Assembly (NCBI RefSeq): GCF_003318165.1
Contig: NZ_QOCB01000023.1
Span: forward strand, 1-64,000
Direction: 5' to 3'
DNA: 64,000 nucleotides
Source: Psychromonas sp. B3M02
GTDB taxonomy: Bacteria > Pseudomonadota > Gammaproteobacteria > Enterobacterales > Psychromonadaceae
Shown: in pieces, positions 1 to 64,000 of the stretch
How the letters are laid out: every line of letters starts with the position of its first letter
Numbering within the stretch: position 1 is the first letter of the stretch
Translations under genes and position numbers: made by a program
The notes under the pieces: generated by a model
Told to the model about the DNA's origin: nothing
Seen by the model: the letters and a program-made list of their open reading frames with translations, nothing else
The model's database searches: none

Positions 1-262
1 GTCTAGATTTTTATCTTTTTTAATGCCCCTGAAATTAAGGCGGTTATTGAGTTAAAGCCTTCATGTATGCGTTTAATAGACTCTAAAAACATTTTATATA
101 TGTATGATTTAATGACCATTTAATCAAATGCTTATTCATCAAATTATGAGCGATGCGATTAGTGGATAGAGTAGCTAAAGACTTTAAGTAAAGCTGAAAT
201 AAGGGGAAAGGAAACAGGGTAGATAAAATATTTATTCACCTGTTTCCACTAAGAGATGATCT
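1..262. other. Left-edge non-coding stretch downstream of scrB
   Basis: I see no credible gene here. The only structure is a perfect 9-bp inverted repeat, GGAAACAGG at 210-218 and CCTGTTTCC at 239-247, with a 20-nt spacer, just past the scrB stop codon. It may act as a weak transcript end or 3' stabiliser for scrB, but it has no clean U-run on the minus strand. Confidence 0.4.
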
Positions 263-1912
263 TCAGAAGTTTAAGAATGGCTGCGATGCAGCAACCAATA
301 ACCAACAACTTTCAATATCGACATTACCTTGAGTTTTAATAACCGTTGCATGTTCTGGCGTAAAAACACGTGCAGACATAACAGCTCGGCCATCATCAAT
401 GAATATTTCTAATGATGAGTTATCTGAGAGAATTTGTATTTTTACTTGATCTAAACCCGGTAAAGCGAACTCTCTTAATGTGTCTCCTTCACGAATTAAC
501 GTATTTGATCTATCTAACTCTAAAACTTGCTTTTCAGCATTTAAACGTATCTCACAGCAACTAGACTCTGAACAATACAAAGATAAGCAACTTCCCCACT
601 CTAATGTAGCAATTAATTCAAAGGATTTACTCTTTAGATCAATGCTTTTTTGATGCGGCTCAATGCTCACTTTAGTTTCACGTAAAGAACTTAGCTCTGC
701 TAGCGGTAATTGTATTAATCGGTCATTGTGGTATGACAATTCACGTAAAGCAGTTAATTGATGTACCCATCCATTATCACAACTTTCATGATTAACTTCA
801 TCTGGTAACCCCATCCAACCACACATAATCCTTCTGCCATCTTTAGACTCTAGAGTTTGTGGAGCATAGAAATCAAAACCATGATCTAAGGTTTGAGGAT
901 CACTCATAATCACTCTATTATCATTATCAAAAAATGCTTTTAAGATGCAATTATGATGCTTGACAGTATTGCTTGCATAAGGTGATTTGATACCTTGCGG
1001 GCAGATCACTATGAACTCCTGATTATTTAGCTTGAAAAAATCAGGGCACTCCCACATGTAACCAAAATCCCCTAATTCATCACCACACAGACTAACAAAA
1101 GACCAATTTTTTAAATCTAATGATTCATAAATTGCTAAACGACCAACCTCGTCTTCCCTTTGCGCACCTAATAACATCAACCATTTGTTATTATAAAAAA
1201 TAACTTTAGGGTCTCTACAATGAGGAGTGACATTGGGCGGAAGCTCTGTAATAACCGGTCCATGTTTTATAAAATCAGTAGTGTTCGAAGAAGAAGCTAT
1301 ACATTGCATTGTTTGTCTAACTCTATCTTCACCAATACGTACATTTCCAGTATAAAAAAGTAGTAGCTCTTGCTCATAACTTAATGCGTGCCCAGAAAAG
1401 ACTCCATGGCTATCAAAGTAATCAGAGGGCATCAAAACTAATGATTTCCAATGCCAATTGACTAAATCTAAACTACTTAAATGAACCCAGTGCTTATCTT
1501 TATGCTCGCATCCATAAGGGTAAAGTTGATAAAAAAGATGGTATTCGCCTTGGTGATAAATAAAACCGTTAGGATCGTTTAGTAGCCCCTGAGGAGGAGA
1601 AATATGCCATTTTGGACGATGAGGGCAATCAACAGGTGTAAGGTAATTACTTGCCATTTTTAATTGTTGTTGAGAAATTAATCTGCCTATCTCTAGCAAC
1701 TGCTGCTTAATAGAGTCTGAATCGTCTCCACCCGTTGCAGAGGAAGGTATTAAAAACGTGATCTGCTTCAGACAAGGGTTGTAGCTTTCTATTGCAGCGT
1801 CTTCTTTTAATAAATCCTGATCTTTAATCTCTAAAATAATACGCGAATCAGGATTCAAAATACGAGATATATTTTCAACACCTCCGCATTGCTCAAGCAT
1901 CGCTAACAACAT
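263..1912 (-). CDS. scrB: Sucrose-6-phosphate hydrolase (GH32) with a degenerate EIIB-like N-terminus
   Basis: Cytoplasmic enzyme that splits sucrose-6-phosphate, made by the PTS, into glucose-6-phosphate and fructose. GH32 signatures are clear: NDPNG with the nucleophile Asp113, an RDP motif (HCRDPKV) and the acid/base EC motif (MWECPDFF), followed by a C-terminal beta-sandwich region. I chose the ATG at 1912 (549 aa) because GAGG lies 5 nt upstream. The longer frame from 1972 would put a promoter and the ScrR operator inside the gene. Residues 1 to about 60 are not part of the GH32 fold. They align with the EIIB domain of the neighbouring ScrA (GGVENI against GGKENI, then R-IILEIKD against R-LRLAVED), but Pro21 replaces the phosphorylated Cys. 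The gene has its own promoter and sits downstream of scrR on the same strand. Confidence 0.93.
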   Translation of the reverse strand: MLLAMLEQCGGVENISRILNPDSRIILEIKDQDLLKEDAAIESYNPCLKQITFLIPSSATGGDDSDSIKQQLLEIGRLISQQQLKMASNYLTPVDCPHRPKWHISPPQGLLNDPNGFIYHQGEYHLFYQLYPYGCEHKDKHWVHLSSLDLVNWHWKSLVLMPSDYFDSHGVFSGHALSYEQELLLFYTGNVRIGEDRVRQTMQCIASSSNTTDFIKHGPVITELPPNVTPHCRDPKVIFYNNKWLMLLGAQREDEVGRLAIYESLDLKNWSFVSLCGDELGDFGYMWECPDFFKLNNQEFIVICPQGIKSPYASNTVKHHNCILKAFFDNDNRVIMSDPQTLDHGFDFYAPQTLESKDGRRIMCGWMGLPDEVNHESCDNGWVHQLTALRELSYHNDRLIQLPLAELSSLRETKVSIEPHQKSIDLKSKSFELIATLEWGSCLSLYCSESSCCEIRLNAEKQVLELDRSNTLIREGDTLREFALPGLDQVKIQILSDNSSLEIFIDDGRAVMSARVFTPEHATVIKTQGNVDIESCWLLVAASQPFLNF

Positions 1913-1926
1913 AACAACCTCACTTA

Positions 1927-1942
1927 ATTGGGAACGTTTGCA
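1927..1942 (-). promoter_or_regulatory. Probable ScrR operator of scrB
   Basis: On the minus strand this reads TGCAAACGTTCCCAAT, identical over 16 bp to 3199-3214 in front of scrA. The core TGnnAACGTTnnCA is the central-CG palindrome expected for a LacI-family repressor. It lies directly after the predicted -10 box and 15 nt before the scrB start codon, a position suited to repression. Confidence 0.8.
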
Positions 1943-1943
1943 A

Positions 1944-1972
1944 AATGTAACGAGAAATAAGATACTTTGCAA
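1944..1972 (-). promoter_or_regulatory. Sigma-70 promoter of scrB
   Basis: TTGCAA at 1967-1972 and TACATT (reverse complement of 1944-1949) are spaced by 17 bp. The scrB operator begins right after the -10 box. This gives scrB a promoter separate from scrR, which ends at 2044. Confidence 0.6.
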
Positions 1973-2043
1973 GTGTTCTCACATAAAAGCGTCTAAGGAT
2001 TGTTACAGAAAATAATATATTCTCAACGTTTAAGCTTATTTGC

Positions 2044-3033
2044 TTAACAACTACTTCGAGAAACATCTTCGAAACTCAAGACCAATTTACTTACTTCAGA
2101 ACTTTTATTTTCTATTAATTCAAGTAGCATTTGAGCCGATTTTTGACCCGATAATTGAAAGCCGTAATTGAAAGTAGATAAACTAGGGGTGCAGACTTTA
2201 CCAAGCTCATCATTACCAACACCTAACACTTTAATGTTAACACCAGGTTTTAGATTCGCTTCGCTTATTGCCTTCATAGCACCAATGGCAATCCTATCTG
2301 TCGCACAAAATAAACCATCAAGTTGAGGCCACTTTATGAGTAGGTCTTTTGTCTGTTGATATCCAGACTCGATTGTAAACTCACCACGACTATGAAATAA
2401 AGGTAACTTTTCGTTTGACCTTATTAGCGCCTGTTGTAACCCTTGGAAACGATCATTATCAACCGCTATATCTTGGCTATTCACTCCAATAAACCCAATC
2501 TCTTTAGCCCCTGCATTTAATAACCGAATACCCGCATTGAAGCCGACTCGTAAGTCATCATGGATGACACTAGGTATATTATAAAGAGACCCATCTTGAC
2601 CGATTAAAACAACGGGTACTACAGATGCCTGAATCGCTTCTACTAATGATGAGTCTAAATGAGTGGCAAAATGTAAAATACCTTCTACACGTCTTTGGTT
2701 AAACCGCGTTATGTATTCAATTTCCTTATCATTATTCTGTTCGCTATTCGCTAATAATAAATGTTTTCCGGCCTTTTCAAAAACACTTGCCATACCTTCT
2801 AACCCTAAGGAAACAGCGTTTGATGAAATTCTTGGAGCAATGACGCCTATCAGGTGTGTTTTTTGTGACTTTAAATCTCGAGCAACTTGATTGGCCATAT
2901 AACCACATTCATCAATTGCTTTTAACACTTTAGCTTTTGTGCTTTTTTTTACACCGTACTCATTATTAATAACCCGAGATACAGTGGATTTTGATACGCC
3001 AGCTAATTTAGCAACAGCATGCAACCCAGACAT
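2044..3033 (-). CDS. scrR: LacI/GalR-family sucrose operon repressor
   Basis: Predicted repressor of the sucrose genes, 329 aa, the normal LacI-family length. The N-terminal helix-turn-helix (about residues 4-24, AVAKLAGVSKSTVSRVIN) is followed by the hinge helix region (ANQVARDLKS) and a periplasmic-binding-protein-like sugar domain starting at HLIGVIAP. The start at 3033 has AAGGG about 6 nt upstream. The ligand in characterised ScrR proteins is fructose or fructose-1-phosphate; which applies here cannot be read from sequence. Two identical 16-bp operators (1927-1942 and 3199-3214) are its likely targets. The gene lies between them, on the same strand as scrB and divergent from scrA. Confidence 0.9.
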   Translation of the reverse strand: MSGLHAVAKLAGVSKSTVSRVINNEYGVKKSTKAKVLKAIDECGYMANQVARDLKSQKTHLIGVIAPRISSNAVSLGLEGMASVFEKAGKHLLLANSEQNNDKEIEYITRFNQRRVEGILHFATHLDSSLVEAIQASVVPVVLIGQDGSLYNIPSVIHDDLRVGFNAGIRLLNAGAKEIGFIGVNSQDIAVDNDRFQGLQQALIRSNEKLPLFHSRGEFTIESGYQQTKDLLIKWPQLDGLFCATDRIAIGAMKAISEANLKPGVNIKVLGVGNDELGKVCTPSLSTFNYGFQLSGQKSAQMLLELIENKSSEVSKLVLSFEDVSRSSC

Positions 3034-3198
3034 ATTTTCCCTTAAAATATTTATAATTTACAAACGAATCATACCAAACATCCTAAAATCAACCAATATA
3101 AGCATAATCATATGCTTATACTCGCAACAATGGTCGAAGTCACACTTCTTCATAAACAAACTTGTAAATAGAGTTAAATTGCAGAAAAATCCAATTAC

Positions 3199-3214
3199 TG
3201 CAAACGTTCCCAAT
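3199..3214 (+). promoter_or_regulatory. Probable ScrR operator of scrA-scrK
   Basis: TGCAAACGTTCCCAAT, an exact 16-bp copy of the operator in front of scrB, lies 24 nt before the scrA start codon. The core TGnnAACGTTnnCA is palindromic about the central CG, as in LacI-family sites. A TTGTAA at 3162-3167 could be the -35 box upstream, but the -10 is weak. Confidence 0.8.
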
Positions 3215-3237
3215 AAAACCTATTTCAGGAGTAAATT

Positions 3238-4671
3238 ATGAATTATCCGCAAGTTGCTATCAAATTAGTCAAGATGTTGGGGGGAAAAGAAAACATAAAA
3301 GCATTAGCTCACTGTGCAACTCGTTTACGCCTAGCTGTTGAAGATGAATCAAAAATTGATGAAAATGCGATCGACTCACTTGAAGGTGTTAAAGGTCAAT
3401 TTAAAGTAGCGGGTCAATACCAAGTCATTTTTGGTTCTGGGATAGTTAATCAAGTGTACTCGGAGATGGCTAAGATAACTGGCATGAGTGATATGAGTAC
3501 CAAAGATGTAGCTGCATCTGGTGCTACAAAACAAAACATAGTACAACAAGCAGTTAAAGGCTTATCAGATATATTTGTTCCTATTATCCCTGCTATTGTA
3601 GCAGGTGGTTTATTGATGGGTATATTCAATATACTAGTAGCCCCCGGTTTATTTATCGAAGGGAAGTCTCTCGTTGACGCTTACCCAGGCATCACAGATC
3701 TAGCAAACTTAATCAATACCTTTGCAAATGCTCCTTTTGTTTTTTTACCTATTTTGATTGCTTTTTCAGCCAGTAAAAAATTTGGAGGGAACCCCTTCTT
3801 AGCTGCTGCATTAGGCATGTTAATGGTACATCCAGATCTATTAAATGGTTGGGGGTTTAGTGGTGCAGCCATTTCAGGGAATATACCTGTGTGGGATATT
3901 CTTGGCTATGAAATTGAAAAAGTAGGCTATCAAGGTTCAGTACTGCCTGTTCTAGTGGCTACTTATATCCTTGCTAAAATAGAAATAGGATTAAGAAAGT
4001 TTATTCCATCAGTATTAGATAATTTATTAACTCCCCTCTTAGCAATTTTTATCACTGGCATACTAACTTTCACTGTCGTTGGTCCATTCACTCGTGATAT
4101 CGGCTTTTTATTAGGCGATGGATTAAATTGGTTATATGACTCTGCTGGCTTTATTGGTGGTGCATTATTTGGTTTTATTTATGCTCCTTTTGTAATCACA
4201 GGCATGCATCACAGCTTTATTGCCATAGAGATCCAACTACTCGCTGATATTGCGGTGACAGGTGGATCTTTCATTTTCCCAATCGCTGCAATGGCTAATA
4301 TTGCTCAAGGCGGTGCAGCTTTAGCAGTAGGCTTTACAACTAAGGATATCAAACTAAAAGGTATTGCAATTCCATCAGGCATTACTGCATTACTAGGGAT
4401 AACAGAGCCAGCAATGTTCGGTGTTAATTTAAAATTACGTTACCCATTCATTGCCGCTATTTGTGGTGCAGCTACAGCAAGTGCATTTATTACACTGTTT
4501 AATGTTAAAGCAAGTGCTCTAGGTGCAGCTGGAATACCTGGTATTATTTCTATCAGAACAGGTGATGTAACTCCATATATCATTGGCATGCTTATCGCTT
4601 TTATTACTACTTTTGTGCTTACCCTGTTGCTTGGCTCTAGAGCTAAATCTAAACAGTTAAAATCAGCATAA
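3238..4671 (+). CDS. scrA: Sucrose-specific PTS permease, EIIBC
   Basis: Inner-membrane phosphotransferase permease that imports sucrose and phosphorylates it to sucrose-6-phosphate. The N-terminal EIIB domain (about 1-85) carries the phosphorylation site Cys26 in ALAHCATRLRL. The EIIC domain (about 105-465) is strongly hydrophobic and has the family motif GITEPAMFGVN near residue 386. There is no EIIA domain at the C-terminus, so it probably takes phosphate from the glucose EIIA (Crr), as known EIIBC-Scr proteins do. The length, 477 aa, is usual for the family. AGGAG precedes the ATG. It is the first gene of a scrA-scrK unit behind an ScrR operator. No sucrose porin (ScrY) gene is seen nearby. 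Confidence 0.95.
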   Translation: MNYPQVAIKLVKMLGGKENIKALAHCATRLRLAVEDESKIDENAIDSLEGVKGQFKVAGQYQVIFGSGIVNQVYSEMAKITGMSDMSTKDVAASGATKQNIVQQAVKGLSDIFVPIIPAIVAGGLLMGIFNILVAPGLFIEGKSLVDAYPGITDLANLINTFANAPFVFLPILIAFSASKKFGGNPFLAAALGMLMVHPDLLNGWGFSGAAISGNIPVWDILGYEIEKVGYQGSVLPVLVATYILAKIEIGLRKFIPSVLDNLLTPLLAIFITGILTFTVVGPFTRDIGFLLGDGLNWLYDSAGFIGGALFGFIYAPFVITGMHHSFIAIEIQLLADIAVTGGSFIFPIAAMANIAQGGAALAVGFTTKDIKLKGIAIPSGITALLGITEPAMFGVNLKLRYPFIAAICGAATASAFITLFNVKASALGAAGIPGIISIRTGDVTPYIIGMLIAFITTFVLTLLLGSRAKSKQLKSA

Positions 4672-4678
4672 CAAATAC

Positions 4679-4702
4679 AAAGCCAATTGATAGATTGGCT
4701 TT
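4679..4702 (+). terminator. Hairpin between scrA and scrK
   Basis: Perfect 9-bp stem AAAGCCAAT / ATTGGCTTT with a 6-nt loop, starting 7 nt after the scrA stop. Only a short T-run follows (TTTGTT), so it is more likely a partial attenuator or an RNA-processing/stability element that lowers scrK relative to scrA than a full terminator. Confidence 0.5.
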
Positions 4703-4723
4703 TGTTAAATATAAGAGGTATTT

Positions 4724-5644
4724 ATGAATAAAGTTTGGGTTAGCGGTGATGCTGTTGTGGATTTAATTCCTGAAGGTTTAGATACATACTTAAAATGTCC
4801 TGGAGGCGCACCAGCTAATGTAGCAGTTGCTATTTCACGTCTCGGAGGAGAAAGCGCTTTTTTTGGTCGGATTGGTCATGACCCAATCGGGAGATTCATG
4901 CTTGAAACTTTATCCGAAGAATCGGTTGATACTACCAACATCACAATCGATACCAAACAACGAACATCCACAGTGGTTGTTGACTTAGATGAACTAGGTG
5001 AACGCACCTTCACTTTTATGGTTAAGCCTAGTGCAGATCAATTTATGCAAGCTTCAGATATTCCTAAGTTTGAAACGAATCAATGGTTACATATTTGCTC
5101 TATTGCACTCGCTAATGAGCCGAGTCGAAGTAGTACATTTTTAGCAATAAAAAAGATGAAAGAAGAAGGGGGATATATTAGTTTTGATCCTAATTTAAGA
5201 GATGAAGTATGGTCAAAGCCAGAAGAAATAAAAGAAGTGGTGTTAAATGCAGTAAAGCTTGCTGATGTCGTTAAATTTTCCGATGATGAACTATTATTTT
5301 TAACTGATAGTCACGATTTAAATGAGGCTTTATTAAAGATTAAAGCCTATAAAAATACACTAGTATTAGTTACTCAAGGGGCTAAAGGAGCGCTAGTAAT
5401 TAACGGAAATGAACAACAACTAATTAAGGGGAAAGCAGCGGTGCCTGTTGATACAACGGGAGCTGGCGATGCATTTGTAGGTGGTCTACTTCGTTACTTA
5501 TCTGCCAGTAACAATTGGTTTGCTCAAAACGAAATACTAACAGCGGTAAAATGGGCCAATGCATGTGGAGCTTTGGCAGTCACTAAAAAAGGCGCAATGA
5601 CTGCATTACCTAATATGCAACAATTAACCCATTACCTGAAATAA
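4724..5644 (+). CDS. scrK: Fructokinase (PfkB/ribokinase family)
   Basis: Phosphorylates the fructose released by ScrB to fructose-6-phosphate for glycolysis. 306 aa. Both PfkB family signatures are present: the glycine-rich GGAPANVAVAISRLGG at residues 27-42 and DTTGAGDAFVGG with catalytic Asp249. The start ATG has AGAGG about 6 nt upstream. It follows scrA on the same strand, 52 nt downstream across a hairpin, and so probably shares the ScrR-controlled transcript. The sucrose context favours fructose as the substrate over other PfkB sugars. Confidence 0.92.
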   Translation: MNKVWVSGDAVVDLIPEGLDTYLKCPGGAPANVAVAISRLGGESAFFGRIGHDPIGRFMLETLSEESVDTTNITIDTKQRTSTVVVDLDELGERTFTFMVKPSADQFMQASDIPKFETNQWLHICSIALANEPSRSSTFLAIKKMKEEGGYISFDPNLRDEVWSKPEEIKEVVLNAVKLADVVKFSDDELLFLTDSHDLNEALLKIKAYKNTLVLVTQGAKGALVINGNEQQLIKGKAAVPVDTTGAGDAFVGGLLRYLSASNNWFAQNEILTAVKWANACGALAVTKKGAMTALPNMQQLTHYLK

Positions 5645-5656
5645 TAAGCTTCTAAA

Positions 5657-5691
5657 TCAACTCATAAGCGAGTTCTTTGCCTATGAGTTGA
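5657..5691. terminator. Inverted repeat between convergent scrK and ampD
   Basis: TCAACTCATA at 5657-5666 pairs with TATGAGTTGA at 5682-5691 (10 bp, 15-nt loop). It sits in the 50-bp gap between two convergent genes, so it may end transcription from both sides. There is no strong T-run in either direction. Confidence 0.45.
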
Positions 5692-5694
5692 AAC

Positions 5695-6237
5695 TTACTT
5701 TAATAATTTGAAATAATATTGCCAATCAAATTCACTACCTGGATCAGTTTTTCTCCCTGGTGCAATATCACTATGCGCAACAATTCTCTCTTGGGTAATA
5801 AGTGGATATTTTTGCTGTATCTGCTCTGTCACTTGCGCTAATGAACGATATTGAGCCTCAGTATAACTGGTGCAATCAGTCCCTTCTAACTCAATACCAA
5901 TGGAAAAATCATTACAACCATCCACCCCATCAAAACTAGACACGCCAGCATGCCAAGCACGTTTATCAAATGGCACGTATTGCTCTACTTTGCCATCACG
6001 ACGAATAACACAATGAGCAGAGACTTCTAGGCCTTCTAAGCAACTAAAACTAGGATGTGCTTTACAATCTAACTCGCCAGTAAAAAGGTTTTTAACATGT
6101 TCCGTACCAAACTGTCCTTCAGGCAGACTAATACAATGAATCACTAATAAACTAATATCGGTATTGTCAGGGCGTTCGTTAAAGAAAGGGCTTTCAATAA
6201 ATTCAGCATCTTGTAATAAGCCAGTCATATCAATCAC
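5695..6237 (-). CDS. ampD: 1,6-anhydro-N-acetylmuramyl-L-alanine amidase
   Basis: Cytoplasmic zinc amidase of cell-wall recycling that removes the peptide from anhydro-muropeptides. In many gammaproteobacteria this sets beta-lactamase inducer levels. 180 aa, Amidase_2 fold. Expected zinc ligands are visible: His34 (LLVIHC), His155 (IVAHSDIAPGRKTDPG) and Asp165 in the same motif. The start is a GTG at 6237 with AAGGA about 8 nt upstream; the in-frame ATG three codons later has worse spacing. No ampE follows it, unlike in enterobacteria; the next gene is the convergent scrK. Confidence 0.93.
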   Translation of the reverse strand: MIDMTGLLQDAEFIESPFFNERPDNTDISLLVIHCISLPEGQFGTEHVKNLFTGELDCKAHPSFSCLEGLEVSAHCVIRRDGKVEQYVPFDKRAWHAGVSSFDGVDGCNDFSIGIELEGTDCTSYTEAQYRSLAQVTEQIQQKYPLITQERIVAHSDIAPGRKTDPGSEFDWQYYFKLLK

Positions 6238-6271
6238 AGGGTTTCCTTTAATTTTGACAAAATAAACCTAC

Positions 6272-6299
6272 AAAAAAGGTGGCTAATAAGCCACCTTTT
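6272..6299 (-). terminator. Rho-independent terminator of guaA
   Basis: 11-bp stem AAAAGGTGGCT / AGCCACCTTTT with a 4-nt loop, followed on the minus strand by a run of six T. It lies 45 nt past the guaA stop codon. Confidence 0.85.
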
Positions 6300-6343
6300 C
6301 ATCAATTAATTACACATCAGTTCATGTAGTTAATCAGGAATGA

Positions 6344-7924
6344 TTATTCCCATTCGATGGTTGCAGGTGGTTTACCTGACACATCGTACACAACTCGTGA
6401 GATACCATCAATTTCATTAATGATGCGGTTAGAAACATGACCGATTAACTCATAAGGTAAATGCGACCAACGTGCGGTCATGAAATCGATAGTTTCAACA
6501 CAACGTAGTGAAACAACCCAATCATATTTACGACAATCGCCCATCACACCGACTGAACGAACCGGTAGGAATACTACAAATGCTTGGCTTACTTTATGGT
6601 ATAACTCAGCTTTGTGTAATTCTTCAATGAAGATAGCATCTGCACGACGTAATAGATCACAGTACTCTTTCTTCACTTCACCTAAAACACGCACACCTAG
6701 ACCAGGCCCAGGGAATGGGTGACGATAAAGCATGCCATACGGTAAACCTAGTTCTAAACCAATTTTACGTACTTCATCTTTAAATAATTCACGTAATGGC
6801 TCTACCAGACCCATTGCCATATCATCCGGTAATCCACCTACGTTATGGTGAGATTTAATGACGTGTGCTTTACCGTTTTTAGAAGCTGCAGATTCAATAA
6901 CATCAGGGTAAATAGTGCCTTGAGCTAACCATTTTGCATTTGATAATTTCTTAGACTCTTCATCGAAAATTTCAACAAAGACACGACCAATAATTTTACG
7001 CTTCGCTTCTGGATCGCTTTCACCCGCCATTTGCTCTAAGAAACGGTGCTCCGCATTAACATGAACAATGTTTAGACCAAATTTTTCGCCAAACATCTCC
7101 ATCACTTGCGCGCCTTCGTTTAAACGCAATAAACCGTTATCAACAAATACACAAGTTAGCTTATCGCCAATCGCACGCTGTAAAAGCATTGCTACTACAG
7201 ATGAATCAACACCACCAGATAAACCTAAGATAACTTCATCATCGCCTACTTGTTCTTTCATACGAACTACTGCATCGTCAATGATTGATGCAGGCGTCCA
7301 AAGTGTTTCACAGCCACAAATATCCACAACGAAGTTGCGAAGCATTGCTTCACCTTGAGTTGTGTGAGTTACTTCTGGGTGGAATTGAACACCGTAAAAA
7401 CGTTTCTCTTCATTCGCAATAGCAGCGTATTTACAAGTAGCAGTATTAGCAACAGTAGTAAAGTCAGCTGGAATAGCTGACACTTTATCACCATGACTCA
7501 TCCATACGTCTAATAACGTTTTACCTTGTTCAGATATAGCATCTTGGATTGACTTAAAGAAGGCAGATTCCGCTTGTACTTCTACCTGCGCATAACCAAA
7601 TTCACCTTCACCTTCGCCTTTGATTACAGCGCCGCCTAATTGGTGAGACATAGTCTGCATACCGTAACAGATACCTAATACTGGGACACCAGCAGTAAAT
7701 ACATATTCAGGTGCGCGAGGAGAGCCTTCAGCGATAACGCTTTCAGGGCCACCAGCAAGGATAATACCGTTTGGATTAAACTCTTTGATGTCTTGTTCAT
7801 CAACATCCCAGCTCCATAGTTCACAGTAAACACCAATTTCACGAATACGGCGTGCAATTAGCTGTGTGTATTGAGAGCCAAAGTCTAATATTAGAATACG
7901 TTGGTCATGAATGTTCTTACTCAT
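6344..7924 (-). CDS. guaA: GMP synthase (glutamine-hydrolysing)
   Basis: Converts XMP to GMP using glutamine and ATP, the last step of de novo guanine nucleotide synthesis. 526 aa. An N-terminal class I glutamine amidotransferase (about 1-205) has the catalytic Cys in LGICYGMQ and the His/Glu pair in GVQFHPEV. The ATP pyrophosphatase domain carries the P-loop [10 protein letters not shown] near residue 235, followed by the C-terminal dimerisation domain ending in TIEWE. AGGA lies about 8 nt before the ATG. It follows guaB on the same strand, but the 164-nt gap holds two hairpins, so the two genes may not be expressed equally. Confidence 0.97.
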
Positions 7925-7959
7925 TATGCTGTCCTAATTTTTTGTTTCTAAAAATGAAT

Positions 7960-7983
7960 AAAAGACGATATAAATCGTCTTTT
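7960..7983 (-). terminator. Hairpin just upstream of guaA
   Basis: 10-bp stem AAAAGACGAT / ATCGTCTTTT with a 4-nt loop between guaB and guaA, followed on the minus strand by a T-rich tail. It looks like a weak terminator or attenuator that would lower read-through from guaB into guaA. Confidence 0.5.
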
Positions 7984-8005
7984 AAGAAATTATGTGTTGA
8001 AGCAT

Positions 8006-8069
8006 AACTAGGCACTTAATAACCCTTTATTATTTATAAACTTAAATAATAAAGGCGTTGAGCCTAGTT
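8006..8069 (-). repeat. Long interrupted hairpin between guaB and guaA
   Basis: Two nested inverted repeats. The outer arms are AACTAGGC (8006-8013) and GCCTAGTT (8062-8069). The inner arms are the 13-mers CCTTTATTATTTA (8024-8036) and TAAATAATAAAGG (8043-8055) with a 6-nt loop. It begins about 20 nt after the guaB stop, and the RNA would form one long rod with an internal loop. It may protect the guaB 3' end or form part of a guaB-guaA attenuation region. Confidence 0.55.
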
Positions 8070-8088
8070 CCCTCACTAAACCGTCAGA

Positions 8089-9555
8089 TTAACCACCAGT
8101 ACGGTAGTTAGGCGCTTCTTTAGAAATAGCAACGTCATGTACGTGGCTCTCACCCATACCTGCACTGGTAATTTTAACGAACATTGCTTTTGTATTCATC
8201 TCTTTAATCGTCGCACAGCCTGTTAGACCCATTGATGAACGTACGCCACCCATTTGCTGATGAATAATCTCTTTTACTTTACCTTTATAAGCAACACGGC
8301 CTTCAATACCTTCTGGTACTAGCTTGTCTGCTGCGTTATCCGATTGGAAGTAACGATCTGAAGAACCTTGAGACATAGCGCCAAGTGACCCCATACCACG
8401 GTATGATTTGTAAGAACGACCTTGGTATAAAATGATTTCACCCGGAGATTCTTCTGTACCAGCAAACATGCTGCCCATCATTACACATGATGCACCCGCT
8501 GCTAGCGCTTTAGCAATATCACCAGAGAAACGAATGCCACCATCAGCAATAACTGGGATACCAGTACCTTGTAATGCATCAACCGCATCAGAGATAGCAG
8601 TAATTTGCGGTACACCAACGCCTGTTACAATACGTGTTGTACAGATTGAACCTGGGCCGATACCTACTTTAACCGCACTACAACCAGCAGCAACCAATGC
8701 TTTTGCACCTTCACCAGTAGCGATGTTACCACCGATAATTTCTAGATTAGGATAAGCAGCACGTGTCGCTTTAATGCGATCCAATACCCCTTGAGAATGA
8801 CCATGAGATGAATCAATTAATAACACATCAACACCCGCTTCTACTAACGCATCAACACGCTCTTCATTACCAGCACCAGCACCAACAGCAGCACCTACTC
8901 GTAAACGACCTAGTTCGTCTTTACATGCATTTGGTTTTTGTTCTGCTTTACGGAAATCTTTAACCGTGATCATGCCTTTAAGTTTAAAGTTATCATCAGT
9001 TAATAGCACTTTCTCGATACGGTGCTTATGCATTAATGCTTCAATTTCATCGCGTGGTGTATTTGATTTAGCCGTTACTAGTTCTGGCTTCGGCGTCATG
9101 ACTTCAGCAGCGGGACGGTTCATATCCGTTTCGAATAGTACGTCACGACCAGTAATAATACCGACTAGTTCACCTGAGTCTTCAACAACAGGGTAACCAG
9201 CAAAGCCGTGTTTTGCTGTTAATTCTTTGATTTCACCTAATGTAGTAGAAGGAGAAACAGTAATTGGGGTAGCTACAACGCCACTTTCATGAATTTTAAC
9301 TAAACGAACTTGTTCAGCCTGTAATTCGATAGACATGTTTTTATGGATAAAACCCATGCCGCCTTCTTGCGCTAAAGCGATCGCAAAACGTGCTTCAGTT
9401 ACAGTATCCATTGCAGCAGAAACGACAGGAATATTTAACGAGATGTTTTCTGTTAATTGTGTTGTTAGGTCAGCAGTGTTTGGTAGTACAGTCGAATGAG
9501 CTGGTACTAATAATACATCGTCAAATGTTAACGCATCTTTTGCTATTCTTAGCAT
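8089..9555 (-). CDS. guaB: Inosine-5'-monophosphate dehydrogenase
   Basis: NAD-dependent oxidation of IMP to XMP, the first committed step to GMP. 488 aa, the standard bacterial length. The (beta/alpha)8 barrel is interrupted by two CBS domains at about residues 90-205. The catalytic cysteine is in [13 protein letters not shown] and the flap motif is near [10 protein letters not shown]. The ATG at 9555 has GTGAG about 8 nt upstream. The gene is divergent from xseA, a conserved arrangement in enterobacteria and vibrios. Its 5' leader can fold into a stem-loop whose outer arm ends 2 nt before the start codon. Confidence 0.97.
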
Positions 9556-9556
9556 T

Positions 9557-9622
9557 GCAATATCTCACTTATAGTTGGGAGTATTTTAGGGTTACCCAAG
9601 TCTAGCTTGGGTAGGATATTGC
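9557..9622 (-). promoter_or_regulatory. Structured 5' leader of guaB
   Basis: An inner hairpin, TACCCAAG (9593-9600) with CTTGGGTA (9606-9613), is enclosed by outer arms GCAATATC (9557-9564) and GATATTGC (9615-9622). The outer arms span almost the whole predicted leader from the transcription start to the start codon and would cover the spacer between ribosome-binding site and ATG. A role in controlling guaB translation or mRNA stability is inference. Confidence 0.45.
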
Positions 9623-9628
9623 GGTGGG

Positions 9629-9657
9629 ATTTTAATCGTAATCAAGAATAAGTACAA
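9629..9657 (-). promoter_or_regulatory. Sigma-70 promoter of guaB
   Basis: On the minus strand TTGTAC (9652-9657) and TAAAAT (9629-9634) are spaced by 17 bp, predicting a start near 9622, exactly at the outer arm of the leader hairpin. I saw no clear PurR box. Confidence 0.6.
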
Positions 9658-9733
9658 CACTATTTATGTTTTTATACTGAGTTTTTACTGTGTTAATATT
9701 TAGTCCCTGATTTCTTTGGTAAAAACTCCTGCT

Positions 9734-11062
9734 ATGGCGACTCAAAACAAAAATATTTACAGCGTAAGTTCACTAAATCGTGCAGCTAAAGCCTTATTAG
9801 AGACTGGTTTGGGCGTTATTTGGCTCTCAGGTGAAATATCTAATCTGACCATAGCGGTATCGGGTCATTGGTATTTCACCTTAAAAGACCATAGTGCACA
9901 AATTAAATGTGCCATGTTTCGCGGTAATAATAGCCGAACTGGGTTTACTCCTAAACATGGTCAACAGGTATTAGTGCGCGCCAAATTAAGTCTTTATGAA
10001 GCGCGTGGTGATTACCAGTTAATTGTTGAAACTATGGCTCCGGAAGGTGATGGTTTATTAAAACAACAATTTGAAGAGTTAAAATGCCAATTAGCTGCGC
10101 AGGGCTTATTTTCAGAATCGCTGAAAAAACCTTTACCAGAGATAATTAAACGAGTCGGTATTGTTACCTCTTCAACGGGCGCTGCACTGCATGACATACT
10201 CAGCGTATTAAAGCGTCGTGATCCTCGTTTGCAGGTGATCATCTACCCTAGCCAAGTACAAGGGCAAGGCAGTGCCTTTTCTGTTGCTTCTCAAATAGCC
10301 TTAGCCAATGCGCGTAATGAGTGTGATGTATTAATTGTCGGTCGCGGCGGCGGCTCATTAGAAGATCTATGGTGTTTCAATGAACCTGATGTGGCTTACG
10401 CCATCTACCATAGTCAATTACCAGTGATCAGTGCTGTTGGTCATGAGATTGATATTACCATCAGTGACTTTGTGGCCGACCTTCGTGCAGCAACACCTTC
10501 TGCAGCGGCTGAATTGGTTAGCCAACATAAGACCTTTGTTTCTTCACAGCTGACCACATTAGTGAATCGTTTAAAACAAGCTATGTTGAATACCATGCAA
10601 CATAAAACCCACCAGCAGTTATTATTAAAGCAGACGCTATTACAGCATGATCCTAAACATAAACTGCAACAGCAAACACAACACCTAGATGAATTAAGCT
10701 TGCGTTTACAACATGCGATGCAACAAACGATGCAACAACAAACGACTATCAGCTCGCAGTTAAAAAACAGATTACAACAATCTAGTCCAGTACATTACAT
10801 CGCAATGGCTCAACATAAGCAGCAACAATTAAAGCGTCAGTTAACTCAAGCGATGGCCGCACAACTTAATCAATCAGAGCAACATTTACATCACCAAATA
10901 CAACAGTTAAATGCTTACAGTCCTTTAGCTACCTTAGCCCGAGGATATGCCATTGTGAAAGATGATTCAGATAAGGTGTGTACAGACCCAACAAACTTAA
11001 AAACCGGTGATAAGGTACAAGTGACATTAGATAAAGGTCAGTTTAACGCCGAGGTGCTTTAA
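9734..11062 (+). CDS. xseA: Exodeoxyribonuclease VII large subunit
   Basis: Catalytic subunit of ExoVII, which degrades single-stranded DNA to oligonucleotides together with XseB. The N-terminal OB-fold (about 1-100) begins with IYSVSSLNRAAKALLE and includes GVIWLSGEISNL. The nuclease core contains IGIVTSSTGAALHD-type and VGRGGGSLEDLW motifs and SAVGHEIDITISDFVAD. A long glutamine-rich coiled coil covers about 265-400, and the end is a short C-terminal domain (LARGYAIV). The ATG at 9734 (442 aa) is preferred. A TTG at 9716 would add six residues, and neither has a good ribosome-binding site. It is divergent from guaB and convergent with proA. Confidence 0.95.
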   Translation: MATQNKNIYSVSSLNRAAKALLETGLGVIWLSGEISNLTIAVSGHWYFTLKDHSAQIKCAMFRGNNSRTGFTPKHGQQVLVRAKLSLYEARGDYQLIVETMAPEGDGLLKQQFEELKCQLAAQGLFSESLKKPLPEIIKRVGIVTSSTGAALHDILSVLKRRDPRLQVIIYPSQVQGQGSAFSVASQIALANARNECDVLIVGRGGGSLEDLWCFNEPDVAYAIYHSQLPVISAVGHEIDITISDFVADLRAATPSAAAELVSQHKTFVSSQLTTLVNRLKQAMLNTMQHKTHQQLLLKQTLLQHDPKHKLQQQTQHLDELSLRLQHAMQQTMQQQTTISSQLKNRLQQSSPVHYIAMAQHKQQQLKRQLTQAMAAQLNQSEQHLHHQIQQLNAYSPLATLARGYAIVKDDSDKVCTDPTNLKTGDKVQVTLDKGQFNAEVL

Positions 11063-11107
11063 TTCTCGCTTTAGAGAAAAATAAATTTAAAAATAAAAGA
11101 CAAATAA

Positions 11108-11140
11108 AAAGGGCTTGTTACCAGCGGTAACAAGCCCTTT
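11108..11140. terminator. Bidirectional terminator between xseA and proA
   Basis: Perfect 15-bp stem, AAAGGGCTTGTTACC and its complement, with a 3-nt loop and A/T ends on both sides. It is placed between the two convergent genes and suited to stop both transcripts. Confidence 0.9.
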
Positions 11141-11158
11141 ACTAATGAAGATTAAACC

Positions 11159-12406
11159 TTACGAACGAATTAAATGGTCACTAATACCAACCCATTTGTA
11201 GGTGGTTAATTCAGGTAACCCCATTGGACCACGCGCATGTAGCTTCTGTGTCGATACCGCAACTTCAGCACCCAAACCAAATTGGCTACCATCAGTGAAA
11301 CGGGTGCTGGTATTAACATACACAGCAGCAGCATCTACTGCACTGATAAACTTATTTGCGATAGTAAAATCGTTAGTCAAAATGCCTTCAGAGTGCGCAG
11401 AACTATGCTCACGAATGTGTGCTAATGCTTCGCTTAAATTTTCGACTACTTTTACACCTAAGTTCAGGGATAACCACTCTTTAGAGAAGTCACCTTCTTG
11501 TGCTGCAACCGCATCATCACCTAAAATTGCTTTCGCTTTCTCTTCAGCCACTAATGTCACACCTAATGGTGATAAGTGCGCGGCCACTTTTGGTAAGAAC
11601 GTTTCTGCAATATCAGCTTCCACTAATAATGTATCTAATGCATTACAAACACTTGGACGTTGCACTTTAGCATTTTCAATAATGGCTAAGGCTTTCTCAA
11701 CATCCGCGGTTTTTTCAGCGAATAGATGACAAATACCAATTCCGCCAATAATAACTGGGATCGTACTGTTCTCTTTACAGAAGTTTTGTAAACCAGAGTT
11801 ACCACGTGGAATGATCATATCCACGTATTTATCGAGTTTTAATAACTCACCGACTAAAGCACGGTCTGTATTCTCAATGTACTGTACTGCCGTTTTTGGT
11901 AAACCTACTTTTTCTAATGCAGACTGGATGCATTTTACTAACACTAGGTTAGAGTTAATGGTTTCTTTACCACCACGTAAGATACTTGCATTACCCGTTT
12001 TTAAACTCAGTGCTGCAATATCAATGGTTACATTAGGACGCGCTTCATAAATAACACCTAATACCCCTACTGGAACACGACGTTTAGATAGTGTTAAGCC
12101 GTTCTCTAGAATTTTTCCATCAAATTCTTCACCCACCGGATCAGCTAACCCAATCACACTACGTAAATCACTAATTACACCCGCTAAGCGAGGTTCATCT
12201 AATAATAAGCGATCTAATAATGCATCTGTAAGACCAGCAGCTTTACCTGCTTCGATATCTTTTTTATTTGCAGCAACTATCTCTGCCACATTCGCTTCTA
12301 ATTCAATTGCAATCGCTTCTAGCGCTGCGTTTTTTGTCGTCGTATCAGTGATTGCCAACTCGTAACTTGCATCTTTTGCTTGTTGACCTAATTGTTGTAA
12401 ACTCAT
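11159..12406 (-). CDS. proA: Gamma-glutamyl phosphate reductase
   Basis: NADPH-dependent reduction of gamma-glutamyl phosphate to glutamate-5-semialdehyde, the second step of proline synthesis. 415 aa. Aldehyde dehydrogenase superfamily fold. The family patch [17 protein letters not shown] is present, and the catalytic cysteine is in [19 protein letters not shown] lies 6 nt before the ATG. It lies 38 nt downstream of proB and is very likely co-transcribed with it. Confidence 0.96.
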
Positions 12407-12444
12407 TTCTACTCCTTTTGCAGACCCACAGCGAGAGGGTCTAA

Positions 12445-13554
12445 TTATAAAATAACTAGGTCGTCGCGATGAATAACGACGGAACCATGTTCATAACCTA
12501 ATATTTTTTCAATTTCATCTGAGTGCTGACCTTTGATCTTATCAATATCGACGCTTTTATAGCGTACGATACCACGTGCTATCTCTTTACCTTTTTGATT
12601 ACAAACGGATACTACGTATCCACGTAAAAATTGAGACTCAACGGACTGTATACCTTTAGCCAGTAAACTACTTCCGCCGTTTAAGATGGCGTGTTCAGCG
12701 CCTAGGTCCACCACTATCGTACCCGCAGATCGCGACCCTGCGAATATCCAGTTTTTTCTTGCTTCTAAACGATTGTTTTCAGATACAAAACGCGTCCCAA
12801 CGGAAATATCATTGGCCGCATCTAAAATAACATTTTTACGTTGCCCTGAAGCGATCACCACTTCAATACCAGCACGATTAGCAACGGTTGCAGATTCAAT
12901 CTTAGTGGCCATGCCACCGGTTCCTAAACCACCGACACTGCCGCCAGCTAGATTATGAATCGCCTCTGTTATTTCATTTACCTCTGTAATTAATTGTGCC
13001 TCGGGATTATTACGTGGGTCAGCGGTAAATAGACCACTCTGATCGGTTAATAAGATCAGTTGATCCGCATCTGCTAATAACGCAACAAGTGCCGATAGGT
13101 TATCGTTATCTCCGACTTTAATTTCTCGGGTTGCAACGGCGTCATTCTCATTAATCAATGGAATGATACGGTGCTTTAATAACGTATGTAGGGTATCCCT
13201 TGCATTAAGAAAACGCCCTTTATCACCTAAATCAGCACGGGTTAATAGCATTTGGCCGACATGTAAACCGTATATCTTGAATAGGTTTTCCCACTCTCTC
13301 ACTAATTGCCCTTGTCCTACCGCTGCTAACATCTGTTTATTAGCAATTGTTGGTGCTATATCGGGCATATTGAGATGTTCTTTACCTGCTGCGATTGCGC
13401 CTGACGTCACCACTATAATGGGGTGACCCTGTTGATGTAAAATCGCACATTGACGGACAATCTCAAGCATTTGTGCTCGGTCTAACTTACTTGTACCACT
13501 GGTTAAAACACTGGTTCCCAATTTAACTACAATTGTTTTTTTATTCGCATTCAT
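12445..13554 (-). CDS. proB: Glutamate 5-kinase
   Basis: Phosphorylates glutamate to gamma-glutamyl phosphate, the committed step of proline synthesis, normally feedback-inhibited by proline. An amino-acid kinase domain begins with [14 protein letters not shown] and includes [13 protein letters not shown] and [19 protein letters not shown]-terminal PUA domain covers about the last 90 residues ([17 protein letters not shown] onward). The ATG at 13554 (369 aa) matches the usual protein start; an ATG five codons upstream (13569) is also possible. Neither has a strong ribosome-binding site. It is followed by proA. Confidence 0.95.
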
Positions 13555-13872
13555 CGGTTTATGCTTCATGTAAAAAATAAAAAAGGCTCTAGGTATCTGA
13601 TACGCATCACTTTAAAAAGTTGCCTAGATGTTGTGCAGCAACATAACTTAATACACAGTCATTAAGTGCATAACAATGTTATTGATCACTATCATAACCG
13701 ACAAAAAGTAAATTAACTCAAACAAATGGATTGCTTAAAAAGTGTGTTTGCTATCAATTTCGTTTAATCATTATTGAGCTTAAAAAAACAGCAACTCGAT
13801 GAGTTGCCGTTGCTAGTATACCATTATTGCAGAAATGAAATGCGCAAAAATAAATACAAGATAAAAGGAAGG
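13555..13872. other. Intergenic region between proB and crl
   Basis: About 320 bp with no credible gene. It should hold the proBA promoter, which I could not place confidently. At its left it holds the crl terminator (13782-13807). Confidence 0.5.
13782..13807 (-). terminator. Rho-independent terminator of crl
   Basis: 7-bp stem GCAACTC / GAGTTGC with a 3-nt loop. On the minus strand, after 2 nt, a run of seven T follows. It lies 66 nt past the crl stop. Confidence 0.8.
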
Positions 13873-14244
13873 TTAGCGAGGTGTTAATTGATAGCCTGTT
13901 TCAACATCGATTAACTCGCTTAATTTATCAATGAATAGTTGAAAAGCTTGGTCTAACTGCTGCATCTGCTTTTTAGTGATCTTAGTCTCTTCCCATTCAC
14001 CTTTTAGATTATAAAGGCCATTAAAGCGTTGGTAGGTAAATTCAGTATCTTCTCTATTAACCACTAACCACCAGCCTAAAAAGGTTCTTTCTTCTGGTTC
14101 TTTTTTGATATCAATGCATATCTCTAAACAGTCAAAAAAAAATGTTGATTCATCGGATTGTAACTGACGAAAGTAAGGGCCGATTTCATTAAATAACTTA
14201 AATAAGCGACCACGTGATGGCCCTTTTGCTAGGGTCTGAGACAT
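13873..14244 (-). CDS. crl: Sigma-S assembly factor Crl
   Basis: Small cytoplasmic protein (123 aa) that, in E. coli and relatives, binds RpoS and helps it form holoenzyme, raising stationary-phase gene expression. The diagnostic pattern is visible: LFKLFNEIGPYFR, the FFFDCLEICIDIK strand, the FLGWWLVV core and TYQRFNGLY. These match the GPYIRE, FFFDCL, WGWWM and YQFGL motifs of E. coli Crl in order and spacing. AAGGAG precedes the ATG. It lies just downstream of frsA, 55 nt away on the same strand, and not far from proBA, an order shared with enterobacteria. Confidence 0.88.
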   Translation of the reverse strand: MSQTLAKGPSRGRLFKLFNEIGPYFRQLQSDESTFFFDCLEICIDIKKEPEERTFLGWWLVVNREDTEFTYQRFNGLYNLKGEWEETKITKKQMQQLDQAFQLFIDKLSELIDVETGYQLTPR

Positions 14245-14299
14245 ATTCTAACGCTCCTTGAATGACATACAGTTAATTTAACTGCGGTTAATATACCAC

Positions 14300-15559
14300 T
14301 TACTCTTGTAAATGTTTTGCTAACCATTGTGCAGAATACTGTAAAGTTATCAAATAAGAGTCAAATATGGGAGACTTATCAATAATTTTTGCTTCACTTT
14401 CGTAGCTAATTCTCGCCATCAGTTTGAGATCTTGTTCACTACACATCAAATCATCACTATGGCCAATGCTTAGGCATGGGGTTTTCACTTTTTTACGCCC
14501 TAGCAGTCCCTGCTTAATTAATGAAAATGGCACACAGTGTTGATACAGATAACTGGCATCTGATTTCTGCAATTGCATACGACTTGCTAAACAATCTAGG
14601 GTCATCACAGGTAACTGCTTAAAACGATTAATATCATCAAATACACTGGCCACGGCAGCACCAACACTAACCACAGCTTTGGCGCGGTGTGGTTCCACAT
14701 AAGCTAAACGATTTAACGCATTTGCGCCCATTCTCATTCCCATTAAGGCTACACGGGATTGATCGACCCAAGGGATATCAGCAACATGCTGTAATACAGC
14801 TTGGTGTAATAGTGATGTGTCTTGGGTCAGTTTTAAGTGATTTGAAAAACCTACTCCAGGCATATCCACAGTTAACATGGCAATACCAGCCGGTTTTAAG
14901 TAACGTTCAAATAACGGTAGAAAATCACACTGCAGTGTATCAATGCCAGCACTAACAATGACCACAGGATGAATCACATCATCATTTGGAAGGTGTAAAA
15001 AAGTTGTTACCTGCTTACCTTGAAAAGGCACCTGTATCTCTTTTAACAGGGCATGCCTGTTATGCATAAAAGATTGTCGGTAATTAGTTACCGCCAACGT
15101 TTGTGCTTGGATACTATTTTCATCACCTTTTAAATGCGGGTAACTAGCGACACTATAAAGTTGTGATGCTAGATAGTAATGTTGTTGCGCTTGTTGCGTA
15201 TCACCATCCTGACTATATTGATTGGCTTGCTTTTGATAAGTCATCGCTTTTTTTGACCACTCATAACTCCAATTACCGGAGCGAAAACCTATCACTGTAT
15301 CTAACAAATTAGAGTCAGTTCTTGGATTAGTGGATGCACTGATTTTGGCTAAGACTTCATAACAGTCGATGATATCTATTCCTTGCCATGACCACTGCAA
15401 TAATTTGAGTAGACGATACCAACCTACCGATTGCTGACCATCTAAGGTGGATTGATGTTGTCTTTGGTGTTTTTTAGATCCACTGTTCGCAATTAATGAT
15501 GAGGTTTCACGAACATTGTTTTTTTCAGAAAAGAGCACTTCAGATAAGTTTTTAGACAT
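14300..15559 (-). CDS. frsA: FrsA-type alpha/beta-hydrolase-fold protein (former YafA)
   Basis: Homologue of the E. coli/Vibrio fermentation-respiration switch protein, which binds unphosphorylated EIIA-Glc. The start at 15559 (MSKNLSEVLF, 419 aa) matches the family N-terminus, and GGGAAG lies upstream; an ATG 15 codons earlier is less likely. Family stretches are DTVIGFRSGNWSYEW, SYPHLKGD, GIAMLTVDMPGVGFS and QDTSLLHQAVL. At the nucleophile elbow the sequence is GMRMG, so there is no Ser in a GxSxG motif, as in E. coli FrsA (GFRFG). It is therefore unlikely to be a classical serine esterase. The interaction with EIIA-Glc is interesting beside a sucrose PTS that also needs it, but the genes are 10 kb apart and no direct link is shown. 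Confidence 0.88.
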   Translation of the reverse strand: MSKNLSEVLFSEKNNVRETSSLIANSGSKKHQRQHQSTLDGQQSVGWYRLLKLLQWSWQGIDIIDCYEVLAKISASTNPRTDSNLLDTVIGFRSGNWSYEWSKKAMTYQKQANQYSQDGDTQQAQQHYYLASQLYSVASYPHLKGDENSIQAQTLAVTNYRQSFMHNRHALLKEIQVPFQGKQVTTFLHLPNDDVIHPVVIVSAGIDTLQCDFLPLFERYLKPAGIAMLTVDMPGVGFSNHLKLTQDTSLLHQAVLQHVADIPWVDQSRVALMGMRMGANALNRLAYVEPHRAKAVVSVGAAVASVFDDINRFKQLPVMTLDCLASRMQLQKSDASYLYQHCVPFSLIKQGLLGRKKVKTPCLSIGHSDDLMCSEQDLKLMARISYESEAKIIDKSPIFDSYLITLQYSAQWLAKHLQE

Positions 15560-15731
15560 AAGCTTCCCATTAAAAACAGGCATTGATTGAGTAAAGAATA
15601 ACATGTTCTAAGTAAGCAACAATGCTTAATACAAACCACACTAATTAACTGATCTATTTTACTTGTTAAAATAACTTATTGCTTCGTTGTAATTTTCGTA
15701 AATAGTGCGGCTATTAAAGAATTAACATCTT

Positions 15732-15762
15732 TTCGTTAATGCTCCGATAGGCTATTAACGAA
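15732..15762. promoter_or_regulatory. Palindrome, possible activator site upstream of the sigma-54 promoter
   Basis: TTCGTTAAT at 15732-15740 and ATTAACGAA at 15754-15762, a perfect 9-bp inverted repeat with 13-bp spacing, centred about 245 bp upstream of the predicted sigma-54 start. Its position suits an enhancer-binding activator, but I do not recognise the motif. Confidence 0.35.
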
Positions 15763-15965
15763 GTTGATCGTCGAAAGGCTTAAATTACGCCTTAAACTAA
15801 GTCATTTTTCCTGCACAAAATTTAGATCACTTATTTTAATGTCATTGGTATAACTAAAAATTAGCCAGTATTTCCCATAGCAGCATTTCAGCTAGAATAA
15901 AAAAATTTACCAATAAATCAATTACTTTTAATCATCTTCACTTTAAAAAACAAAAAATCAATAAA

Positions 15966-15982
15966 TGGCACGGATTTCGCTT
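15966..15982 (+). promoter_or_regulatory. Sigma-54 promoter of the diguanylate cyclase gene
   Basis: TGGCACGGATTTCGCTT: the -24 element TGGCACG is perfect. GG (15967-15968) and GC (15979-15980) are separated by the required 10 bp, and the -12 element TCGCT differs at one position. The predicted start is near 15992, about 65 nt before the gene. Confidence 0.72.
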
Positions 15983-16055
15983 TATTAACAACATATCGAT
16001 TCAATTTAATCAAACGTCAAATTAATGCCGCTAATGCGCAATCAAAGGAAATTAT

Positions 16056-16949
16056 ATGGAAAGCATCCCTAATAAAGAATACAGCTATAACGGTACTAAA
16101 TCACCGATATTCACTGTTTTTTCCAATGAGCCATTATTAAGCACAAAAGATAAATTATTTACCCTTGAGACTTTGCAAAAAAGCTTAGACTTGAAAGAGA
16201 TAATGGAAAATTTTGCCTCTTTAGTGGCAAGTTTTATCCGCCCTTTTAATATTCGCTTTCAGTCTGCTTTTGGTTTTTTTAGTTTATCAAAATCACTGCC
16301 GAGTAATTTTACTCGTAACTTTAACTTAGATTCAGCGGATCACTCACCAAGATTAGGCACTATGACCTATCAAAGTGAAACACCTATTACCGCTACTGAA
16401 GATAAGTTATTAGCGGAGTTACATCAGTTACTGCAACCAACGTTAAAACATGCGCTACGATTTTCTGAATTAAGCTCTATGGTGTATAAAGATCACCTCA
16501 CTAATATCGGTAACCGAGCTTATTATGAAGAGACTATTTTTCATGCCATTGAACAAAGCAACCGTACTAATCTAGGTTTATCTTTAATGGTGCTTGATAT
16601 TAATAAATTCAAACCGATTAATGATACATACGGACACACTAAAGGTGACCAAGTATTAAATGCCTTCGCACAAGTGCTAACTAAAAGTATTCGTACTTCT
16701 GATTTTGTATTTCGTTTAGGTGGTGATGAGTTTGTTGTTATCCTACAACCTTCCGCACCTTGCTCTGTGAGTAAAGTGCAGCAACGTATTTTGCAAGAGA
16801 TAGACAAGAATAGCTTACTTAAGGAGCTTGATTTCTCAGCAAGCTACGGCTTTAGCCATTGGGAAATTGGAACAACGGCTTCTCAACTATTTGATCAAGC
16901 CGACCAGCACTTATACCAGAACAAAGCGTTAGATAGAGCGCAACGATAA
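16056..16949 (+). CDS. Diguanylate cyclase (GGDEF) with N-terminal GAF-like sensor region
   Basis: Predicted to make cyclic di-GMP from two GTP. 297 aa, no membrane segments, so cytoplasmic. Residues about 30-145 resemble the GAF-like sensor regions of small soluble cyclases. The GGDEF domain occupies about 150-295: DHLTNIGNRAYYEE at its start, DINKFKPINDTYGHTKGD as the metal/substrate loop, and an intact active site GGDEF at 222-226. An inhibitory RxxD site (Arg213 to Asp216) lies five residues upstream, so product feedback inhibition is expected. AAGGA precedes the ATG. The gene overlaps the convergent tilS by 21 bp at the 3' ends. A sigma-54 promoter upstream suggests control with the flagellar genes; this is inference. 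Confidence 0.9.
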   Translation: MESIPNKEYSYNGTKSPIFTVFSNEPLLSTKDKLFTLETLQKSLDLKEIMENFASLVASFIRPFNIRFQSAFGFFSLSKSLPSNFTRNFNLDSADHSPRLGTMTYQSETPITATEDKLLAELHQLLQPTLKHALRFSELSSMVYKDHLTNIGNRAYYEETIFHAIEQSNRTNLGLSLMVLDINKFKPINDTYGHTKGDQVLNAFAQVLTKSIRTSDFVFRLGGDEFVVILQPSAPCSVSKVQQRILQEIDKNSLLKELDFSASYGFSHWEIGTTASQLFDQADQHLYQNKALDRAQR

Positions 16950-18269
16950 GTTTAACTTAGGTAATTGCCTAGTAGGAGATGGCTGACAATGCCATACTCC
17001 TAAGGCTTGTACTAATTGGCCATCAATAAAAATAAATACCACTTGTTCTCTTTGCCATGTTGGCACTTTAGATTCCTGTAGCAGCTTTTTAATCGAACGT
17101 GATTTAGATCTACCTTCAACTAAACAGGTTAACTTAGGGTCTAGGTGCTGTCGAAAGCAACAACTGATTGTATGCTGCTTAGCCAAGGCAGCATCCACCA
17201 TAGAAAAGTCTACTGCCAGTTTATCTGGGCTAACCCATAACAAAGGCTCTCCAGACCAAGTCACAGGAGAATCGGGAATGATTAAAGGCTTTACTGGCAC
17301 AATATAAAGTTCACCTTGATAGCGCTGAATTGTATTGCTCGCTAATTGCAAACAGGGTTGTTTCCCTTGCTCAGCGAGTGCGACTTCTTGCCATAAAACG
17401 GTTAACTGTTTGCTACTTGGGTAGTCCAAACCATTGAACTTTAACCAATAGCGCAATAAATTATTGCGACGAGCTTGAGATAAATCAACCAATGCAGCGA
17501 TCGACAAAGTTTGTGTGCCTAATCGCACACACATCGATTGTTGGAGATCTTGTGCGGCTACTTCATCAACTAAACCTTGTTGCTCCTGACACAAACGAGC
17601 AGTGCGTGAAGCAGAGCTTGCAATAGCAGGCCAACGCTCAGTTAATAATGGCGTTATTTGGTGACGGATAAAATTACGATCAAAGTCGGTATCTTGATTA
17701 CTCTCATCCTCTACCCACTTCAACCCTGCTGTTTCAGCATAATCAATAATTTGCTTGCGAGAAAAGTTTAACAATGGACGCACTAAGTGACCATTGTGGA
17801 AAGGTTGAATGGCTCGAATGCCCTGTAACCCAGTACTGCCAGATCCTCTTTTTAATGCCAGTAATAAGGTTTCTAATTGATCATCTTGATGATGTCCGGT
17901 TAATAGGATGTCATCGGCTTGCAGGTGTTGAGAAAAACATTGATAACGCGCTTCACGTGCTAAGGCTTCTAAACTATTACGGCTAGTTTTTTGAATATTA
18001 ACAATCGAACGTAAGAGTTTAACGTTTAAAGAAGCGCAATACACTTCACAAAAATCAGCCCACTGTTCTGCATGTGGACTTAAACCATGGTTCACATTAT
18101 GTGCTAATACTTGGTAATGGGGATAGTCTCGTTGAAACTGCACTAACAATCTCAATAAAACCACTGAGTCCACTCCCCCACTTAAGGCAACCACCAGTCT
18201 TGGTTGAGCAGAACTTTCAACAAGCTCTGCTAACAGATTTAATAACGCTTGATTAAACTCACTTTGCAT
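16929..18269 (-). CDS. tilS: tRNA(Ile)-lysidine synthase
   Basis: Essential enzyme that modifies C34 of the CAU-anticodon tRNA-Ile to lysidine, changing its identity from Met to Ile. 446 aa. The N-terminal PP-loop ATPase has VALSGGVDSVVLLRLL near residue 25 and DDQLETLLLALKRGSGSTGLQGI. The middle and C-terminal TilS domains follow (LLRYWLKFNGLDYPS; RSRSIKKLLQESKVPTWQR). It starts 9 nt after the dnaE stop and is probably co-transcribed. In related genomes accA lies between dnaE and tilS; it is absent here. Confidence 0.95.
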   Translation of the reverse strand: MQSEFNQALLNLLAELVESSAQPRLVVALSGGVDSVVLLRLLVQFQRDYPHYQVLAHNVNHGLSPHAEQWADFCEVYCASLNVKLLRSIVNIQKTSRNSLEALAREARYQCFSQHLQADDILLTGHHQDDQLETLLLALKRGSGSTGLQGIRAIQPFHNGHLVRPLLNFSRKQIIDYAETAGLKWVEDESNQDTDFDRNFIRHQITPLLTERWPAIASSASRTARLCQEQQGLVDEVAAQDLQQSMCVRLGTQTLSIAALVDLSQARRNNLLRYWLKFNGLDYPSSKQLTVLWQEVALAEQGKQPCLQLASNTIQRYQGELYIVPVKPLIIPDSPVTWSGEPLLWVSPDKLAVDFSMVDAALAKQHTISCCFRQHLDPKLTCLVEGRSKSRSIKKLLQESKVPTWQREQVVFIFIDGQLVQALGVWHCQPSPTRQLPKLNLSLRSI

Positions 18270-18278
18270 TGATCTGCC

Positions 18279-21200
18279 TTAGTCAAAATGTAAGGTAACA
18301 TTCTCTTCACCTATCAATCGTCCCAGTTCAAATAACAGATCATCATTGGGCGTAATTGACCATTCAATACCTAACTCCACTTCCACCTGTGCCTGATGGT
18401 TTTGGTAATTAATAAATACTGGGCACAAGCCACCCGCCGCAGGCGATAATACTTGTTTCAAACGCGCTTTAAATTCAGCTAATGACTGTTTCTGTAATAC
18501 GTTAGAAGAGATCGATAACTGTAATTTACTGGCAAAGCGTTCACGAGCTTGGTCAATGCTCATTACTTCACGGGCATTCATTTTCAAACCACCATTGAAG
18601 TAATCTTCACTGACTTGTCCTTGCAATACCACAATATTATCTGTGACCAACAAAGCTTCGTGTTGCTCTAACAAGTCAGCAAAGATAGTCACATCCATAC
18701 GTGCACTTTTATCATCTAAGGTCAAAATACCCATGCGTTTACCAGCTTTAGTGACCATCACACGCATTGCCAGTACTAATCCACAAACACGACTATTTTG
18801 GCCTCGGCCATTCACCGTTAATGAGCCTAATTTAACACAGTTAATCGCACGTAAATCTGGCTCATATTGATTAATTGGGTGACCCGTCAGATACAAACCT
18901 AGCGTATCTTTTTCACCTTTTAACCATTGTTTCTCAGGCCATTTTTCCACTACAGAGAATTTATTCTCAATCTCATCATGGTCAGTGGTTAACACACCAA
19001 ATAGATCGCTTTGCCCAAATGACTCTGCTTTTTTATGCTGAGCTGCAGCACTTAATGCATCAGCTAAGTTTTCCATTAACGCCGCACGATGTGGCCCTAG
19101 ATTATCTAATGCACCGGCTAGGATTAACTTTTCAATAATACGTTTACCACAGCGTTTTAAATCAACGCGGTTACAAAAATCAAACAGGTCTTTAAACTTA
19201 CCACCTTCTGTACGCGCTTCAATAATCGCGTCAATAGGGCCTTCACCCACTCCTTTAATTGCACCAATACCGTAAATAATGCGTAACTCTTTATCTACGT
19301 TAAATTTAAACAAACCTTCATTAACGTCTGGTGGGCACAGTGTTAAGCCCATGTTTTGACACTCATCTACCAGGATAACGACTTTGTCAGTGTTATCCAT
19401 ATCTGCCGACATTACCGCTGCCATAAAGTAAGACGGGTAGAAGGTTTTCATCCATAGCGTTTGATAAGAGACTAAGGCATAAGCAGCGGAGTGAGATTTG
19501 TTAAAACCGTAACCCGCAAATTTTTCTACCAAGTCAAAGATCTTAATAGCCAATTCGCCATCAATACCGTTTGCTATGGCACCAGATTCAAAGGTTGCAC
19601 GCTGTTTTTCCATCTCTTCTGGCTTTTTCTTACCCATGGCACGACGTAACATATCAGCGCCACCTAGCGTATAACCAGAGAGTACCTGTGCAATCTGCAT
19701 TACCTGTTCTTGGTATAAGATAATACCGTAGGTTGGCGAGAGAATATCTTTCAGTGATTCGTGTTGCCACTTTTCATCAGGATAAGACACCACTTCACGA
19801 CCATGCTTACGCTCAATAAAGTTATCTACCATACCTGATTGTAATGGACCGGGTCTGAATAAGGCTACCAGTGCAATCATGTCTTCAAAACAGTCAGGTT
19901 GAAGACGACGGATCAAATCTTTCATACCACGAGATTCCAGCTGAAATACCGCCGTGGTCTCATAGCGCTTTAATAACTCAAAACAAGCAGGTTCAGTGAG
20001 GTCTATTTTTTCAATAAAAATAGGCTCCTCTCCGCGCTCATGTTTATGTGCATTAGCCATATCTAATGCCCATTGCACAATGGTCAGGGTTCTTAAGCCT
20101 AAGAAATCGAATTTAACTAATCCGGCGGTTTCTACATCATTTTTATCAAACTGCGTAACAGGGTTATGACCTTCATCATCACAGTATAAAGGCGCAAAAT
20201 CAGTGATCGTGGTCGGAGAGATAACCACACCACCAGCATGTTTACCTGCATTACGGATCGTCCCCTCTAGAATACGACACATATCGATTAAGGCACGAAC
20301 ATCTTCACTGCCATCATAACGCTCTTGTAAACGAGGCTCTTCCTCAAATGCTTTAGTTAGCGTCATACCCGGTGTTGGTGGAACCAACTTTGAAATACTA
20401 TCAACAAAACCATAGGCATGACCTAGTACACGACCAACGTCACGAATAACCGCTTTCGCCGCCATAGTACCAAAGGTAATGATTTGCGATACTGCATCAC
20501 GACCATACAATTCTGCTACGTGGTCAATCACTTCATCACGACGATCCATACAAAAGTCGATATCGAAATCGGGCATGGAAACACGCTCAGGATTCAAAAA
20601 TCGTTCGAAAAGCAGCTCTAACTCTAATGGGTCTAAGTCGGTAATTTTTAATGCGTAAGCCACTAATGAGCCAGCACCTGAACCACGGCCAGGTCCAACA
20701 GGAATATTGTTATCTTTACTCCACTGAATGAACTCCATTACGATCAAGAAGTAACCTGGGAATCCCATTTTATTGATAACCCCTAACTCAACTTCAAGTC
20801 GTTCGTCGTAGGGTTTTCTAATCTCAGCAAAGTTTTCACTGTTTTTATCAAATAGGAAATCTAGGCGCTCTTCTAAACCTTCTCTAGAAACTTTACAAAA
20901 GAACTCATCGATCTCTAAATCGCCGGTTGGAAAATCTGGCAGGAAGTATTCACCTAAGCGTAATGTAACATTACAACGTTTGGCTATTTCTACACTGTTT
21001 TTTAAGGCTTCTGGTATATCAGAAAAGAGTTCGCACATCTCCTCTTCACTACGTAAGTATTGCTCAGGGCTATAGTCTTTTGGACGTTTTTCATCACCAA
21101 GCGCATAACCTTGGTTGATACACACCCGTATATCATGGGCATCGAATAATGCTTTATCGGCAAATACCACTTCATTGGTTGCCACTACGGGTAACTGCTG

Positions 21201-21806
21201 TTCAGCAGCTAAATCAAGGGCTAAGTGTAGGTAGTTTTCTTCATCAACGCGATTGGTACGAATTAACTCTAAATAGTAACGATCTGGGAAATGCGTTTTA
21301 TAGAAAGCAGTGATTTCAGCGACTGCCGCTTTATTGCCTTTGAGCAGCATTTTACCTAAGTCACCATCTTTAGCACCGGACAGTATAATGACGCCTTGCT
21401 GGTGCTCTATTAACCACTCTTGTTCAATGACAGCCCGGCCATTGATATGACCGCGTAAATAAGCCTTTGAAATTAGCTCAGTGACATTTTTATAACCTAC
21501 TGCATCCATTGCTAATGCGGTTAAACGAAATTGTTGGCCACCTAATAATTCGCTTTGCACCCAAAAGTCAGCACCAATGATCGGCTTTACACCTGCACCA
21601 TGCGCCGCACCATAAAATTTAACGAGACCACAAAAGTTAGTTTGATCAGTAATTGCTAAGGCAGGCATATTCATCGCCGCTGTTTTAGCTACTAATGGTT
21701 TAACCTTAGTTAAACCATCCACCATTGAAAAATCACTGTGAACTCGAAGATGGACAAATTTAGGATCCGCGTTAACAACCGCAGTTTGTTGATTACTTTC
21801 AGGCAT
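18279..21806 (-). CDS. dnaE: DNA polymerase III alpha subunit
   Basis: Replicative polymerase subunit. 1175 aa (E. coli 1160). An N-terminal PHP domain ([16 protein letters not shown] onward) is followed by the C-family polymerase core with the catalytic aspartates in [16 protein letters not shown]. Further on are the fingers ([22 protein letters not shown]), a clamp-binding motif QSDLFG near residue 950, and the OB-fold and C-terminal tau-binding regions. The order lpxB-rnhB-dnaE is conserved. The start codon lies 6 nt downstream of the rnhB stop, so the two genes are tightly coupled. Confidence 0.98.
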
Positions 21807-21812
21807 AAAACT

Positions 21813-22424
21813 CTACTTTGATGTGGCAGTTAAAATAGCTTTAACAGGTTTAAAGCTTTGACGGTACTCAGCAATTACACCATGTGTTTGCAATGCTTCA
21901 AAATGAGCTTTGGTTGGATAACCTTTATGTTTAGCAAACCCGTAGGCTGGGTAACGTTTATCCAACTCTACCATTTCACGGTCACGTGTTACCTTTGCAA
22001 TAATAGAAGCGGCACTTATCTCTGCCACACGTAAATCACCCTTGACGACTGCTTCACTTGGCATTGGCAATTGAGGGCAACGATTACCATCGATAAACAC
22101 ATAACCAGGTTGAATCGATAACCCTTGCACAGCACGTTGCATAGCTAGCATAGTGGCATGTAGTATATTGAGCTCATCTATTTCTATTGGTGAAGCGCGT
22201 CCAATACTGACTGATAATGCATTTTCATTAATTTGATCAAACAATAAAGCTAATTTCTTTTCACTCAATTTTTTAGAATCAGTCAATCCAACAATAGGTT
22301 TATTAGGATCTAAAATAACCGCAGCTGTGACCACATCACCAACCAGAGGACCACGCCCAACTTCATCTACCCCGGCAATATTCGGCAAATCAGGATAGGT
22401 AATTTCAGGAAACTCTGTTTTCAT
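21813..22424 (-). CDS. rnhB: Ribonuclease HII
   Basis: Nicks RNA-DNA hybrids at ribonucleotides, starting removal of misincorporated ribonucleotides and primer remnants. 203 aa. The DEDD-type metal-binding residues sit in [17 protein letters not shown] (Asp and Glu), the FIDGNRCP Asp and the [12 protein letters not shown] region. It lies 30 nt after lpxB and 6 nt before dnaE in the conserved order. Confidence 0.96.
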
Positions 22425-22454
22425 TTTTAATCTTCTCTATTGGTAAACTATCAA

Positions 22455-23594
22455 TTAACGATTTAATAAATTAATCACAGCATTAGCTGCTTGTGTATCT
22501 GCATCACAACGGATTTGTTGATGTAATTCCGTGAAAGTATCTATCATTTGTTGCCCATCATGTTCAATTAAACGGGTTAATTCAGCAACAATCTTATCCA
22601 CGGTACAATCATCTTGGCTTAACTCTTTGACCACCTCTTTATCGGCAATCAAATTTGGTAGTGAAGTATACTTCACTTTGACTAAGGCTTTTGCAATCAT
22701 ATAGGTCAATGGCGATACTTTATAGGCAACAACCATAGGTGCTTTGGCTAACATAGCTTCTAATGCAGCCGTACCTGAAGCTAATAAAACGAGATCGGCA
22801 GATTGTAAAATAGCACTAGATTGACCATCGAATAAGGTAATCGGTAAGGATGACGCCAGCTCTGTGATTTGCGCTTCAAATTGTTGCTTACGACGCTCAT
22901 TAACCACAGGCACAACGAAGCGATAATCGGGGTATTTTTGATGGATAACTTGCGCAGCTTGCAAAAAGATAGGGCCTAACATCTCCACTTCCGCTTTACG
23001 GCTACCCGGTAATAAAGCTATTACTTTCTCATCCGCTGAAATATCAAGCTTTGCTCTAGCACCTAGTTGATCACGTTTAACAGGAAGCTGATCAGCCAAA
23101 GTATGACCAATAAATTGACAAGGGACATCAAACTTATCGTAAAAGGCTTTTTCAAAGGGTAAAAAGGCCAACACTAGATCCGTTGCTTTAGCTATTTTAT
23201 GAATACGCCATTGCTTCCACGCCCACACTGAAGGACTAACGTAATGGATAGTTTTAATTCCTTGTTGTTTTAATTTAAGCTCAACAGTTAAATTAAAATC
23301 AGGCGCATCGATACCAATAAAAATATCCGGTGGGTTATCGATAAAGTGCTGAGTAATGGATTTACGAATACGCAAAATACTACGCAACTTTCCTAACACT
23401 TCCACAAAGCCCATTACTGATAAAGCTTCTAAAGGGTGCAATGCAGTACAACCCTGAGCAATCATACGAGGACCCGCAATACCTTCAAAAATGGCATCAG
23501 GATATTGCAACTTAAGCGCCTTAATTAAACCTTCCCCTAAAATATCACCCGAGGTTTCTCCGGCGATTAATCCAATCCGTAATGGTTTAGTCAT
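22455..23594 (-). CDS. lpxB: Lipid-A-disaccharide synthase
   Basis: Peripheral inner-membrane GT19 glycosyltransferase that joins UDP-2,3-diacylglucosamine and lipid X into the lipid A disaccharide. 379 aa. Family motifs are IAGETSGDILGEGL at the N-terminus, DAPDFN, SPSVWAWKQWR, and LLPGSRKAEVE for nucleotide-sugar binding. In enterobacteria lpxA-lpxB are continuous; here a clear terminator (23678-23702) and about 135 bp separate them, so lpxB-rnhB-dnaE-tilS probably has its own promoter. Confidence 0.97.
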   Translation of the reverse strand: MTKPLRIGLIAGETSGDILGEGLIKALKLQYPDAIFEGIAGPRMIAQGCTALHPLEALSVMGFVEVLGKLRSILRIRKSITQHFIDNPPDIFIGIDAPDFNLTVELKLKQQGIKTIHYVSPSVWAWKQWRIHKIAKATDLVLAFLPFEKAFYDKFDVPCQFIGHTLADQLPVKRDQLGARAKLDISADEKVIALLPGSRKAEVEMLGPIFLQAAQVIHQKYPDYRFVVPVVNERRKQQFEAQITELASSLPITLFDGQSSAILQSADLVLLASGTAALEAMLAKAPMVVAYKVSPLTYMIAKALVKVKYTSLPNLIADKEVVKELSQDDCTVDKIVAELTRLIEHDGQQMIDTFTELHQQIRCDADTQAANAVINLLNR

Positions 23595-23677
23595 GGTTAT
23601 CTTCTTATCATTTCTAGGTTATACAGCTTACATTAAATAATGTGCTCTCATTGATAGCGCATCTATTTATAGCAGGT

Positions 23678-23702
23678 AAAAAAAAAGGCTCAAAAAGAGC
23701 CT
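23678..23702 (-). terminator. Rho-independent terminator after lpxA
   Basis: 6-bp G/C-rich stem AGGCTC / GAGCCT with a 5-nt loop. On the minus strand the stem runs into nine T. It lies 28 nt past the lpxA stop codon and splits the usual lpxA-lpxB transcript. Confidence 0.8.
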
Positions 23703-23730
23703 ATTTTTTAAATATTTTAAACAAATCGGC

Positions 23731-24519
23731 TTAGCGAACAATACCGCGATTCTCATCAGAAATAAAATCTAACAAGGTTTTTAACTCAGGGCAATCTTCA
23801 ACATTAGCTGCAATCTCAGCTTTCGCTTCCGCTAAAGTTTTACCTTGGCGACATATTATTTTATAAGCTCGTTTAATTTGCATAATGGTTGCACTACTAA
23901 AACCATGACGCTTTAAACCTACAGAGTTAATACTCTGCGCCTCAGCATAATTTCCTGACGCAATAAAGTAAGGCGGAATATCTTTATTAACAGCCGAACA
24001 ACCACCAATCATAGCGTATTCACCTACTCGGGAGAACTGATGTAATGCTGATAAACCACCAATAATCACGTTATTAGCTATTTTACAATGACCCGCTAAA
24101 GTTGCATTATTTGACATAATAATATTATCTGCCAGAACACAATCATGCCCAACATGCACATAAGCCATTAATAAATTATTGTTGCCAATTTTAGTGGTAC
24201 TTTCATCTTGTGTTGTACCGCGATGAATCGTACAACTTTCACGAAATACATTATTATCGCCAATATCTAAATAGGTCACTTCGCCTTTATATTTAAGATC
24301 TTGGCAGTCTTCACCGATTGAGGCAAACTGGTAAACTTTATTGCCCTTACCCATTTTAGTGAAGCCTTTAATAACAACATGTGGACCAATCCAGCAATCA
24401 TCACCAATTTCAACATTATCGCCGATGATGCTATAAGGGCCGACCTCTACATTTTTCCCAATAACCGCATTTTCATGGATTATTGCAGTTGGATGAATAC
24501 TTGCTGTTAAATCAATCAT
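23731..24519 (-). CDS. lpxA: UDP-N-acetylglucosamine acyltransferase
   Basis: First enzyme of lipid A synthesis: transfers a 3-hydroxyacyl chain from ACP to UDP-GlcNAc in the cytoplasm. The start at 24519 gives 262 aa ([14 protein letters not shown]), the family length. The frame also opens 13 codons earlier, but that lies inside fabZ. The stop of fabZ and this ATG overlap as TAATG, with GAGAGA just upstream, so translation is coupled. Left-handed beta-helix hexapeptide repeats fill about 1-190 (IIGDNVEIGDDCWIG), followed by the C-terminal helical domain. Trimeric by family knowledge. Confidence 0.97.
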   Translation of the reverse strand: MIDLTASIHPTAIIHENAVIGKNVEVGPYSIIGDNVEIGDDCWIGPHVVIKGFTKMGKGNKVYQFASIGEDCQDLKYKGEVTYLDIGDNNVFRESCTIHRGTTQDESTTKIGNNNLLMAYVHVGHDCVLADNIIMSNNATLAGHCKIANNVIIGGLSALHQFSRVGEYAMIGGCSAVNKDIPPYFIASGNYAEAQSINSVGLKRHGFSSATIMQIKRAYKIICRQGKTLAEAKAEIAANVEDCPELKTLLDFISDENRGIVR

Positions 24520-24971
24520 TAGATCTCTCTTCTTGCACACATGATTTCGGCTTGACAAACCACTTGCCCATCTACTTTAGCTTTACACTCAAATTTACCC
24601 ATGCCACGTTTTTCACCAATACATGTCACGTCTAGATCAAGTCTATCACCAGGAACAACTGGCTTACGGAATTTAACTTTATCAATTGAAGCAAAGAAGT
24701 ATAGTTCATTTTCAGCAGGTTTTCCGTGTTTAGTAAATGCTAATACACCTGTTGCTTGTGCTAATGCTTCTAAAATTAGCACACCAGGGAAAACCGGCGT
24801 ACCTGGAAAGTGCCCTGTAAATTGTGGCTCATTAAAAGAAACATTTTTGTAACCTTGTAAGGTTTCACCAGGTACATGATCAACAACACGATCAAGTAAT
24901 AAAAATGGGTAACGATGCGGTAGAAGATCCATGATCTCCTTGATATCCAGACTATTTAATTCGTTTGACAC
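24519..24971 (-). CDS. fabZ: 3-hydroxyacyl-ACP dehydratase
   Basis: Fatty-acid synthesis dehydratase that competes with LpxA for 3-hydroxyacyl-ACP, hence its conserved place between lpxD and lpxA. 150 aa, single hot-dog fold. The catalytic pair is His54 in [14 protein letters not shown] and Glu68 in LILEALAQ. It lies 10 nt after lpxD and overlaps lpxA by 1 nt. Confidence 0.97.
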
Positions 24972-24981
24972 GATAACTTCC

Positions 24982-26004
24982 TTAGTTTTTTTCTTCTATT
25001 TGTTTTTCAAGTTGTTTTACACGCTTGAACAACTCTTCAATTTTTAATGTGTACGCCGTTGTTTTACGCCATACTTTACTCTCTTGTGCAGGTACGCCAG
25101 AAGAATAAACCCCCGGTGATTTAATACTACGCATTACCATAGAGTCACCAGTAATGACTACATTATCTGTGATAGTAATATGACCGTTCATTGCCACACT
25201 ACCACCAATAATACAATTTTTACCTACCACGGTACTACCAGCAATGTTCGTACCGCCAGCTATAGCTGTATGGTCACCGATTTGAATGTTATGGGCAATT
25301 TGACATTGATTATCAATTTTAACACCTTTACCAATCACAGTATCAGACAGTGCACCTCGGTCAATTGTGGTACTTGCACCAATTTCTACATCATCGCCGA
25401 TAATAACAGAACCAATCTGTGGGATTTTCACCCAAGTACCTTGATAAGGCGCATTACCAAATCCATCGGAGCCTATAATGCTATTAGCGTGAATAATCAC
25501 GTTATTAGCAATTTCACAGGTGTGGTAAATAGTAACATTAGGGTAGATTTTACAACCTTCCCCTACTGTCGCACCTTCACCAATCACAGTATTAGCAAAT
25601 ATCTGCGTATTATCACCAATCTTAGCATGTTTACCAATCACAACATTTTCAGCAATCGCTACATTTTTGCCTATTGTCGCGGTTTCATCGATCACAGCGG
25701 AATCTGCAATAGCTGCACTTAGATTCGGTGTCGTATCAAATATTCGCGCTAATAAAGCATAACCCACATAAGGGTTATCCATAAATAATGCATTGCCTGG
25801 GTAAGAGTCTTTTAGTGCGTTAGGCAATACAATAGCACTCGCACTACATTCAGATAATCGTGTCAGTAATTTTTTATCTGAAACAAAGGTAATATCACCT
25901 TTTTTTGCACCGTCAAAAGTTGCTAAGCGTTCAATGATTAAATCACCATCACCGCCTAATTGTGCTGAAAGCTGGGTTGCTAAACTTGCTAATGAATGCG
26001 CCAT
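24982..26004 (-). CDS. lpxD: UDP-3-O-(3-hydroxyacyl)glucosamine N-acyltransferase
   Basis: Third acyl step of lipid A synthesis, adding the N-linked 3-hydroxyacyl chain. 340 aa. An N-terminal uridine-binding domain (about 1-100) is followed by a left-handed beta-helix of hexapeptide repeats (about 100-310; [20 protein letters not shown]-type repeats), with the catalytic His in the [10 protein letters not shown] repeat. The C-terminal helix ([17 protein letters not shown]) is the ACP-binding extension. It starts 7 nt after the skp stop codon. Confidence 0.97.
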
Positions 26005-26011
26005 AATAAAC

Positions 26012-26521
26012 CTACTTAGTGCTAATTTCTTGAATAACTTGATCTGAGATATCTAAGCCAGGTTTAGAAAATACAATTTGCTCACCATTTAAGATAATGT
26101 CGTATTGACCTTCTTTCGCAATACTACTGATCACATCACGTACTACCGCTAATGTTTTTTGTTGCTCTTCACTTTGACGACGACGCTGATCTTCTTCAAA
26201 GGCTTTACGACTTAATTTGTACTCAGATACTTTAACTTCTAGCTCACGTTGTAATTTAGTCACTTCGCTCTTACCTAACAACTCACCATCTTTCTGAATT
26301 TTAGTTTGTAAGCTTTTGATATCTTTTTCTAGAGACTGTAATTTCTCATAACGGCCTTTAAACTCTGATTCTAGTTTTTTAATTATTTGCGCTCGTTGTG
26401 GAGATTCTTGCATTACTTTTGATGGAAATACTACACCAATTTTTTGTGCTTCTGCTGCGTTTGCTGCTGAAATGGCACCCATTGCAGTTGCTAATGTAAT
26501 AACTTTTAAAAAGGTCTTCAT
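26012..26521 (-). CDS. skp: Periplasmic chaperone Skp (OmpH)
   Basis: Trimeric periplasmic holdase that carries unfolded outer-membrane proteins to the BAM complex. 169 aa. A Sec signal peptide ends near ANAAEA (residues 22-25), then a beta-core ([11 protein letters not shown]) and a long charged helical arm (about 45-130). It lies between bamA and lpxD as in E. coli. A hairpin lies upstream between bamA and skp. Confidence 0.93.
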
Positions 26522-26555
26522 GTTGTAACTCCGTCTTAATAAAATTAGTTTTAAA

Positions 26556-26585
26556 ATAAAAAAATAAGTGCGCTAATGCGCACTT
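26556..26585 (-). terminator. Hairpin between bamA and skp
   Basis: 8-bp stem AAGTGCGC / GCGCACTT with a 4-nt loop, followed on the minus strand by a T-rich tract. It looks like a rho-independent terminator, but within a conserved operon it may be an attenuator; skp would then need read-through or its own promoter. Confidence 0.6.
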
Positions 26586-26612
26586 TCATTGGCTTAATCA
26601 ATCAAAAAACAA

Positions 26613-29036
26613 CTAGAAAACATCACCAATATTAAATGAGAAGATTTCAGTTGTATCACCAGCATAATCTTTCAATGGTACAGCTAACGTAAAGACTAAT
26701 GGCCCTAACGGCGATACCCATGTTAATTGAGTCCCCATTGAAACACGCGTTCGTCCCGGTTTAGAGTAGTCGCCTGCGTAATCACAATTACGAGAACAAC
26801 TGTAAGAAGAATATGTATCGTAATCAAACTCCGTATCCCATACTTCACCGGCATCAACGAACACACTACTACGTAATTGTCTTGAGTAAGCTTCATCTAA
26901 GAACGGTGTTGGGAAGATAAGTTCCGCACTTAATGTATATTTTGCGTTACCACCTACGGCACTACTCGTATAAGTATTAGTGGTATTACCACTATTATTC
27001 ACACCAGTATAGAAAGCACGCGGGCCAACTGAATTACTAGAGAAACCACGTATCGTACGGTAACCGCCCACATAGTAGTTTTCAAAGAAAGGTAAAATTT
27101 GGTCACTGCCTTCGAAAGTTCCGTAACCATTACCGTAACCTAGGCTACCACGTAACAATGTCGTCCATGATCCATCTAACGTCAAACGTTGATAATTACG
27201 AATATCAAAATTGAGTTTAAAATATTGTAAATCTGAACCAGGAATTGTCATTTCTCCTTTCAGAGTATGTGACATACCTTGTGTAGCTAGTTGACCTCTA
27301 TCCAAGTTATTACGAGTCCAGGTAGCACTAGCATCAAAGTTTTTAAAGTTTGCACTGCCATCCGACTTTTGGAATGAACCATAAATATCCCAGAAATCAC
27401 TTAATTGCTCATAACCATTTAATTGTGAAATACCGTTATTTTCCCAACCGATACTAAAGCCTAGACGGTTAATTTCATTAACAGGGAAACCAGCACTCAA
27501 TTTAAGTCCATAAGTGGTATTGGTATAATCCACGATGTTGGCATCACCCGCTTCAAATTTATTGTAATAAATTTGAGCACCGCCACTCACACCATCTTTT
27601 GTTAAGTAAGGTGTGCTGTAACTCAGGTCTGCACTTAAACTATAATCATTGACTTTAGTTTGTAATGAGATTTTATCACCACTACCAAGGAAGTTACTTT
27701 CAGAGATACCACCGCTTAAACTAACACCTGAATCGGTACCAAAACCAATACCAGCATTAAAGCTACCAGAAGATTGCTCTTCCACTTTGACATTGATATC
27801 GACTAAGTCATCACTAACACGTTCAGTATCTATATCCACTTTCGAGAAATAACCTAATCGATTTAAACGCGCGCGTGAAAGCTCGATATTTTCGCTAGAT
27901 AACCAGCCACCTTCCATTTGACGCATTTCTCGACGTAGTACCACATCTTTAGTTGCAGTATTACCTGAAATATTAATATATCTTACATAACCACGTTGAC
28001 CAGGGTCGACAGAAAAATTAACCACAACGGTATTAGTTTCATCATCAATCTCAGGGTAAGTGTTAATTTGAGGGAAGGCATACCCTAAACGGCCAAAGTA
28101 TTTACTGATGCTTTGCTCTACAGCAGCTACTTCTGACGCGGCATACACATCACCTTTCTTAAACGAGACTAAGCTCTTAATATCGTCATCATGGCCTAAT
28201 AAATCACCAATAAAGGTAACATCAGAGACGTTATAAACATCACCTTCTTGTACGTTAACAGTAACGTAAACGCCTTTTTTATTGGGTCTCAAAGCGACTT
28301 GTGTTTCATCAATTTTAAAACGGATATAACCACGGTCTAGGTAGTAACTTTTAATCACTTCTAGGTCACCCGACAGTTTTTGCTTCTGATAGTTATCATC
28401 GGCAAACAGATCCCACCAACCAGCAGATTCACTTAGGGTTAAACGTTTTAATAGTTGTTCATCAGAGTAAACGCTATTACCTACAATATTGATTTGTTCA
28501 ATTTTAGCGGTTAAGCCTTCACGGAAAACAAATTGCAGCGAGACACGGTTTCTTGGTAAAGGTGTCACAATAGTTTCTACTTGTGCACTGTATTTACCTA
28601 CACTGTGATAAAAATCTTCTAAGCTTTTTTCAATACTGGTTAATACCGTTCTATCTAAAGTATCACCCACTTGAATTGATGAAGACTTTAATGAATCTAA
28701 GATTTGCTCTTCACTTAACTTATCATTACCTGTTAATTCAATGGCACTGATCGTTGGACGCTCTTTCACTTTAAAAACAAGAACAGAATCATCTCTAAAT
28801 AATTGAATCGATTCAAAGTAACTGGTGCTATATAACTTTTTAATCGCTTGAGACAAATCATAATCGTCAACTTGGTCACCTTCACGGATCGGTAAGCTCA
28901 ATAATGCCGCACCTAAAGTGACACGTTGTAAGCCTTCAAATTGTAAATCGGAAATAGTGAACTCTTCAGCAGCAACAAAGTTAGAAAAGCACCCTGTGAC
29001 AGTCAAGGCCATGGCCAACAAATATTTCTTAAACAT
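26613..29036 (-). CDS. bamA: Outer membrane protein assembly factor BamA
   Basis: Essential core of the BAM complex that folds beta-barrel proteins into the outer membrane. 807 aa. A signal peptide (ends near FVAAEE), five POTRA domains over about residues 24-420 (the first starts EFTISDLQFEGLQRV), then a 16-strand barrel to the C-terminus. The barrel lid motif IRGF is present (VGGYRTIRGFSSN), and the protein ends in Phe (NIGDVF), the usual insertion signal. It lies in the conserved rseP-bamA-skp order. Confidence 0.97.
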   Translation of the reverse strand: MFKKYLLAMALTVTGCFSNFVAAEEFTISDLQFEGLQRVTLGAALLSLPIREGDQVDDYDLSQAIKKLYSTSYFESIQLFRDDSVLVFKVKERPTISAIELTGNDKLSEEQILDSLKSSSIQVGDTLDRTVLTSIEKSLEDFYHSVGKYSAQVETIVTPLPRNRVSLQFVFREGLTAKIEQINIVGNSVYSDEQLLKRLTLSESAGWWDLFADDNYQKQKLSGDLEVIKSYYLDRGYIRFKIDETQVALRPNKKGVYVTVNVQEGDVYNVSDVTFIGDLLGHDDDIKSLVSFKKGDVYAASEVAAVEQSISKYFGRLGYAFPQINTYPEIDDETNTVVVNFSVDPGQRGYVRYINISGNTATKDVVLRREMRQMEGGWLSSENIELSRARLNRLGYFSKVDIDTERVSDDLVDINVKVEEQSSGSFNAGIGFGTDSGVSLSGGISESNFLGSGDKISLQTKVNDYSLSADLSYSTPYLTKDGVSGGAQIYYNKFEAGDANIVDYTNTTYGLKLSAGFPVNEINRLGFSIGWENNGISQLNGYEQLSDFWDIYGSFQKSDGSANFKNFDASATWTRNNLDRGQLATQGMSHTLKGEMTIPGSDLQYFKLNFDIRNYQRLTLDGSWTTLLRGSLGYGNGYGTFEGSDQILPFFENYYVGGYRTIRGFSSNSVGPRAFYTGVNNSGNTTNTYTSSAVGGNAKYTLSAELIFPTPFLDEAYSRQLRSSVFVDAGEVWDTEFDYDTYSSYSCSRNCDYAGDYSKPGRTRVSMGTQLTWVSPLGPLVFTLAVPLKDYAGDTTEIFSFNIGDVF

Positions 29037-29154
29037 TCTCTACGAAATCCTTTACTGCACTGGAGTGCAAAACAGTTTAAACATATAGATTAATAGCGCA
29101 GTGTATCATCATCATTTAATGATAATTACTCTCACTGATGATTTATTTGTACTT

Positions 29155-30528
29155 TTATAATAAATTAAGGTCATTCAATACGGCGATTGACATAAAAGTA
29201 ACCAATACCGCCGCACCGATTTTAAAACCAATCTCTTGAACTCGTTCAGAGACTTCTTTGCCTGTTACGGCCTCGATGAAGTAATACACTAGGTGTCCTC
29301 CATCTAATACAGGTAATGGGATCAAGTTCATAATACCCAAGTTAACACTGATCAGCGCGATAAACCCTAAAAAGTAAACAAATCCGTAATCAGCACTCAT
29401 ACCAGCGCCTTTAGCGATACCAATTGGCCCACTTAAGTTTTTAACCGATAAATCACCAGTGACTAGCTTAACTAAGGTACTAAAAGTCAGCTCCGATAGT
29501 TGCCAAGTTTTATCAATACCTTTCAACGCCGCATCCACAACACCATATTGTAAATTAACACGAAACTGTTCCGGGTATGGATCAACTTGTGGTGCTAAGC
29601 CAATAAAGCCTTGGATCGATCCATCACTTAGCTCACGTGCATCGGGCGTTAATGTTAGAGTTTCAATTTGTGCTTGTCTTTCAACCTTTAACTGTAATGT
29701 ATTATTGGCATTAGCTTGAATCAATTTAACAAAGCTGCTCCAATCATTAAGTGGCTGCTGATTAATGGAAATTAATTTATCTCCCACTAATAAACCACTG
29801 CGTTGCGCAGCACTATCATCGCTGATGTTATCCGCCACTAAATGTACCTGTGGAGAGTAAGGAATAAAACCTAGGCTACTAACCACTGATTGTTGCTTAG
29901 GATCAAAAGTCCAATGTTGTAATGAGACTGTATAAGTTTGGCTTGGTTCATTAACTATTTGTGAGTTCGAGCGCAAAATAGGGGCAATGGTCAAATCAAC
30001 ACTTTGTTCGCCAATTTGCCCAACTAAGGCTAAATTCAATGCTTCCCAATCTTGCACCGCTTCACCGTTCACCGCTTCCACTTCAAACCATTGCTGTTGG
30101 ATAACACTAACAGGAGAGCCTTGCTGTACTCCATTCATGATTGGTTTAGCACTATTAACGCCAATACTGTACATAATGAAGAAAGCAACAATAGCTAATA
30201 GGAAGTTCGCCAGAGGACCAGCAGCAACAATCGCAATGCGTTGCCACACGGTTTTATTATTAAAAGCAAAGTCAGCCAACTCTTCAGGAACGTCTTCAAC
30301 ACGCCCATCTAACATTTTAACGTAACCGCCTAGAGGGATAGCAGCCACTGCAAACTCGGTTCCGTGCTTATCTACTTTTTTGAATAATACTTTACCAAAG
30401 CCCAGTGAAAAACGATGTACCTTTACGCCGCAACGACGAGCAACCCAAAAATGCCCATATTCATGAATCGCCACCAAAATACTTAAAGCGATAATGAATG
30501 AGGCAGTATTCCAGAGAAAGTCTAACAA
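29155..30528 (-). CDS. rseP: Site-2 zinc metalloprotease RseP
   Basis: Inner-membrane intramembrane protease that completes cleavage of the anti-sigma factor RseA and so releases sigma-E on envelope stress. 457 aa. The zinc motif HEYGH is at residues 22-26 in the first membrane helix and the third ligand Asp409 is in PLPVLDGGH. Two periplasmic PDZ domains lie between (about 115-330). The start overlaps the dxr end by 7 bp. It is followed by bamA, a sigma-E target in E. coli. Confidence 0.96.
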   Translation of the reverse strand: MLDFLWNTASFIIALSILVAIHEYGHFWVARRCGVKVHRFSLGFGKVLFKKVDKHGTEFAVAAIPLGGYVKMLDGRVEDVPEELADFAFNNKTVWQRIAIVAAGPLANFLLAIVAFFIMYSIGVNSAKPIMNGVQQGSPVSVIQQQWFEVEAVNGEAVQDWEALNLALVGQIGEQSVDLTIAPILRSNSQIVNEPSQTYTVSLQHWTFDPKQQSVVSSLGFIPYSPQVHLVADNISDDSAAQRSGLLVGDKLISINQQPLNDWSSFVKLIQANANNTLQLKVERQAQIETLTLTPDARELSDGSIQGFIGLAPQVDPYPEQFRVNLQYGVVDAALKGIDKTWQLSELTFSTLVKLVTGDLSVKNLSGPIGIAKGAGMSADYGFVYFLGFIALISVNLGIMNLIPLPVLDGGHLVYYFIEAVTGKEVSERVQEIGFKIGAAVLVTFMSIAVLNDLNLL

Positions 30529-31721
30529 GTGATACCTCGATTAATAACGTCATCAGCTGACTGTCTGGCTATTTTATCGATCAACAGTAACTCGTCAATT
30601 GTTGATATTGTTTGTGGGGTTAACTGATTTAAGACACTTTCAACGACCACAGCTATCGCAGGAAAAGAGATACGCTCGTCTAAGAAAGCTTGTACTGCCA
30701 CTTCATTAGCGGCATTTAGCGTAGTGGTAGCATGTTGTCCTTCATAACAAGCATCTATTGCCAACTTTAAACAAGGGTAACGATTAAAGTCAGGGGCAAC
30801 AAAACTAAAATCATTGCTACTAAAGAAATCAAAATTATCCACACCACTTTTAATACGTTTTTCACCGCCCATAACATGCGCAATAGGAACACGCATATCA
30901 GGGTTACCCATTTGCGAAATCACACTACCGTCTTGGTATTGCACCATAGAGTGGATCACTGACTGAGGATGAATAATCACTTGTAGTTGTTCTTTATTAG
31001 CATTGAACAACCATTTCGCTTCTATGTACTCTAAGCCTTTATTCATCATAGTCGCTGAATCAATGGATATTTTCGGTCCCATTGACCAATTTGGATGTTG
31101 CACAGCGATTGCAGGAGTGATCTCAGAGAATTCAGATAAGGCCTTATTAAGGAATGGACCACCTGAGCCAGTTAGTAATATTTTAGACACACCTGCTTCT
31201 TGTAAATCACAGTGACCAATTGTTGCTTGTAATGCTGGTGACATAGACTGGAAAATCGCATTATGTTCACTATCAACGGGCCAAAGCTTGGCACCTGATG
31301 CTTTAACCGCTTCAATGAAGAGTGCCCCAGACATCACTAAAGATTCTTTATTGGCTAAAAAAATCTCTTTACCAGCATATACTGCTTCTAATGTGGTTTT
31401 TAAGCCAACGGCTCCCACAATTGCAGCCATCACCGAATCAATTTGTTCGCTGCCTAATAATGCCAGCACATCTTGTTCATTAAGCACTTCACAAGGTAAG
31501 TTATGCGCTTGTAACTGCTGCTTTAGTTGTTCCGACGCCTGTTGATTTGCTAACCCCACATAACGCGGTTTAAACTCAACACACAGCGCCAACATTTTTT
31601 GTACATTGCTAGCAGCATAAAGAAACTGTACTTTATATAAATTGGGGTTATGGCGACAAACACTTAATGTACTATCACCAATAGATCCAGTTGCGCCTAA
31701 AACAGCTAATTTTTTGATCAT
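30522..31721 (-). CDS. dxr: 1-deoxy-D-xylulose-5-phosphate reductoisomerase
   Basis: Second enzyme of the MEP isoprenoid pathway; makes MEP from DXP with NADPH and is the fosmidomycin target. 399 aa. The NADPH-binding GATGSIGDSTL is at residues 9-19, metal/substrate binding is at VDSEHNAIFQ, and the flexible loop is at HPNWSMGPKISIDSATMMNKG. It overlaps cdsA by 1 bp and rseP by 7 bp. Placement between cdsA and rseP is the Vibrio-like order; in E. coli dxr lies before uppS. Confidence 0.97.
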   Translation of the reverse strand: MIKKLAVLGATGSIGDSTLSVCRHNPNLYKVQFLYAASNVQKMLALCVEFKPRYVGLANQQASEQLKQQLQAHNLPCEVLNEQDVLALLGSEQIDSVMAAIVGAVGLKTTLEAVYAGKEIFLANKESLVMSGALFIEAVKASGAKLWPVDSEHNAIFQSMSPALQATIGHCDLQEAGVSKILLTGSGGPFLNKALSEFSEITPAIAVQHPNWSMGPKISIDSATMMNKGLEYIEAKWLFNANKEQLQVIIHPQSVIHSMVQYQDGSVISQMGNPDMRVPIAHVMGGEKRIKSGVDNFDFFSSNDFSFVAPDFNRYPCLKLAIDACYEGQHATTTLNAANEVAVQAFLDERISFPAIAVVVESVLNQLTPQTISTIDELLLIDKIARQSADDVINRGITC

Positions 31722-32572
31722 TACGCTAACCAGTAAATATAGATAAGTGCAAACACAGGAATAGCCGCTGTTAAGCTATCAATACGGTCTAAAATACCAC
31801 CATGACCAGGCAACAAATTACCACTGTCTTTTAAGCCCGCTTCACGTTTGAAAATACTTTCTGTTAAGTCACCTAGGGCAGACACTAAAGTAGTGACAAT
31901 AGAAGCAATGAAAAAGACCAATAACTTGCTTTCTGCTATTGCAAAATATTGACTAGCAAAATAAGCCACAATCACTGCACAGAATAAACCACCTAATAAG
32001 CCTTCAATCGTCTTACCCGGGCTAACGTTAGGCGCTAACTTGTGTTTACCAAACTGTCGTCCAGCAAAATAAGCACCAGAATCTGCCGCCCACACCAACA
32101 GGAACACATACATCACTAATTGTGAACCAAAGTAGAAGTCAGCATTCATATTAACTGAACGTAATACCACTAACCCCCAGAAGAAAGGTAATAAGGTTAA
32201 TAAGCCAAATCCCCCTTTAATCATCGGACTTTCTTTCCAGCTTGATGCAGAGCCTGGGTAACCAATCACCATTAGTAATGCGAGGCACCACCAAACAGCT
32301 GCAACGACTAAACCAGAAGAGATAAATGAATTTAAGGTTTGCCCTAACCAGATATGTTCAACAGGCATTAAAAACAGCGTAACTCCGAGGATCAAAGCAA
32401 AAAGATATAACAGTTTAGAAGAAGGGGTTTTACTGACAAATCCCGCCCACTCTTTAGTCGCTAATAAAAACACCACGGATGCGAATAAAATAAAAAATTG
32501 AAGCGGTAAAAAGAAAATAGCAGCAATCGCTAATGGCGCTAAAATAAGCGCAGTTAAAATTCGTTGTTTCAC
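31721..32572 (-). CDS. cdsA: Phosphatidate cytidylyltransferase
   Basis: Integral inner-membrane enzyme that makes CDP-diacylglycerol from phosphatidate and CTP, the branch point of phospholipid synthesis. 283 aa with about eight hydrophobic segments. The CDS family signature is clear near the C-terminus: SIFKREAGLKDSGNLLPGHGG followed by ILDRIDSL. It lies about 50 nt after uppS. Confidence 0.96.
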   Translation of the reverse strand: MKQRILTALILAPLAIAAIFFLPLQFFILFASVVFLLATKEWAGFVSKTPSSKLLYLFALILGVTLFLMPVEHIWLGQTLNSFISSGLVVAAVWWCLALLMVIGYPGSASSWKESPMIKGGFGLLTLLPFFWGLVVLRSVNMNADFYFGSQLVMYVFLLVWAADSGAYFAGRQFGKHKLAPNVSPGKTIEGLLGGLFCAVIVAYFASQYFAIAESKLLVFFIASIVTTLVSALGDLTESIFKREAGLKDSGNLLPGHGGILDRIDSLTAAIPVFALIYIYWLA

Positions 32573-32622
32573 AGAAAAGTCCCGTTATTATCTGTAGACC
32601 AAAAATACCTAGTTGGCATCAA

Positions 32623-33360
32623 TTAGCAGTTTACTTGCGCACTAGTTTGTCCAAAACGTCGCTCTTTACCTGAGAATACATCGAGTGCTAACTGAAACGC
32701 TTCCGCATCAAAATCTGGCCATAATGTATCAGTAAAATAAAGCTCAGCGTATGCCAGTTGCCATAATAAAAAGTTACTAATACGGTAATCACCGCCAGTA
32801 CGAATCATTAGGTCTACGCTAGGTAGGTCACCTAAACTTAGGGTTTTACATAATACGTTTTCATCGATCTGATCGACGCTTAACTCACCACTTTCTACTT
32901 GGCTAGCAATCTGCTTAGTGGCATTCGTAATATCCCAACGTCCACCATAATTAGCCGCAACATTTAACGCTAAGCCAGTATTATCTTTAGTTAACTCCTG
33001 CCCCTCTTTCACTTTCTTTTGCAGTCGCTCACTAAAGCCAGAAATATCACCAATGATGGTCAGTTTAATATTACTCTTATGTAACTTTTTGATTTCACGA
33101 CCTAAAACCATGAAGAAGAGTTCCATTAACATGCTCACTTCTTGCTCTGGACGTTTCCAATTTTCGCTACTAAAAGCAAAAATAGTTAATGCTTCAAGTT
33201 TAGTGTCTCTTGCAAAGGTGATTGTTTTGCGTAACGCAGTGACGCCATGTTTATGGCCAAAAACGCGATGTTTACCTTGTTTTTCAGACCAACGACCATT
33301 TCCGTCCATGATAATAGCAACGTGTCTTGGTAGTTTGTTATTAAGCGATTCTGAAGTCAC
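32623..33360 (-). CDS. uppS: Undecaprenyl diphosphate synthase
   Basis: Cis-prenyltransferase that makes the C55 lipid carrier for peptidoglycan and O-antigen, acting at the cytoplasmic face of the membrane. 245 aa. The substrate-binding MDGNGRW lies at residues 18-24, with the FAFSSENWKRP region, and RTGGDYRISNFLLWQLAYAE near the C-terminus. A hairpin with 8-bp arms (33384-33412) separates it from frr. Confidence 0.96.
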   Translation of the reverse strand: MTSESLNNKLPRHVAIIMDGNGRWSEKQGKHRVFGHKHGVTALRKTITFARDTKLEALTIFAFSSENWKRPEQEVSMLMELFFMVLGREIKKLHKSNIKLTIIGDISGFSERLQKKVKEGQELTKDNTGLALNVAANYGGRWDITNATKQIASQVESGELSVDQIDENVLCKTLSLGDLPSVDLMIRTGGDYRISNFLLWQLAYAELYFTDTLWPDFDAEAFQLALDVFSGKERRFGQTSAQVNC

Positions 33361-33432
33361 AGTAATCCTTTACAAAAAGTAAAATGCACCTGATACATAG
33401 TAGAAGGTGCATATATTTAATAATAGCCAGAA

Positions 33433-33990
33433 TTAAACTTCTAACAATTCAGCTTCTTTCACCGCTAATACTTCATCTACTTTTTTGATGCTTTCGTTAG
33501 TCGCTTTTTGAACTAATTCTTCACCTTGACGTTGCTGGTCTTCACTGATCTCTTTCTCTTTCTCAAGATCTTTAAAGTCACCGTTTGCATCACGACGAAT
33601 ATTACGGATAGCAATACGCGTGTTTTCAGCTTCGCCACGTACCACTTTAATTAGGTCTTTACGACGCTCTTCAGTTAAGGGAGGTAACGGGATACGGATA
33701 ACTGTGCCAGCTGACATAGGGTTTAAACCTAAGTTAGAGCCCATGATCGCTTTTTCTACAGCAGCAATTAATGTTGCATCAAATACCGTAATCGTTAATG
33801 TACGAGCATCTTCAGTTGATACGTTACCTACTTGACGTAATGGTGTGTTTGAACCGTAATAAGGCACCATGATACCGTCTAGTAAGCTAGGGTGTGCACG
33901 ACCAGTACGCACTTTTGCTAATTGGCTTTTAAATGATTCGATACTCTTGTTCATGCGTGTTTGAGCATCATCTTTGATTTCGTTAATCAT
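33433..33990 (-). CDS. frr: Ribosome recycling factor
   Basis: Splits post-termination ribosomes together with EF-G. 185 aa, the standard length. Family motifs: [15 protein letters not shown] and the [25 protein letters not shown] stretch, then the long helices of domain I. It lies 49 nt downstream of pyrH, as in most gammaproteobacteria. Confidence 0.97.
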
Positions 33991-34039
33991 ATCTTTTTCC
34001 TAACTTATTGAGTCTATATCAACACTATTTGATTGATAG

Positions 34040-34780
34040 TTAAATATTTTCTTCTGCGTGAGTAATAGTTGTACCTTCATCACCACCTAAAACAACACGA
34101 CTTAATGCTCCAGGTTTATTCATGTTAAATACACGAATTGGTAAACTATGGTCACGTGCTAAGGTAAAGGCAGCTAAATCCATCACTTGCAGCTCTTTTT
34201 CTAATACTGTTTGGTAATCTAATACACTGTACAGTTTAGCATCAGGGTTTTTAACAGGGTCTGCGTCGTAAACACCATCTACTTTTGTGCCTTTTAATAC
34301 TGCATCTGCTTCGATTTCGATACCACGTAAACAGGCTGCAGAATCAGTAGTAAAGAATGGGTTACCAGTACCTGCAGAGAAGATAACTACTGTACCTAGT
34401 TTTAAATACTTAATCGCTTCAGCCCAGTTATAATCATCACATACACCGTTTAATGGGATAGCTGACATTAAGCGAGAGTTCACGTGTGAACGATGTAATG
34501 CATCACGCATTGCTAAACCGTTCATTACCGTTGCTAACATGCCCATGTGATCACCTACAACACGATTCATACCAGCTTGTGCTAAGCCAGCACCACGGAA
34601 GATATTACCGCCACCAATAACCAAACCAACTTGAACACCAGATTCAATTAAAGATTTGATCTCTAAGGCCATGCGATCTAGCACTTTTGGGTCAATACCG
34701 AACCCTTCTTCACCAACGAGAGCCTCGCCACTTAATTTTAATAAAATACGACGATAAGCAGATTTTGGGTTAGTGCTCAT
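34040..34780 (-). CDS. pyrH: Uridylate kinase
   Basis: Hexameric amino-acid-kinase-fold enzyme that phosphorylates UMP to UDP. I chose the ATG at 34780 ([21 protein letters not shown], 246 aa): AAGGA lies 8 nt upstream, and the 17-codon longer frame has no ribosome-binding site. Motifs: [20 protein letters not shown] and the [12 protein letters not shown] uridine-binding region. It lies between tsf and frr, with the tsf terminator (34897-34927) upstream. Confidence 0.96.
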
Positions 34781-34896
34781 AATTCCATTCCTTAAGTTGA
34801 AATAATACCGATTTTTTAAAAAAATTATCAAAAGAGTTTTAAAAAATAGGACTAAAGTAGGTGATTATTCGGAAAATTTCTATTACTTTTTAATAT

Positions 34897-34927
34897 AAAA
34901 GAACCGCAGTCATGCCGCGGTTCTTTT
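34897..34927 (-). terminator. Terminator of the rpsB-tsf operon
   Basis: 11-bp stem AAAAGAACCGC / GCGGTTCTTTT with a 9-nt loop, A/T-rich on both sides, starting about 48 nt past the tsf stop. Confidence 0.8.
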
Positions 34928-34974
34928 TTACAACGGCCTATGTGTTAAACATTACCTATTATTTTTGAAGCAGA

Positions 34975-35844
34975 TTACTTAGCAGCAGCCATTGTTGCAG
35001 CAACTTCAGCAGCAAAATCTTCTTCTTTTTTCTCAATACCTTCACCAACTTCTAGGCGAACAAACGAAACAACGTCTGCACTTGCACCTTTAAGAAGTTT
35101 AGCAACAGAGATTGATGGGTCTTTAATGAAAGATTGACCAGTTAAACTTACTTCACCAGTAAATTTAGCCATACGACCATTAACCATCTTCTCTGCGATT
35201 TCAGCAGGCTTGCCACTTTCAATCGCGATTTGTAATTGAATTTCTTTTTCTTTAGCAACTACGTCTGCAGGTACATCTTCAGGCTTAACAAACTGAGGAG
35301 CAGCTGCTGCAACGTGCATTGCGATATCTTTAGCTAGTTCAGCGTCACCGCCAGTTAGCACAGAGATAACACCGATTTTACGGCTGTGTACGTAAGCGCC
35401 TAGGTTTTCACCTTCAACGATTTGTAAACGACGTACAGAAATGTTTTCACCGATTTTAGCAACTAAAAGTTCACGTGCTTCGTCAACTGTAATGTCATCG
35501 TATGCAAGTGCGTTTAGTGCTTCAACTGAGTCAACTTTGTTTGCAAGTGCAATATCAGCTACTTTTTCAGCGAATGCTAAGAAGCTTTTATCCATTGCAA
35601 CGAAGTCTGTTTCACAGTTAACTTCAATGATTAATGCTGTAGTACCGTCTGTTTTAGCAAAGATAGCGCCTTCAGCAGCGATACGGCCTGCTTTTTTAGC
35701 TGCTTTAATTGCACCTGATTTACGCATATTTTCAATTGCAAGCTCGATGTCGCCATCTGCCTCAACTAATGCTTTTTTACAATCCATCATACCCGCAGCT
35801 GTGCGGTCACGAAGTTCTTTAACTTGCTTAGCTGTAATAGCCAT
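34975..35844 (-). CDS. tsf: Translation elongation factor Ts
   Basis: Guanine-nucleotide exchange factor for EF-Tu. 289 aa. The N-terminal UBA-like domain contains [19 protein letters not shown], and the core has the paired EF-Ts repeats ([28 protein letters not shown]). It lies 99 nt downstream of rpsB in the universal rpsB-tsf operon. Confidence 0.98.
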
Positions 35845-35943
35845 CGTTTGAATTCCTATATTATTTCTATAAAAAAGGGGTCATATAGACCCCTGATAAC
35901 CAACCAAATATTGGTTAATAAGAGCTTCTATTTAAAGAAGAGC

Positions 35944-36675
35944 TTATTTCTCAGCTGATTCTTCTTCAACAAAACCTTCAGCGACTACTACTTCTGCAGT
36001 ACGGCCTTCTTTAACAGCTTCAGCAGCTGCACTTAAGTAAAGCTTAACTGCACGGATAGCATCATCATTACCAGGAACGATGTAATCGATGTTATCTGGG
36101 CAAGAGTTAGTATCTACAACAGCGATAACTGGAATACCTAGGTTATTCGCTTCTTTAATTGCAATGTGCTCGTGATCTGCATCGATTACGAAGATTGCAT
36201 CTGGGATACCACCCATGTTTTTGATACCACCAAGTGTTTTTTCAAGCTTTTCTAATTCACGAGTACGCATTAGCGCTTCTTTCTTAGTTAGCTTGTCAAA
36301 AGTACCGTCTTGGCTTTGAGTTTCAAGATCTTTCAAACGTTTGATCGATTGACGAACTGTTTTCCAGTTAGTCAACATACCACCTAACCAGCGGTGATCT
36401 ACGTAAAACTGATCACATGAAATAGCAGCTTCTTTAACAGCTTCTGAAGCTGCACGTTTAGTACCAACAAAAAGGATTTTACCTTTTTTAGCTGCTTTAG
36501 CTTCTAAGAAGTTAAGCGCTTGGTTAAACATTGGAACTGTTTTTTCAAGGTTGATGATATGAACTTTGTTACGAGCACCAAAAATGAATGGTTTCATTTT
36601 TGGGTTCCAGTAACGAGTTTGGTGACCGAAGTGAACGCCTGCTTGTAGCATATCGCGCATTGATACTGTTGCCAT
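35944..36675 (-). CDS. rpsB: 30S ribosomal protein S2
   Basis: Small-subunit ribosomal protein that in E. coli is needed for S1 binding and represses its own operon by binding the mRNA leader. 243 aa. The start [21 protein letters not shown] has the family motif, and the S2 signatures [15 protein letters not shown] and [12 protein letters not shown] are present. GAGG lies upstream of the ATG. A structured leader and a strong promoter with a GCGC discriminator lie upstream. Confidence 0.98.
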
Positions 36676-36881
36676 TTGAATTTCCTCTTAAGGGGTTAGG
36701 CCTCCACACATCCCATACACTCGACCATTTATTTCTTAAACAGAAAAAGGCACCCCGAGTGACGTGTCGATGCGTGTGTGTTATTTAAATAATAATCTTT
36801 AATATTCAATATGTTATAGATATCAAACAGATTATTTGGATTATTTGAGAAAGCGATCAAAAAATTAATCTATCAATCTCG
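36676..36881 (-). ncRNA. rpsB mRNA leader (candidate S2 autoregulatory element)
   Basis: About 205 nt between the predicted promoter start and rpsB. CACTCG (36718-36723) and CGAGTG (36756-36761) can pair, and flanking GT/AC-rich segments near 36704-36713 and 36769-36780 offer partial extra pairing. E. coli rpsB has a structured leader bound by S2; that this is the same element is inference from position and general layout. Confidence 0.5.
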
Positions 36882-36887
36882 GTGCGC

Positions 36888-36916
36888 TTTATACCATAGT
36901 TACTAAATTAGCTCAA
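36888..36916 (-). promoter_or_regulatory. Sigma-70 promoter of rpsB with GC discriminator
   Basis: On the minus strand TTGAGC and TATAAA are spaced by 17 bp and followed at once by GCGC. A G/C-rich discriminator next to the -10 box is typical of ribosomal-protein and rRNA promoters under ppGpp (stringent) control. Confidence 0.65.
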
Positions 36917-37074
36917 TAAATAGTGTATCGAATAACTTTTTTTTAAGTCTATTATTTAATCAGAGTAAGCCCCCTCCTTTAAACCGACTTGTTATTATTT
37001 TGTCTAGCACCAGCGCCCAAAATTCTTTATAGTTACGCTATAAATTTTTATTCAAAAAAGTGTAGAGAACTCTC

Positions 37075-37863
37075 ATGGCAGGACTAATCAAAACCCCAGA
37101 AGAAATAGAGAAAATGCGCGTTGCTGGTCAACAAGCAGCTGATGTATTAACTATGATTGAACCGCATATCAAAAAAGGTGTTACAACCAATGAGTTGAAT
37201 CAACTTTGTCACGACTACATAGTCAATGTGCAAGGCGGTATTCCAGCACCTTTAAATTACCACGGTTTTCCTAAATCAATCTGTACTTCATTAAACTACG
37301 TTGTATGTCACGGTATTCCAAATGACAAACCACTAAAAGACGGCGATGCGCTGAATATTGATATCACAGTAATCAAAGACGGTTATCACGGCGACACATC
37401 AAAAATGTTCATGGTTGGTAAAGGTACTATCCTTGCGGAACGTCTATCTCGTGTAGCACAAGAATGTCTATATATTGGTATCAACATGGTTAAACCAGGC
37501 GCTCGCCTAGGTGATATCGGTGCGGCAATTCAAAAACATGCAGAAAACCATAACTACTCAATCGTACGTGAATATTGCGGCCATGGTATTGGTGCAGGTT
37601 TCCATGAAGAACCACAAGTATTACATTACGGTAAAAAAGGCACAGGCGAAGTCTTAAAAGCAGGACAATGTTTTACTATTGAACCTATGCTTAATGCCGG
37701 TAAAGCAGCCTGTAAAGTATTGCGTGACGAATGGACTGTTGTCACTAAAGATAAAAAATTATCTGCACAATGGGAACATACTTTATTAGTAACAGAAACG
37801 GGTGTTGAAATTTTAACAATACGTCCTGAAGAGACAATAGAGCGTATTATTAACCCAGCATAA
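37075..37863 (+). CDS. map: Methionine aminopeptidase type I
   Basis: Removes the N-terminal Met from new proteins. 262 aa. Metal ligands are visible in order: the Asp pair in NIDITVIKDGYHGDTS, His in CGHGIGAGFHEEPQ, Glu in FTIEPML and Glu in QWEHTLLV. It is divergent from rpsB and followed by glnD 58 nt downstream, the usual arrangement. Confidence 0.97.
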   Translation: MAGLIKTPEEIEKMRVAGQQAADVLTMIEPHIKKGVTTNELNQLCHDYIVNVQGGIPAPLNYHGFPKSICTSLNYVVCHGIPNDKPLKDGDALNIDITVIKDGYHGDTSKMFMVGKGTILAERLSRVAQECLYIGINMVKPGARLGDIGAAIQKHAENHNYSIVREYCGHGIGAGFHEEPQVLHYGKKGTGEVLKAGQCFTIEPMLNAGKAACKVLRDEWTVVTKDKKLSAQWEHTLLVTETGVEILTIRPEETIERIINPA

Positions 37864-37921
37864 ATGTAAAAATAGCCTGTACACACCCTCTTCTGTGCAG
37901 GCTTCAATATCGAGGCTATAG

Positions 37922-40531
37922 ATGGACTTTGAACAGTATTCTCCGCTAAATATTCAACCAAAAGATCTCACGATTCCTTTTCTCAAAAATCACCTCCAAG
38001 CATTTTCTGACTGGCAACTTGAGCAGTTTAAAGCTAAACAACACATTAACGATATTGTTGCCATGCGAGCTTTATATGTAGATGAACTGCTAGGTCGGTT
38101 ATGGGATTTTGTAGGGCTGGATGAAAGTTACGATCTCAGTCTATTAGCAGTAGGTGGGTACGGCCGTGGAGAGTTACATCCAAAGTCTGATATTGATCTA
38201 TTAATACTATCTGACCATGGGTTTAGTAAAACCTCTGAAGGAAAAATAGGCCAGTTAATTACGCTGCTTTGGGATTTAAAGTTAGATGTGGGTAATAGTG
38301 TCCGCACCATCCAAGATTGTATTGAGCAAGGTAAAGCAGATATTACTATTGCCACCAGCATGATTGAGTCTCGTTTATTAAAAGGTAATCAACAAACCTT
38401 TGATAAGCTACAAGAAGTGATTGCAGAAGATGATTTTTGGCCATCGGATAAGTTTTTCACTATCAAAAAAGAGGAACAATTTGGCCGTCATAAAAATTGT
38501 AGAGGTGATGGTTATACACTAGAACCCGATATTAAAAATGGCTGTGGTGGTTTACGAGATATTCAAACGATTGCTTGGGTATCTAAACGTCATTTTGATG
38601 CGCAAAGCTTATTAGAGTTGACTTCATACGGTTATATTACTCAAGCCGAATACCATGAGATTAGTGACTGCCAATCGCAGTTATGGATGATTCGTTTTGC
38701 TGTTCATACCGTCACTAATCGCCCTGACAACCGCTTATTATTTGATTTTCAAAGTGATGTAGCCAAGTTATTAGGTTACACAGGGCAACGCAACGAAGCC
38801 GTAGAGCAGATGATGAAAATGTTCTACCAAACGATTCGTCGCGTTAAAGAACTGAATGAGATGCTATTACAGTACTTTGATGAAGCTATCTTAGGGAATG
38901 TTGCCACAGAGTTTCATGATATCGATGATAACTTTAGAATACGTGGTAATAAAATTGAATTAACCACCTCTGGTTATTTCCAAGAAAATCCTGAAGCTAT
39001 TATTCAATTGTTTGTCCATATCGCCGATGACAAACGTATCAAAGGGATCTATTCAGCAACCTTAAGAGAACTCCGTGAAGCACGCCGATGCTTAACCCAT
39101 TGGTTACAAAACATCCCAGAGTGTCGTTCGGTCTTTATGGAGATTATCAGGCATCCTAGAGGCATGGGTTTACCTTTCACTCTAATGTATGAACATGGTG
39201 TATTAGCCGCTTATATCCCACAATGGAGTCGTATTGTCGGGCAGATGCAATTTGATCTATTCCATGCTTATACGGTAGATGCACATACACATAAACTGGC
39301 TAAATTAATTAATAATTACCCTAATAGTAAAGCAGAGCACCCTTTAGCCCATGAGATATTCAAAGGCTTAGAAAAACCTGAACTACTATTTTTAGCCACT
39401 ATTTTCCATGATATTGCCAAAGGTCAGCAAGGCGATCACTCGACCCTAGGTGCTGTAGATGCCTTAGCATTTTGTGGCCTGCACGGTTTAACTCGTCACG
39501 AAAGTAAAGTTGTGGCTTGGTTAGTAGAGCATCACTTAACCATGTCTGTAACAGCACAACGTCGTGATATTAGTGATCCTAACGTAATCATTGAGTTTGC
39601 TAAAACAGTCAGGGACGAGAAACATCTGAATCTACTTTATTGTCTGACAGTGGCAGATATTTGTGCCACCAATGAAGAAACATGGAATAGCTGGAAAGCT
39701 TCACTATTGCGTGATTTATACTATAAAACCTTAACAGCGTTACGTCGTGGTTTGGAAAACCCACCTGATGTACGTGACCGTATTCGCGATCGTCAGCAAA
39801 AAGCATTAACCGTTTTAGCTAACCAAGGCATTAGTGAAGAGTATGTGCGACCGCTATGGAAACGCTTCAGACTCAACTATTTTTTCCGCTATACCTCAGC
39901 GCAAATCTGTTGGCATACAAAGCATCTATTAACACATCAAGATCACGATCGTCCTTTAGTGTTAATCAGCACTGAAAATGCCCGTGGTAGTGAGATATTC
40001 GTATACAGTAAAGATATTCGTACCCTGTTTTCTTCAGTGGTAACTGAGATTGATAATAAGAAACTCAGTGTACAAGATGCAAAAATACTATCTAGCCGTG
40101 ATAATTACTCACTAAGTACCTTTACCGTCTTAGAAGAAGATGGTGAGCATATTGACGTGGATAAAATTCAGCGTGTTAAAGAAGCGATCATTGATACTTT
40201 ATTAAAACCGCACATAGTGAACTCCAACATTATTCGATTAGAGCGAGTAAAAAGACCTTTTAAGTTTGAACCACAAATTACCTTTTTACCAACCCGCCGT
40301 AAACGCACTCAAATTGAAGTAGTTGCCTTTGATGCACCAGGTATTTTAGCCAATATAGGCACAGTATTTGTCGACCATGGTTTAATGCTAGATACCGCAA
40401 AAATCACCACCATAGGTGAAAGAGCAGAGGATCTATTCATTGTTTCTACAGTTGAAGGTGATGCATTAACCAAGGAACAAGAGGACGCGTTAAAAGCTAG
40501 CCTAATGTATGAGTTAAGCCCAAGTACATAA
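37922..40531 (+). CDS. glnD: Bifunctional uridylyltransferase/uridylyl-removing enzyme (PII sensor)
   Basis: Nitrogen sensor that uridylylates PII proteins when glutamine is low and removes the group when glutamine is high. 869 aa. The nucleotidyltransferase motif is at 77-94 (VGGYGRGELHPKSDIDLL). A helical linker follows, then an HD domain with HDIAKGQQGDHS (about 490-505), and two C-terminal ACT domains (about 675 and 785 onward) that sense glutamine. It lies downstream of map on the same strand. Confidence 0.96.
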   Translation: MDFEQYSPLNIQPKDLTIPFLKNHLQAFSDWQLEQFKAKQHINDIVAMRALYVDELLGRLWDFVGLDESYDLSLLAVGGYGRGELHPKSDIDLLILSDHGFSKTSEGKIGQLITLLWDLKLDVGNSVRTIQDCIEQGKADITIATSMIESRLLKGNQQTFDKLQEVIAEDDFWPSDKFFTIKKEEQFGRHKNCRGDGYTLEPDIKNGCGGLRDIQTIAWVSKRHFDAQSLLELTSYGYITQAEYHEISDCQSQLWMIRFAVHTVTNRPDNRLLFDFQSDVAKLLGYTGQRNEAVEQMMKMFYQTIRRVKELNEMLLQYFDEAILGNVATEFHDIDDNFRIRGNKIELTTSGYFQENPEAIIQLFVHIADDKRIKGIYSATLRELREARRCLTHWLQNIPECRSVFMEIIRHPRGMGLPFTLMYEHGVLAAYIPQWSRIVGQMQFDLFHAYTVDAHTHKLAKLINNYPNSKAEHPLAHEIFKGLEKPELLFLATIFHDIAKGQQGDHSTLGAVDALAFCGLHGLTRHESKVVAWLVEHHLTMSVTAQRRDISDPNVIIEFAKTVRDEKHLNLLYCLTVADICATNEETWNSWKASLLRDLYYKTLTALRRGLENPPDVRDRIRDRQQKALTVLANQGISEEYVRPLWKRFRLNYFFRYTSAQICWHTKHLLTHQDHDRPLVLISTENARGSEIFVYSKDIRTLFSSVVTEIDNKKLSVQDAKILSSRDNYSLSTFTVLEEDGEHIDVDKIQRVKEAIIDTLLKPHIVNSNIIRLERVKRPFKFEPQITFLPTRRKRTQIEVVAFDAPGILANIGTVFVDHGLMLDTAKITTIGERAEDLFIVSTVEGDALTKEQEDALKASLMYELSPST

Positions 40532-40553
40532 TGCTGCGTGAGTAGTAACTATA

Positions 40554-40588
40554 AAAAAGCCAGTGACTTAATTAAGCACTGGCTTTTT
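40554..40588. terminator. Bidirectional terminator between glnD and the iron ABC operon
   Basis: 12-bp stem AAAAAGCCAGTG / CACTGGCTTTTT. The loop itself contains the palindrome CTTAATTAAG, so the stem can extend further. T-runs occur in both directions, serving the convergent glnD and ATPase genes. Confidence 0.9.
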
Positions 40589-40624
40589 ACTAGGTGAGGA
40601 AATGTAAACGATAGGATGATTGAA

Positions 40625-41677
40625 CTAATCCTCAAAAACCACAAAGTCATGATTCAGCAAGCTTAGAGATACCTTGTCTCCCACCTTAAAGAATACGCTA
40701 TCACAAGTATGATTACTGTATTTAATCAGGAACTCTTGACCAGCAAACTGCGCGGTTATCTGTTGAGAAGGTCCTTGAAAATCGACCTGTTTAACAACAG
40801 CCTCACCTTGCATGTCTGGGGTGATATCAATATGTTCAGGTCTCAATAATAAGCGTAATTTTACAGTTTTAGACTGCTCAATCTTATTGTGTGTATTCAG
40901 CACACCAAAGCAACTTTGATAGCTGTAGTCATCAATAATACTCAAATCAATATAGTTAGTTTGGCCCATAAAGTCAGCTACATAGATTGAATTAGGCGCT
41001 CGATATAATTGTTGTGCGGTATCGATTTGCACTATTTTTCCAGCCTTCATCAAAGCAATACGATCTGCAAAGGCAAATCCTTCTTCTTTAGAATGGGTTA
41101 CAAACAAGGCACTCATTTGACGTTGTTTAAACAAATGACGAATTTCATGAATCAATTGAAAACGTACATGCTGATCCAAGTTGGAAAAAGGTTCATCCAA
41201 TAACATCAAGTCTGGTTGATAAGCTAATGCACGAGCAATGGCAATACGCTGCTGTTGACCACCAGACAATTGATGTGGGAAACGCTTCCCCATCTCACTG
41301 AGTTGAACTAAAGACAGCACTTCTGCAACACGTTGCTGCTTTTCACTTTTAGGCATCTTACTCGCTAATGAGAAAGCTACGTTATCAAACACATTCAAGT
41401 GAGGAAATAGTGCGTAATCTTGGAAAATAAGCCCAATTTTTCTAAGCTCAGGAGGCATATTAGTATGTGGATCGTTCAGTACTTTTTGTTGAATACTAAT
41501 ATGACCAGAAAGTTCAGCTTGTAGACCAGCAACAGCCCTCAATAAAGTGGTTTTACCACAACCACTTTCACCAAGTAGGCAAACAATCTCGTTGTCCTTT
41601 AACGTTAAATTTAAGCCAGTTAATACCGCTGTTTTTTGATATGAACAACTTAGGTTTTGAATATTTAATGCACTCAT
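40625..41677 (-). CDS. fbpC: Ferric-iron ABC transporter ATPase
   Basis: Energises iron(III) import with the neighbouring permease and binding protein. 350 aa. Walker A GESGCGKTTLLRAVAG, signature LSGGQQQRIAIARAL and Walker B LMLLDEPFSNLD are followed by a C-terminal TOBE-like domain (about 240-350; LLLRPEHIDI), as in FbpC/PotA-type ATPases. It overlaps the permease gene by 1 bp. Substrate assignment rests on the binding protein and a Fur box upstream of the operon. Confidence 0.88.
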   Translation of the reverse strand: MSALNIQNLSCSYQKTAVLTGLNLTLKDNEIVCLLGESGCGKTTLLRAVAGLQAELSGHISIQQKVLNDPHTNMPPELRKIGLIFQDYALFPHLNVFDNVAFSLASKMPKSEKQQRVAEVLSLVQLSEMGKRFPHQLSGGQQQRIAIARALAYQPDLMLLDEPFSNLDQHVRFQLIHEIRHLFKQRQMSALFVTHSKEEGFAFADRIALMKAGKIVQIDTAQQLYRAPNSIYVADFMGQTNYIDLSIIDDYSYQSCFGVLNTHNKIEQSKTVKLRLLLRPEHIDITPDMQGEAVVKQVDFQGPSQQITAQFAGQEFLIKYSNHTCDSVFFKVGDKVSLSLLNHDFVVFED

Positions 41678-43311
41678 TAATGCTTTTGCTCCAATAAACG
41701 ATTCACCACAATAAAGGGAATTAAGCCTAATGCAATGATCATTAAAGCAGGTAAGGCCGCATACTCAATCATCTCATCGGATACATATTGATACACGTAA
41801 GTAGCCAGAGTTTCAAAGTTGAATGGACGTAACAATAACGCCGCGGGTAACTCTTTCATTGATTCTATAAAAACTAAAATAAAGGCGGTTAATAAACCTT
41901 TTTTAATCAGTGGTATATTCACTCGCCACAGTGTTTTAGCAGGCCCGTTACCTAAGCTTCTTGATGCTAAATCTAAAGATGGTGAAACCTGCACTAAACT
42001 GCTATCCACACTACCAACAGCGATGGCACTAAAACGCACTAAATAGCCTAACACTAACACCACTAATGACCCAGAAAATAACAGGCCTACAGGCGATAAC
42101 TCCCATCTATGCAGAAACTCATGAAGTAACAGATCTAAACTAGTTAATGGAATCAACACCCCTATCGCTACCACAGTACCAGGTACAGCATAACCTAAAG
42201 AAGATAAGCGGATACTCGACTTAGCAAATACACCTGGACTTAAACGTTGATAAAAATTCACCACGAGTGCAACCAATAGCGCCAGTATAGCCACTAAAAA
42301 GGCTAACCAGAGACTATTCACAGTATAATTAAACAGCTGCTCGTTTAATGACTCACTAAAATAGTGGAAGGCGTAATATAACAAGGTACCAATCGGGATA
42401 AATAAAGATAAACCTATTAACGACCAAGTAAAAATCAACACGCCCCACTTTTTCCAACCAGTAAGATGGAAGCGTAAATCGTTACTGCCACTACTATTAC
42501 GTTGATGGAGTTGTTGTTTACGACGACTATAGTTTTCTAAGGAAATTAAAATCACTAGCGCTAATAACATCAAAGACGAAATTTTTGCAGCGGTTGTTAA
42601 ACTCCCTAACTCTAACCAAGTATCATAGATAGCCGTGGTCAGTGTATGTACTGCAAAGTAGTTAACGGTGGCGAAGTCACCTAAGGTTTCCATCGCGATC
42701 AAAGAGATACCAACAGCCATTGCCGACCGTGACAGTGGAATACTCACTCGCCAAAATGCCTGATAAGGTGATAACCCTAAGGTTCTTGCTGCCTGAAACA
42801 ATCCAGCAGACTGTGTTAAAAAAGCACCACGGAGTAATAGATATAAATAAGGAAAAAGTGATAAGGCTAAAACAAATGAAGCGCCAAACAGTGTGCGAAT
42901 ATCTGGGAAGTAATAATCATGAATAGATTCCCAACCAAACCAATCTCGCAGAGTAAGCTGAACAGGGCCTGCAAAGTCTAAGAGATCCGTATACACAATA
43001 GCTACAATGTAGGGAGGCATCGCCAAGGGTAACATTAAAATCCACTGTAACTTTTGTCGCGTTGGGAATTCACAACAAGCAACAAACCATGCACAGGGTA
43101 AGGCAAAGACCAGACTAATTAATACAACTAACACAATCACCAACACAGAGTTGCTGATATAAGTCGGTAAAACGGTATTTAAAAGGTGTTGAAAACTGCC
43201 ACTTTGATCAAAACTAAAAGCGTTTAAAAAGATAGCAAGAACAGGGGATAACAAAATACAAGTTACTACCCAAGGTAGTAACTTGTATGGGTTGAACGAT
43301 TTAGAGATCAA
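41677..43311 (-). CDS. fbpB: Ferric-iron ABC transporter permease (fused two-domain)
   Basis: Inner-membrane permease, 544 aa, about twelve hydrophobic segments. Two binding-protein-dependent transport domains are fused, each with its cytoplasmic ATPase-contact loop: ARTLGLSPYQAFWRVSIPL in the first half and SRSLGNGPAKTLWRVNIPL in the second. This fused layout is normal for FbpB/SfuB. It overlaps both neighbours (1 bp with the ATPase, 11 bp with the binding protein), so the three genes form one operon. Confidence 0.88.
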   Translation of the reverse strand: MISKSFNPYKLLPWVVTCILLSPVLAIFLNAFSFDQSGSFQHLLNTVLPTYISNSVLVIVLVVLISLVFALPCAWFVACCEFPTRQKLQWILMLPLAMPPYIVAIVYTDLLDFAGPVQLTLRDWFGWESIHDYYFPDIRTLFGASFVLALSLFPYLYLLLRGAFLTQSAGLFQAARTLGLSPYQAFWRVSIPLSRSAMAVGISLIAMETLGDFATVNYFAVHTLTTAIYDTWLELGSLTTAAKISSLMLLALVILISLENYSRRKQQLHQRNSSGSNDLRFHLTGWKKWGVLIFTWSLIGLSLFIPIGTLLYYAFHYFSESLNEQLFNYTVNSLWLAFLVAILALLVALVVNFYQRLSPGVFAKSSIRLSSLGYAVPGTVVAIGVLIPLTSLDLLLHEFLHRWELSPVGLLFSGSLVVLVLGYLVRFSAIAVGSVDSSLVQVSPSLDLASRSLGNGPAKTLWRVNIPLIKKGLLTAFILVFIESMKELPAALLLRPFNFETLATYVYQYVSDEMIEYAALPALMIIALGLIPFIVVNRLLEQKH

Positions 43312-44320
43312 ATTTCACTTCATCCAGTAACTTAATAGCTGCTTCATGCTGTGCAGCTACCTCTGATAATTTAAGCTCATCTTCTTTAAATTGTCCCCAA
43401 GATGCAACTAATTTCGAAGGTTTAACCCCTTCTTTTACTGGGTATTCGTAATTGATTTCCGCATACATCTCTTGAGCAACATCACCCGATAAGAATTCCA
43501 TCAGTTTAATTGCATTAGTTTTGTTAGGCGCATGCTTCACTAAAGCAATACCACTAACATTCATATGCGTACCCGTTGTTGCTTGATTAGGGAAGTTGAT
43601 ATGTACTGATTCCGCCCAAGAAACCTGTTTTGGATCATTGAGCATTTTGCCAAGATAGTAACTGTTAGTTAATGCGTAATCACATAAACCTTCTTTTACT
43701 GCTTTCACTTGTGCACGGTCGTTACCCTGTGGTTTACGCGCTAAGTTAGCTTTTAAACCTTCTAACCAAGTTTTTGCTTTTGCTTCACCTTCATGGGCAA
43801 TAATAGAAGCTAATAATGAAACATTGTATGGATGTTTACCAGAGCGCATACATACCTTGCCTTTAAAAGCAGGGGTCGCAAGGTCTTGATAAGTAATAGT
43901 TGGTACAGGACCAACACGCTCAACAGAAGAATAGATATTACGAGTACGGCTAGTTAGCGCAAACCATTGTTTCTTTTCACCTTGAAACTTACTTGGAATA
44001 TTACGATCTAACACTTCACTATTTACTGGTTGCGCTAAGCCATCTTCAGTAAATAAAGCTAAACGACTAAAATCAGAAGTTAACATAAGGTCAGCTGTTG
44101 ATAACTGCCCTTCTCGTTTAATACGCTCAATCAAGCCTTTTTTAGCAAATAAAATATTCACTTTGATACCTGTTTCGGCAGTGAATTCTTTCATCATAGG
44201 CTCAACCAAAAAAGGTTGGCGATAAGAATAAACATTAACCTCTTCAGCCGCTAATGACATTGAGCTAGCCAGCACAGAAGCACCAGCAAACAAGACAGTT
44301 AAACCTTTTTTAATAGACAT
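43301..44320 (-). CDS. fbpA: Periplasmic iron(III)-binding protein
   Basis: Captures ferric iron in the periplasm for the FbpBC importer. 339 aa with a Sec signal peptide (about 1-25, ending SLAAEE) and no lipobox. The mature start VNVYSYRQPFLVEPMMKEF is typical of the FbpA/FutA/IdiA family, and the tandem iron-binding tyrosines are visible as Tyr221-Tyr222 in NSYYLGKM. First gene of the operon; a Fur-like box lies 50 nt upstream of the start. Other Fe(III) substrates such as citrate complexes cannot be excluded. Confidence 0.88.
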   Translation of the reverse strand: MSIKKGLTVLFAGASVLASSMSLAAEEVNVYSYRQPFLVEPMMKEFTAETGIKVNILFAKKGLIERIKREGQLSTADLMLTSDFSRLALFTEDGLAQPVNSEVLDRNIPSKFQGEKKQWFALTSRTRNIYSSVERVGPVPTITYQDLATPAFKGKVCMRSGKHPYNVSLLASIIAHEGEAKAKTWLEGLKANLARKPQGNDRAQVKAVKEGLCDYALTNSYYLGKMLNDPKQVSWAESVHINFPNQATTGTHMNVSGIALVKHAPNKTNAIKLMEFLSGDVAQEMYAEINYEYPVKEGVKPSKLVASWGQFKEDELKLSEVAAQHEAAIKLLDEVKFDL

Positions 44321-44369
44321 ATCTCTTCCTTTAAATAAGTGTATAAGTTAATTTCAAACTCATTCTATT

Positions 44370-44388
44370 GATAATAGTTCTTATTTTC
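44370..44388 (-). promoter_or_regulatory. Probable Fur box upstream of fbpA
   Basis: On the minus strand the 19-mer GAAAATAAGAACTATTATC matches the consensus GATAATGATAATCATTATC at 14 of 19 positions by eye, and it sits in the promoter region of an iron-uptake operon. Iron-dependent repression is therefore likely. Confidence 0.55.
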
Positions 44389-44459
44389 AAGACATAAACT
44401 GTCGTTAGATCTCTTTTCAGTAATTATTGATAATTAACATAGTTAAACGCTATCTATTA

Positions 44460-45875
44460 TTAAGCAGGTAAAGCGATACCCTGTTCTTTCATACGGGCAA
44501 TTTTGTAACGTAAGGTGCGTGGACTAATCCCTAATAATTCAGCAACATCTTTACGTTTACCACGGCAAGTATGTAACGCATCTAGGATCATTTTCTGCTC
44601 TTGTTGCTTCAAACCTTGACCTAAACCATCATCATTCGCTATTGCATCACTATTGGTATTTTTTGGTTGCTCTATTGGGCTAGTATTTATAATTGTATCT
44701 GTACTGATCACTGCAGGTTGTAGAATATGTTCAAATTGTTGGTCTTCTAAAATCAAAGCTTCACAACCAATCACTTCACCCACAGATAAAATCAATGCAC
44801 GTTGCATGACGTTATCCAACTCACGTACGTTACCTGGCCAAGTATAATTAACCAATAACTGTTCAGCTTGTGCGGATAAACTAGGAATCGCTAACGCTTG
44901 ATCTGTTGCGTGATAAGCTAATAAGTGTGTTGCTAGAGGTAAAATATCCCCTTTGCGCTGCGCTAATGGTAACCATTGCAGTGGAAAAACATTCAAGCGG
45001 TAATACAGATCCTCACGAAAGATACCGGCTTCAACTGCTTTTTTCAGATCTCGGTTACTGGTCGCTAATACTCGAATGTTTAATTTAATGGTTTTACGAG
45101 AGCCTAAACGTTCCACTTCTCGCTCTTGTAAAACACGTAATAACTTAACCTGTAACTCCAATGGCATTTCGGTAATTTCATCTAATAAAATCGTACCATT
45201 TTGTGCTTGCTCGAATTTACCAGGACAGGCTTGAATAGCCCCTGTGAAAGCGCCTTTTTCATAACCAAATAAGGTTGCTTCCAACATGTTTTCAGGAATA
45301 GCCCCACAATTAATAGCAATAAAAGGATTATCTTTACGTGCTGATTTGTCATGTAGATAACGCGATAAGACCTCTTTACCTGAACCACTTGGCCCGGTGA
45401 TCATAACTGATGCATCGGTGGCAGCGACTTTTTCAGCCACACTTAATAAAGCAGCCGTTGAAGGATCACCAAACACAGGCGTACACGAAGGCACTTTATG
45501 CACAGGCGCATAACGACTCACTTGATTTAATAAAACTTCCGGAGAAAACGGCTTAGCTAAATAGTCTATAGCACCATCACGAATTGCTTTTACTGCGTCG
45601 TCAATAGTGGCGTAAGCAGTCATTAATAGTACTGGTGTTTCAGGGTATTTACTTTTGATATTTTGTAATAGCGTTAAACCGCTCATTCCCCCCATTTGGA
45701 TATCACTGACCACTAAATCAAAGGTTGATTTCGTTAAAGCGATTAACGCTGACTCTGCACTGTCGACTTCTTGACAGTCATAACCTGCTAGCATAAGAGT
45801 GTCTATTAGAGCTTCACGTAAACCAGCATCGTCTTCAACAACTAATAATTTACCTTGAGATTGATTATGACTCAT
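44460..45875 (-). CDS. flrC: Flagellar sigma-54 response regulator FlrC (FleR type)
   Basis: Second-tier activator of sigma-54 flagellar genes, phosphorylated by FlrB. 471 aa. The receiver domain has acceptor Asp58 (LVVSDIQMGG). The central AAA+ domain has Walker A GPSGSGKEV, the sigma-54-contact loop GAFTGA and the downstream [21 protein letters not shown] Fis-type helix-turn-helix at the end includes DVAELLGISPRTLRYKIARM. It starts 2 nt after flrB; the pair forms an operon behind a sigma-54 promoter. Confidence 0.93.
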   Translation of the reverse strand: MSHNQSQGKLLVVEDDAGLREALIDTLMLAGYDCQEVDSAESALIALTKSTFDLVVSDIQMGGMSGLTLLQNIKSKYPETPVLLMTAYATIDDAVKAIRDGAIDYLAKPFSPEVLLNQVSRYAPVHKVPSCTPVFGDPSTAALLSVAEKVAATDASVMITGPSGSGKEVLSRYLHDKSARKDNPFIAINCGAIPENMLEATLFGYEKGAFTGAIQACPGKFEQAQNGTILLDEITEMPLELQVKLLRVLQEREVERLGSRKTIKLNIRVLATSNRDLKKAVEAGIFREDLYYRLNVFPLQWLPLAQRKGDILPLATHLLAYHATDQALAIPSLSAQAEQLLVNYTWPGNVRELDNVMQRALILSVGEVIGCEALILEDQQFEHILQPAVISTDTIINTSPIEQPKNTNSDAIANDDGLGQGLKQQEQKMILDALHTCRGKRKDVAELLGISPRTLRYKIARMKEQGIALPA

Positions 45876-45877
45876 AG

Positions 45878-46960
45878 TTAAGCTCCTACTACTTTACTTA
45901 ATTGCACACGGTGAAGTGGTAATACTAGGGTGAAGCAACTGCCCTTACCCACTTCTGATTTTACTTCTACTGTGCCTTTATGAGATTGCACTACACCTTG
46001 AACTACGGCTAACCCTAACCCGGTACCTTGCGACTTGGTGGTATAAAAGGCCTCCATCACTTTTGCTAAACGTTGTTTTTCAATACCTGGTCCATTGTCC
46101 ATCACTGAAATTTCAATTTTGTCTTCACCACGCTGAATCGCACTAATATACAGTTGAGCACCTTGCCCTGTTGCTTCAACGGCATTAGAAATAAGGTTGG
46201 TCATGGCACTAGTTAGGGCATTTTTATTCGCAAGGATAAACAGGTCTGGATCAGGTAATTTACACTGCAGCTTCCCTGACACACTTAACATCATGGCATC
46301 ACTGGCATTCTTAACCTCTTCTAACAGTGCAGCAACAGAGACCTCTTCAACTATTTTTTGCTCACCGCTACGTGCAAACAACAACATATCGTTGACCTGT
46401 GTTTCTAGGTCTTGCAAACGATTCATTAGCTTACCTTGAAAGCGTGAACGGGCTGTTTCATTAAGGGTTTTATTGGCTAAATTAGCACCGTATAACATAG
46501 CGGCAGATAAAGGTGTGCGTATTTGATGCGCTAATGAAGCCACCATTTTTCCTAATGAAGACAAACGCTTTAAGGTAGCAACATGCTCTTGCAATTGACG
46601 AGTATGTGTTAAGTCAGTGAGGAGAATAAGCTGACCAGGCTGACCTTCCAATGATGAGATAGAGAGCTGAATACGGCGACCATTTTTTAATGAAATTTCA
46701 TGACCATCATCATTTTTAGGGCTAAATGAGCGTTTAATGATATCGCTCCAACGCATATTCTCTAATGGTTCACCCAATAGTTGTATCGCCACACGATTTG
46801 CTTGCTCAACAATCCCATTACCATCAATAACAATCAAACCAGAAGGCAATTCATTGTACAATTGATCCATATAGTTAGCTTGAGCACGAAGTTGCTCTAA
46901 CTCTCCTACATAGCTTTCTGTTTGTAATGATGATGCTTGAGTCGATTCTGTTTTGGTCAT
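45878..46960 (-). CDS. flrB: Flagellar sensor histidine kinase FlrB (FleS type)
   Basis: Cytoplasmic kinase (360 aa, no membrane helices) that phosphorylates FlrC. A PAS domain (about 30-130) is followed by a HisKA box with His145 in SLAHQIRTPLSAA and a HATPase domain (NLISNAVEATGQG, MDNGPGI, GTGLGLAVVQGVV). A sigma-54 promoter with a short leader lies directly upstream (46998-47014), consistent with activation by FlrA as in Vibrio. Confidence 0.93.
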   Translation of the reverse strand: MTKTESTQASSLQTESYVGELEQLRAQANYMDQLYNELPSGLIVIDGNGIVEQANRVAIQLLGEPLENMRWSDIIKRSFSPKNDDGHEISLKNGRRIQLSISSLEGQPGQLILLTDLTHTRQLQEHVATLKRLSSLGKMVASLAHQIRTPLSAAMLYGANLANKTLNETARSRFQGKLMNRLQDLETQVNDMLLFARSGEQKIVEEVSVAALLEEVKNASDAMMLSVSGKLQCKLPDPDLFILANKNALTSAMTNLISNAVEATGQGAQLYISAIQRGEDKIEISVMDNGPGIEKQRLAKVMEAFYTTKSQGTGLGLAVVQGVVQSHKGTVEVKSEVGKGSCFTLVLPLHRVQLSKVVGA

Positions 46961-46997
46961 GGCGACACCTAATAAATAAGTATAGATATCACTACTA

Positions 46998-47014
46998 AGC
47001 AGTTATTATGCCAA
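46998..47014 (-). promoter_or_regulatory. Sigma-54 promoter of flrBC
   Basis: On the minus strand TGGCATAATAACTGCTT: GG and GC are 10 bp apart and the -24 element is TGGCA. The predicted start is about 28 nt before the flrB ATG. A perfect 7-bp palindrome, AAACTGT (47045-47051) and ACAGTTT (47068-47074), lies just upstream and could bind the activator. Confidence 0.72.
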
Positions 47015-47106
47015 ACAATAAATAACCATAATTAACAACAAGATAAACTGTAATCGCCATAAAAATGACAGTTTAATTTTGATAAAAGAAAGGATTTTAA
47101 AAACAC

Positions 47107-47131
47107 AAAACCGTGCTGATAGCACGGTTTT
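47107..47131 (-). terminator. Terminator of flrA
   Basis: 11-bp stem AAAACCGTGCT / AGCACGGTTTT with a 3-nt loop, followed on the minus strand by a T-rich tail. It lies 52 nt after the flrA stop and separates flrA from the flrBC promoter. Confidence 0.8.
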
Positions 47132-47182
47132 ATAGGGTAGAGAATATGGCTAAGAGTCATCAACCTTCTTAGCTAAAAGTGG

Positions 47183-48634
47183 TTAACCTTCTTTATTTAA
47201 ACCATACTTTTTCATTTTTTCTACTAAGGTTGTACGACGCATTGATAGCAACTCTGCGGCATGCGATACCACGCCATCTTGAGAGTCGATTGCTTGGCGG
47301 ATCATCTCAATTTCAAACTCCACCAACTTATCTTTTAAATTCATTCCTTCTGCAGGCAGGTGACCTAAGAAACCTAAAGACTCATCTTCTATTTCACTTT
47401 CATCGGATAATATCGGTGTACCACCAAACATACCTGATAACGCATCACGCTCCATTAACTCTTCTTGCTCAATGCTATATTGTACCTGATCAACCGCTTC
47501 ACCTTGATTGTCTAAGTAGCGGTATTTTACTGGTAGCTCAGTAATATCAATAATCTTATTACTGTGTAAAATTAATAATCGCTCAAGTAAGTTAGACAAT
47601 TCACGCACATTACCCGGCCAACTATGTTGCATCAACGAATCCAATGCACGTTGAGTAAAACGTAACGTCGCTTTATGCTCCCCCTCTAGACGAGATAATA
47701 ACTCTTGCAGCAGTAATGGAATATCTTCTTGGCGGTCACGCAAGGCTGGTTTTTCAATTGGGAATACATTTAGACGATAGAATAAGTCTTCTCGGAAAGT
47801 CCCTTCAACAATCATCTCTTCTAAATTACGATGGGTGGCCGCTACCACACGAACATCTGCTTGAATTGACTTAGTACCACCTACTCGTTCAAAGGTACGC
47901 TCTTGAAGTACACGTAACAGCTTCACTTGCATCGGCATTGGCATATCACCAATTTCATCTAAGAATAGTGTGCCACCTTCAGCTAATTCAAAGCGACCTT
48001 TACGTGAAGAAAAAGCACCAGTAAAGGCTCCTTTCTCATGACCAAACAACTCACTTTCTAATAACTCAGCAGGAATTGCTCCACAGTTTACCGGTACAAA
48101 AGGACCTTTTTTACGATTAGATACTTGATGAATTGCACGAGCAACCACTTCCTTACCAGTACCCGATTCACCCAATACTAAAACATTAGCATTACTTTCA
48201 GCTACCTGTTCAACCAAATAGCGGATTTCTTGAATACGTTGCCCTTTACCCACCAAGGACGTAATTAAATACTTATTAGCCTTACTCAATTGGTGGTTTG
48301 GGTTTAAGAAGTTTTGACAATAATGCAGTAATTGGGTTAATTCTGAATAAATGATAGGTACACTAAGTACACCAATATGATTGCCATCAAGATCAGTGAC
48401 ATCACCAGAAAAACTAATAAAAGGTACCTTTGGAAATGCAGCTAATGCAGCACTTAGATGACTTGCTTGGTCACCATAAATAACAGCTAACGCGGGAGAT
48501 TGCGTCAATTGCTGCTCAAGGTCTTCAAAATTTATTATTTGATAAGTTTCGCCGACAAATTGTAAAACAGTTTCTAATATCGCTGTTTGTTCCGCTGTGG
48601 TATCCACTAAATAAATTGAAGCGCGTTGCTGCAT
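47183..48634 (-). CDS. flrA: Master flagellar sigma-54 activator FlrA (FleQ type)
   Basis: Top-level activator of the polar flagellar hierarchy. 483 aa. The N-terminal FleQ domain (about 1-120) is receiver-like but lacks a clear phosphorylation Asp motif. The AAA+ domain has Walker [15 protein letters not shown], the loop GAFTGA and [22 protein letters not shown]-terminal helix-turn-helix includes [21 protein letters not shown]. FlrA/FleQ proteins bind c-di-GMP at the AAA+ domain, which lowers flagellar gene expression; that is family knowledge. The gene has its own terminator. A FleQ-like palindrome lies 70 bp upstream, suggesting autoregulation. Confidence 0.94.
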
Positions 48635-48702
48635 AATTAATATCCATAAAAATTAAACTACCTAATAGTGTAGAGTAATTTATTATTTTTGCATGTAAAA
48701 TC

Positions 48703-48716
48703 GTCAAAAAGATGAC
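48703..48716. promoter_or_regulatory. FleQ/FlrA-like binding palindrome
   Basis: GTCAAAAAGATGAC: half-sites GTCA and TGAC with a 6-bp A/T-rich spacer, the same 14-bp layout as the known FleQ site of Pseudomonas. It lies 70 bp upstream of flrA and about 118 bp upstream of the predicted fliS sigma-54 start, a suitable enhancer distance. Confidence 0.45.
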
Positions 48717-48801
48717 AATGCCCGTAAAATGACACCTGAATATATTTTAATACTCTGTTATCAATAAAAAGTTATTATTTTAAGCCTAGTTACTACATAA
48801 C

Positions 48802-48818
48802 AGGCATATATTTTGCTT
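48802..48818 (+). promoter_or_regulatory. Sigma-54 promoter of fliS-fliT
   Basis: AGGCATATATTTTGCTT: GG (48803-48804) and GC (48815-48816) are 10 bp apart with a perfect TTGCT -12 element. It differs from the fliD promoter at only two of 17 positions. The predicted start is near 48828, giving a leader of about 165 nt. Confidence 0.68.
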
Positions 48819-48992
48819 GTTCTATTCAATAAGTCGTAAATAGTCATAAAGCTGGCTACCCTAGTAGGTAAAAACTACAATAGTAAAAGACAGTAGATCA
48901 ATAATAAATCTATCACAGATAGACACTGGCTTTTAAATATTAGACATACATAAAACATCATAGATTAACTGTTTTTTAGCAAGGAAAGTAAT

Positions 48993-49388
48993 ATGCGTCG
49001 TTCGCTTCAACAATATAAAAACTCCAGTATGAATAACATTGAGCAGGCTGATCCTCATACCTTAGTCTCTTTGATTATGCAGCACATACAAGGGAACCTA
49101 GCTGGTGCTAAAGGGGCAATAGAGCGTAAAGAGATTGAAAATAGGAATACCATGTTAACCCGTGTAATTGGCTTAATCGGCGAATTACAAAATAGTTTGG
49201 ATATGGAAAAAGGCGGAGAGATCTCAACCAACCTGTACGATTTATACGCGTATATGATCCGTCGAGTTAATCAGGCAACACGTCACAATGATGCTGAACC
49301 CTTGACTGAAGTATTAAAATTAATCACTGAAATTAAATCGGGCTGGGATGGAATCCCATTAGATATACGCCAACAGTATAACCGTTAA
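48993..49388 (+). CDS. fliS: Flagellin export chaperone FliS
   Basis: Cytoplasmic chaperone that keeps flagellin unfolded before export. 131 aa, all helical. The family pattern is visible: SLQQYKNSSMNNIEQADPH at the start, VSLIMQHIQGNLAGAKGAIERK, and NLYDLYAYMIRRVNQA in the centre. AAGGAA lies upstream of the ATG. It is on the plus strand, opposite to flaA-flaG-fliD and flrABC, whereas in Vibrio it is co-directional with them. It is followed 20 nt later by a FliT-like gene. Confidence 0.92.
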   Translation: MRRSLQQYKNSSMNNIEQADPHTLVSLIMQHIQGNLAGAKGAIERKEIENRNTMLTRVIGLIGELQNSLDMEKGGEISTNLYDLYAYMIRRVNQATRHNDAEPLTEVLKLITEIKSGWDGIPLDIRQQYNR

Positions 49389-49408
49389 CCAATCGTTAAA
49401 AGGCTACC

Positions 49409-49708
49409 ATGACAGATCTAGCAACAGGTATTCAAACCTTACTTGACTCTGAACAACAGCTTCATAAGTTATTGGATGAACAACAATACGAACAGTTTCT
49501 TCAACAACAGGAGATGTTTGGAAAGCAATTAAAGGCTTGCATCAGCAGCCTAACGGAGGCGCAATTAATCTCTGCTATTGCGCCACTTAATCAACTACAG
49601 GAGAGGCTTGATACTTTACAAAGTAGAGCGGAAAAAGTCGGCCAAGATTTAAAAGAAAAAGCACTTATTTTGCAACGTAATAAGAAAAAAATTAACGCCT
49701 ATAAGTAA
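49409..49708 (+). CDS. FliT-like flagellar chaperone
   Basis: Small helical protein, 99 aa, with a Gln-rich middle (LLDEQQYEQFLQQQEMFGKQL) and a basic end (LQRNKKKINAYK). Length, helical heptads, the end resembling the ...SAYG region of enterobacterial FliT, and its place directly after fliS support a FliT role as a chaperone of the FliD cap protein. The Vibrio counterpart at this locus is called FlaI. Sequence identity is too low for a firm symbol. It converges on fliD, 37 nt away. Confidence 0.65.
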   Translation: MTDLATGIQTLLDSEQQLHKLLDEQQYEQFLQQQEMFGKQLKACISSLTEAQLISAIAPLNQLQERLDTLQSRAEKVGQDLKEKALILQRNKKKINAYK

Positions 49709-49745
49709 ACAAGCGCTTTTTAAAGACATGACTTTAGAAGGCTCA

Positions 49746-51806
49746 TTACTTCTCTTTGGTATACCCAGGTAACGCATCAAGTGCCGATTTTAAATAGTCT
49801 TTCATCGAGTTGAGGTTAGAAACGGCGGTATCCATCGCATTAAACTGCGAATATAAACGCTCTTCTAGGTTTTCCATTCTAAAGGTTAAACTCTCTTTCT
49901 CTTCCTCTAGAGAGCCTATCTGTTTATACAAAGAATCGAATTTCGTATCTATGGTAGAACCACTGACATCAATATCACCATCCGATGAACTAACATTACT
50001 ATCGATAATCCCATCAAGCATACCGTTCAACATAGAGCTAATCCCTTGCGAATAGGATATTTTCCCTCTATCGCCTAACTCACCGCCTGTGATCACCGCT
50101 TTTAAACCTTTTGAATTGCCTTCAGTAGACTCTAAAAATTGACCACGACCTGTTGCCGCTATGCCATCAATTAAACCTGCTACGTTTTGCCCTGCAGTGC
50201 CACCTGCAACTGTTAACCCTAACTGTGAAGAGAAAAAGCCAGGGTCTTCTATTTCAGTGATCGCCACGGTCGACCTTGAGCCATAAGCGTTGGAGACGAT
50301 AGAAATGACGCCAGCATTTTCCAAAATACTCACGTTTAAGTCATTTTCAACAAAGTTAGGATCTGAGTTTATTTTTGATTGTAATTCTGTAGTAAACTCT
50401 TCAATACTTTCATAGGTTTTTGAAGTCAGTTCAATATCACCGGATAGATAACCATCTAAACGCATTTTAAAACTATCATTATCTTGATCGATACTAAATG
50501 GCACGGAAATAGCTGAGGTCCCACTTAACTCACCTTTGCTTGCCAGCTGCATCACAGTAATATCATAAGATCCAGGCACAGTGGATCTACCTTTGCTTTC
50601 ATAATCAATCTCTGCGTCAGTAGCTCCACCTGAAGCGGTAAAGAAATCGGCAATACTTTGCATATCTGTAGCCATTATCTTATTCAGCTTTTCAGCATCA
50701 AGCGCTAAGGTACCATCACGATTAGTTAACATACCTAAATCAGCAAAACTGCGCACACTACCTTCAAGGTGTGAAATGTTAGTATTTAATATATTACGCA
50801 TCTGCCCTTTAATATTACGGACTGTTGAATCACCACTTAAAATGCCATTACTTCGAACATCTGCACCGTAGGTACTTAAGGCATTCATCTGTTTAACGGT
50901 GCCATTATAATTTTCAACAAAGGCATAAATTTGCTCTTCAACTGTGCTCATATCAGGCACAATCGTTAATGATACTTTACTATTTGGCTCCGTCTCACCA
51001 GCTATATTAAGGGTCACACCTTCAATCACATTTTTAATATTATTACTTGGACGACTGATTTCGATACCATCCATGACCATTATCGCATTTTGTGCAACGG
51101 AAGTTTGCTCCATGCTCTTGTTGTCACTGGTAAAAGTAAAGGCAGATAAACCTACCGCATCATTATTAATACCATCATCATCTTCCACAGTGAGCTGCAT
51201 GGCATTTTCTTCACCCGTTTCTTTATTAATCAACACTAAGCGGTAATTATTGCCGTCATTAATTAATGATGCAGAGACACTATAATCCCCTTCATTAATA
51301 GCATCTCGCATTTTATCTAGTGAGTTATTTTCAGAATCAATGGTAAGACTTTCAACGGGTTTATTAGGATTAATGGAGAATGTCCCGTCATCATTATACG
51401 TACCATAGCTAAAACTAATGGTACCTGTACCCACCTGTGAAGTCGCTTCCGAATAAGATTTATCAGGTGCTGAAGCGATGGTTTGTGCTTTGGCTTGCTG
51501 TTTAACTTCAAAACTCCAACTACCTGTTTCAGCACCTATCCCAAGGGTTGTCGTTAGGATCGATTCATCACTGCTACTAGCACTCGTTGCAGAAAAAGTT
51601 GAGGAGCGGGATAGGTCTGCAAAAGAGTCTTGAAAATCGGATAGCGCACTGTTGATGGTGCCAAAAGCGGAGATTTTTTCAGTGGCTTCTGTGGTGTCAG
51701 CTAATATGGAGGCAGCTGCAGGATCTTTCTCTGCTGCAACAATGGCAGTCACGATATTATTAATATCAAGTCCTGACCCTAAGCCAGTTGATGTAATCGA
51801 TGTCAT
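49746..51806 (-). CDS. fliD: Flagellar filament cap protein FliD
   Basis: Distal cap that guides flagellin assembly. 686 aa. The N-terminal FliD domain starts SITSTGLGSGLDINNIVTAIV, the typical SGLDI motif. The central domains are rich in Ser/Thr. The C-terminal D0-D1 coiled coil (about 620-686) includes LYKQIGSLEEEKESLTFRMENLEERLYSQFNAMD. Translocated by the flagellar type III system, so no Sec signal. It lies behind its own sigma-54 promoter, 180 nt downstream of flaG. Confidence 0.93.
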   Translation of the reverse strand: MTSITSTGLGSGLDINNIVTAIVAAEKDPAAASILADTTEATEKISAFGTINSALSDFQDSFADLSRSSTFSATSASSSDESILTTTLGIGAETGSWSFEVKQQAKAQTIASAPDKSYSEATSQVGTGTISFSYGTYNDDGTFSINPNKPVESLTIDSENNSLDKMRDAINEGDYSVSASLINDGNNYRLVLINKETGEENAMQLTVEDDDGINNDAVGLSAFTFTSDNKSMEQTSVAQNAIMVMDGIEISRPSNNIKNVIEGVTLNIAGETEPNSKVSLTIVPDMSTVEEQIYAFVENYNGTVKQMNALSTYGADVRSNGILSGDSTVRNIKGQMRNILNTNISHLEGSVRSFADLGMLTNRDGTLALDAEKLNKIMATDMQSIADFFTASGGATDAEIDYESKGRSTVPGSYDITVMQLASKGELSGTSAISVPFSIDQDNDSFKMRLDGYLSGDIELTSKTYESIEEFTTELQSKINSDPNFVENDLNVSILENAGVISIVSNAYGSRSTVAITEIEDPGFFSSQLGLTVAGGTAGQNVAGLIDGIAATGRGQFLESTEGNSKGLKAVITGGELGDRGKISYSQGISSMLNGMLDGIIDSNVSSSDGDIDVSGSTIDTKFDSLYKQIGSLEEEKESLTFRMENLEERLYSQFNAMDTAVSNLNSMKDYLKSALDALPGYTKEK

Positions 51807-51863
51807 TGCTGTTCCTTATTGCTCTGTATGTTACTTTATATTAACCTGCTAACCTAAGTTGTA

Positions 51864-51880
51864 AGCAAAATATAAGCCAT
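51864..51880 (-). promoter_or_regulatory. Sigma-54 promoter of fliD
   Basis: On the minus strand TGGCTTATATTTTGCTT: GG and GC are 10 bp apart with a perfect TTGCT -12 element. It is nearly identical to the fliS promoter at 48802-48818. The predicted start is about 47 nt before the fliD ATG. Confidence 0.7.
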
Positions 51881-51985
51881 AATAGTCTTTAAATGCCCAT
51901 AAAATACCGTGTTACATTAAACTTTATTATCATTTTTATTAAGCAATAGTCAGTAACACATTATTTGATTTACACAAAACAGATA

Positions 51986-52366
51986 TTAAACCTTAGTATC
52001 AAATAAAATACCGGCTACATCATCCATTTTTTTACGTAACACAACTAACTCCTCAGAGGGAATTTGTCGAATCACTTCATCACTATCTGAATCTTTTACA
52101 ATAATGACACTTTTGCCTAATTCATCATCTACTGAAAATGATAAGTTACGTTTCATATCATGCAAAAATTCATTCATCTCTTGTACTGTTTGCGCTATCT
52201 CTTCTGCACTTAATGCAACAGAAGTATCTGGTTCAGGAGTAAATGCTTTTTCTCCTCTAATATTTTGAGTTAAGCTGTCCATTACCTGATTAACAGACGA
52301 GATTGGTTTATCTATATTGGATGTTTGATATCCCATTGTTGGGTTCACGCTATTGAGCTCTGACAT
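51986..52366 (-). CDS. flaG: FlaG family flagellar protein
   Basis: Small flagellar protein (126 aa) linked to filament length control in Pseudomonas and Vibrio; its exact role is not settled. The C-terminal FlaG domain is clear: LHDMKRNLSFSVDDELGKSVIIVKD, VIRQIPSEELVVLRKKM and GILFDTKV. The ATG at 52366 has GAGG 6 nt upstream; a TTG two codons earlier is unlikely. It lies between flaA and fliD, the standard order. Confidence 0.92.
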   Translation of the reverse strand: MSELNSVNPTMGYQTSNIDKPISSVNQVMDSLTQNIRGEKAFTPEPDTSVALSAEEIAQTVQEMNEFLHDMKRNLSFSVDDELGKSVIIVKDSDSDEVIRQIPSEELVVLRKKMDDVAGILFDTKV

Positions 52367-52394
52367 AATCAACCTCTTTTATCGTATCAAATAA

Positions 52395-52411
52395 GCAATA
52401 AAGCCCCCTAA
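52395..52411 (-). promoter_or_regulatory. Possible sigma-54 promoter of flaG
   Basis: On the minus strand a GG-N10-GC pair with a perfect TTGCT -12 element. The -24 half (AGGGGGC) is poor and overlaps the flagellin terminator stem, so this may be chance. Confidence 0.3.
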
Positions 52412-52424
52412 TATATAGGAGGCT
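52402..52424 (-). terminator. Hairpin after the flagellin gene
   Basis: On the minus strand AGCCTCC pairs with GGGGGCT (one G-U pair) and is followed by TTATT. It lies 35 nt after the flagellin stop and probably limits read-through into flaG. Confidence 0.55.
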
Positions 52425-52458
52425 ATTAAATCAATTACTTAGTAGCCATCCTAATGGA

Positions 52459-54126
52459 TTAACCAAGTAGTGATAATACACTTTGAGCAGATGAGTTAGC
52501 TTGTGAAAGCATTGAAGTACCTGCTTGTTGTAGAATCTGCGCTTTACTCATATTAGATGTTTCTGAAGCAAAGTCAGCATCTTGGATACGAGAGTTAGAT
52601 GCAGACAAGTTTTGAGAAACATTTTCTAAGTTAGAGATAGTTGAATCTAAACGGTTTTGAATCGCACCTAATCCAGCTCGTGAAGAACTGATTTTAGATA
52701 ATGCATCATCCACTTTAGTGATCGTATTTGAAGCACTATTCATTGTCGATACATTAGTACCTAGGCTATCAATTACTTTACCACCCATTTCACTCTGCAT
52801 ACCTAAAGTTGTTAGTGCAGCAGTACGTCCAGCTTGTGTAGAAGCACTTGATGTTACTTCAATACCAACACCGTCGTCGGCAGAGAATTGGTAACCTGCA
52901 GCTGCTGTACCTGAAATAGTGACACCGGTTTGATCAGAGTAAGAGTTAATATGTGCAATTACATCCGCATCTGTAGCAAGTGTTGCAGGACCAATATCAA
53001 CTCCATTGATTTGTAATTTATCTGCTTCAGTGATGTTAGCTGTTGTTGCTACTCCACCAGTAATTGAATCAGCACCATTAGCGACAGTAAAACCAGCGTT
53101 AGCCGTTGCTGTACCAGTAACAGAGATAGCTCTATCATCAGCACTATCTAAAGCAATGTAACCCGTGTAAGTACCGTCAGTTACACCCGTTGAAGCTGCT
53201 TGACCACCACCCACGATGATATCTTCACCTGTGTCGTTAGTCATGATTAACTCACCTTTATCACCCAGTGAAGCGGTTACGCCAGCTACATCACGGTTGA
53301 TTGTTTCAACTAAGCTATCCATTGAAGATGTCGCTCCAAGTGTCACTGCACTACCAGTACCTACTTGGATAGTCATACCATTAGTCACACCCGTTACTGT
53401 GGTACTTTCATCACTACCTTGAATAACGTTATAAGCACTTGCACTAACACCCGTTTCTGCTGTTTTAAGGTTAATTGCTTTAGCAATATCAGTTGCTGAA
53501 CCACTTTCAGATGCTGGAATATCAACACCATTTACTAACATTTCACCAGCAGTACCAGTTGTAGCACCACTTACACGGCCACCGTTTAATTCACCTTTGT
53601 TTAAACCACCATTTAGACCAAGGTCATTGGTTGATACGGAATCGATAGAGAAACTTAATGTTTGACCTTCGTTAGCACCAATCTGTAATGTTGCAGAACC
53701 GCCAGAACCATCTAAAATTTTTCTACCATTGAACTCAGTCGTGGTAGCAATACGGTCAAGCTCATCATGTAGTTGATCAACTTCTTCTTGGATTGCCTGA
53801 CGGTTAGATGATGAATTTGTATCATTGGCAGATTGCACTGATAGTTCACGCATACGTTGTAAGATGTTAGTCATCTCATCCATCGCACCCTCTGCAGTTT
53901 GCGCCATTGAGATACCGTCATTCGAGTTACGAACCGCTTGAGTTAAACCTTTAATTTGAGAATTCATTCCCGTTGAAATTGCTAAGCCAGCAGCGTCATC
54001 TTTTGCGCTGTTAATACGCAAACCAGAAGATAAACGTTCCATTGCTTGGTTTGATGCTGCTTGCGTTTTGCCTAATTGACGTTGTGCATTAAGCGACATT
54101 ACATTTGTGTTTACTACTGATGCCAT
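52459..54126 (-). CDS. flaA: Flagellin with an enlarged central domain
   Basis: Filament subunit, 555 aa, clearly longer than the roughly 380-aa polar flagellins of Vibrio. Conserved D0/D1 ends are intact: SVVNTNVMSLNAQRQL with RLSSGLRINSAKDDAAGLAIS at the N-terminus, and ETSNMSKAQILQQAGTSMLSQ with a C-terminal SVLSLLG. The extra length is in the middle (about 165-440). That part contains repeats of the flagellin-IN type: LVNGVDIPASES...TGVSASA and LQINGVDIGPATL...TGVTISG, plus a more diverged MTIQVGTGSAVTL unit. It is the only flagellin gene in this window. Two tandem sigma-28 promoters lie upstream. Confidence 0.95.
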   Translation of the reverse strand: MASVVNTNVMSLNAQRQLGKTQAASNQAMERLSSGLRINSAKDDAAGLAISTGMNSQIKGLTQAVRNSNDGISMAQTAEGAMDEMTNILQRMRELSVQSANDTNSSSNRQAIQEEVDQLHDELDRIATTTEFNGRKILDGSGGSATLQIGANEGQTLSFSIDSVSTNDLGLNGGLNKGELNGGRVSGATTGTAGEMLVNGVDIPASESGSATDIAKAINLKTAETGVSASAYNVIQGSDESTTVTGVTNGMTIQVGTGSAVTLGATSSMDSLVETINRDVAGVTASLGDKGELIMTNDTGEDIIVGGGQAASTGVTDGTYTGYIALDSADDRAISVTGTATANAGFTVANGADSITGGVATTANITEADKLQINGVDIGPATLATDADVIAHINSYSDQTGVTISGTAAAGYQFSADDGVGIEVTSSASTQAGRTAALTTLGMQSEMGGKVIDSLGTNVSTMNSASNTITKVDDALSKISSSRAGLGAIQNRLDSTISNLENVSQNLSASNSRIQDADFASETSNMSKAQILQQAGTSMLSQANSSAQSVLSLLG

Positions 54127-54198
54127 GATGAGCTCCTTGGTTTATATCTTTTTAAATTCATAATAATGAAGTTAGTTGTAATTGTTTGTCATAGTGTT

Positions 54199-54225
54199 TT
54201 ATCGACCGCTTAAAAAATAACTTTA
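54199..54225 (-). promoter_or_regulatory. Sigma-28 (FliA) promoter, proximal, of the flagellin gene
   Basis: On the minus strand TAAAGTTA-N11-GTCGATAA, one mismatch in each half from the consensus TAAAGTTT-N11-GCCGATAA. The predicted start is about 65 nt before the flagellin ATG. Confidence 0.82.
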
Positions 54226-54304
54226 ATGTTTTTCCTTGATTATCATTAATTACTTTCTGTTAACGGTTCCTTGTTAAAGCAGTCAATGTTCAGACTTAAT
54301 TACT

Positions 54305-54331
54305 ATATCGACCGAAGAAAAAAGATCTTTA
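54305..54331 (-). promoter_or_regulatory. Sigma-28 (FliA) promoter, distal, of the flagellin gene
   Basis: On the minus strand TAAAGATC-N11-GTCGATAT: the same 11-bp spacer and GTCGATA core as the proximal copy, 106 bp further upstream. The halves differ from consensus by 2-3 positions, so it is probably weaker. Confidence 0.6.
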
Positions 54332-54358
54332 GCACTTTTATCTAATTAATTTTCCCAT

Positions 54359-54393
54359 AAAAAAAGGCGTTGAATCATTAGATCCAACGCCTT
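54359..54393 (-). terminator. Terminator of the pyrF-maoC end
   Basis: 9-bp stem AAGGCGTTG / CAACGCCTT. On the minus strand it is followed by a run of seven T. It lies 32 nt after the MaoC-type gene and isolates it from the flagellin promoters. Confidence 0.85.
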
Positions 54394-54424
54394 ATATATA
54401 AATTTAAAACTCTAACTAATTGAA

Positions 54425-55111
54425 TTAAAAGTAAACTCGAACCACAGAAACAGCAACACAGCCAGGACGACGTGTTCCTTGGATCTCTACGGAGATCTCT
54501 TTTTCGATCTCAAGGCCACGTTTAATAGGAGAAACTTTAATTAAACGGCTATGCGCTCGAATCACTGAACCGGTTTTAACCGGATAGGGAAAGCGCACTT
54601 GATTCAATCCATAGTTAACCGTCATTTTTGCATTCGCATAAGCTGGACGCTCAGGGTCAACACTATCGGTTAAATAAGGTAATAGCGACAAGGTTAAAAA
54701 ACCATGGGCAATAGTAGTTTTAAAAGGAGAATCTACTTTTGCTCGCTCAACATCATTATGTAACCACTGGTGATCGCCAGTCACATTAGCAAATTGATCG
54801 ACTTTATCCTGAGTAATAGTCAACCACTCACCAACATGTACCTCTTCCCCTATTTTTGCTTGTAAGCATAAAAATAGTTCACGCGCTTCTGCTGAAACTT
54901 GTATTGGTTGTTGTGCAACTTGCACAGAACGTCCATTTTCTAAAACCGAATACTCTTTGATCCAAGCTAATAGGTGCGCTCTTTTATAATGAGTTGTTTT
55001 AAGAAATAACGCATAATAGTCACGAATTGCTGGTGACATCCATTGCTTAAAATCAAAAGCAAATTTTTGCATAAAATCTGCTTTGTACTTATTCATATCG
55101 ATTTTTTTCAT
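54425..55111 (-). CDS. MaoC-like (R)-specific enoyl-CoA hydratase/dehydratase
   Basis: Hot-dog-fold protein, 228 aa. The C-terminal two thirds (about 95-228) carry the hydratase-2 motif: the catalytic Asp/His in VTGDHQWLHNDVERA, then SPFKTTIAHGFLTLSL. The first 70 residues (FDFKQWMSPAIRDYYALFL) are an extra, mostly helical segment resembling the N-terminal part of some phasin- or PHA-linked hydratases; I cannot assign it. The substrate is probably a 2-enoyl- or 3-hydroxyacyl-CoA, chain length unknown. It lies 28 nt downstream of pyrF on the same strand. Confidence 0.8.
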   Translation of the reverse strand: MKKIDMNKYKADFMQKFAFDFKQWMSPAIRDYYALFLKTTHYKRAHLLAWIKEYSVLENGRSVQVAQQPIQVSAEARELFLCLQAKIGEEVHVGEWLTITQDKVDQFANVTGDHQWLHNDVERAKVDSPFKTTIAHGFLTLSLLPYLTDSVDPERPAYANAKMTVNYGLNQVRFPYPVKTGSVIRAHSRLIKVSPIKRGLEIEKEISVEIQGTRRPGCVAVSVVRVYF

Positions 55112-55139
55112 AAAGCTTAAGCTTCCTTAACGATCTTTA

Positions 55140-55844
55140 TTATTTTAATGAATCGTTAATATCATGTAATACAGCTACTGGGTTATCAGCTTGTGTAATA
55201 GGACGACCAATTACTAAGTAGTCAGAACCACTCTCGATCGCTTGTTTAGGTGTTTTAATACGACGCTGGTCACCTGCATCACTTCCTGCAGGACGAATGC
55301 CTGGTGTAACTAGTTTAAACTCTTTACCCAGTAGCGCTTTTAACTCTTCTGCTTCGTGCGATGAACATACCACACCATCTAAACCAGAAGACTTAGTCAA
55401 TAGGGCTAAGCGTTTAACTTGCTCTGCCGGTGTTAGCTCAATACCTAATTCTATTAGGTCACTTTGATCCATACTAGTTAATACTGTCACAGCAATTAAT
55501 AGCGGCGCTTTATCGCCATATGGTTCTAAGATCGCTTTTGCAGCTTCCATCATTCGGCGACCGCCACTGGCATGAACATTAACCATCCACACCCCTAAGT
55601 CCGCAGCTGCTTTTACTGCTTTAGCCACGGTATTTGGAATATCATGGAATTTTAGATCAAGAAATATATCAAACCCTTTAGCGACTAATAACTGCACAAA
55701 TTCAGGACCAAAATGTGTGAACATCTCTTTGCCGATTTTTAAACGACAAGTGGTAGGATCTAACTGCTCTATAAAAGCAAGTGCTTGCGCTTTGTTATCA
55801 TAATCTAAAGCAATAACAACTTTTGGGTCGACTAGTTGACTCAT
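55140..55844 (-). CDS. pyrF: Orotidine-5'-phosphate decarboxylase
   Basis: Last step of UMP synthesis. 234 aa. TIM barrel with the catalytic Lys-Asp array in [14 protein letters not shown] and the phosphate-binding end [15 protein letters not shown] and [19 protein letters not shown] lies directly upstream of the ATG. It lies downstream of lapA-lapB, the order of E. coli. Confidence 0.97.
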
Positions 55845-55892
55845 CTCTCTTCCTATCTGCGGGGTTAATTAACCTGATCATTCTTAAAAAAT

Positions 55893-57065
55893 TTATTCGC
55901 CATCCAATCCTCTAATGGGTTTAATACGCCCCCAACTTTTACAGGATGGACACTGCCAAAATAACTTTTTAGTGGAGTAACCACATTTTTGACAGCGATA
56001 TTGAGGCCTAAAAGTGATCTGCTCACTCACTAGTTTATGTAAAAATAGTAGGCTCTCTTTTTCATTATCCGATTGCGCTAAACTCAAATGATAGGTCATC
56101 AAGTGATTAAAACCTTTCATAGTTGGGTTGCGACGTAATTCTTGTAACATAAAGCTTTGTGCTTGCTCAATACTTTCAAATTCAGCGATCAATTTAGCCA
56201 ACATAATAACCGCGCTAGCGCCTGCACCTAATTGAATAATACGTTTCAAATAGTGCATTAGATCTTGTTCAGTATTAGCTTGTTTGTGTAAGGTATATAA
56301 CCTTTCTAAAATCACTTCAGTAAAGTCGATATCTAACTCAGGTACCTGCTCTAACATCTGTAGTGCTTTATCTAGCTGCTGATTTTTCTCATAGTAATCA
56401 GCCATCGCTAAACAAGCACGAATACACTTAGGAAAAGTCGTTAAAGCTTTTTGATATAACTTAATTGCTTGCTTTTGCTGCTCTGGTTTTTGCATCTGAT
56501 CAGCCAGACTACAATATAAGTAAGATAATGTTCTTGGTTTAGCTTGCGACTTACCTACTTTATCCATTTGCTCAGTACAGTTAATCGCTTCTTGCCAATC
56601 TTTTAACTGTTGATAAATAAGTAATAAATTTTCTAATGCGACTTGTCTGTATTCTGGTGACTCTTTAAGTTGAATAAAGGTTTCTTCACTTCGATCAAAT
56701 AAACCAGATTGATAAAAATCTTTACCCAGTTGCAACATGGCTAAATCACGTTGCTCAAGGGTTAAAGAGGGTCTTGCAATTAAGTTTTGGTGGATACGAA
56801 TTGCGCGATCTACTTCGCCGTTTTGGCGAAATAAATTACCCAAGGCAAGGTGGGTTTCAATGGTTTCATCATCAACATCAAGCAAAGCAATAAAGTGATC
56901 AACCGCTTTATCCGGTTGTTCATTGAGTAGGAAGTTTAAGCCTTGCACATACTCCCTGCTTAGCTGATTACCCTTTTTTTGTTTCTTTTGATAAACGCTG
57001 CGCACACCCATATACCAACCATAAAAGGCTGCTACCGGGAGTAGGAGGAAGAATATTTCTTGCAC
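55893..57065 (-). CDS. lapB: Lipopolysaccharide assembly protein B (YciM)
   Basis: Inner-membrane-anchored regulator that, in E. coli, recruits FtsH to degrade LpxC and so sets lipopolysaccharide levels. 390 aa. One N-terminal membrane helix (about 1-18), nine or so TPR repeats on the cytoplasmic side, and a C-terminal rubredoxin-like zinc site, Cys358-X2-Cys361 and Cys372-X2-Cys375. It starts 6 nt after lapA. It links functionally to the lipid A genes at 22-26 kb. Confidence 0.94.
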   Translation of the reverse strand: MQEIFFLLLPVAAFYGWYMGVRSVYQKKQKKGNQLSREYVQGLNFLLNEQPDKAVDHFIALLDVDDETIETHLALGNLFRQNGEVDRAIRIHQNLIARPSLTLEQRDLAMLQLGKDFYQSGLFDRSEETFIQLKESPEYRQVALENLLLIYQQLKDWQEAINCTEQMDKVGKSQAKPRTLSYLYCSLADQMQKPEQQKQAIKLYQKALTTFPKCIRACLAMADYYEKNQQLDKALQMLEQVPELDIDFTEVILERLYTLHKQANTEQDLMHYLKRIIQLGAGASAVIMLAKLIAEFESIEQAQSFMLQELRRNPTMKGFNHLMTYHLSLAQSDNEKESLLFLHKLVSEQITFRPQYRCQKCGYSTKKLFWQCPSCKSWGRIKPIRGLDGE

Positions 57066-57071
57066 TAAGAA

Positions 57072-57359
57072 TTAATCTTTTTCGATACGGTCGCGTAAAT
57101 CATTTAACTCTCTACGCTGTTTTATATTCAATTTATTTAATTGACGGCATTTCATTTTTAACGCCAAGTGGAAATAGCTACCTAAACCCAGAGCAATAAC
57201 AAAACCAAAGGAGAATATAATCGCTGCTAAGGTTGATAAGCGTAATTCATTTTGCGCAATAAGATAATTAAATGTAACAAGTTGTTGGTTTTGTAAACCC
57301 AACACAATCACAACAATAAAAAATATCACTGTGATTAATATAGTTAGAAATCTTTTCAT
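57072..57359 (-). CDS. lapA: Lipopolysaccharide assembly protein A (YciS)
   Basis: Small inner-membrane partner of LapB. The ATG at 57359 gives 95 aa (MKRFLTILITVIFFIVVIV), the family length. The longer frame from 57407 adds a Cys-rich leader unlike the family. Two membrane helices (about 3-23 and 42-64) are followed by a basic coiled tail (RQLNKLNIKQRRELNDLRDRIEKD). A GGGT 7 nt before the ATG is only a weak ribosome-binding site. Confidence 0.9.
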   Translation of the reverse strand: MKRFLTILITVIFFIVVIVLGLQNQQLVTFNYLIAQNELRLSTLAAIIFSFGFVIALGLGSYFHLALKMKCRQLNKLNIKQRRELNDLRDRIEKD

Positions 57360-57508
57360 ACTGATACCCACACAAGAACAAGATGTACTGAGTGTATTAT
57401 AAATCATTCAGGGAATAAATCATTGATATGCATCGTTTATGATTATCGACGCAGATAGTGATCAATTTAATACAGTTGGGCAATTAAAGCAGGTAATAAT
57501 AGACAGGT

Positions 57509-57537
57509 AAAAAAAATGGTGCCTTTCGGCACCATTT
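57509..57537 (-). terminator. Terminator of ihfB
   Basis: 10-bp stem AAATGGTGCC / GGCACCATTT with a GAAA tetraloop on the minus strand, followed by a T-run of eight (including stem ends). It lies 7 nt after the ihfB stop. Confidence 0.9.
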
Positions 57538-57543
57538 GTATAT

Positions 57544-57831
57544 CTAGGTATTTAACGCATTAACACGTTCTCTCAACGCTTTACCCGGTTTAAAATGGGG
57601 AACATATTTACCACCCAGTTCAACCTTATCACCTGTTTTAGGATTACGGCCGATACGTGGGGCACGGTAATGTAAAGAAAAACTGCCAAAACCTCGTACT
57701 TCAATTCTTTCGCCAGAAGCCAAAGAATTAGTCATCAGAGTCAACGTTTCTCTCACACTATCTTCAACTTCTTTAACCGACAATTGAAAGTGTTTGCTGG
57801 TTAGTCTTTCGATTAGATCAGACTTAGTCAT
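57544..57831 (-). CDS. ihfB: Integration host factor beta subunit
   Basis: DNA-bending nucleoid protein, 95 aa, partner of IhfA. The HU/IHF signature is complete: [21 protein letters not shown] with the intercalating Pro loop, then [20 protein letters not shown] commonly assists sigma-54 promoters, so it may serve the flagellar promoters in this window. It lies downstream of rpsA, the conserved order. Confidence 0.97.
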
Positions 57832-57914
57832 AACTTACCTCGTATTATTTGAATACAAATTAAAACAGACTCCAGGTTAATGCTTTAAACGTGACTGTTG
57901 CCAGCCACATTTAA

Positions 57915-59585
57915 TTATTTACCTTTAGCAGCGTTAAACGCGTCTAGCATTGCATTACCCATGCTTGCTTCGTCTTGTTGCTTCAAGCTATCGATAGCAT
58001 CTTTCTCATCTGCTTCATCTTTCGCTTTGATAGATAGGCTGATTACGCGGTTTTTACGATCAACACCTACGTATTTAGCTTCAACAGACTCACCAGCTTT
58101 TAATACTGTAGATGCATCTTCGATACGGTCACGTGAGATATCTGCAACACGGATGTAACCTTCAACGCCTTCAGTAAGAGTAACTGTAGCACCCTTAGCA
58201 TCAACTTCAGAGATAGTACCAGTAACGATAGCACCTTTCTTGAATTCTGCTAGGTAGTTATTGAATGGGTCAGCAGCGATTTGCTTGATACCTAGAGAGA
58301 TACGTTCGCGCTCTGGGTCAACTTGTAATACAACAGCTTCGATTTCGTCGCCTTTTTTGTAGTCAAGTACAGCTTTTTCGCCTTCAACTTCCCAACTGAT
58401 GTCAGAAAGGTGAACTAGACCGTCGATGTTACCGTCAAGACCGATGAAGATACCGAAGTCAGTGATAGATTTAATCTTACCAGAAACTTTTTGTCCTTTA
58501 TCGTGTGTTGAAGAGAACTCTTCCCACGGGTTAGCTTTACATTGCTTAAGACCTAGAGAGATACGACGACGTTCTTCGTCGATATCTAGAACCATAACTT
58601 CAGCCATATCACCTAAGTTAACAACTTTAGATGGGTGGATGTTTTTGTTAGTCCAATCCATTTCAGAAACGTGAACAAGACCTTCTACGCCTTCTTCAAT
58701 TTCTACGAAACAACCGTAATCAGTTAAGTTTGTCACTTTACCAGTTAGACGAGTTGATTCTGGGTAACGCTTAGCGATTGCAACCCATGGATCTTCACCT
58801 AATTGCTTAAGACCTAGAGAAACACGAGTGCGCTCACGGTCAAACTTAAGGATTTTAACGTTGATTTCTTCACCAACAGTTACGATTTCACTTGGGTGCT
58901 TAACGCGTTTCCAAGCCATATCTGTGATATGTAATAGGCCGTCTACACCACCTAAGTCTACGAAAGCACCGTAGTCAGTTAGGTTCTTAACGATACCTTT
59001 AACTTCTTGACCTTCTTGTAGGTTCTCAAGAAGCTCATCACGTTCAACACTGTTTTCAGTTTCGATAACAGCACGACGAGATACAACAACGTTGTTGCGT
59101 TTTTGGTCTAGCTTGATCACTTTGAATTCAATATCTTTGTTTTCAAGGTGAGCAGTGTCACGTACTGGACGTACGTCAACTAATGAACCAGGTAGGAAAG
59201 CACGGATACCGTTTAATTCAACAGTGAAACCACCTTTAACTTTACCGTTAATAACACCGATAACTGTTTCTTGGTCTTCGTACGCTTTCTCTAATTGGAT
59301 CCAAGCTTCGTGACGTTTAGCTTTTTCGCGAGAAAGTTTAGTTTCACCGAAACCGTCTTCTACAGCGTCTAACGCTACATCACAAACATCGCCAACTTCA
59401 ACTTCAACTTCGCCAGCAGCGTTCTTGAACTCTTCAACTGGGATAGCAGCTTCAGATTTAAGACCTGCATCAACGAATACTAAGTTGTTGCTAATACGTA
59501 CGATTGTACCTTTAACAATTGTACCTGGGCGAGTTTCTACTTGTTGAAGAGATTCTTCAAATAGTTCAGCAAAAGATTCCATCAT
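57915..59585 (-). CDS. rpsA: 30S ribosomal protein S1
   Basis: Brings structured or leaderless-weak mRNAs to the ribosome. 556 aa, E. coli-like length, with six S1/OB repeats (the first two ribosome-binding, then four RNA-binding: [60 protein letters not shown] and a more diverged fifth/sixth). Two adjacent ATG codons (59585, 59582) can serve as start. There is no Shine-Dalgarno sequence; instead GGA-loop hairpins lie upstream, as in E. coli rpsA. Confidence 0.98.
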
Positions 59586-59688
59586 CTATTTATTCACACT
59601 TATTTTATACAACCACATACAGTCCATTCGTATGGGAGGCAAGAAAGATTACCACTTCATCCGTGAAGCAGTTTTAGTACGCAACTGA
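59586..59688 (-). promoter_or_regulatory. rpsA translation initiation region with GGA-loop hairpins
   Basis: Reading the minus strand there are two hairpins: CTTCA-CGGA-TGAAG (59655-59668) and CATAC-GAATGGACT-GTATG (59616-59634). Both loops contain GGA, and no Shine-Dalgarno precedes the ATG. E. coli rpsA is known to start translation this way and to be repressed by free S1. Confidence 0.6.
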
Positions 59689-60375
59689 TTATTCAGTTGC
59701 AATTTTTAATTTTAGCGCCGTAAAGTTGAGTATTTGCTCAACCACTTCATCAATCGTTAATGAAGTCGAATCAATCACAAATGCATCATCGGCAGGTCGT
59801 AAGGGAGCAACAGCTCGGTTACGGTCGCGATAATCACGCTCTTTAATTTCGCTTAAAATTTGCGCGATGCTAACATTAAAACCCTTGTCTTGCAACTGGT
59901 TAAAACGGCGTTGCGCTCGTTCTTCGGCACTTGCATCAAGGAATATTTTTACTGGCGCATCTGGAAACACCACGGTTCCCATGTCTCTGCCGTCAGCAAT
60001 TAAACCAGGTGCTTGTAAAAAAGCCTGTTGGCGAGCTAATAAAGCAGCTCGGACTTGTTCGATAGAAGCGACTTCTGAGGCAGCTTGTCCTACCACTTCG
60101 GTACGTAATTGATCACCGATATTTTGATCACCTAATAATGTATCGACACCGCTACCATTAGAAACAAAAGAGACATCTAAGGTTAAGGCGAGTGCCGCTA
60201 ATGCATCAGCGTTATTTAATGCGATCTGTTTTTTTAATGCTGCAAAAGCAAGGATGCGATACAAGGCTCCACTATCTAATAAATGCCATTTTAGTTTTTT
60301 GGCTAAAATGTGACACACAGTACCTTTCCCTGAGCCACTTGGACCATCGATAGTGATTAAATTTGAAACTGACAT
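59689..60375 (-). CDS. cmk: Cytidylate kinase
   Basis: Phosphorylates CMP and dCMP. 228 aa. P-loop [18 protein letters not shown] at the N-terminus; [13 protein letters not shown] and the LID-region Arg-rich segment [11 protein letters not shown] are present, with [16 protein letters not shown] near the C-terminus. It lies immediately upstream of rpsA, conserved across gammaproteobacteria. Confidence 0.97.
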
Positions 60376-60435
60376 TACCGCCCAACCTTGTTTATTAACG
60401 AATGTATTTATTGACTATTTTTTACTGCTATTTTA

Positions 60436-61212
60436 CTAATCTATCTCATCTAAAAAGTCACTTAAATCAGCTTGATCTTGAGCTTGTTGCTGCTCTGACT
60501 GCAGTTTCAAGCGGAAAAACTCATTACTGTCTTGATGTAATGCACTCTTTCTTGATTGAATAAATGCCTCTTTAACAAAGGTATATGAATCCAAAGATTG
60601 CTCTACTAAAGCTTCTTGCCCCAATACACTTGAACGCGCATCCAAGCCATCAAAAAACCAGATAGTTGCCGTTTGCCACCAAGTGAAATAGGTTGTTGGA
60701 AAATACAAATTATCAACAATTGTCCCCACTAAGATACGCGGTGAACTTGGCCCAGTGACTGGTACCATTAAATAGGGACCTTGTGGTACTGACCAGTTAC
60801 CCAACACATTACTAAAGCTCTCTCTACGACGCTCTACGCCACCATATTTAGCGACATCAAATAACCCTAACACACCAAATGTAGAGTTAAATGCAAAACG
60901 AAAAAAGGCATCCGTTGCATGTTGAAACTCTAGCTGTAATAAGTTGTTCACTATGGTGGAAGGCTCTTCTAGATTTTGTACTGCATTATTGATCGCTTCA
61001 CGCCCTGCTTTTGGTACCCAATCCACATAGCTTTGTGTTACAGGGCGATAGATGTAATCATCTAACACATAATAGTTAAAGTCCCATACTAAACGGTTAA
61101 CTGGCTCAATGGGGTCACTCATATAAGTGTCTTTATTGCCCTGAACAGATTGAGCAAAAGCGTTGCTACCTAACATTAATAGGAGCGCTGGCAATAAATG
61201 TCGTCTAAACAT
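60436..61212 (-). CDS. mlaA: MlaA (VacJ) phospholipid retrograde transport protein
   Basis: Outer-membrane component of the Mla system that removes misplaced phospholipids from the outer leaflet. 258 aa. The core motifs are DPIEPVNRLVWDFNYYVLDDYIYRPV, NLEEPSTIVNNLLQ, FNSTFGVLGLFDVA and GPYLMVPVTGPSSPR. The N-terminal signal ends as SNAFA-QS, a signal peptidase I type with no lipobox Cys, whereas E. coli MlaA is a lipoprotein. No other mla genes are in this window. It lies 29 nt after ccmI on the same strand. Confidence 0.92.
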   Translation of the reverse strand: MFRRHLLPALLLMLGSNAFAQSVQGNKDTYMSDPIEPVNRLVWDFNYYVLDDYIYRPVTQSYVDWVPKAGREAINNAVQNLEEPSTIVNNLLQLEFQHATDAFFRFAFNSTFGVLGLFDVAKYGGVERRRESFSNVLGNWSVPQGPYLMVPVTGPSSPRILVGTIVDNLYFPTTYFTWWQTATIWFFDGLDARSSVLGQEALVEQSLDSYTFVKEAFIQSRKSALHQDSNEFFRLKLQSEQQQAQDQADLSDFLDEID

Positions 61213-61241
61213 ATTGTTACATCCAAGTAATAAATTACAAA

Positions 61242-62483
61242 TTAAGATTGTTGATTAATAATAATATTCACAGGTGCGGTATCCCCTGCGTTAATGATTT
61301 GACTTTCTCCAAACCATTGACCAGTTTGCTTATTCGCTGTGCCATCGATAGTGATACGCGCTTTGATAATAAATTGCGGATGGTCACTTAATTTACTGCC
61401 TTCGATCATAGCATCTGCATCAGACAAAATGACCTGTTTTGGAAAGTTATCAATATCCAGTTTAATAGCAGCAATAGGCATTGCAGAACCATTCACCGCT
61501 TGTGCGTATATAAAAAGCTTACTATCAGGTGTGTATGATACCTGTTTTGCCAGTGTAATACTGACTTGATATTGTGCAGTTGCACTTACTGGGTTATTTT
61601 TTTGTTTTTGCAGCGCTAATTGTTGTTGTGCGTAGGCAATACTATTACTCAATACTCGCGCTTGTTCACCACTACTATCATTCAATAAAGGTAACACGGT
61701 TTGCCAACGTTTAATGGCTGCTTCAAAGTCTTCCTGCTGTAAGGCGATAAGCCCATACAAAGACCACGCTTGATAGTTTTCAGGATTACGTTGCAAAAAA
61801 AGTTTCAGCGCTAATTCTGCAGTAGTCTTTTCATATTGGTCACCGATTTTCATTTTTAATTCAATCGACTCTAGGGCGACTTCAACATTGTCGGGGTCAA
61901 GGGCGAGTGCTTTATCCATTGCTGCAATCGCTATTTCTGCATCATTAAAAATAGTGCCAAGACGGCTGTATAACAGCCAGCCTTTTAAATCATCAGGTTG
62001 TTCAACAAGGTGAACACGTAATCCGATCATCAGATCCTGTAGATCCTGTTGTTCTGGTTCAGGTGCATTTTCCTCAAATAACTTTTGATAAACATCAGGA
62101 TAACGCTGCAATGTTTGTTGCCAATCGTTAACCTGTTGAAAAGAGCCTACAGACCAATATAAGGCTAAACTAGCGACGAGAAAAAAAATTATTCCAGGTA
62201 ACCACAGAATCTTATTATTATTATTTTTTAACTGAGGTTGTTCATCGATGTCATCCAATAAATTATATTGTAATTCAGCCACTATGCTTTGTTGATCAGA
62301 GACTACCCCTCGCGCTAAGTCAGCTTCAACCTCTTTTAAACGGATATCATATAAATCATGGTTTAGTTGATTACGACGTCGTTCGTCAAGTTGGCTTTTT
62401 CTGTTAGCGATAAAAGGTAATAGTATCAATATTGAAAACAGCAATAACATTAAGGCAATCGCAATAACAAGCTGAGTGATCAT
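61242..62483 (-). CDS. ccmI: Cytochrome c maturation protein CcmI
   Basis: Inner-membrane chaperone that holds apocytochrome c for heme ligation. 413 aa. Two membrane helices (about 4-26 and 97-117) flank a cytoplasmic loop with a leucine-rich coil (QLNHDLYDIRLKEVEADLARG). A periplasmic part follows with TPR repeats (WLLYSRLG; AMDKALALDPDNVEVAL; WSLYGLIALQQEDFEAAIKRW) and a C-terminal beta domain. It overlaps ccmH by 4 bp. Confidence 0.93.
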   Translation of the reverse strand: MITQLVIAIALMLLLFSILILLPFIANRKSQLDERRRNQLNHDLYDIRLKEVEADLARGVVSDQQSIVAELQYNLLDDIDEQPQLKNNNNKILWLPGIIFFLVASLALYWSVGSFQQVNDWQQTLQRYPDVYQKLFEENAPEPEQQDLQDLMIGLRVHLVEQPDDLKGWLLYSRLGTIFNDAEIAIAAMDKALALDPDNVEVALESIELKMKIGDQYEKTTAELALKLFLQRNPENYQAWSLYGLIALQQEDFEAAIKRWQTVLPLLNDSSGEQARVLSNSIAYAQQQLALQKQKNNPVSATAQYQVSITLAKQVSYTPDSKLFIYAQAVNGSAMPIAAIKLDIDNFPKQVILSDADAMIEGSKLSDHPQFIIKARITIDGTANKQTGQWFGESQIINAGDTAPVNIIINQQS

Positions 62484-62971
62484 CGCTCTGAATCCCTATC
62501 ATGTTGCGCTAATAATGAGGCTAATTTTTGTTTCTCCTGTGGGGCTAAAGCTTGCTTTTTACCTGTTTGAGTTTTCACCTGTTTCACTAAAATAAACACA
62601 CCACCCATGACAAAAAGTAACGGGCCTAGCCAAAGAAAAATAGTCGCAGGTGTCAACGGAGGATCGTAGCGAACAAAGTTACCAAATCGAGTCACCATAT
62701 AATCGACAACTTGCTCTTTGGTTTGCCCCTGTTTCACTAATTGATAGGCTTTATTACGAAGATCTTTTGCTAATTCAGCATTAGAGTCGGCAATATTCTG
62801 ATTTTGACATTTAGGACAGCGTAATAACTTAGTTAACTCATAGAAAGTTTGTTCCTGTTGTGCATTATCAAATTCAAAGCTCTCAATAGCAGCTTGAGCT
62901 GGATAGCTGGTCAACGCAGTTATCGATATTATTAAACCAATGTAAAACGCCATATTACGAACAGCAATCAT
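62480..62971 (-). CDS. ccmH: Cytochrome c maturation protein CcmH (thioredoxin-like, short form)
   Basis: Reduces the apocytochrome CXXCH cysteines. 163 aa. Signal peptide ending near YPAQAA, then the active site Cys52-Pro-Lys-Cys55 in LRCPKCQNQNIADSNAELAKD, and a C-terminal membrane helix (about 106-127). GAGGAG lies upstream of the ATG. It overlaps ccmG and ccmI by 4 bp each, so translation is coupled. This corresponds to the N-terminal half of E. coli CcmH, with CcmI as the separate TPR half. Confidence 0.94.
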   Translation of the reverse strand: MIAVRNMAFYIGLIISITALTSYPAQAAIESFEFDNAQQEQTFYELTKLLRCPKCQNQNIADSNAELAKDLRNKAYQLVKQGQTKEQVVDYMVTRFGNFVRYDPPLTPATIFLWLGPLLFVMGGVFILVKQVKTQTGKKQALAPQEKQKLASLLAQHDRDSER

Positions 62972-63510
62972 TGCATCTCCTCGTAAATAGCAGACAACTT
63001 ATCATTCCACACTTGTTCATTGAGGTCGCCAACATGACGATAACGGATAATGCCTTGGCTATCAATTAAGAAGGTTTCAGGCGCGCCATACACTCCTAAA
63101 TCTAATCCTAATAAACCGCTTTTATCAAATAAACTGATTTGATAAGGGTTATGCAATTCCTTCAACCAACGAATCGCTTTTTGGCGATCATCCTTATAAT
63201 TCATACCTACAATATATAAACCTTGATTAGCGAGTTTATTCAAATAGGTATGCTCTGCGTAACATGTTGGACACCAAGTCGCCCAAACATTAAGTAACAT
63301 TTTCTGACCTTTGAAAATATCCGCATTGTATTGTTTATTCTGATTAAAAATATCCTGCAAAGTAAACTTAGGCACAGGTTGCCCAATTAATGCAGATTCT
63401 AATTTACTAGGATCACTGCCTTTTAATAAGGGCGTCGCTAAGAAGATTGCGCCAATAATAAAAATAACAAAAGGCACTAACAACATTAATATCCGACGTT
63501 TGTTAAGCAT
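62968..63510 (-). CDS. ccmG: Thiol:disulfide interchange protein CcmG (DsbE)
   Basis: Periplasmic, membrane-anchored thioredoxin of cytochrome c maturation. The ATG at 63510 gives 180 aa (MLNKRRILMLLVPF), with GGAG 6 nt upstream. A GTG four codons earlier is possible but would bury that site. One N-terminal membrane helix, then the thioredoxin fold with Cys80-Pro-Thr-Cys83 in VWATWCPTCYAEH and the family patches GAPETFLID and RHVGDL. It overlaps ccmF by 8 bp. Confidence 0.95.
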   Translation of the reverse strand: MLNKRRILMLLVPFVIFIIGAIFLATPLLKGSDPSKLESALIGQPVPKFTLQDIFNQNKQYNADIFKGQKMLLNVWATWCPTCYAEHTYLNKLANQGLYIVGMNYKDDRQKAIRWLKELHNPYQISLFDKSGLLGLDLGVYGAPETFLIDSQGIIRYRHVGDLNEQVWNDKLSAIYEEMQ

Positions 63511-64000
63511 TTTGTTCTCCACTGTTATGCTTTGGTTCTATGAGTGCTGGTTTTTTAGTGCGGTATCGTTTATCACAAATCATTAATAACCCCGCAAATG
63601 CCATAATTAATGGCCCTAACCAAATCCAACGAATAAAGGGTTTATAATAGATACGGACAGCCCAAGCACCATCAGGTAGTTGCTCCCCCATGGCGATATA
63701 AAGATCTCTAATAAAACCGGCATCAATGGCTGCTTCGGTCATCGGCATACGCTGCACCGTATAGATACGTTTCTCTGCATGCATCACAGCTACTTGTTGT
63801 TGGTCATGAGTGACTGAAAAAGTGCCTACCGTGCCTACATAATTTTCTCCGTTAAGTGCATTAATTTGATCAAAGTGAAAGTCATAATGTTCAAATGTAA
63901 TATGCTCACCAGTCGCTAGTTTTACATCTTTTTCAATGGAATAGTTTTGCGTCATGGTGATACCAATGATCATCACAGCTAACCCAAGATGCCCTAAGCT
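63503..64000 (-). CDS. ccmF: Cytochrome c heme lyase CcmF, C-terminal part
   Basis: Partial: the reading frame is open through the right edge, so the start lies outside the window. The visible 165 or so residues begin SLGHLGLAVMIIGITMTQNYS, the typical end of the CcmF core. Next are the C-terminal periplasmic domain (KDVKLATGEHITFEHYDF, EKRIYTVQRMPMTEAAID) and a last membrane helix (WLGPLIMAFAGLLMICDKRYR). It inserts heme into apocytochromes with CcmH. It leads into ccmG-ccmH-ccmI. Confidence 0.95.
   Translation of the reverse strand, partial: SLGHLGLAVMIIGITMTQNYSIEKDVKLATGEHITFEHYDFHFDQINALNGENYVGTVGTFSVTHDQQQVAVMHAEKRIYTVQRMPMTEAAIDAGFIRDLYIAMGEQLPDGAWAVRIYYKPFIRWIWLGPLIMAFAGLLMICDKRYRTKKPALIEPKHNSGEQNA

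Follow-up and report, generated by a model that had tools for sequence, protein, structure and literature searches.

A probable degenerate PTS EIIB domain at the N-terminus of sucrose-6-phosphate hydrolase in Psychromonas and Vibrionaceae

The sucrose-6-phosphate hydrolase ScrB of Psychromonas sp. B3M02 begins with a segment whose residues 1 to approximately 56 very probably descend, in degenerate form, from an EIIB domain of the glucose/sucrose family of the phosphotransferase system (PTS). The best explanation as a whole, to which we assign a probability of about 0.5, is that of a glycoside hydrolase family 32 (GH32) enzyme carrying this pseudo-EIIB as a module for structure or interaction rather than catalysis.

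The sucrose cluster and its hydrolase

The window, meaning the whole 64,000-nucleotide stretch of DNA that was analysed, contains a sucrose cluster composed of scrB, scrR, scrA, and scrK. Its features, with the strand in brackets, are listed below.

266–1912 (−): scrB, with the likely start codon ATG at 1912 and a product of 549 aa
266–1642 (−): GH32 part of ScrB (sucrose-6-phosphate hydrolase), residues 91–549, with NDPNG at 112–116, RDP at 233–235, and ECPD at 288–291
1643–1744 (−): ScrB residues 57–90, a short helix (57–60) and a long helix (62–90) linking the pseudo-EIIB to GH32
1745–1912 (−): probable pseudo-EIIB core of ScrB, residues 1–56, with a helix at 2–8 and strands at 15–19, 24–29, (43–45), and 50–54
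1850–1852 (−): codon of ScrB Pro21, placed at the EIIB phosphocysteine position by sequence alignment
1929–1943 (−): LacI-type operator-like site TTGCAAACGTTCCCA, directly upstream of the scrB start
2044–3033 (−): scrR, LacI-family repressor, from the open reading frame and its sequence
3198–3212 (+): second operator-like site, with 1 mismatch, upstream of scrA
3238–4671 (+): scrA, sucrose PTS EIIBC (TIGR01996)
3238–3477 (+): EIIB domain of ScrA, the comparison partner, with Cys26, T28, R29, and R31 intact
4724–5644 (+): scrK, PfkB-type fructokinase, from the open reading frame and its sequence

The enzyme part of ScrB is complete. The protein scores 432 bits against TIGR01322 (cut-off 356), and both the N and C domains of Pfam GH32 are matched, with the match starting near residue 96. 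The catalytic motifs NDPNG, RDP, and ECPD are all present and are invariant in 45 aligned ScrBs; the first of them lies at residue 112, exactly where it had been placed before. Clustering with scrA, scrK, and scrR suggests that the enzyme acts on sucrose-6-phosphate. Its nearest relative in named genomes is the ScrB of Psychromonas sp. 14N.309.X.WAT.B.A12, which is 98% identical. The propeller, the beta-sandwich, and all catalytic motifs are shared with the ScrBs (TIGR01322, GH32) of Lactobacillus gasseri (6nu7) and Frischella perrara (7vco), whereas the window ScrB has about 70 additional residues ahead of GH32; these solved ScrBs lack the pseudo-EIIB, and no solved structure containing it was found.

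scrB probably starts at the ATG at 1912, which its relatives share; in these, stops in the same frame immediately precede it, and an operator-like palindrome in the window lies between it and a possible upstream TTG. The extended product of 569 aa starting at that TTG was ruled out on the same grounds. The core word of the operator-like site also occurs upstream of scrB in most relatives. A third operator-like word near the scrB site (1967–1981) is weaker, with 3 mismatches, and is within chance expectation for the whole window.

Relationship to PTS EIIB domains

In the original prediction, residues 1–60 of ScrB were aligned without gaps to the EIIB domain of ScrA and were read as a degenerate EIIB fused to the enzyme. 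GGVENI occupies residues 10–15 of ScrB, Pro21 faces Cys26 of ScrA, and R24 faces R29. A single BLASTP comparison aligned residues 3–39 without gaps to the ScrA domain, with 27% identity and an E-value of 4e-4. The gapless alignment therefore stands for this portion but not for the more distal AIES/AIDS pair, which is one residue off register and needs a gap.

On its own, the ScrB sequence matches PF00367 below threshold (E 0.05; 13.4 bits, cut-off 27), although a family-level profile comparison makes the match significant. Aligned by hhalign, 40 ScrB N-domains and 77 EIIBs gave a probability of 95.9, an E-value of 5e-9, and a score of 45.8. The controls scored far lower: 11.8 for the reversed EIIB alignment, at most 23.4 among 200 column shuffles, and at most 17.5 among real-protein decoys, which were 66 windows of ScrA-EIIC, ScrR, ScrK, and GH32. 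The similarity thus exceeds background. When the official PF00367 model was run over the whole genome in six frames, true EIIBs took ranks 1–3 and the ScrB N-terminus rank 4.

Searches in the opposite direction led to the same family. In a search of 395 genomes from the order, a profile of nine Psychromonas N-domains placed ScrBs at the top, followed by EIIBs aligned in register; the next six best matches with a fetched locus (L034, L036–L040) were EIIBs, and 10 of the 14 non-ScrB loci fetched from this search encode EIICB or EIIBC proteins with an EIIB. When the domain profile was compared with 2,761 open frames from the collected loci, EIIBs made up 24 of the 26 best non-ScrB matches, a count that is not independent because some loci had been fetched using a similar profile. 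Against PDB sequences, the domain profile returned chance matches to tau repeats alone and no EIIB. C-terminal EIIBs (those of EIICB proteins) scored a mean of 16.3 bits against the domain profile and N-terminal ones 12.8 bits; this difference is small, and the comparison does not demonstrate descent of the pseudo-EIIB from the neighbouring scrA.

AlphaFold2, which had been proposed as a check, predicted an EIIB-like alpha/beta fold for the domain alone (35 natural domains; pLDDT 87), with the order H-E-E-E-E-H. In a Foldseek comparison of this model with the PDB, EIIB chains were six of the best ten matches (ranks 1–4, 6, and 10), namely the GlpD-PtsG model, the PtsG model, 3bp3, 1o2f, 3ipj, and 3bp8, with probabilities of 0.94–1.00. 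The TM-scores of just 0.50–0.56 and E-values of at least 0.003 indicate an EIIB fold, but a diverged one, and no Foldseek match at all fell under an E-value of 0.001. In the full-length model (pLDDT 91, pTM 0.91), the single helix 62–90 spans the junction between the domain and GH32, taking the place both of the last EIIB helix and of the N-terminal helix of ordinary ScrBs, which begin at about this helix in the alignment. The profile comparison with its controls, the PF00367 genome rank, and the predicted fold together uphold the proposed fusion.

The ScrB domain shares with glucose/sucrose-family EIIBs (PF00367, TIGR00826) the order of the fold, the GGxxNI turn with its GG, N, and I, the hydrophobic character of strands 1 and 2, the Asp that follows strand 2, and the QV(x)F motif of strand 4, whose Q is found in 92% of the 40 ScrB N-domains. 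It differs in being fused to a hydrolase, not to EIIC, in the shortened beta-3 region, near which about six residues are absent, and in the loss of the phosphocysteine and of the motif C-x-T-R-x-R, whose Cys, Thr, and two Arg are each 100% conserved in the 77 EIIBs. The phosphocysteine column of the 40 ScrB N-domains holds Pro (75%), Thr (8%), Val (8%), Ser (5%), or Asp (2%), and Cys in 0 of 40, so the replacement first noticed as Pro21 extends to the whole set. The Thr column is divided between Asp (22%), Ser (20%), and Glu (15%) with no clear majority; the first Arg column retains Arg in 40%, and the second is occupied by Ile (72%) or Val (12%). Since phosphate cannot be accepted on a missing cysteine, the pseudo-EIIB, judged from its sequence, would be incapable of cysteine phosphocarrier work.

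Other positions have become fixed. G10, N14, R17, and L19 are 100% conserved in the ScrB N-domains, and G11 and Q50 at least 92%; R17 and L19 are new, and R17 is no EIIB residue. The loss or lack of conservation of the Cys, Thr, and two Arg, combined with this new fixation, suggests that the old active-site edge was rebuilt and then conserved.

EIIB-like domains are also found in PRD-type regulators such as MtlR, where the fold serves regulation rather than transport; these belong to other EIIB families, are parts of transcription factors, and are partly still phosphorylated. Fusions of enzymes with EIIB are already known. The triosephosphate isomerase–EIIB fusion (NF011497, PRK14905), a model that ScrA also matches, likewise joins a metabolic enzyme to a glucose/sucrose-family EIIB, but the enzyme is different and the EIIB is C-terminal.

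Distribution and origin

Among ScrBs from named genomes, the 34 that are at least 48% identical to that of the window all carry the domain (Psychromonas, Vibrio, and Photobacterium), and none of the next 46, which are at most 41% identical (Pectobacterium, Serratia, Erwinia, Bacillaceae, and others), does. The ScrB of Salinivibrio likewise has it, and the earlier guess that ScrBs of vibrios share the segment has proved correct. Among 331 Vibrionaceae genomes searched, about 100 contain the domain and 185 some ScrB-family match. Outside Psychromonas and Vibrionaceae, samples of 369 genomes of the class and 399 of the phylum gave weak matches only (best E 0.001), several of which are of EIIBC-like length.

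In a tree of 119 GH32 parts, built by a quick method and with some long branches, a single branch (SH-aLRT 100) separates the 58 carriers from all other ScrBs. The domain is present in all 58 members of this clade, which corresponds to one change and 0 losses on the tree. We infer that a single fusion event placed a glucose/sucrose-family EIIB segment at the 5' end of scrB in an ancestor of the Vibrionaceae/Psychromonas ScrB clade. The domain then lost the phosphocysteine together with the nearby Thr and Arg residues and no longer has a full beta-3 segment, but its scaffold and GGxxNI turn persist. In the predicted model, the last helix of the domain merges with the hydrolase's N-terminal helix, which would hold the domain as a fixed appendage on GH32.

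Several loci depart from the usual arrangement. Another Psychromonas carries a decayed piece of an EIIB-type ScrB (L172, about 7584–7961; G003:C3:263583-263960), which covers residues 423–548 with 53% identity, contains two stops, and adjoins ampD-guaA-guaB, a neighbourhood shared with the window; an EIIB-less scr cluster is located elsewhere in the same genome (L169), and this is an apparent cluster replacement. Two matches to the N-domain (G581:C6:114631-114867 and G491:C58:15418-15627) fall in short open frames of 147 and 172 aa, which probably reflect disrupted scrB genes or errors of assembly. The genome of Vibrio albus encodes two different ScrBs with the pseudo-EIIB (L054 and L081), one of them without a surrounding scr cluster. 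In one Vibrionaceae genome, a frame of 831 aa (L173; G683:C1:643500-648000) runs from an AraC-type DNA-binding region in frame into an EIIB-less ScrB, and represents either a true fusion or a lost stop codon.

Possible roles of the domain and its annotation

A role within ScrB itself, in subunit contact, stability, or active-site tuning, ranks first, as a tentative choice. The old active-site edge, C9-G-G-x-x-N-I-x-R17-x-L19-x-P21, would then be reused as a contact surface. This role is favoured over one exerted on ScrA because the same type of ScrA also occurs with EIIB-less ScrBs. If the domain does act inside ScrB, it would clearly exemplify the conversion of a phosphocarrier domain into a structural element. 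A partner outside ScrB may also be involved. A dead phosphocarrier reused as a PTS-derived regulatory or docking domain, coupling the hydrolysis of sucrose-6-phosphate to the transporter or to EIIA-Glc, is a more doubtful proposal; contact with the PTS would tie uptake physically and directly to catabolism.

Docking of the pseudo-EIIB on the EIIC (or EIIB) of ScrA, which would hold the hydrolase at the transporter's cytoplasmic mouth to take over the released sucrose-6-phosphate, is unlikely. EIIB domains naturally sit on EIIC, ScrB and ScrA share a pathway and a cluster, and each of the 8 further genomes examined has an ScrA ortholog (76–79% identical), even where scrA lies more than 5 kb from scrB. 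However, carriers of the pseudo-EIIB have ScrAs 72–85% identical to that of the window, and in nine Vibrionaceae genomes an equally similar ScrA (77–81%) adjoins an EIIB-less ScrB. A comparison of carriers with these nine genomes revealed no special ScrA co-occurring with the domain, and there is thus no sign that ScrA depends on it. The surface around the former cysteine has moreover been rebuilt, and enterobacterial ScrA/ScrB pairs manage without the domain. The docking to the permease suggested in the original prediction consequently found no support.

Somewhat less likely still is a relic, i.e., a functionless fused fragment kept since the fusion is hard to lose. The domain does evolve faster than GH32, with identities falling to 25–30% across the clade. 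In eight pairs with a defined value, its dN/dS is mostly 0.25–0.4 (range 0.08 to 0.82; short alignments), and the GH32 parts of the same pairs give about 0.04–0.12. Values below 1 in every such pair, yet above those of GH32, suggest that the domain is under purifying selection which is weaker than that on the enzyme part. The four invariant and two nearly invariant positions, including the non-EIIB residue R17, and the absence of losses in 58 members also argue against a relic.

Binding of EIIA-Glc (Crr) in one phosphorylation state, by which the hydrolase would be tuned or EIIA sequestered, is improbable. EIIA-Glc is the natural partner of glucose/sucrose-family EIIBs, and the two Arg of EIIB contact EIIA in the E. 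coli complex (PDB 1O2F). In the ScrB domains, these columns are Arg in 40% and mostly Ile, respectively, the Cys is gone, and the Thr is unconserved, which argues against docking in the known mode as well as against reading of PTS phosphorylation; some other mode of docking may exist. The suggested docking to EIIA-Glc or sensing of the PTS state is hence left unsupported, even though sucrose transport in V. cholerae depends on EIIA-Glc, a protein with many partners (PMC6123446).

Finally, a chance resemblance, in which an unrelated small alpha/beta extension shares GGxxNI, was rejected as highly improbable: it is in keeping with the weak single-sequence Pfam match, with other weak families matching single members, and with the lack of PDB EIIBs in the sequence search, but the profile–profile score is approximately twice that of the best column shuffle and 2.6 times that of the best real decoy, and the whole-genome PF00367 rank and the EIIB fold matches also stand against it.

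No published description of the segment was found in the open-licence literature. Sucrose clusters of Photobacterium have been described, and in the parts of that report available to us Pfam domains are shown for ScrA only and the ScrB segment is unmentioned (PMC7690375). Because Pfam and NCBIfam cut-offs miss the domain, which occurs in about 100 of the 331 Vibrionaceae genomes, annotation leaves out the first tenth of a main sucrose enzyme in marine bacteria; the PGAP label of one carrier reads 'glycoside hydrolase family 32 protein' only.
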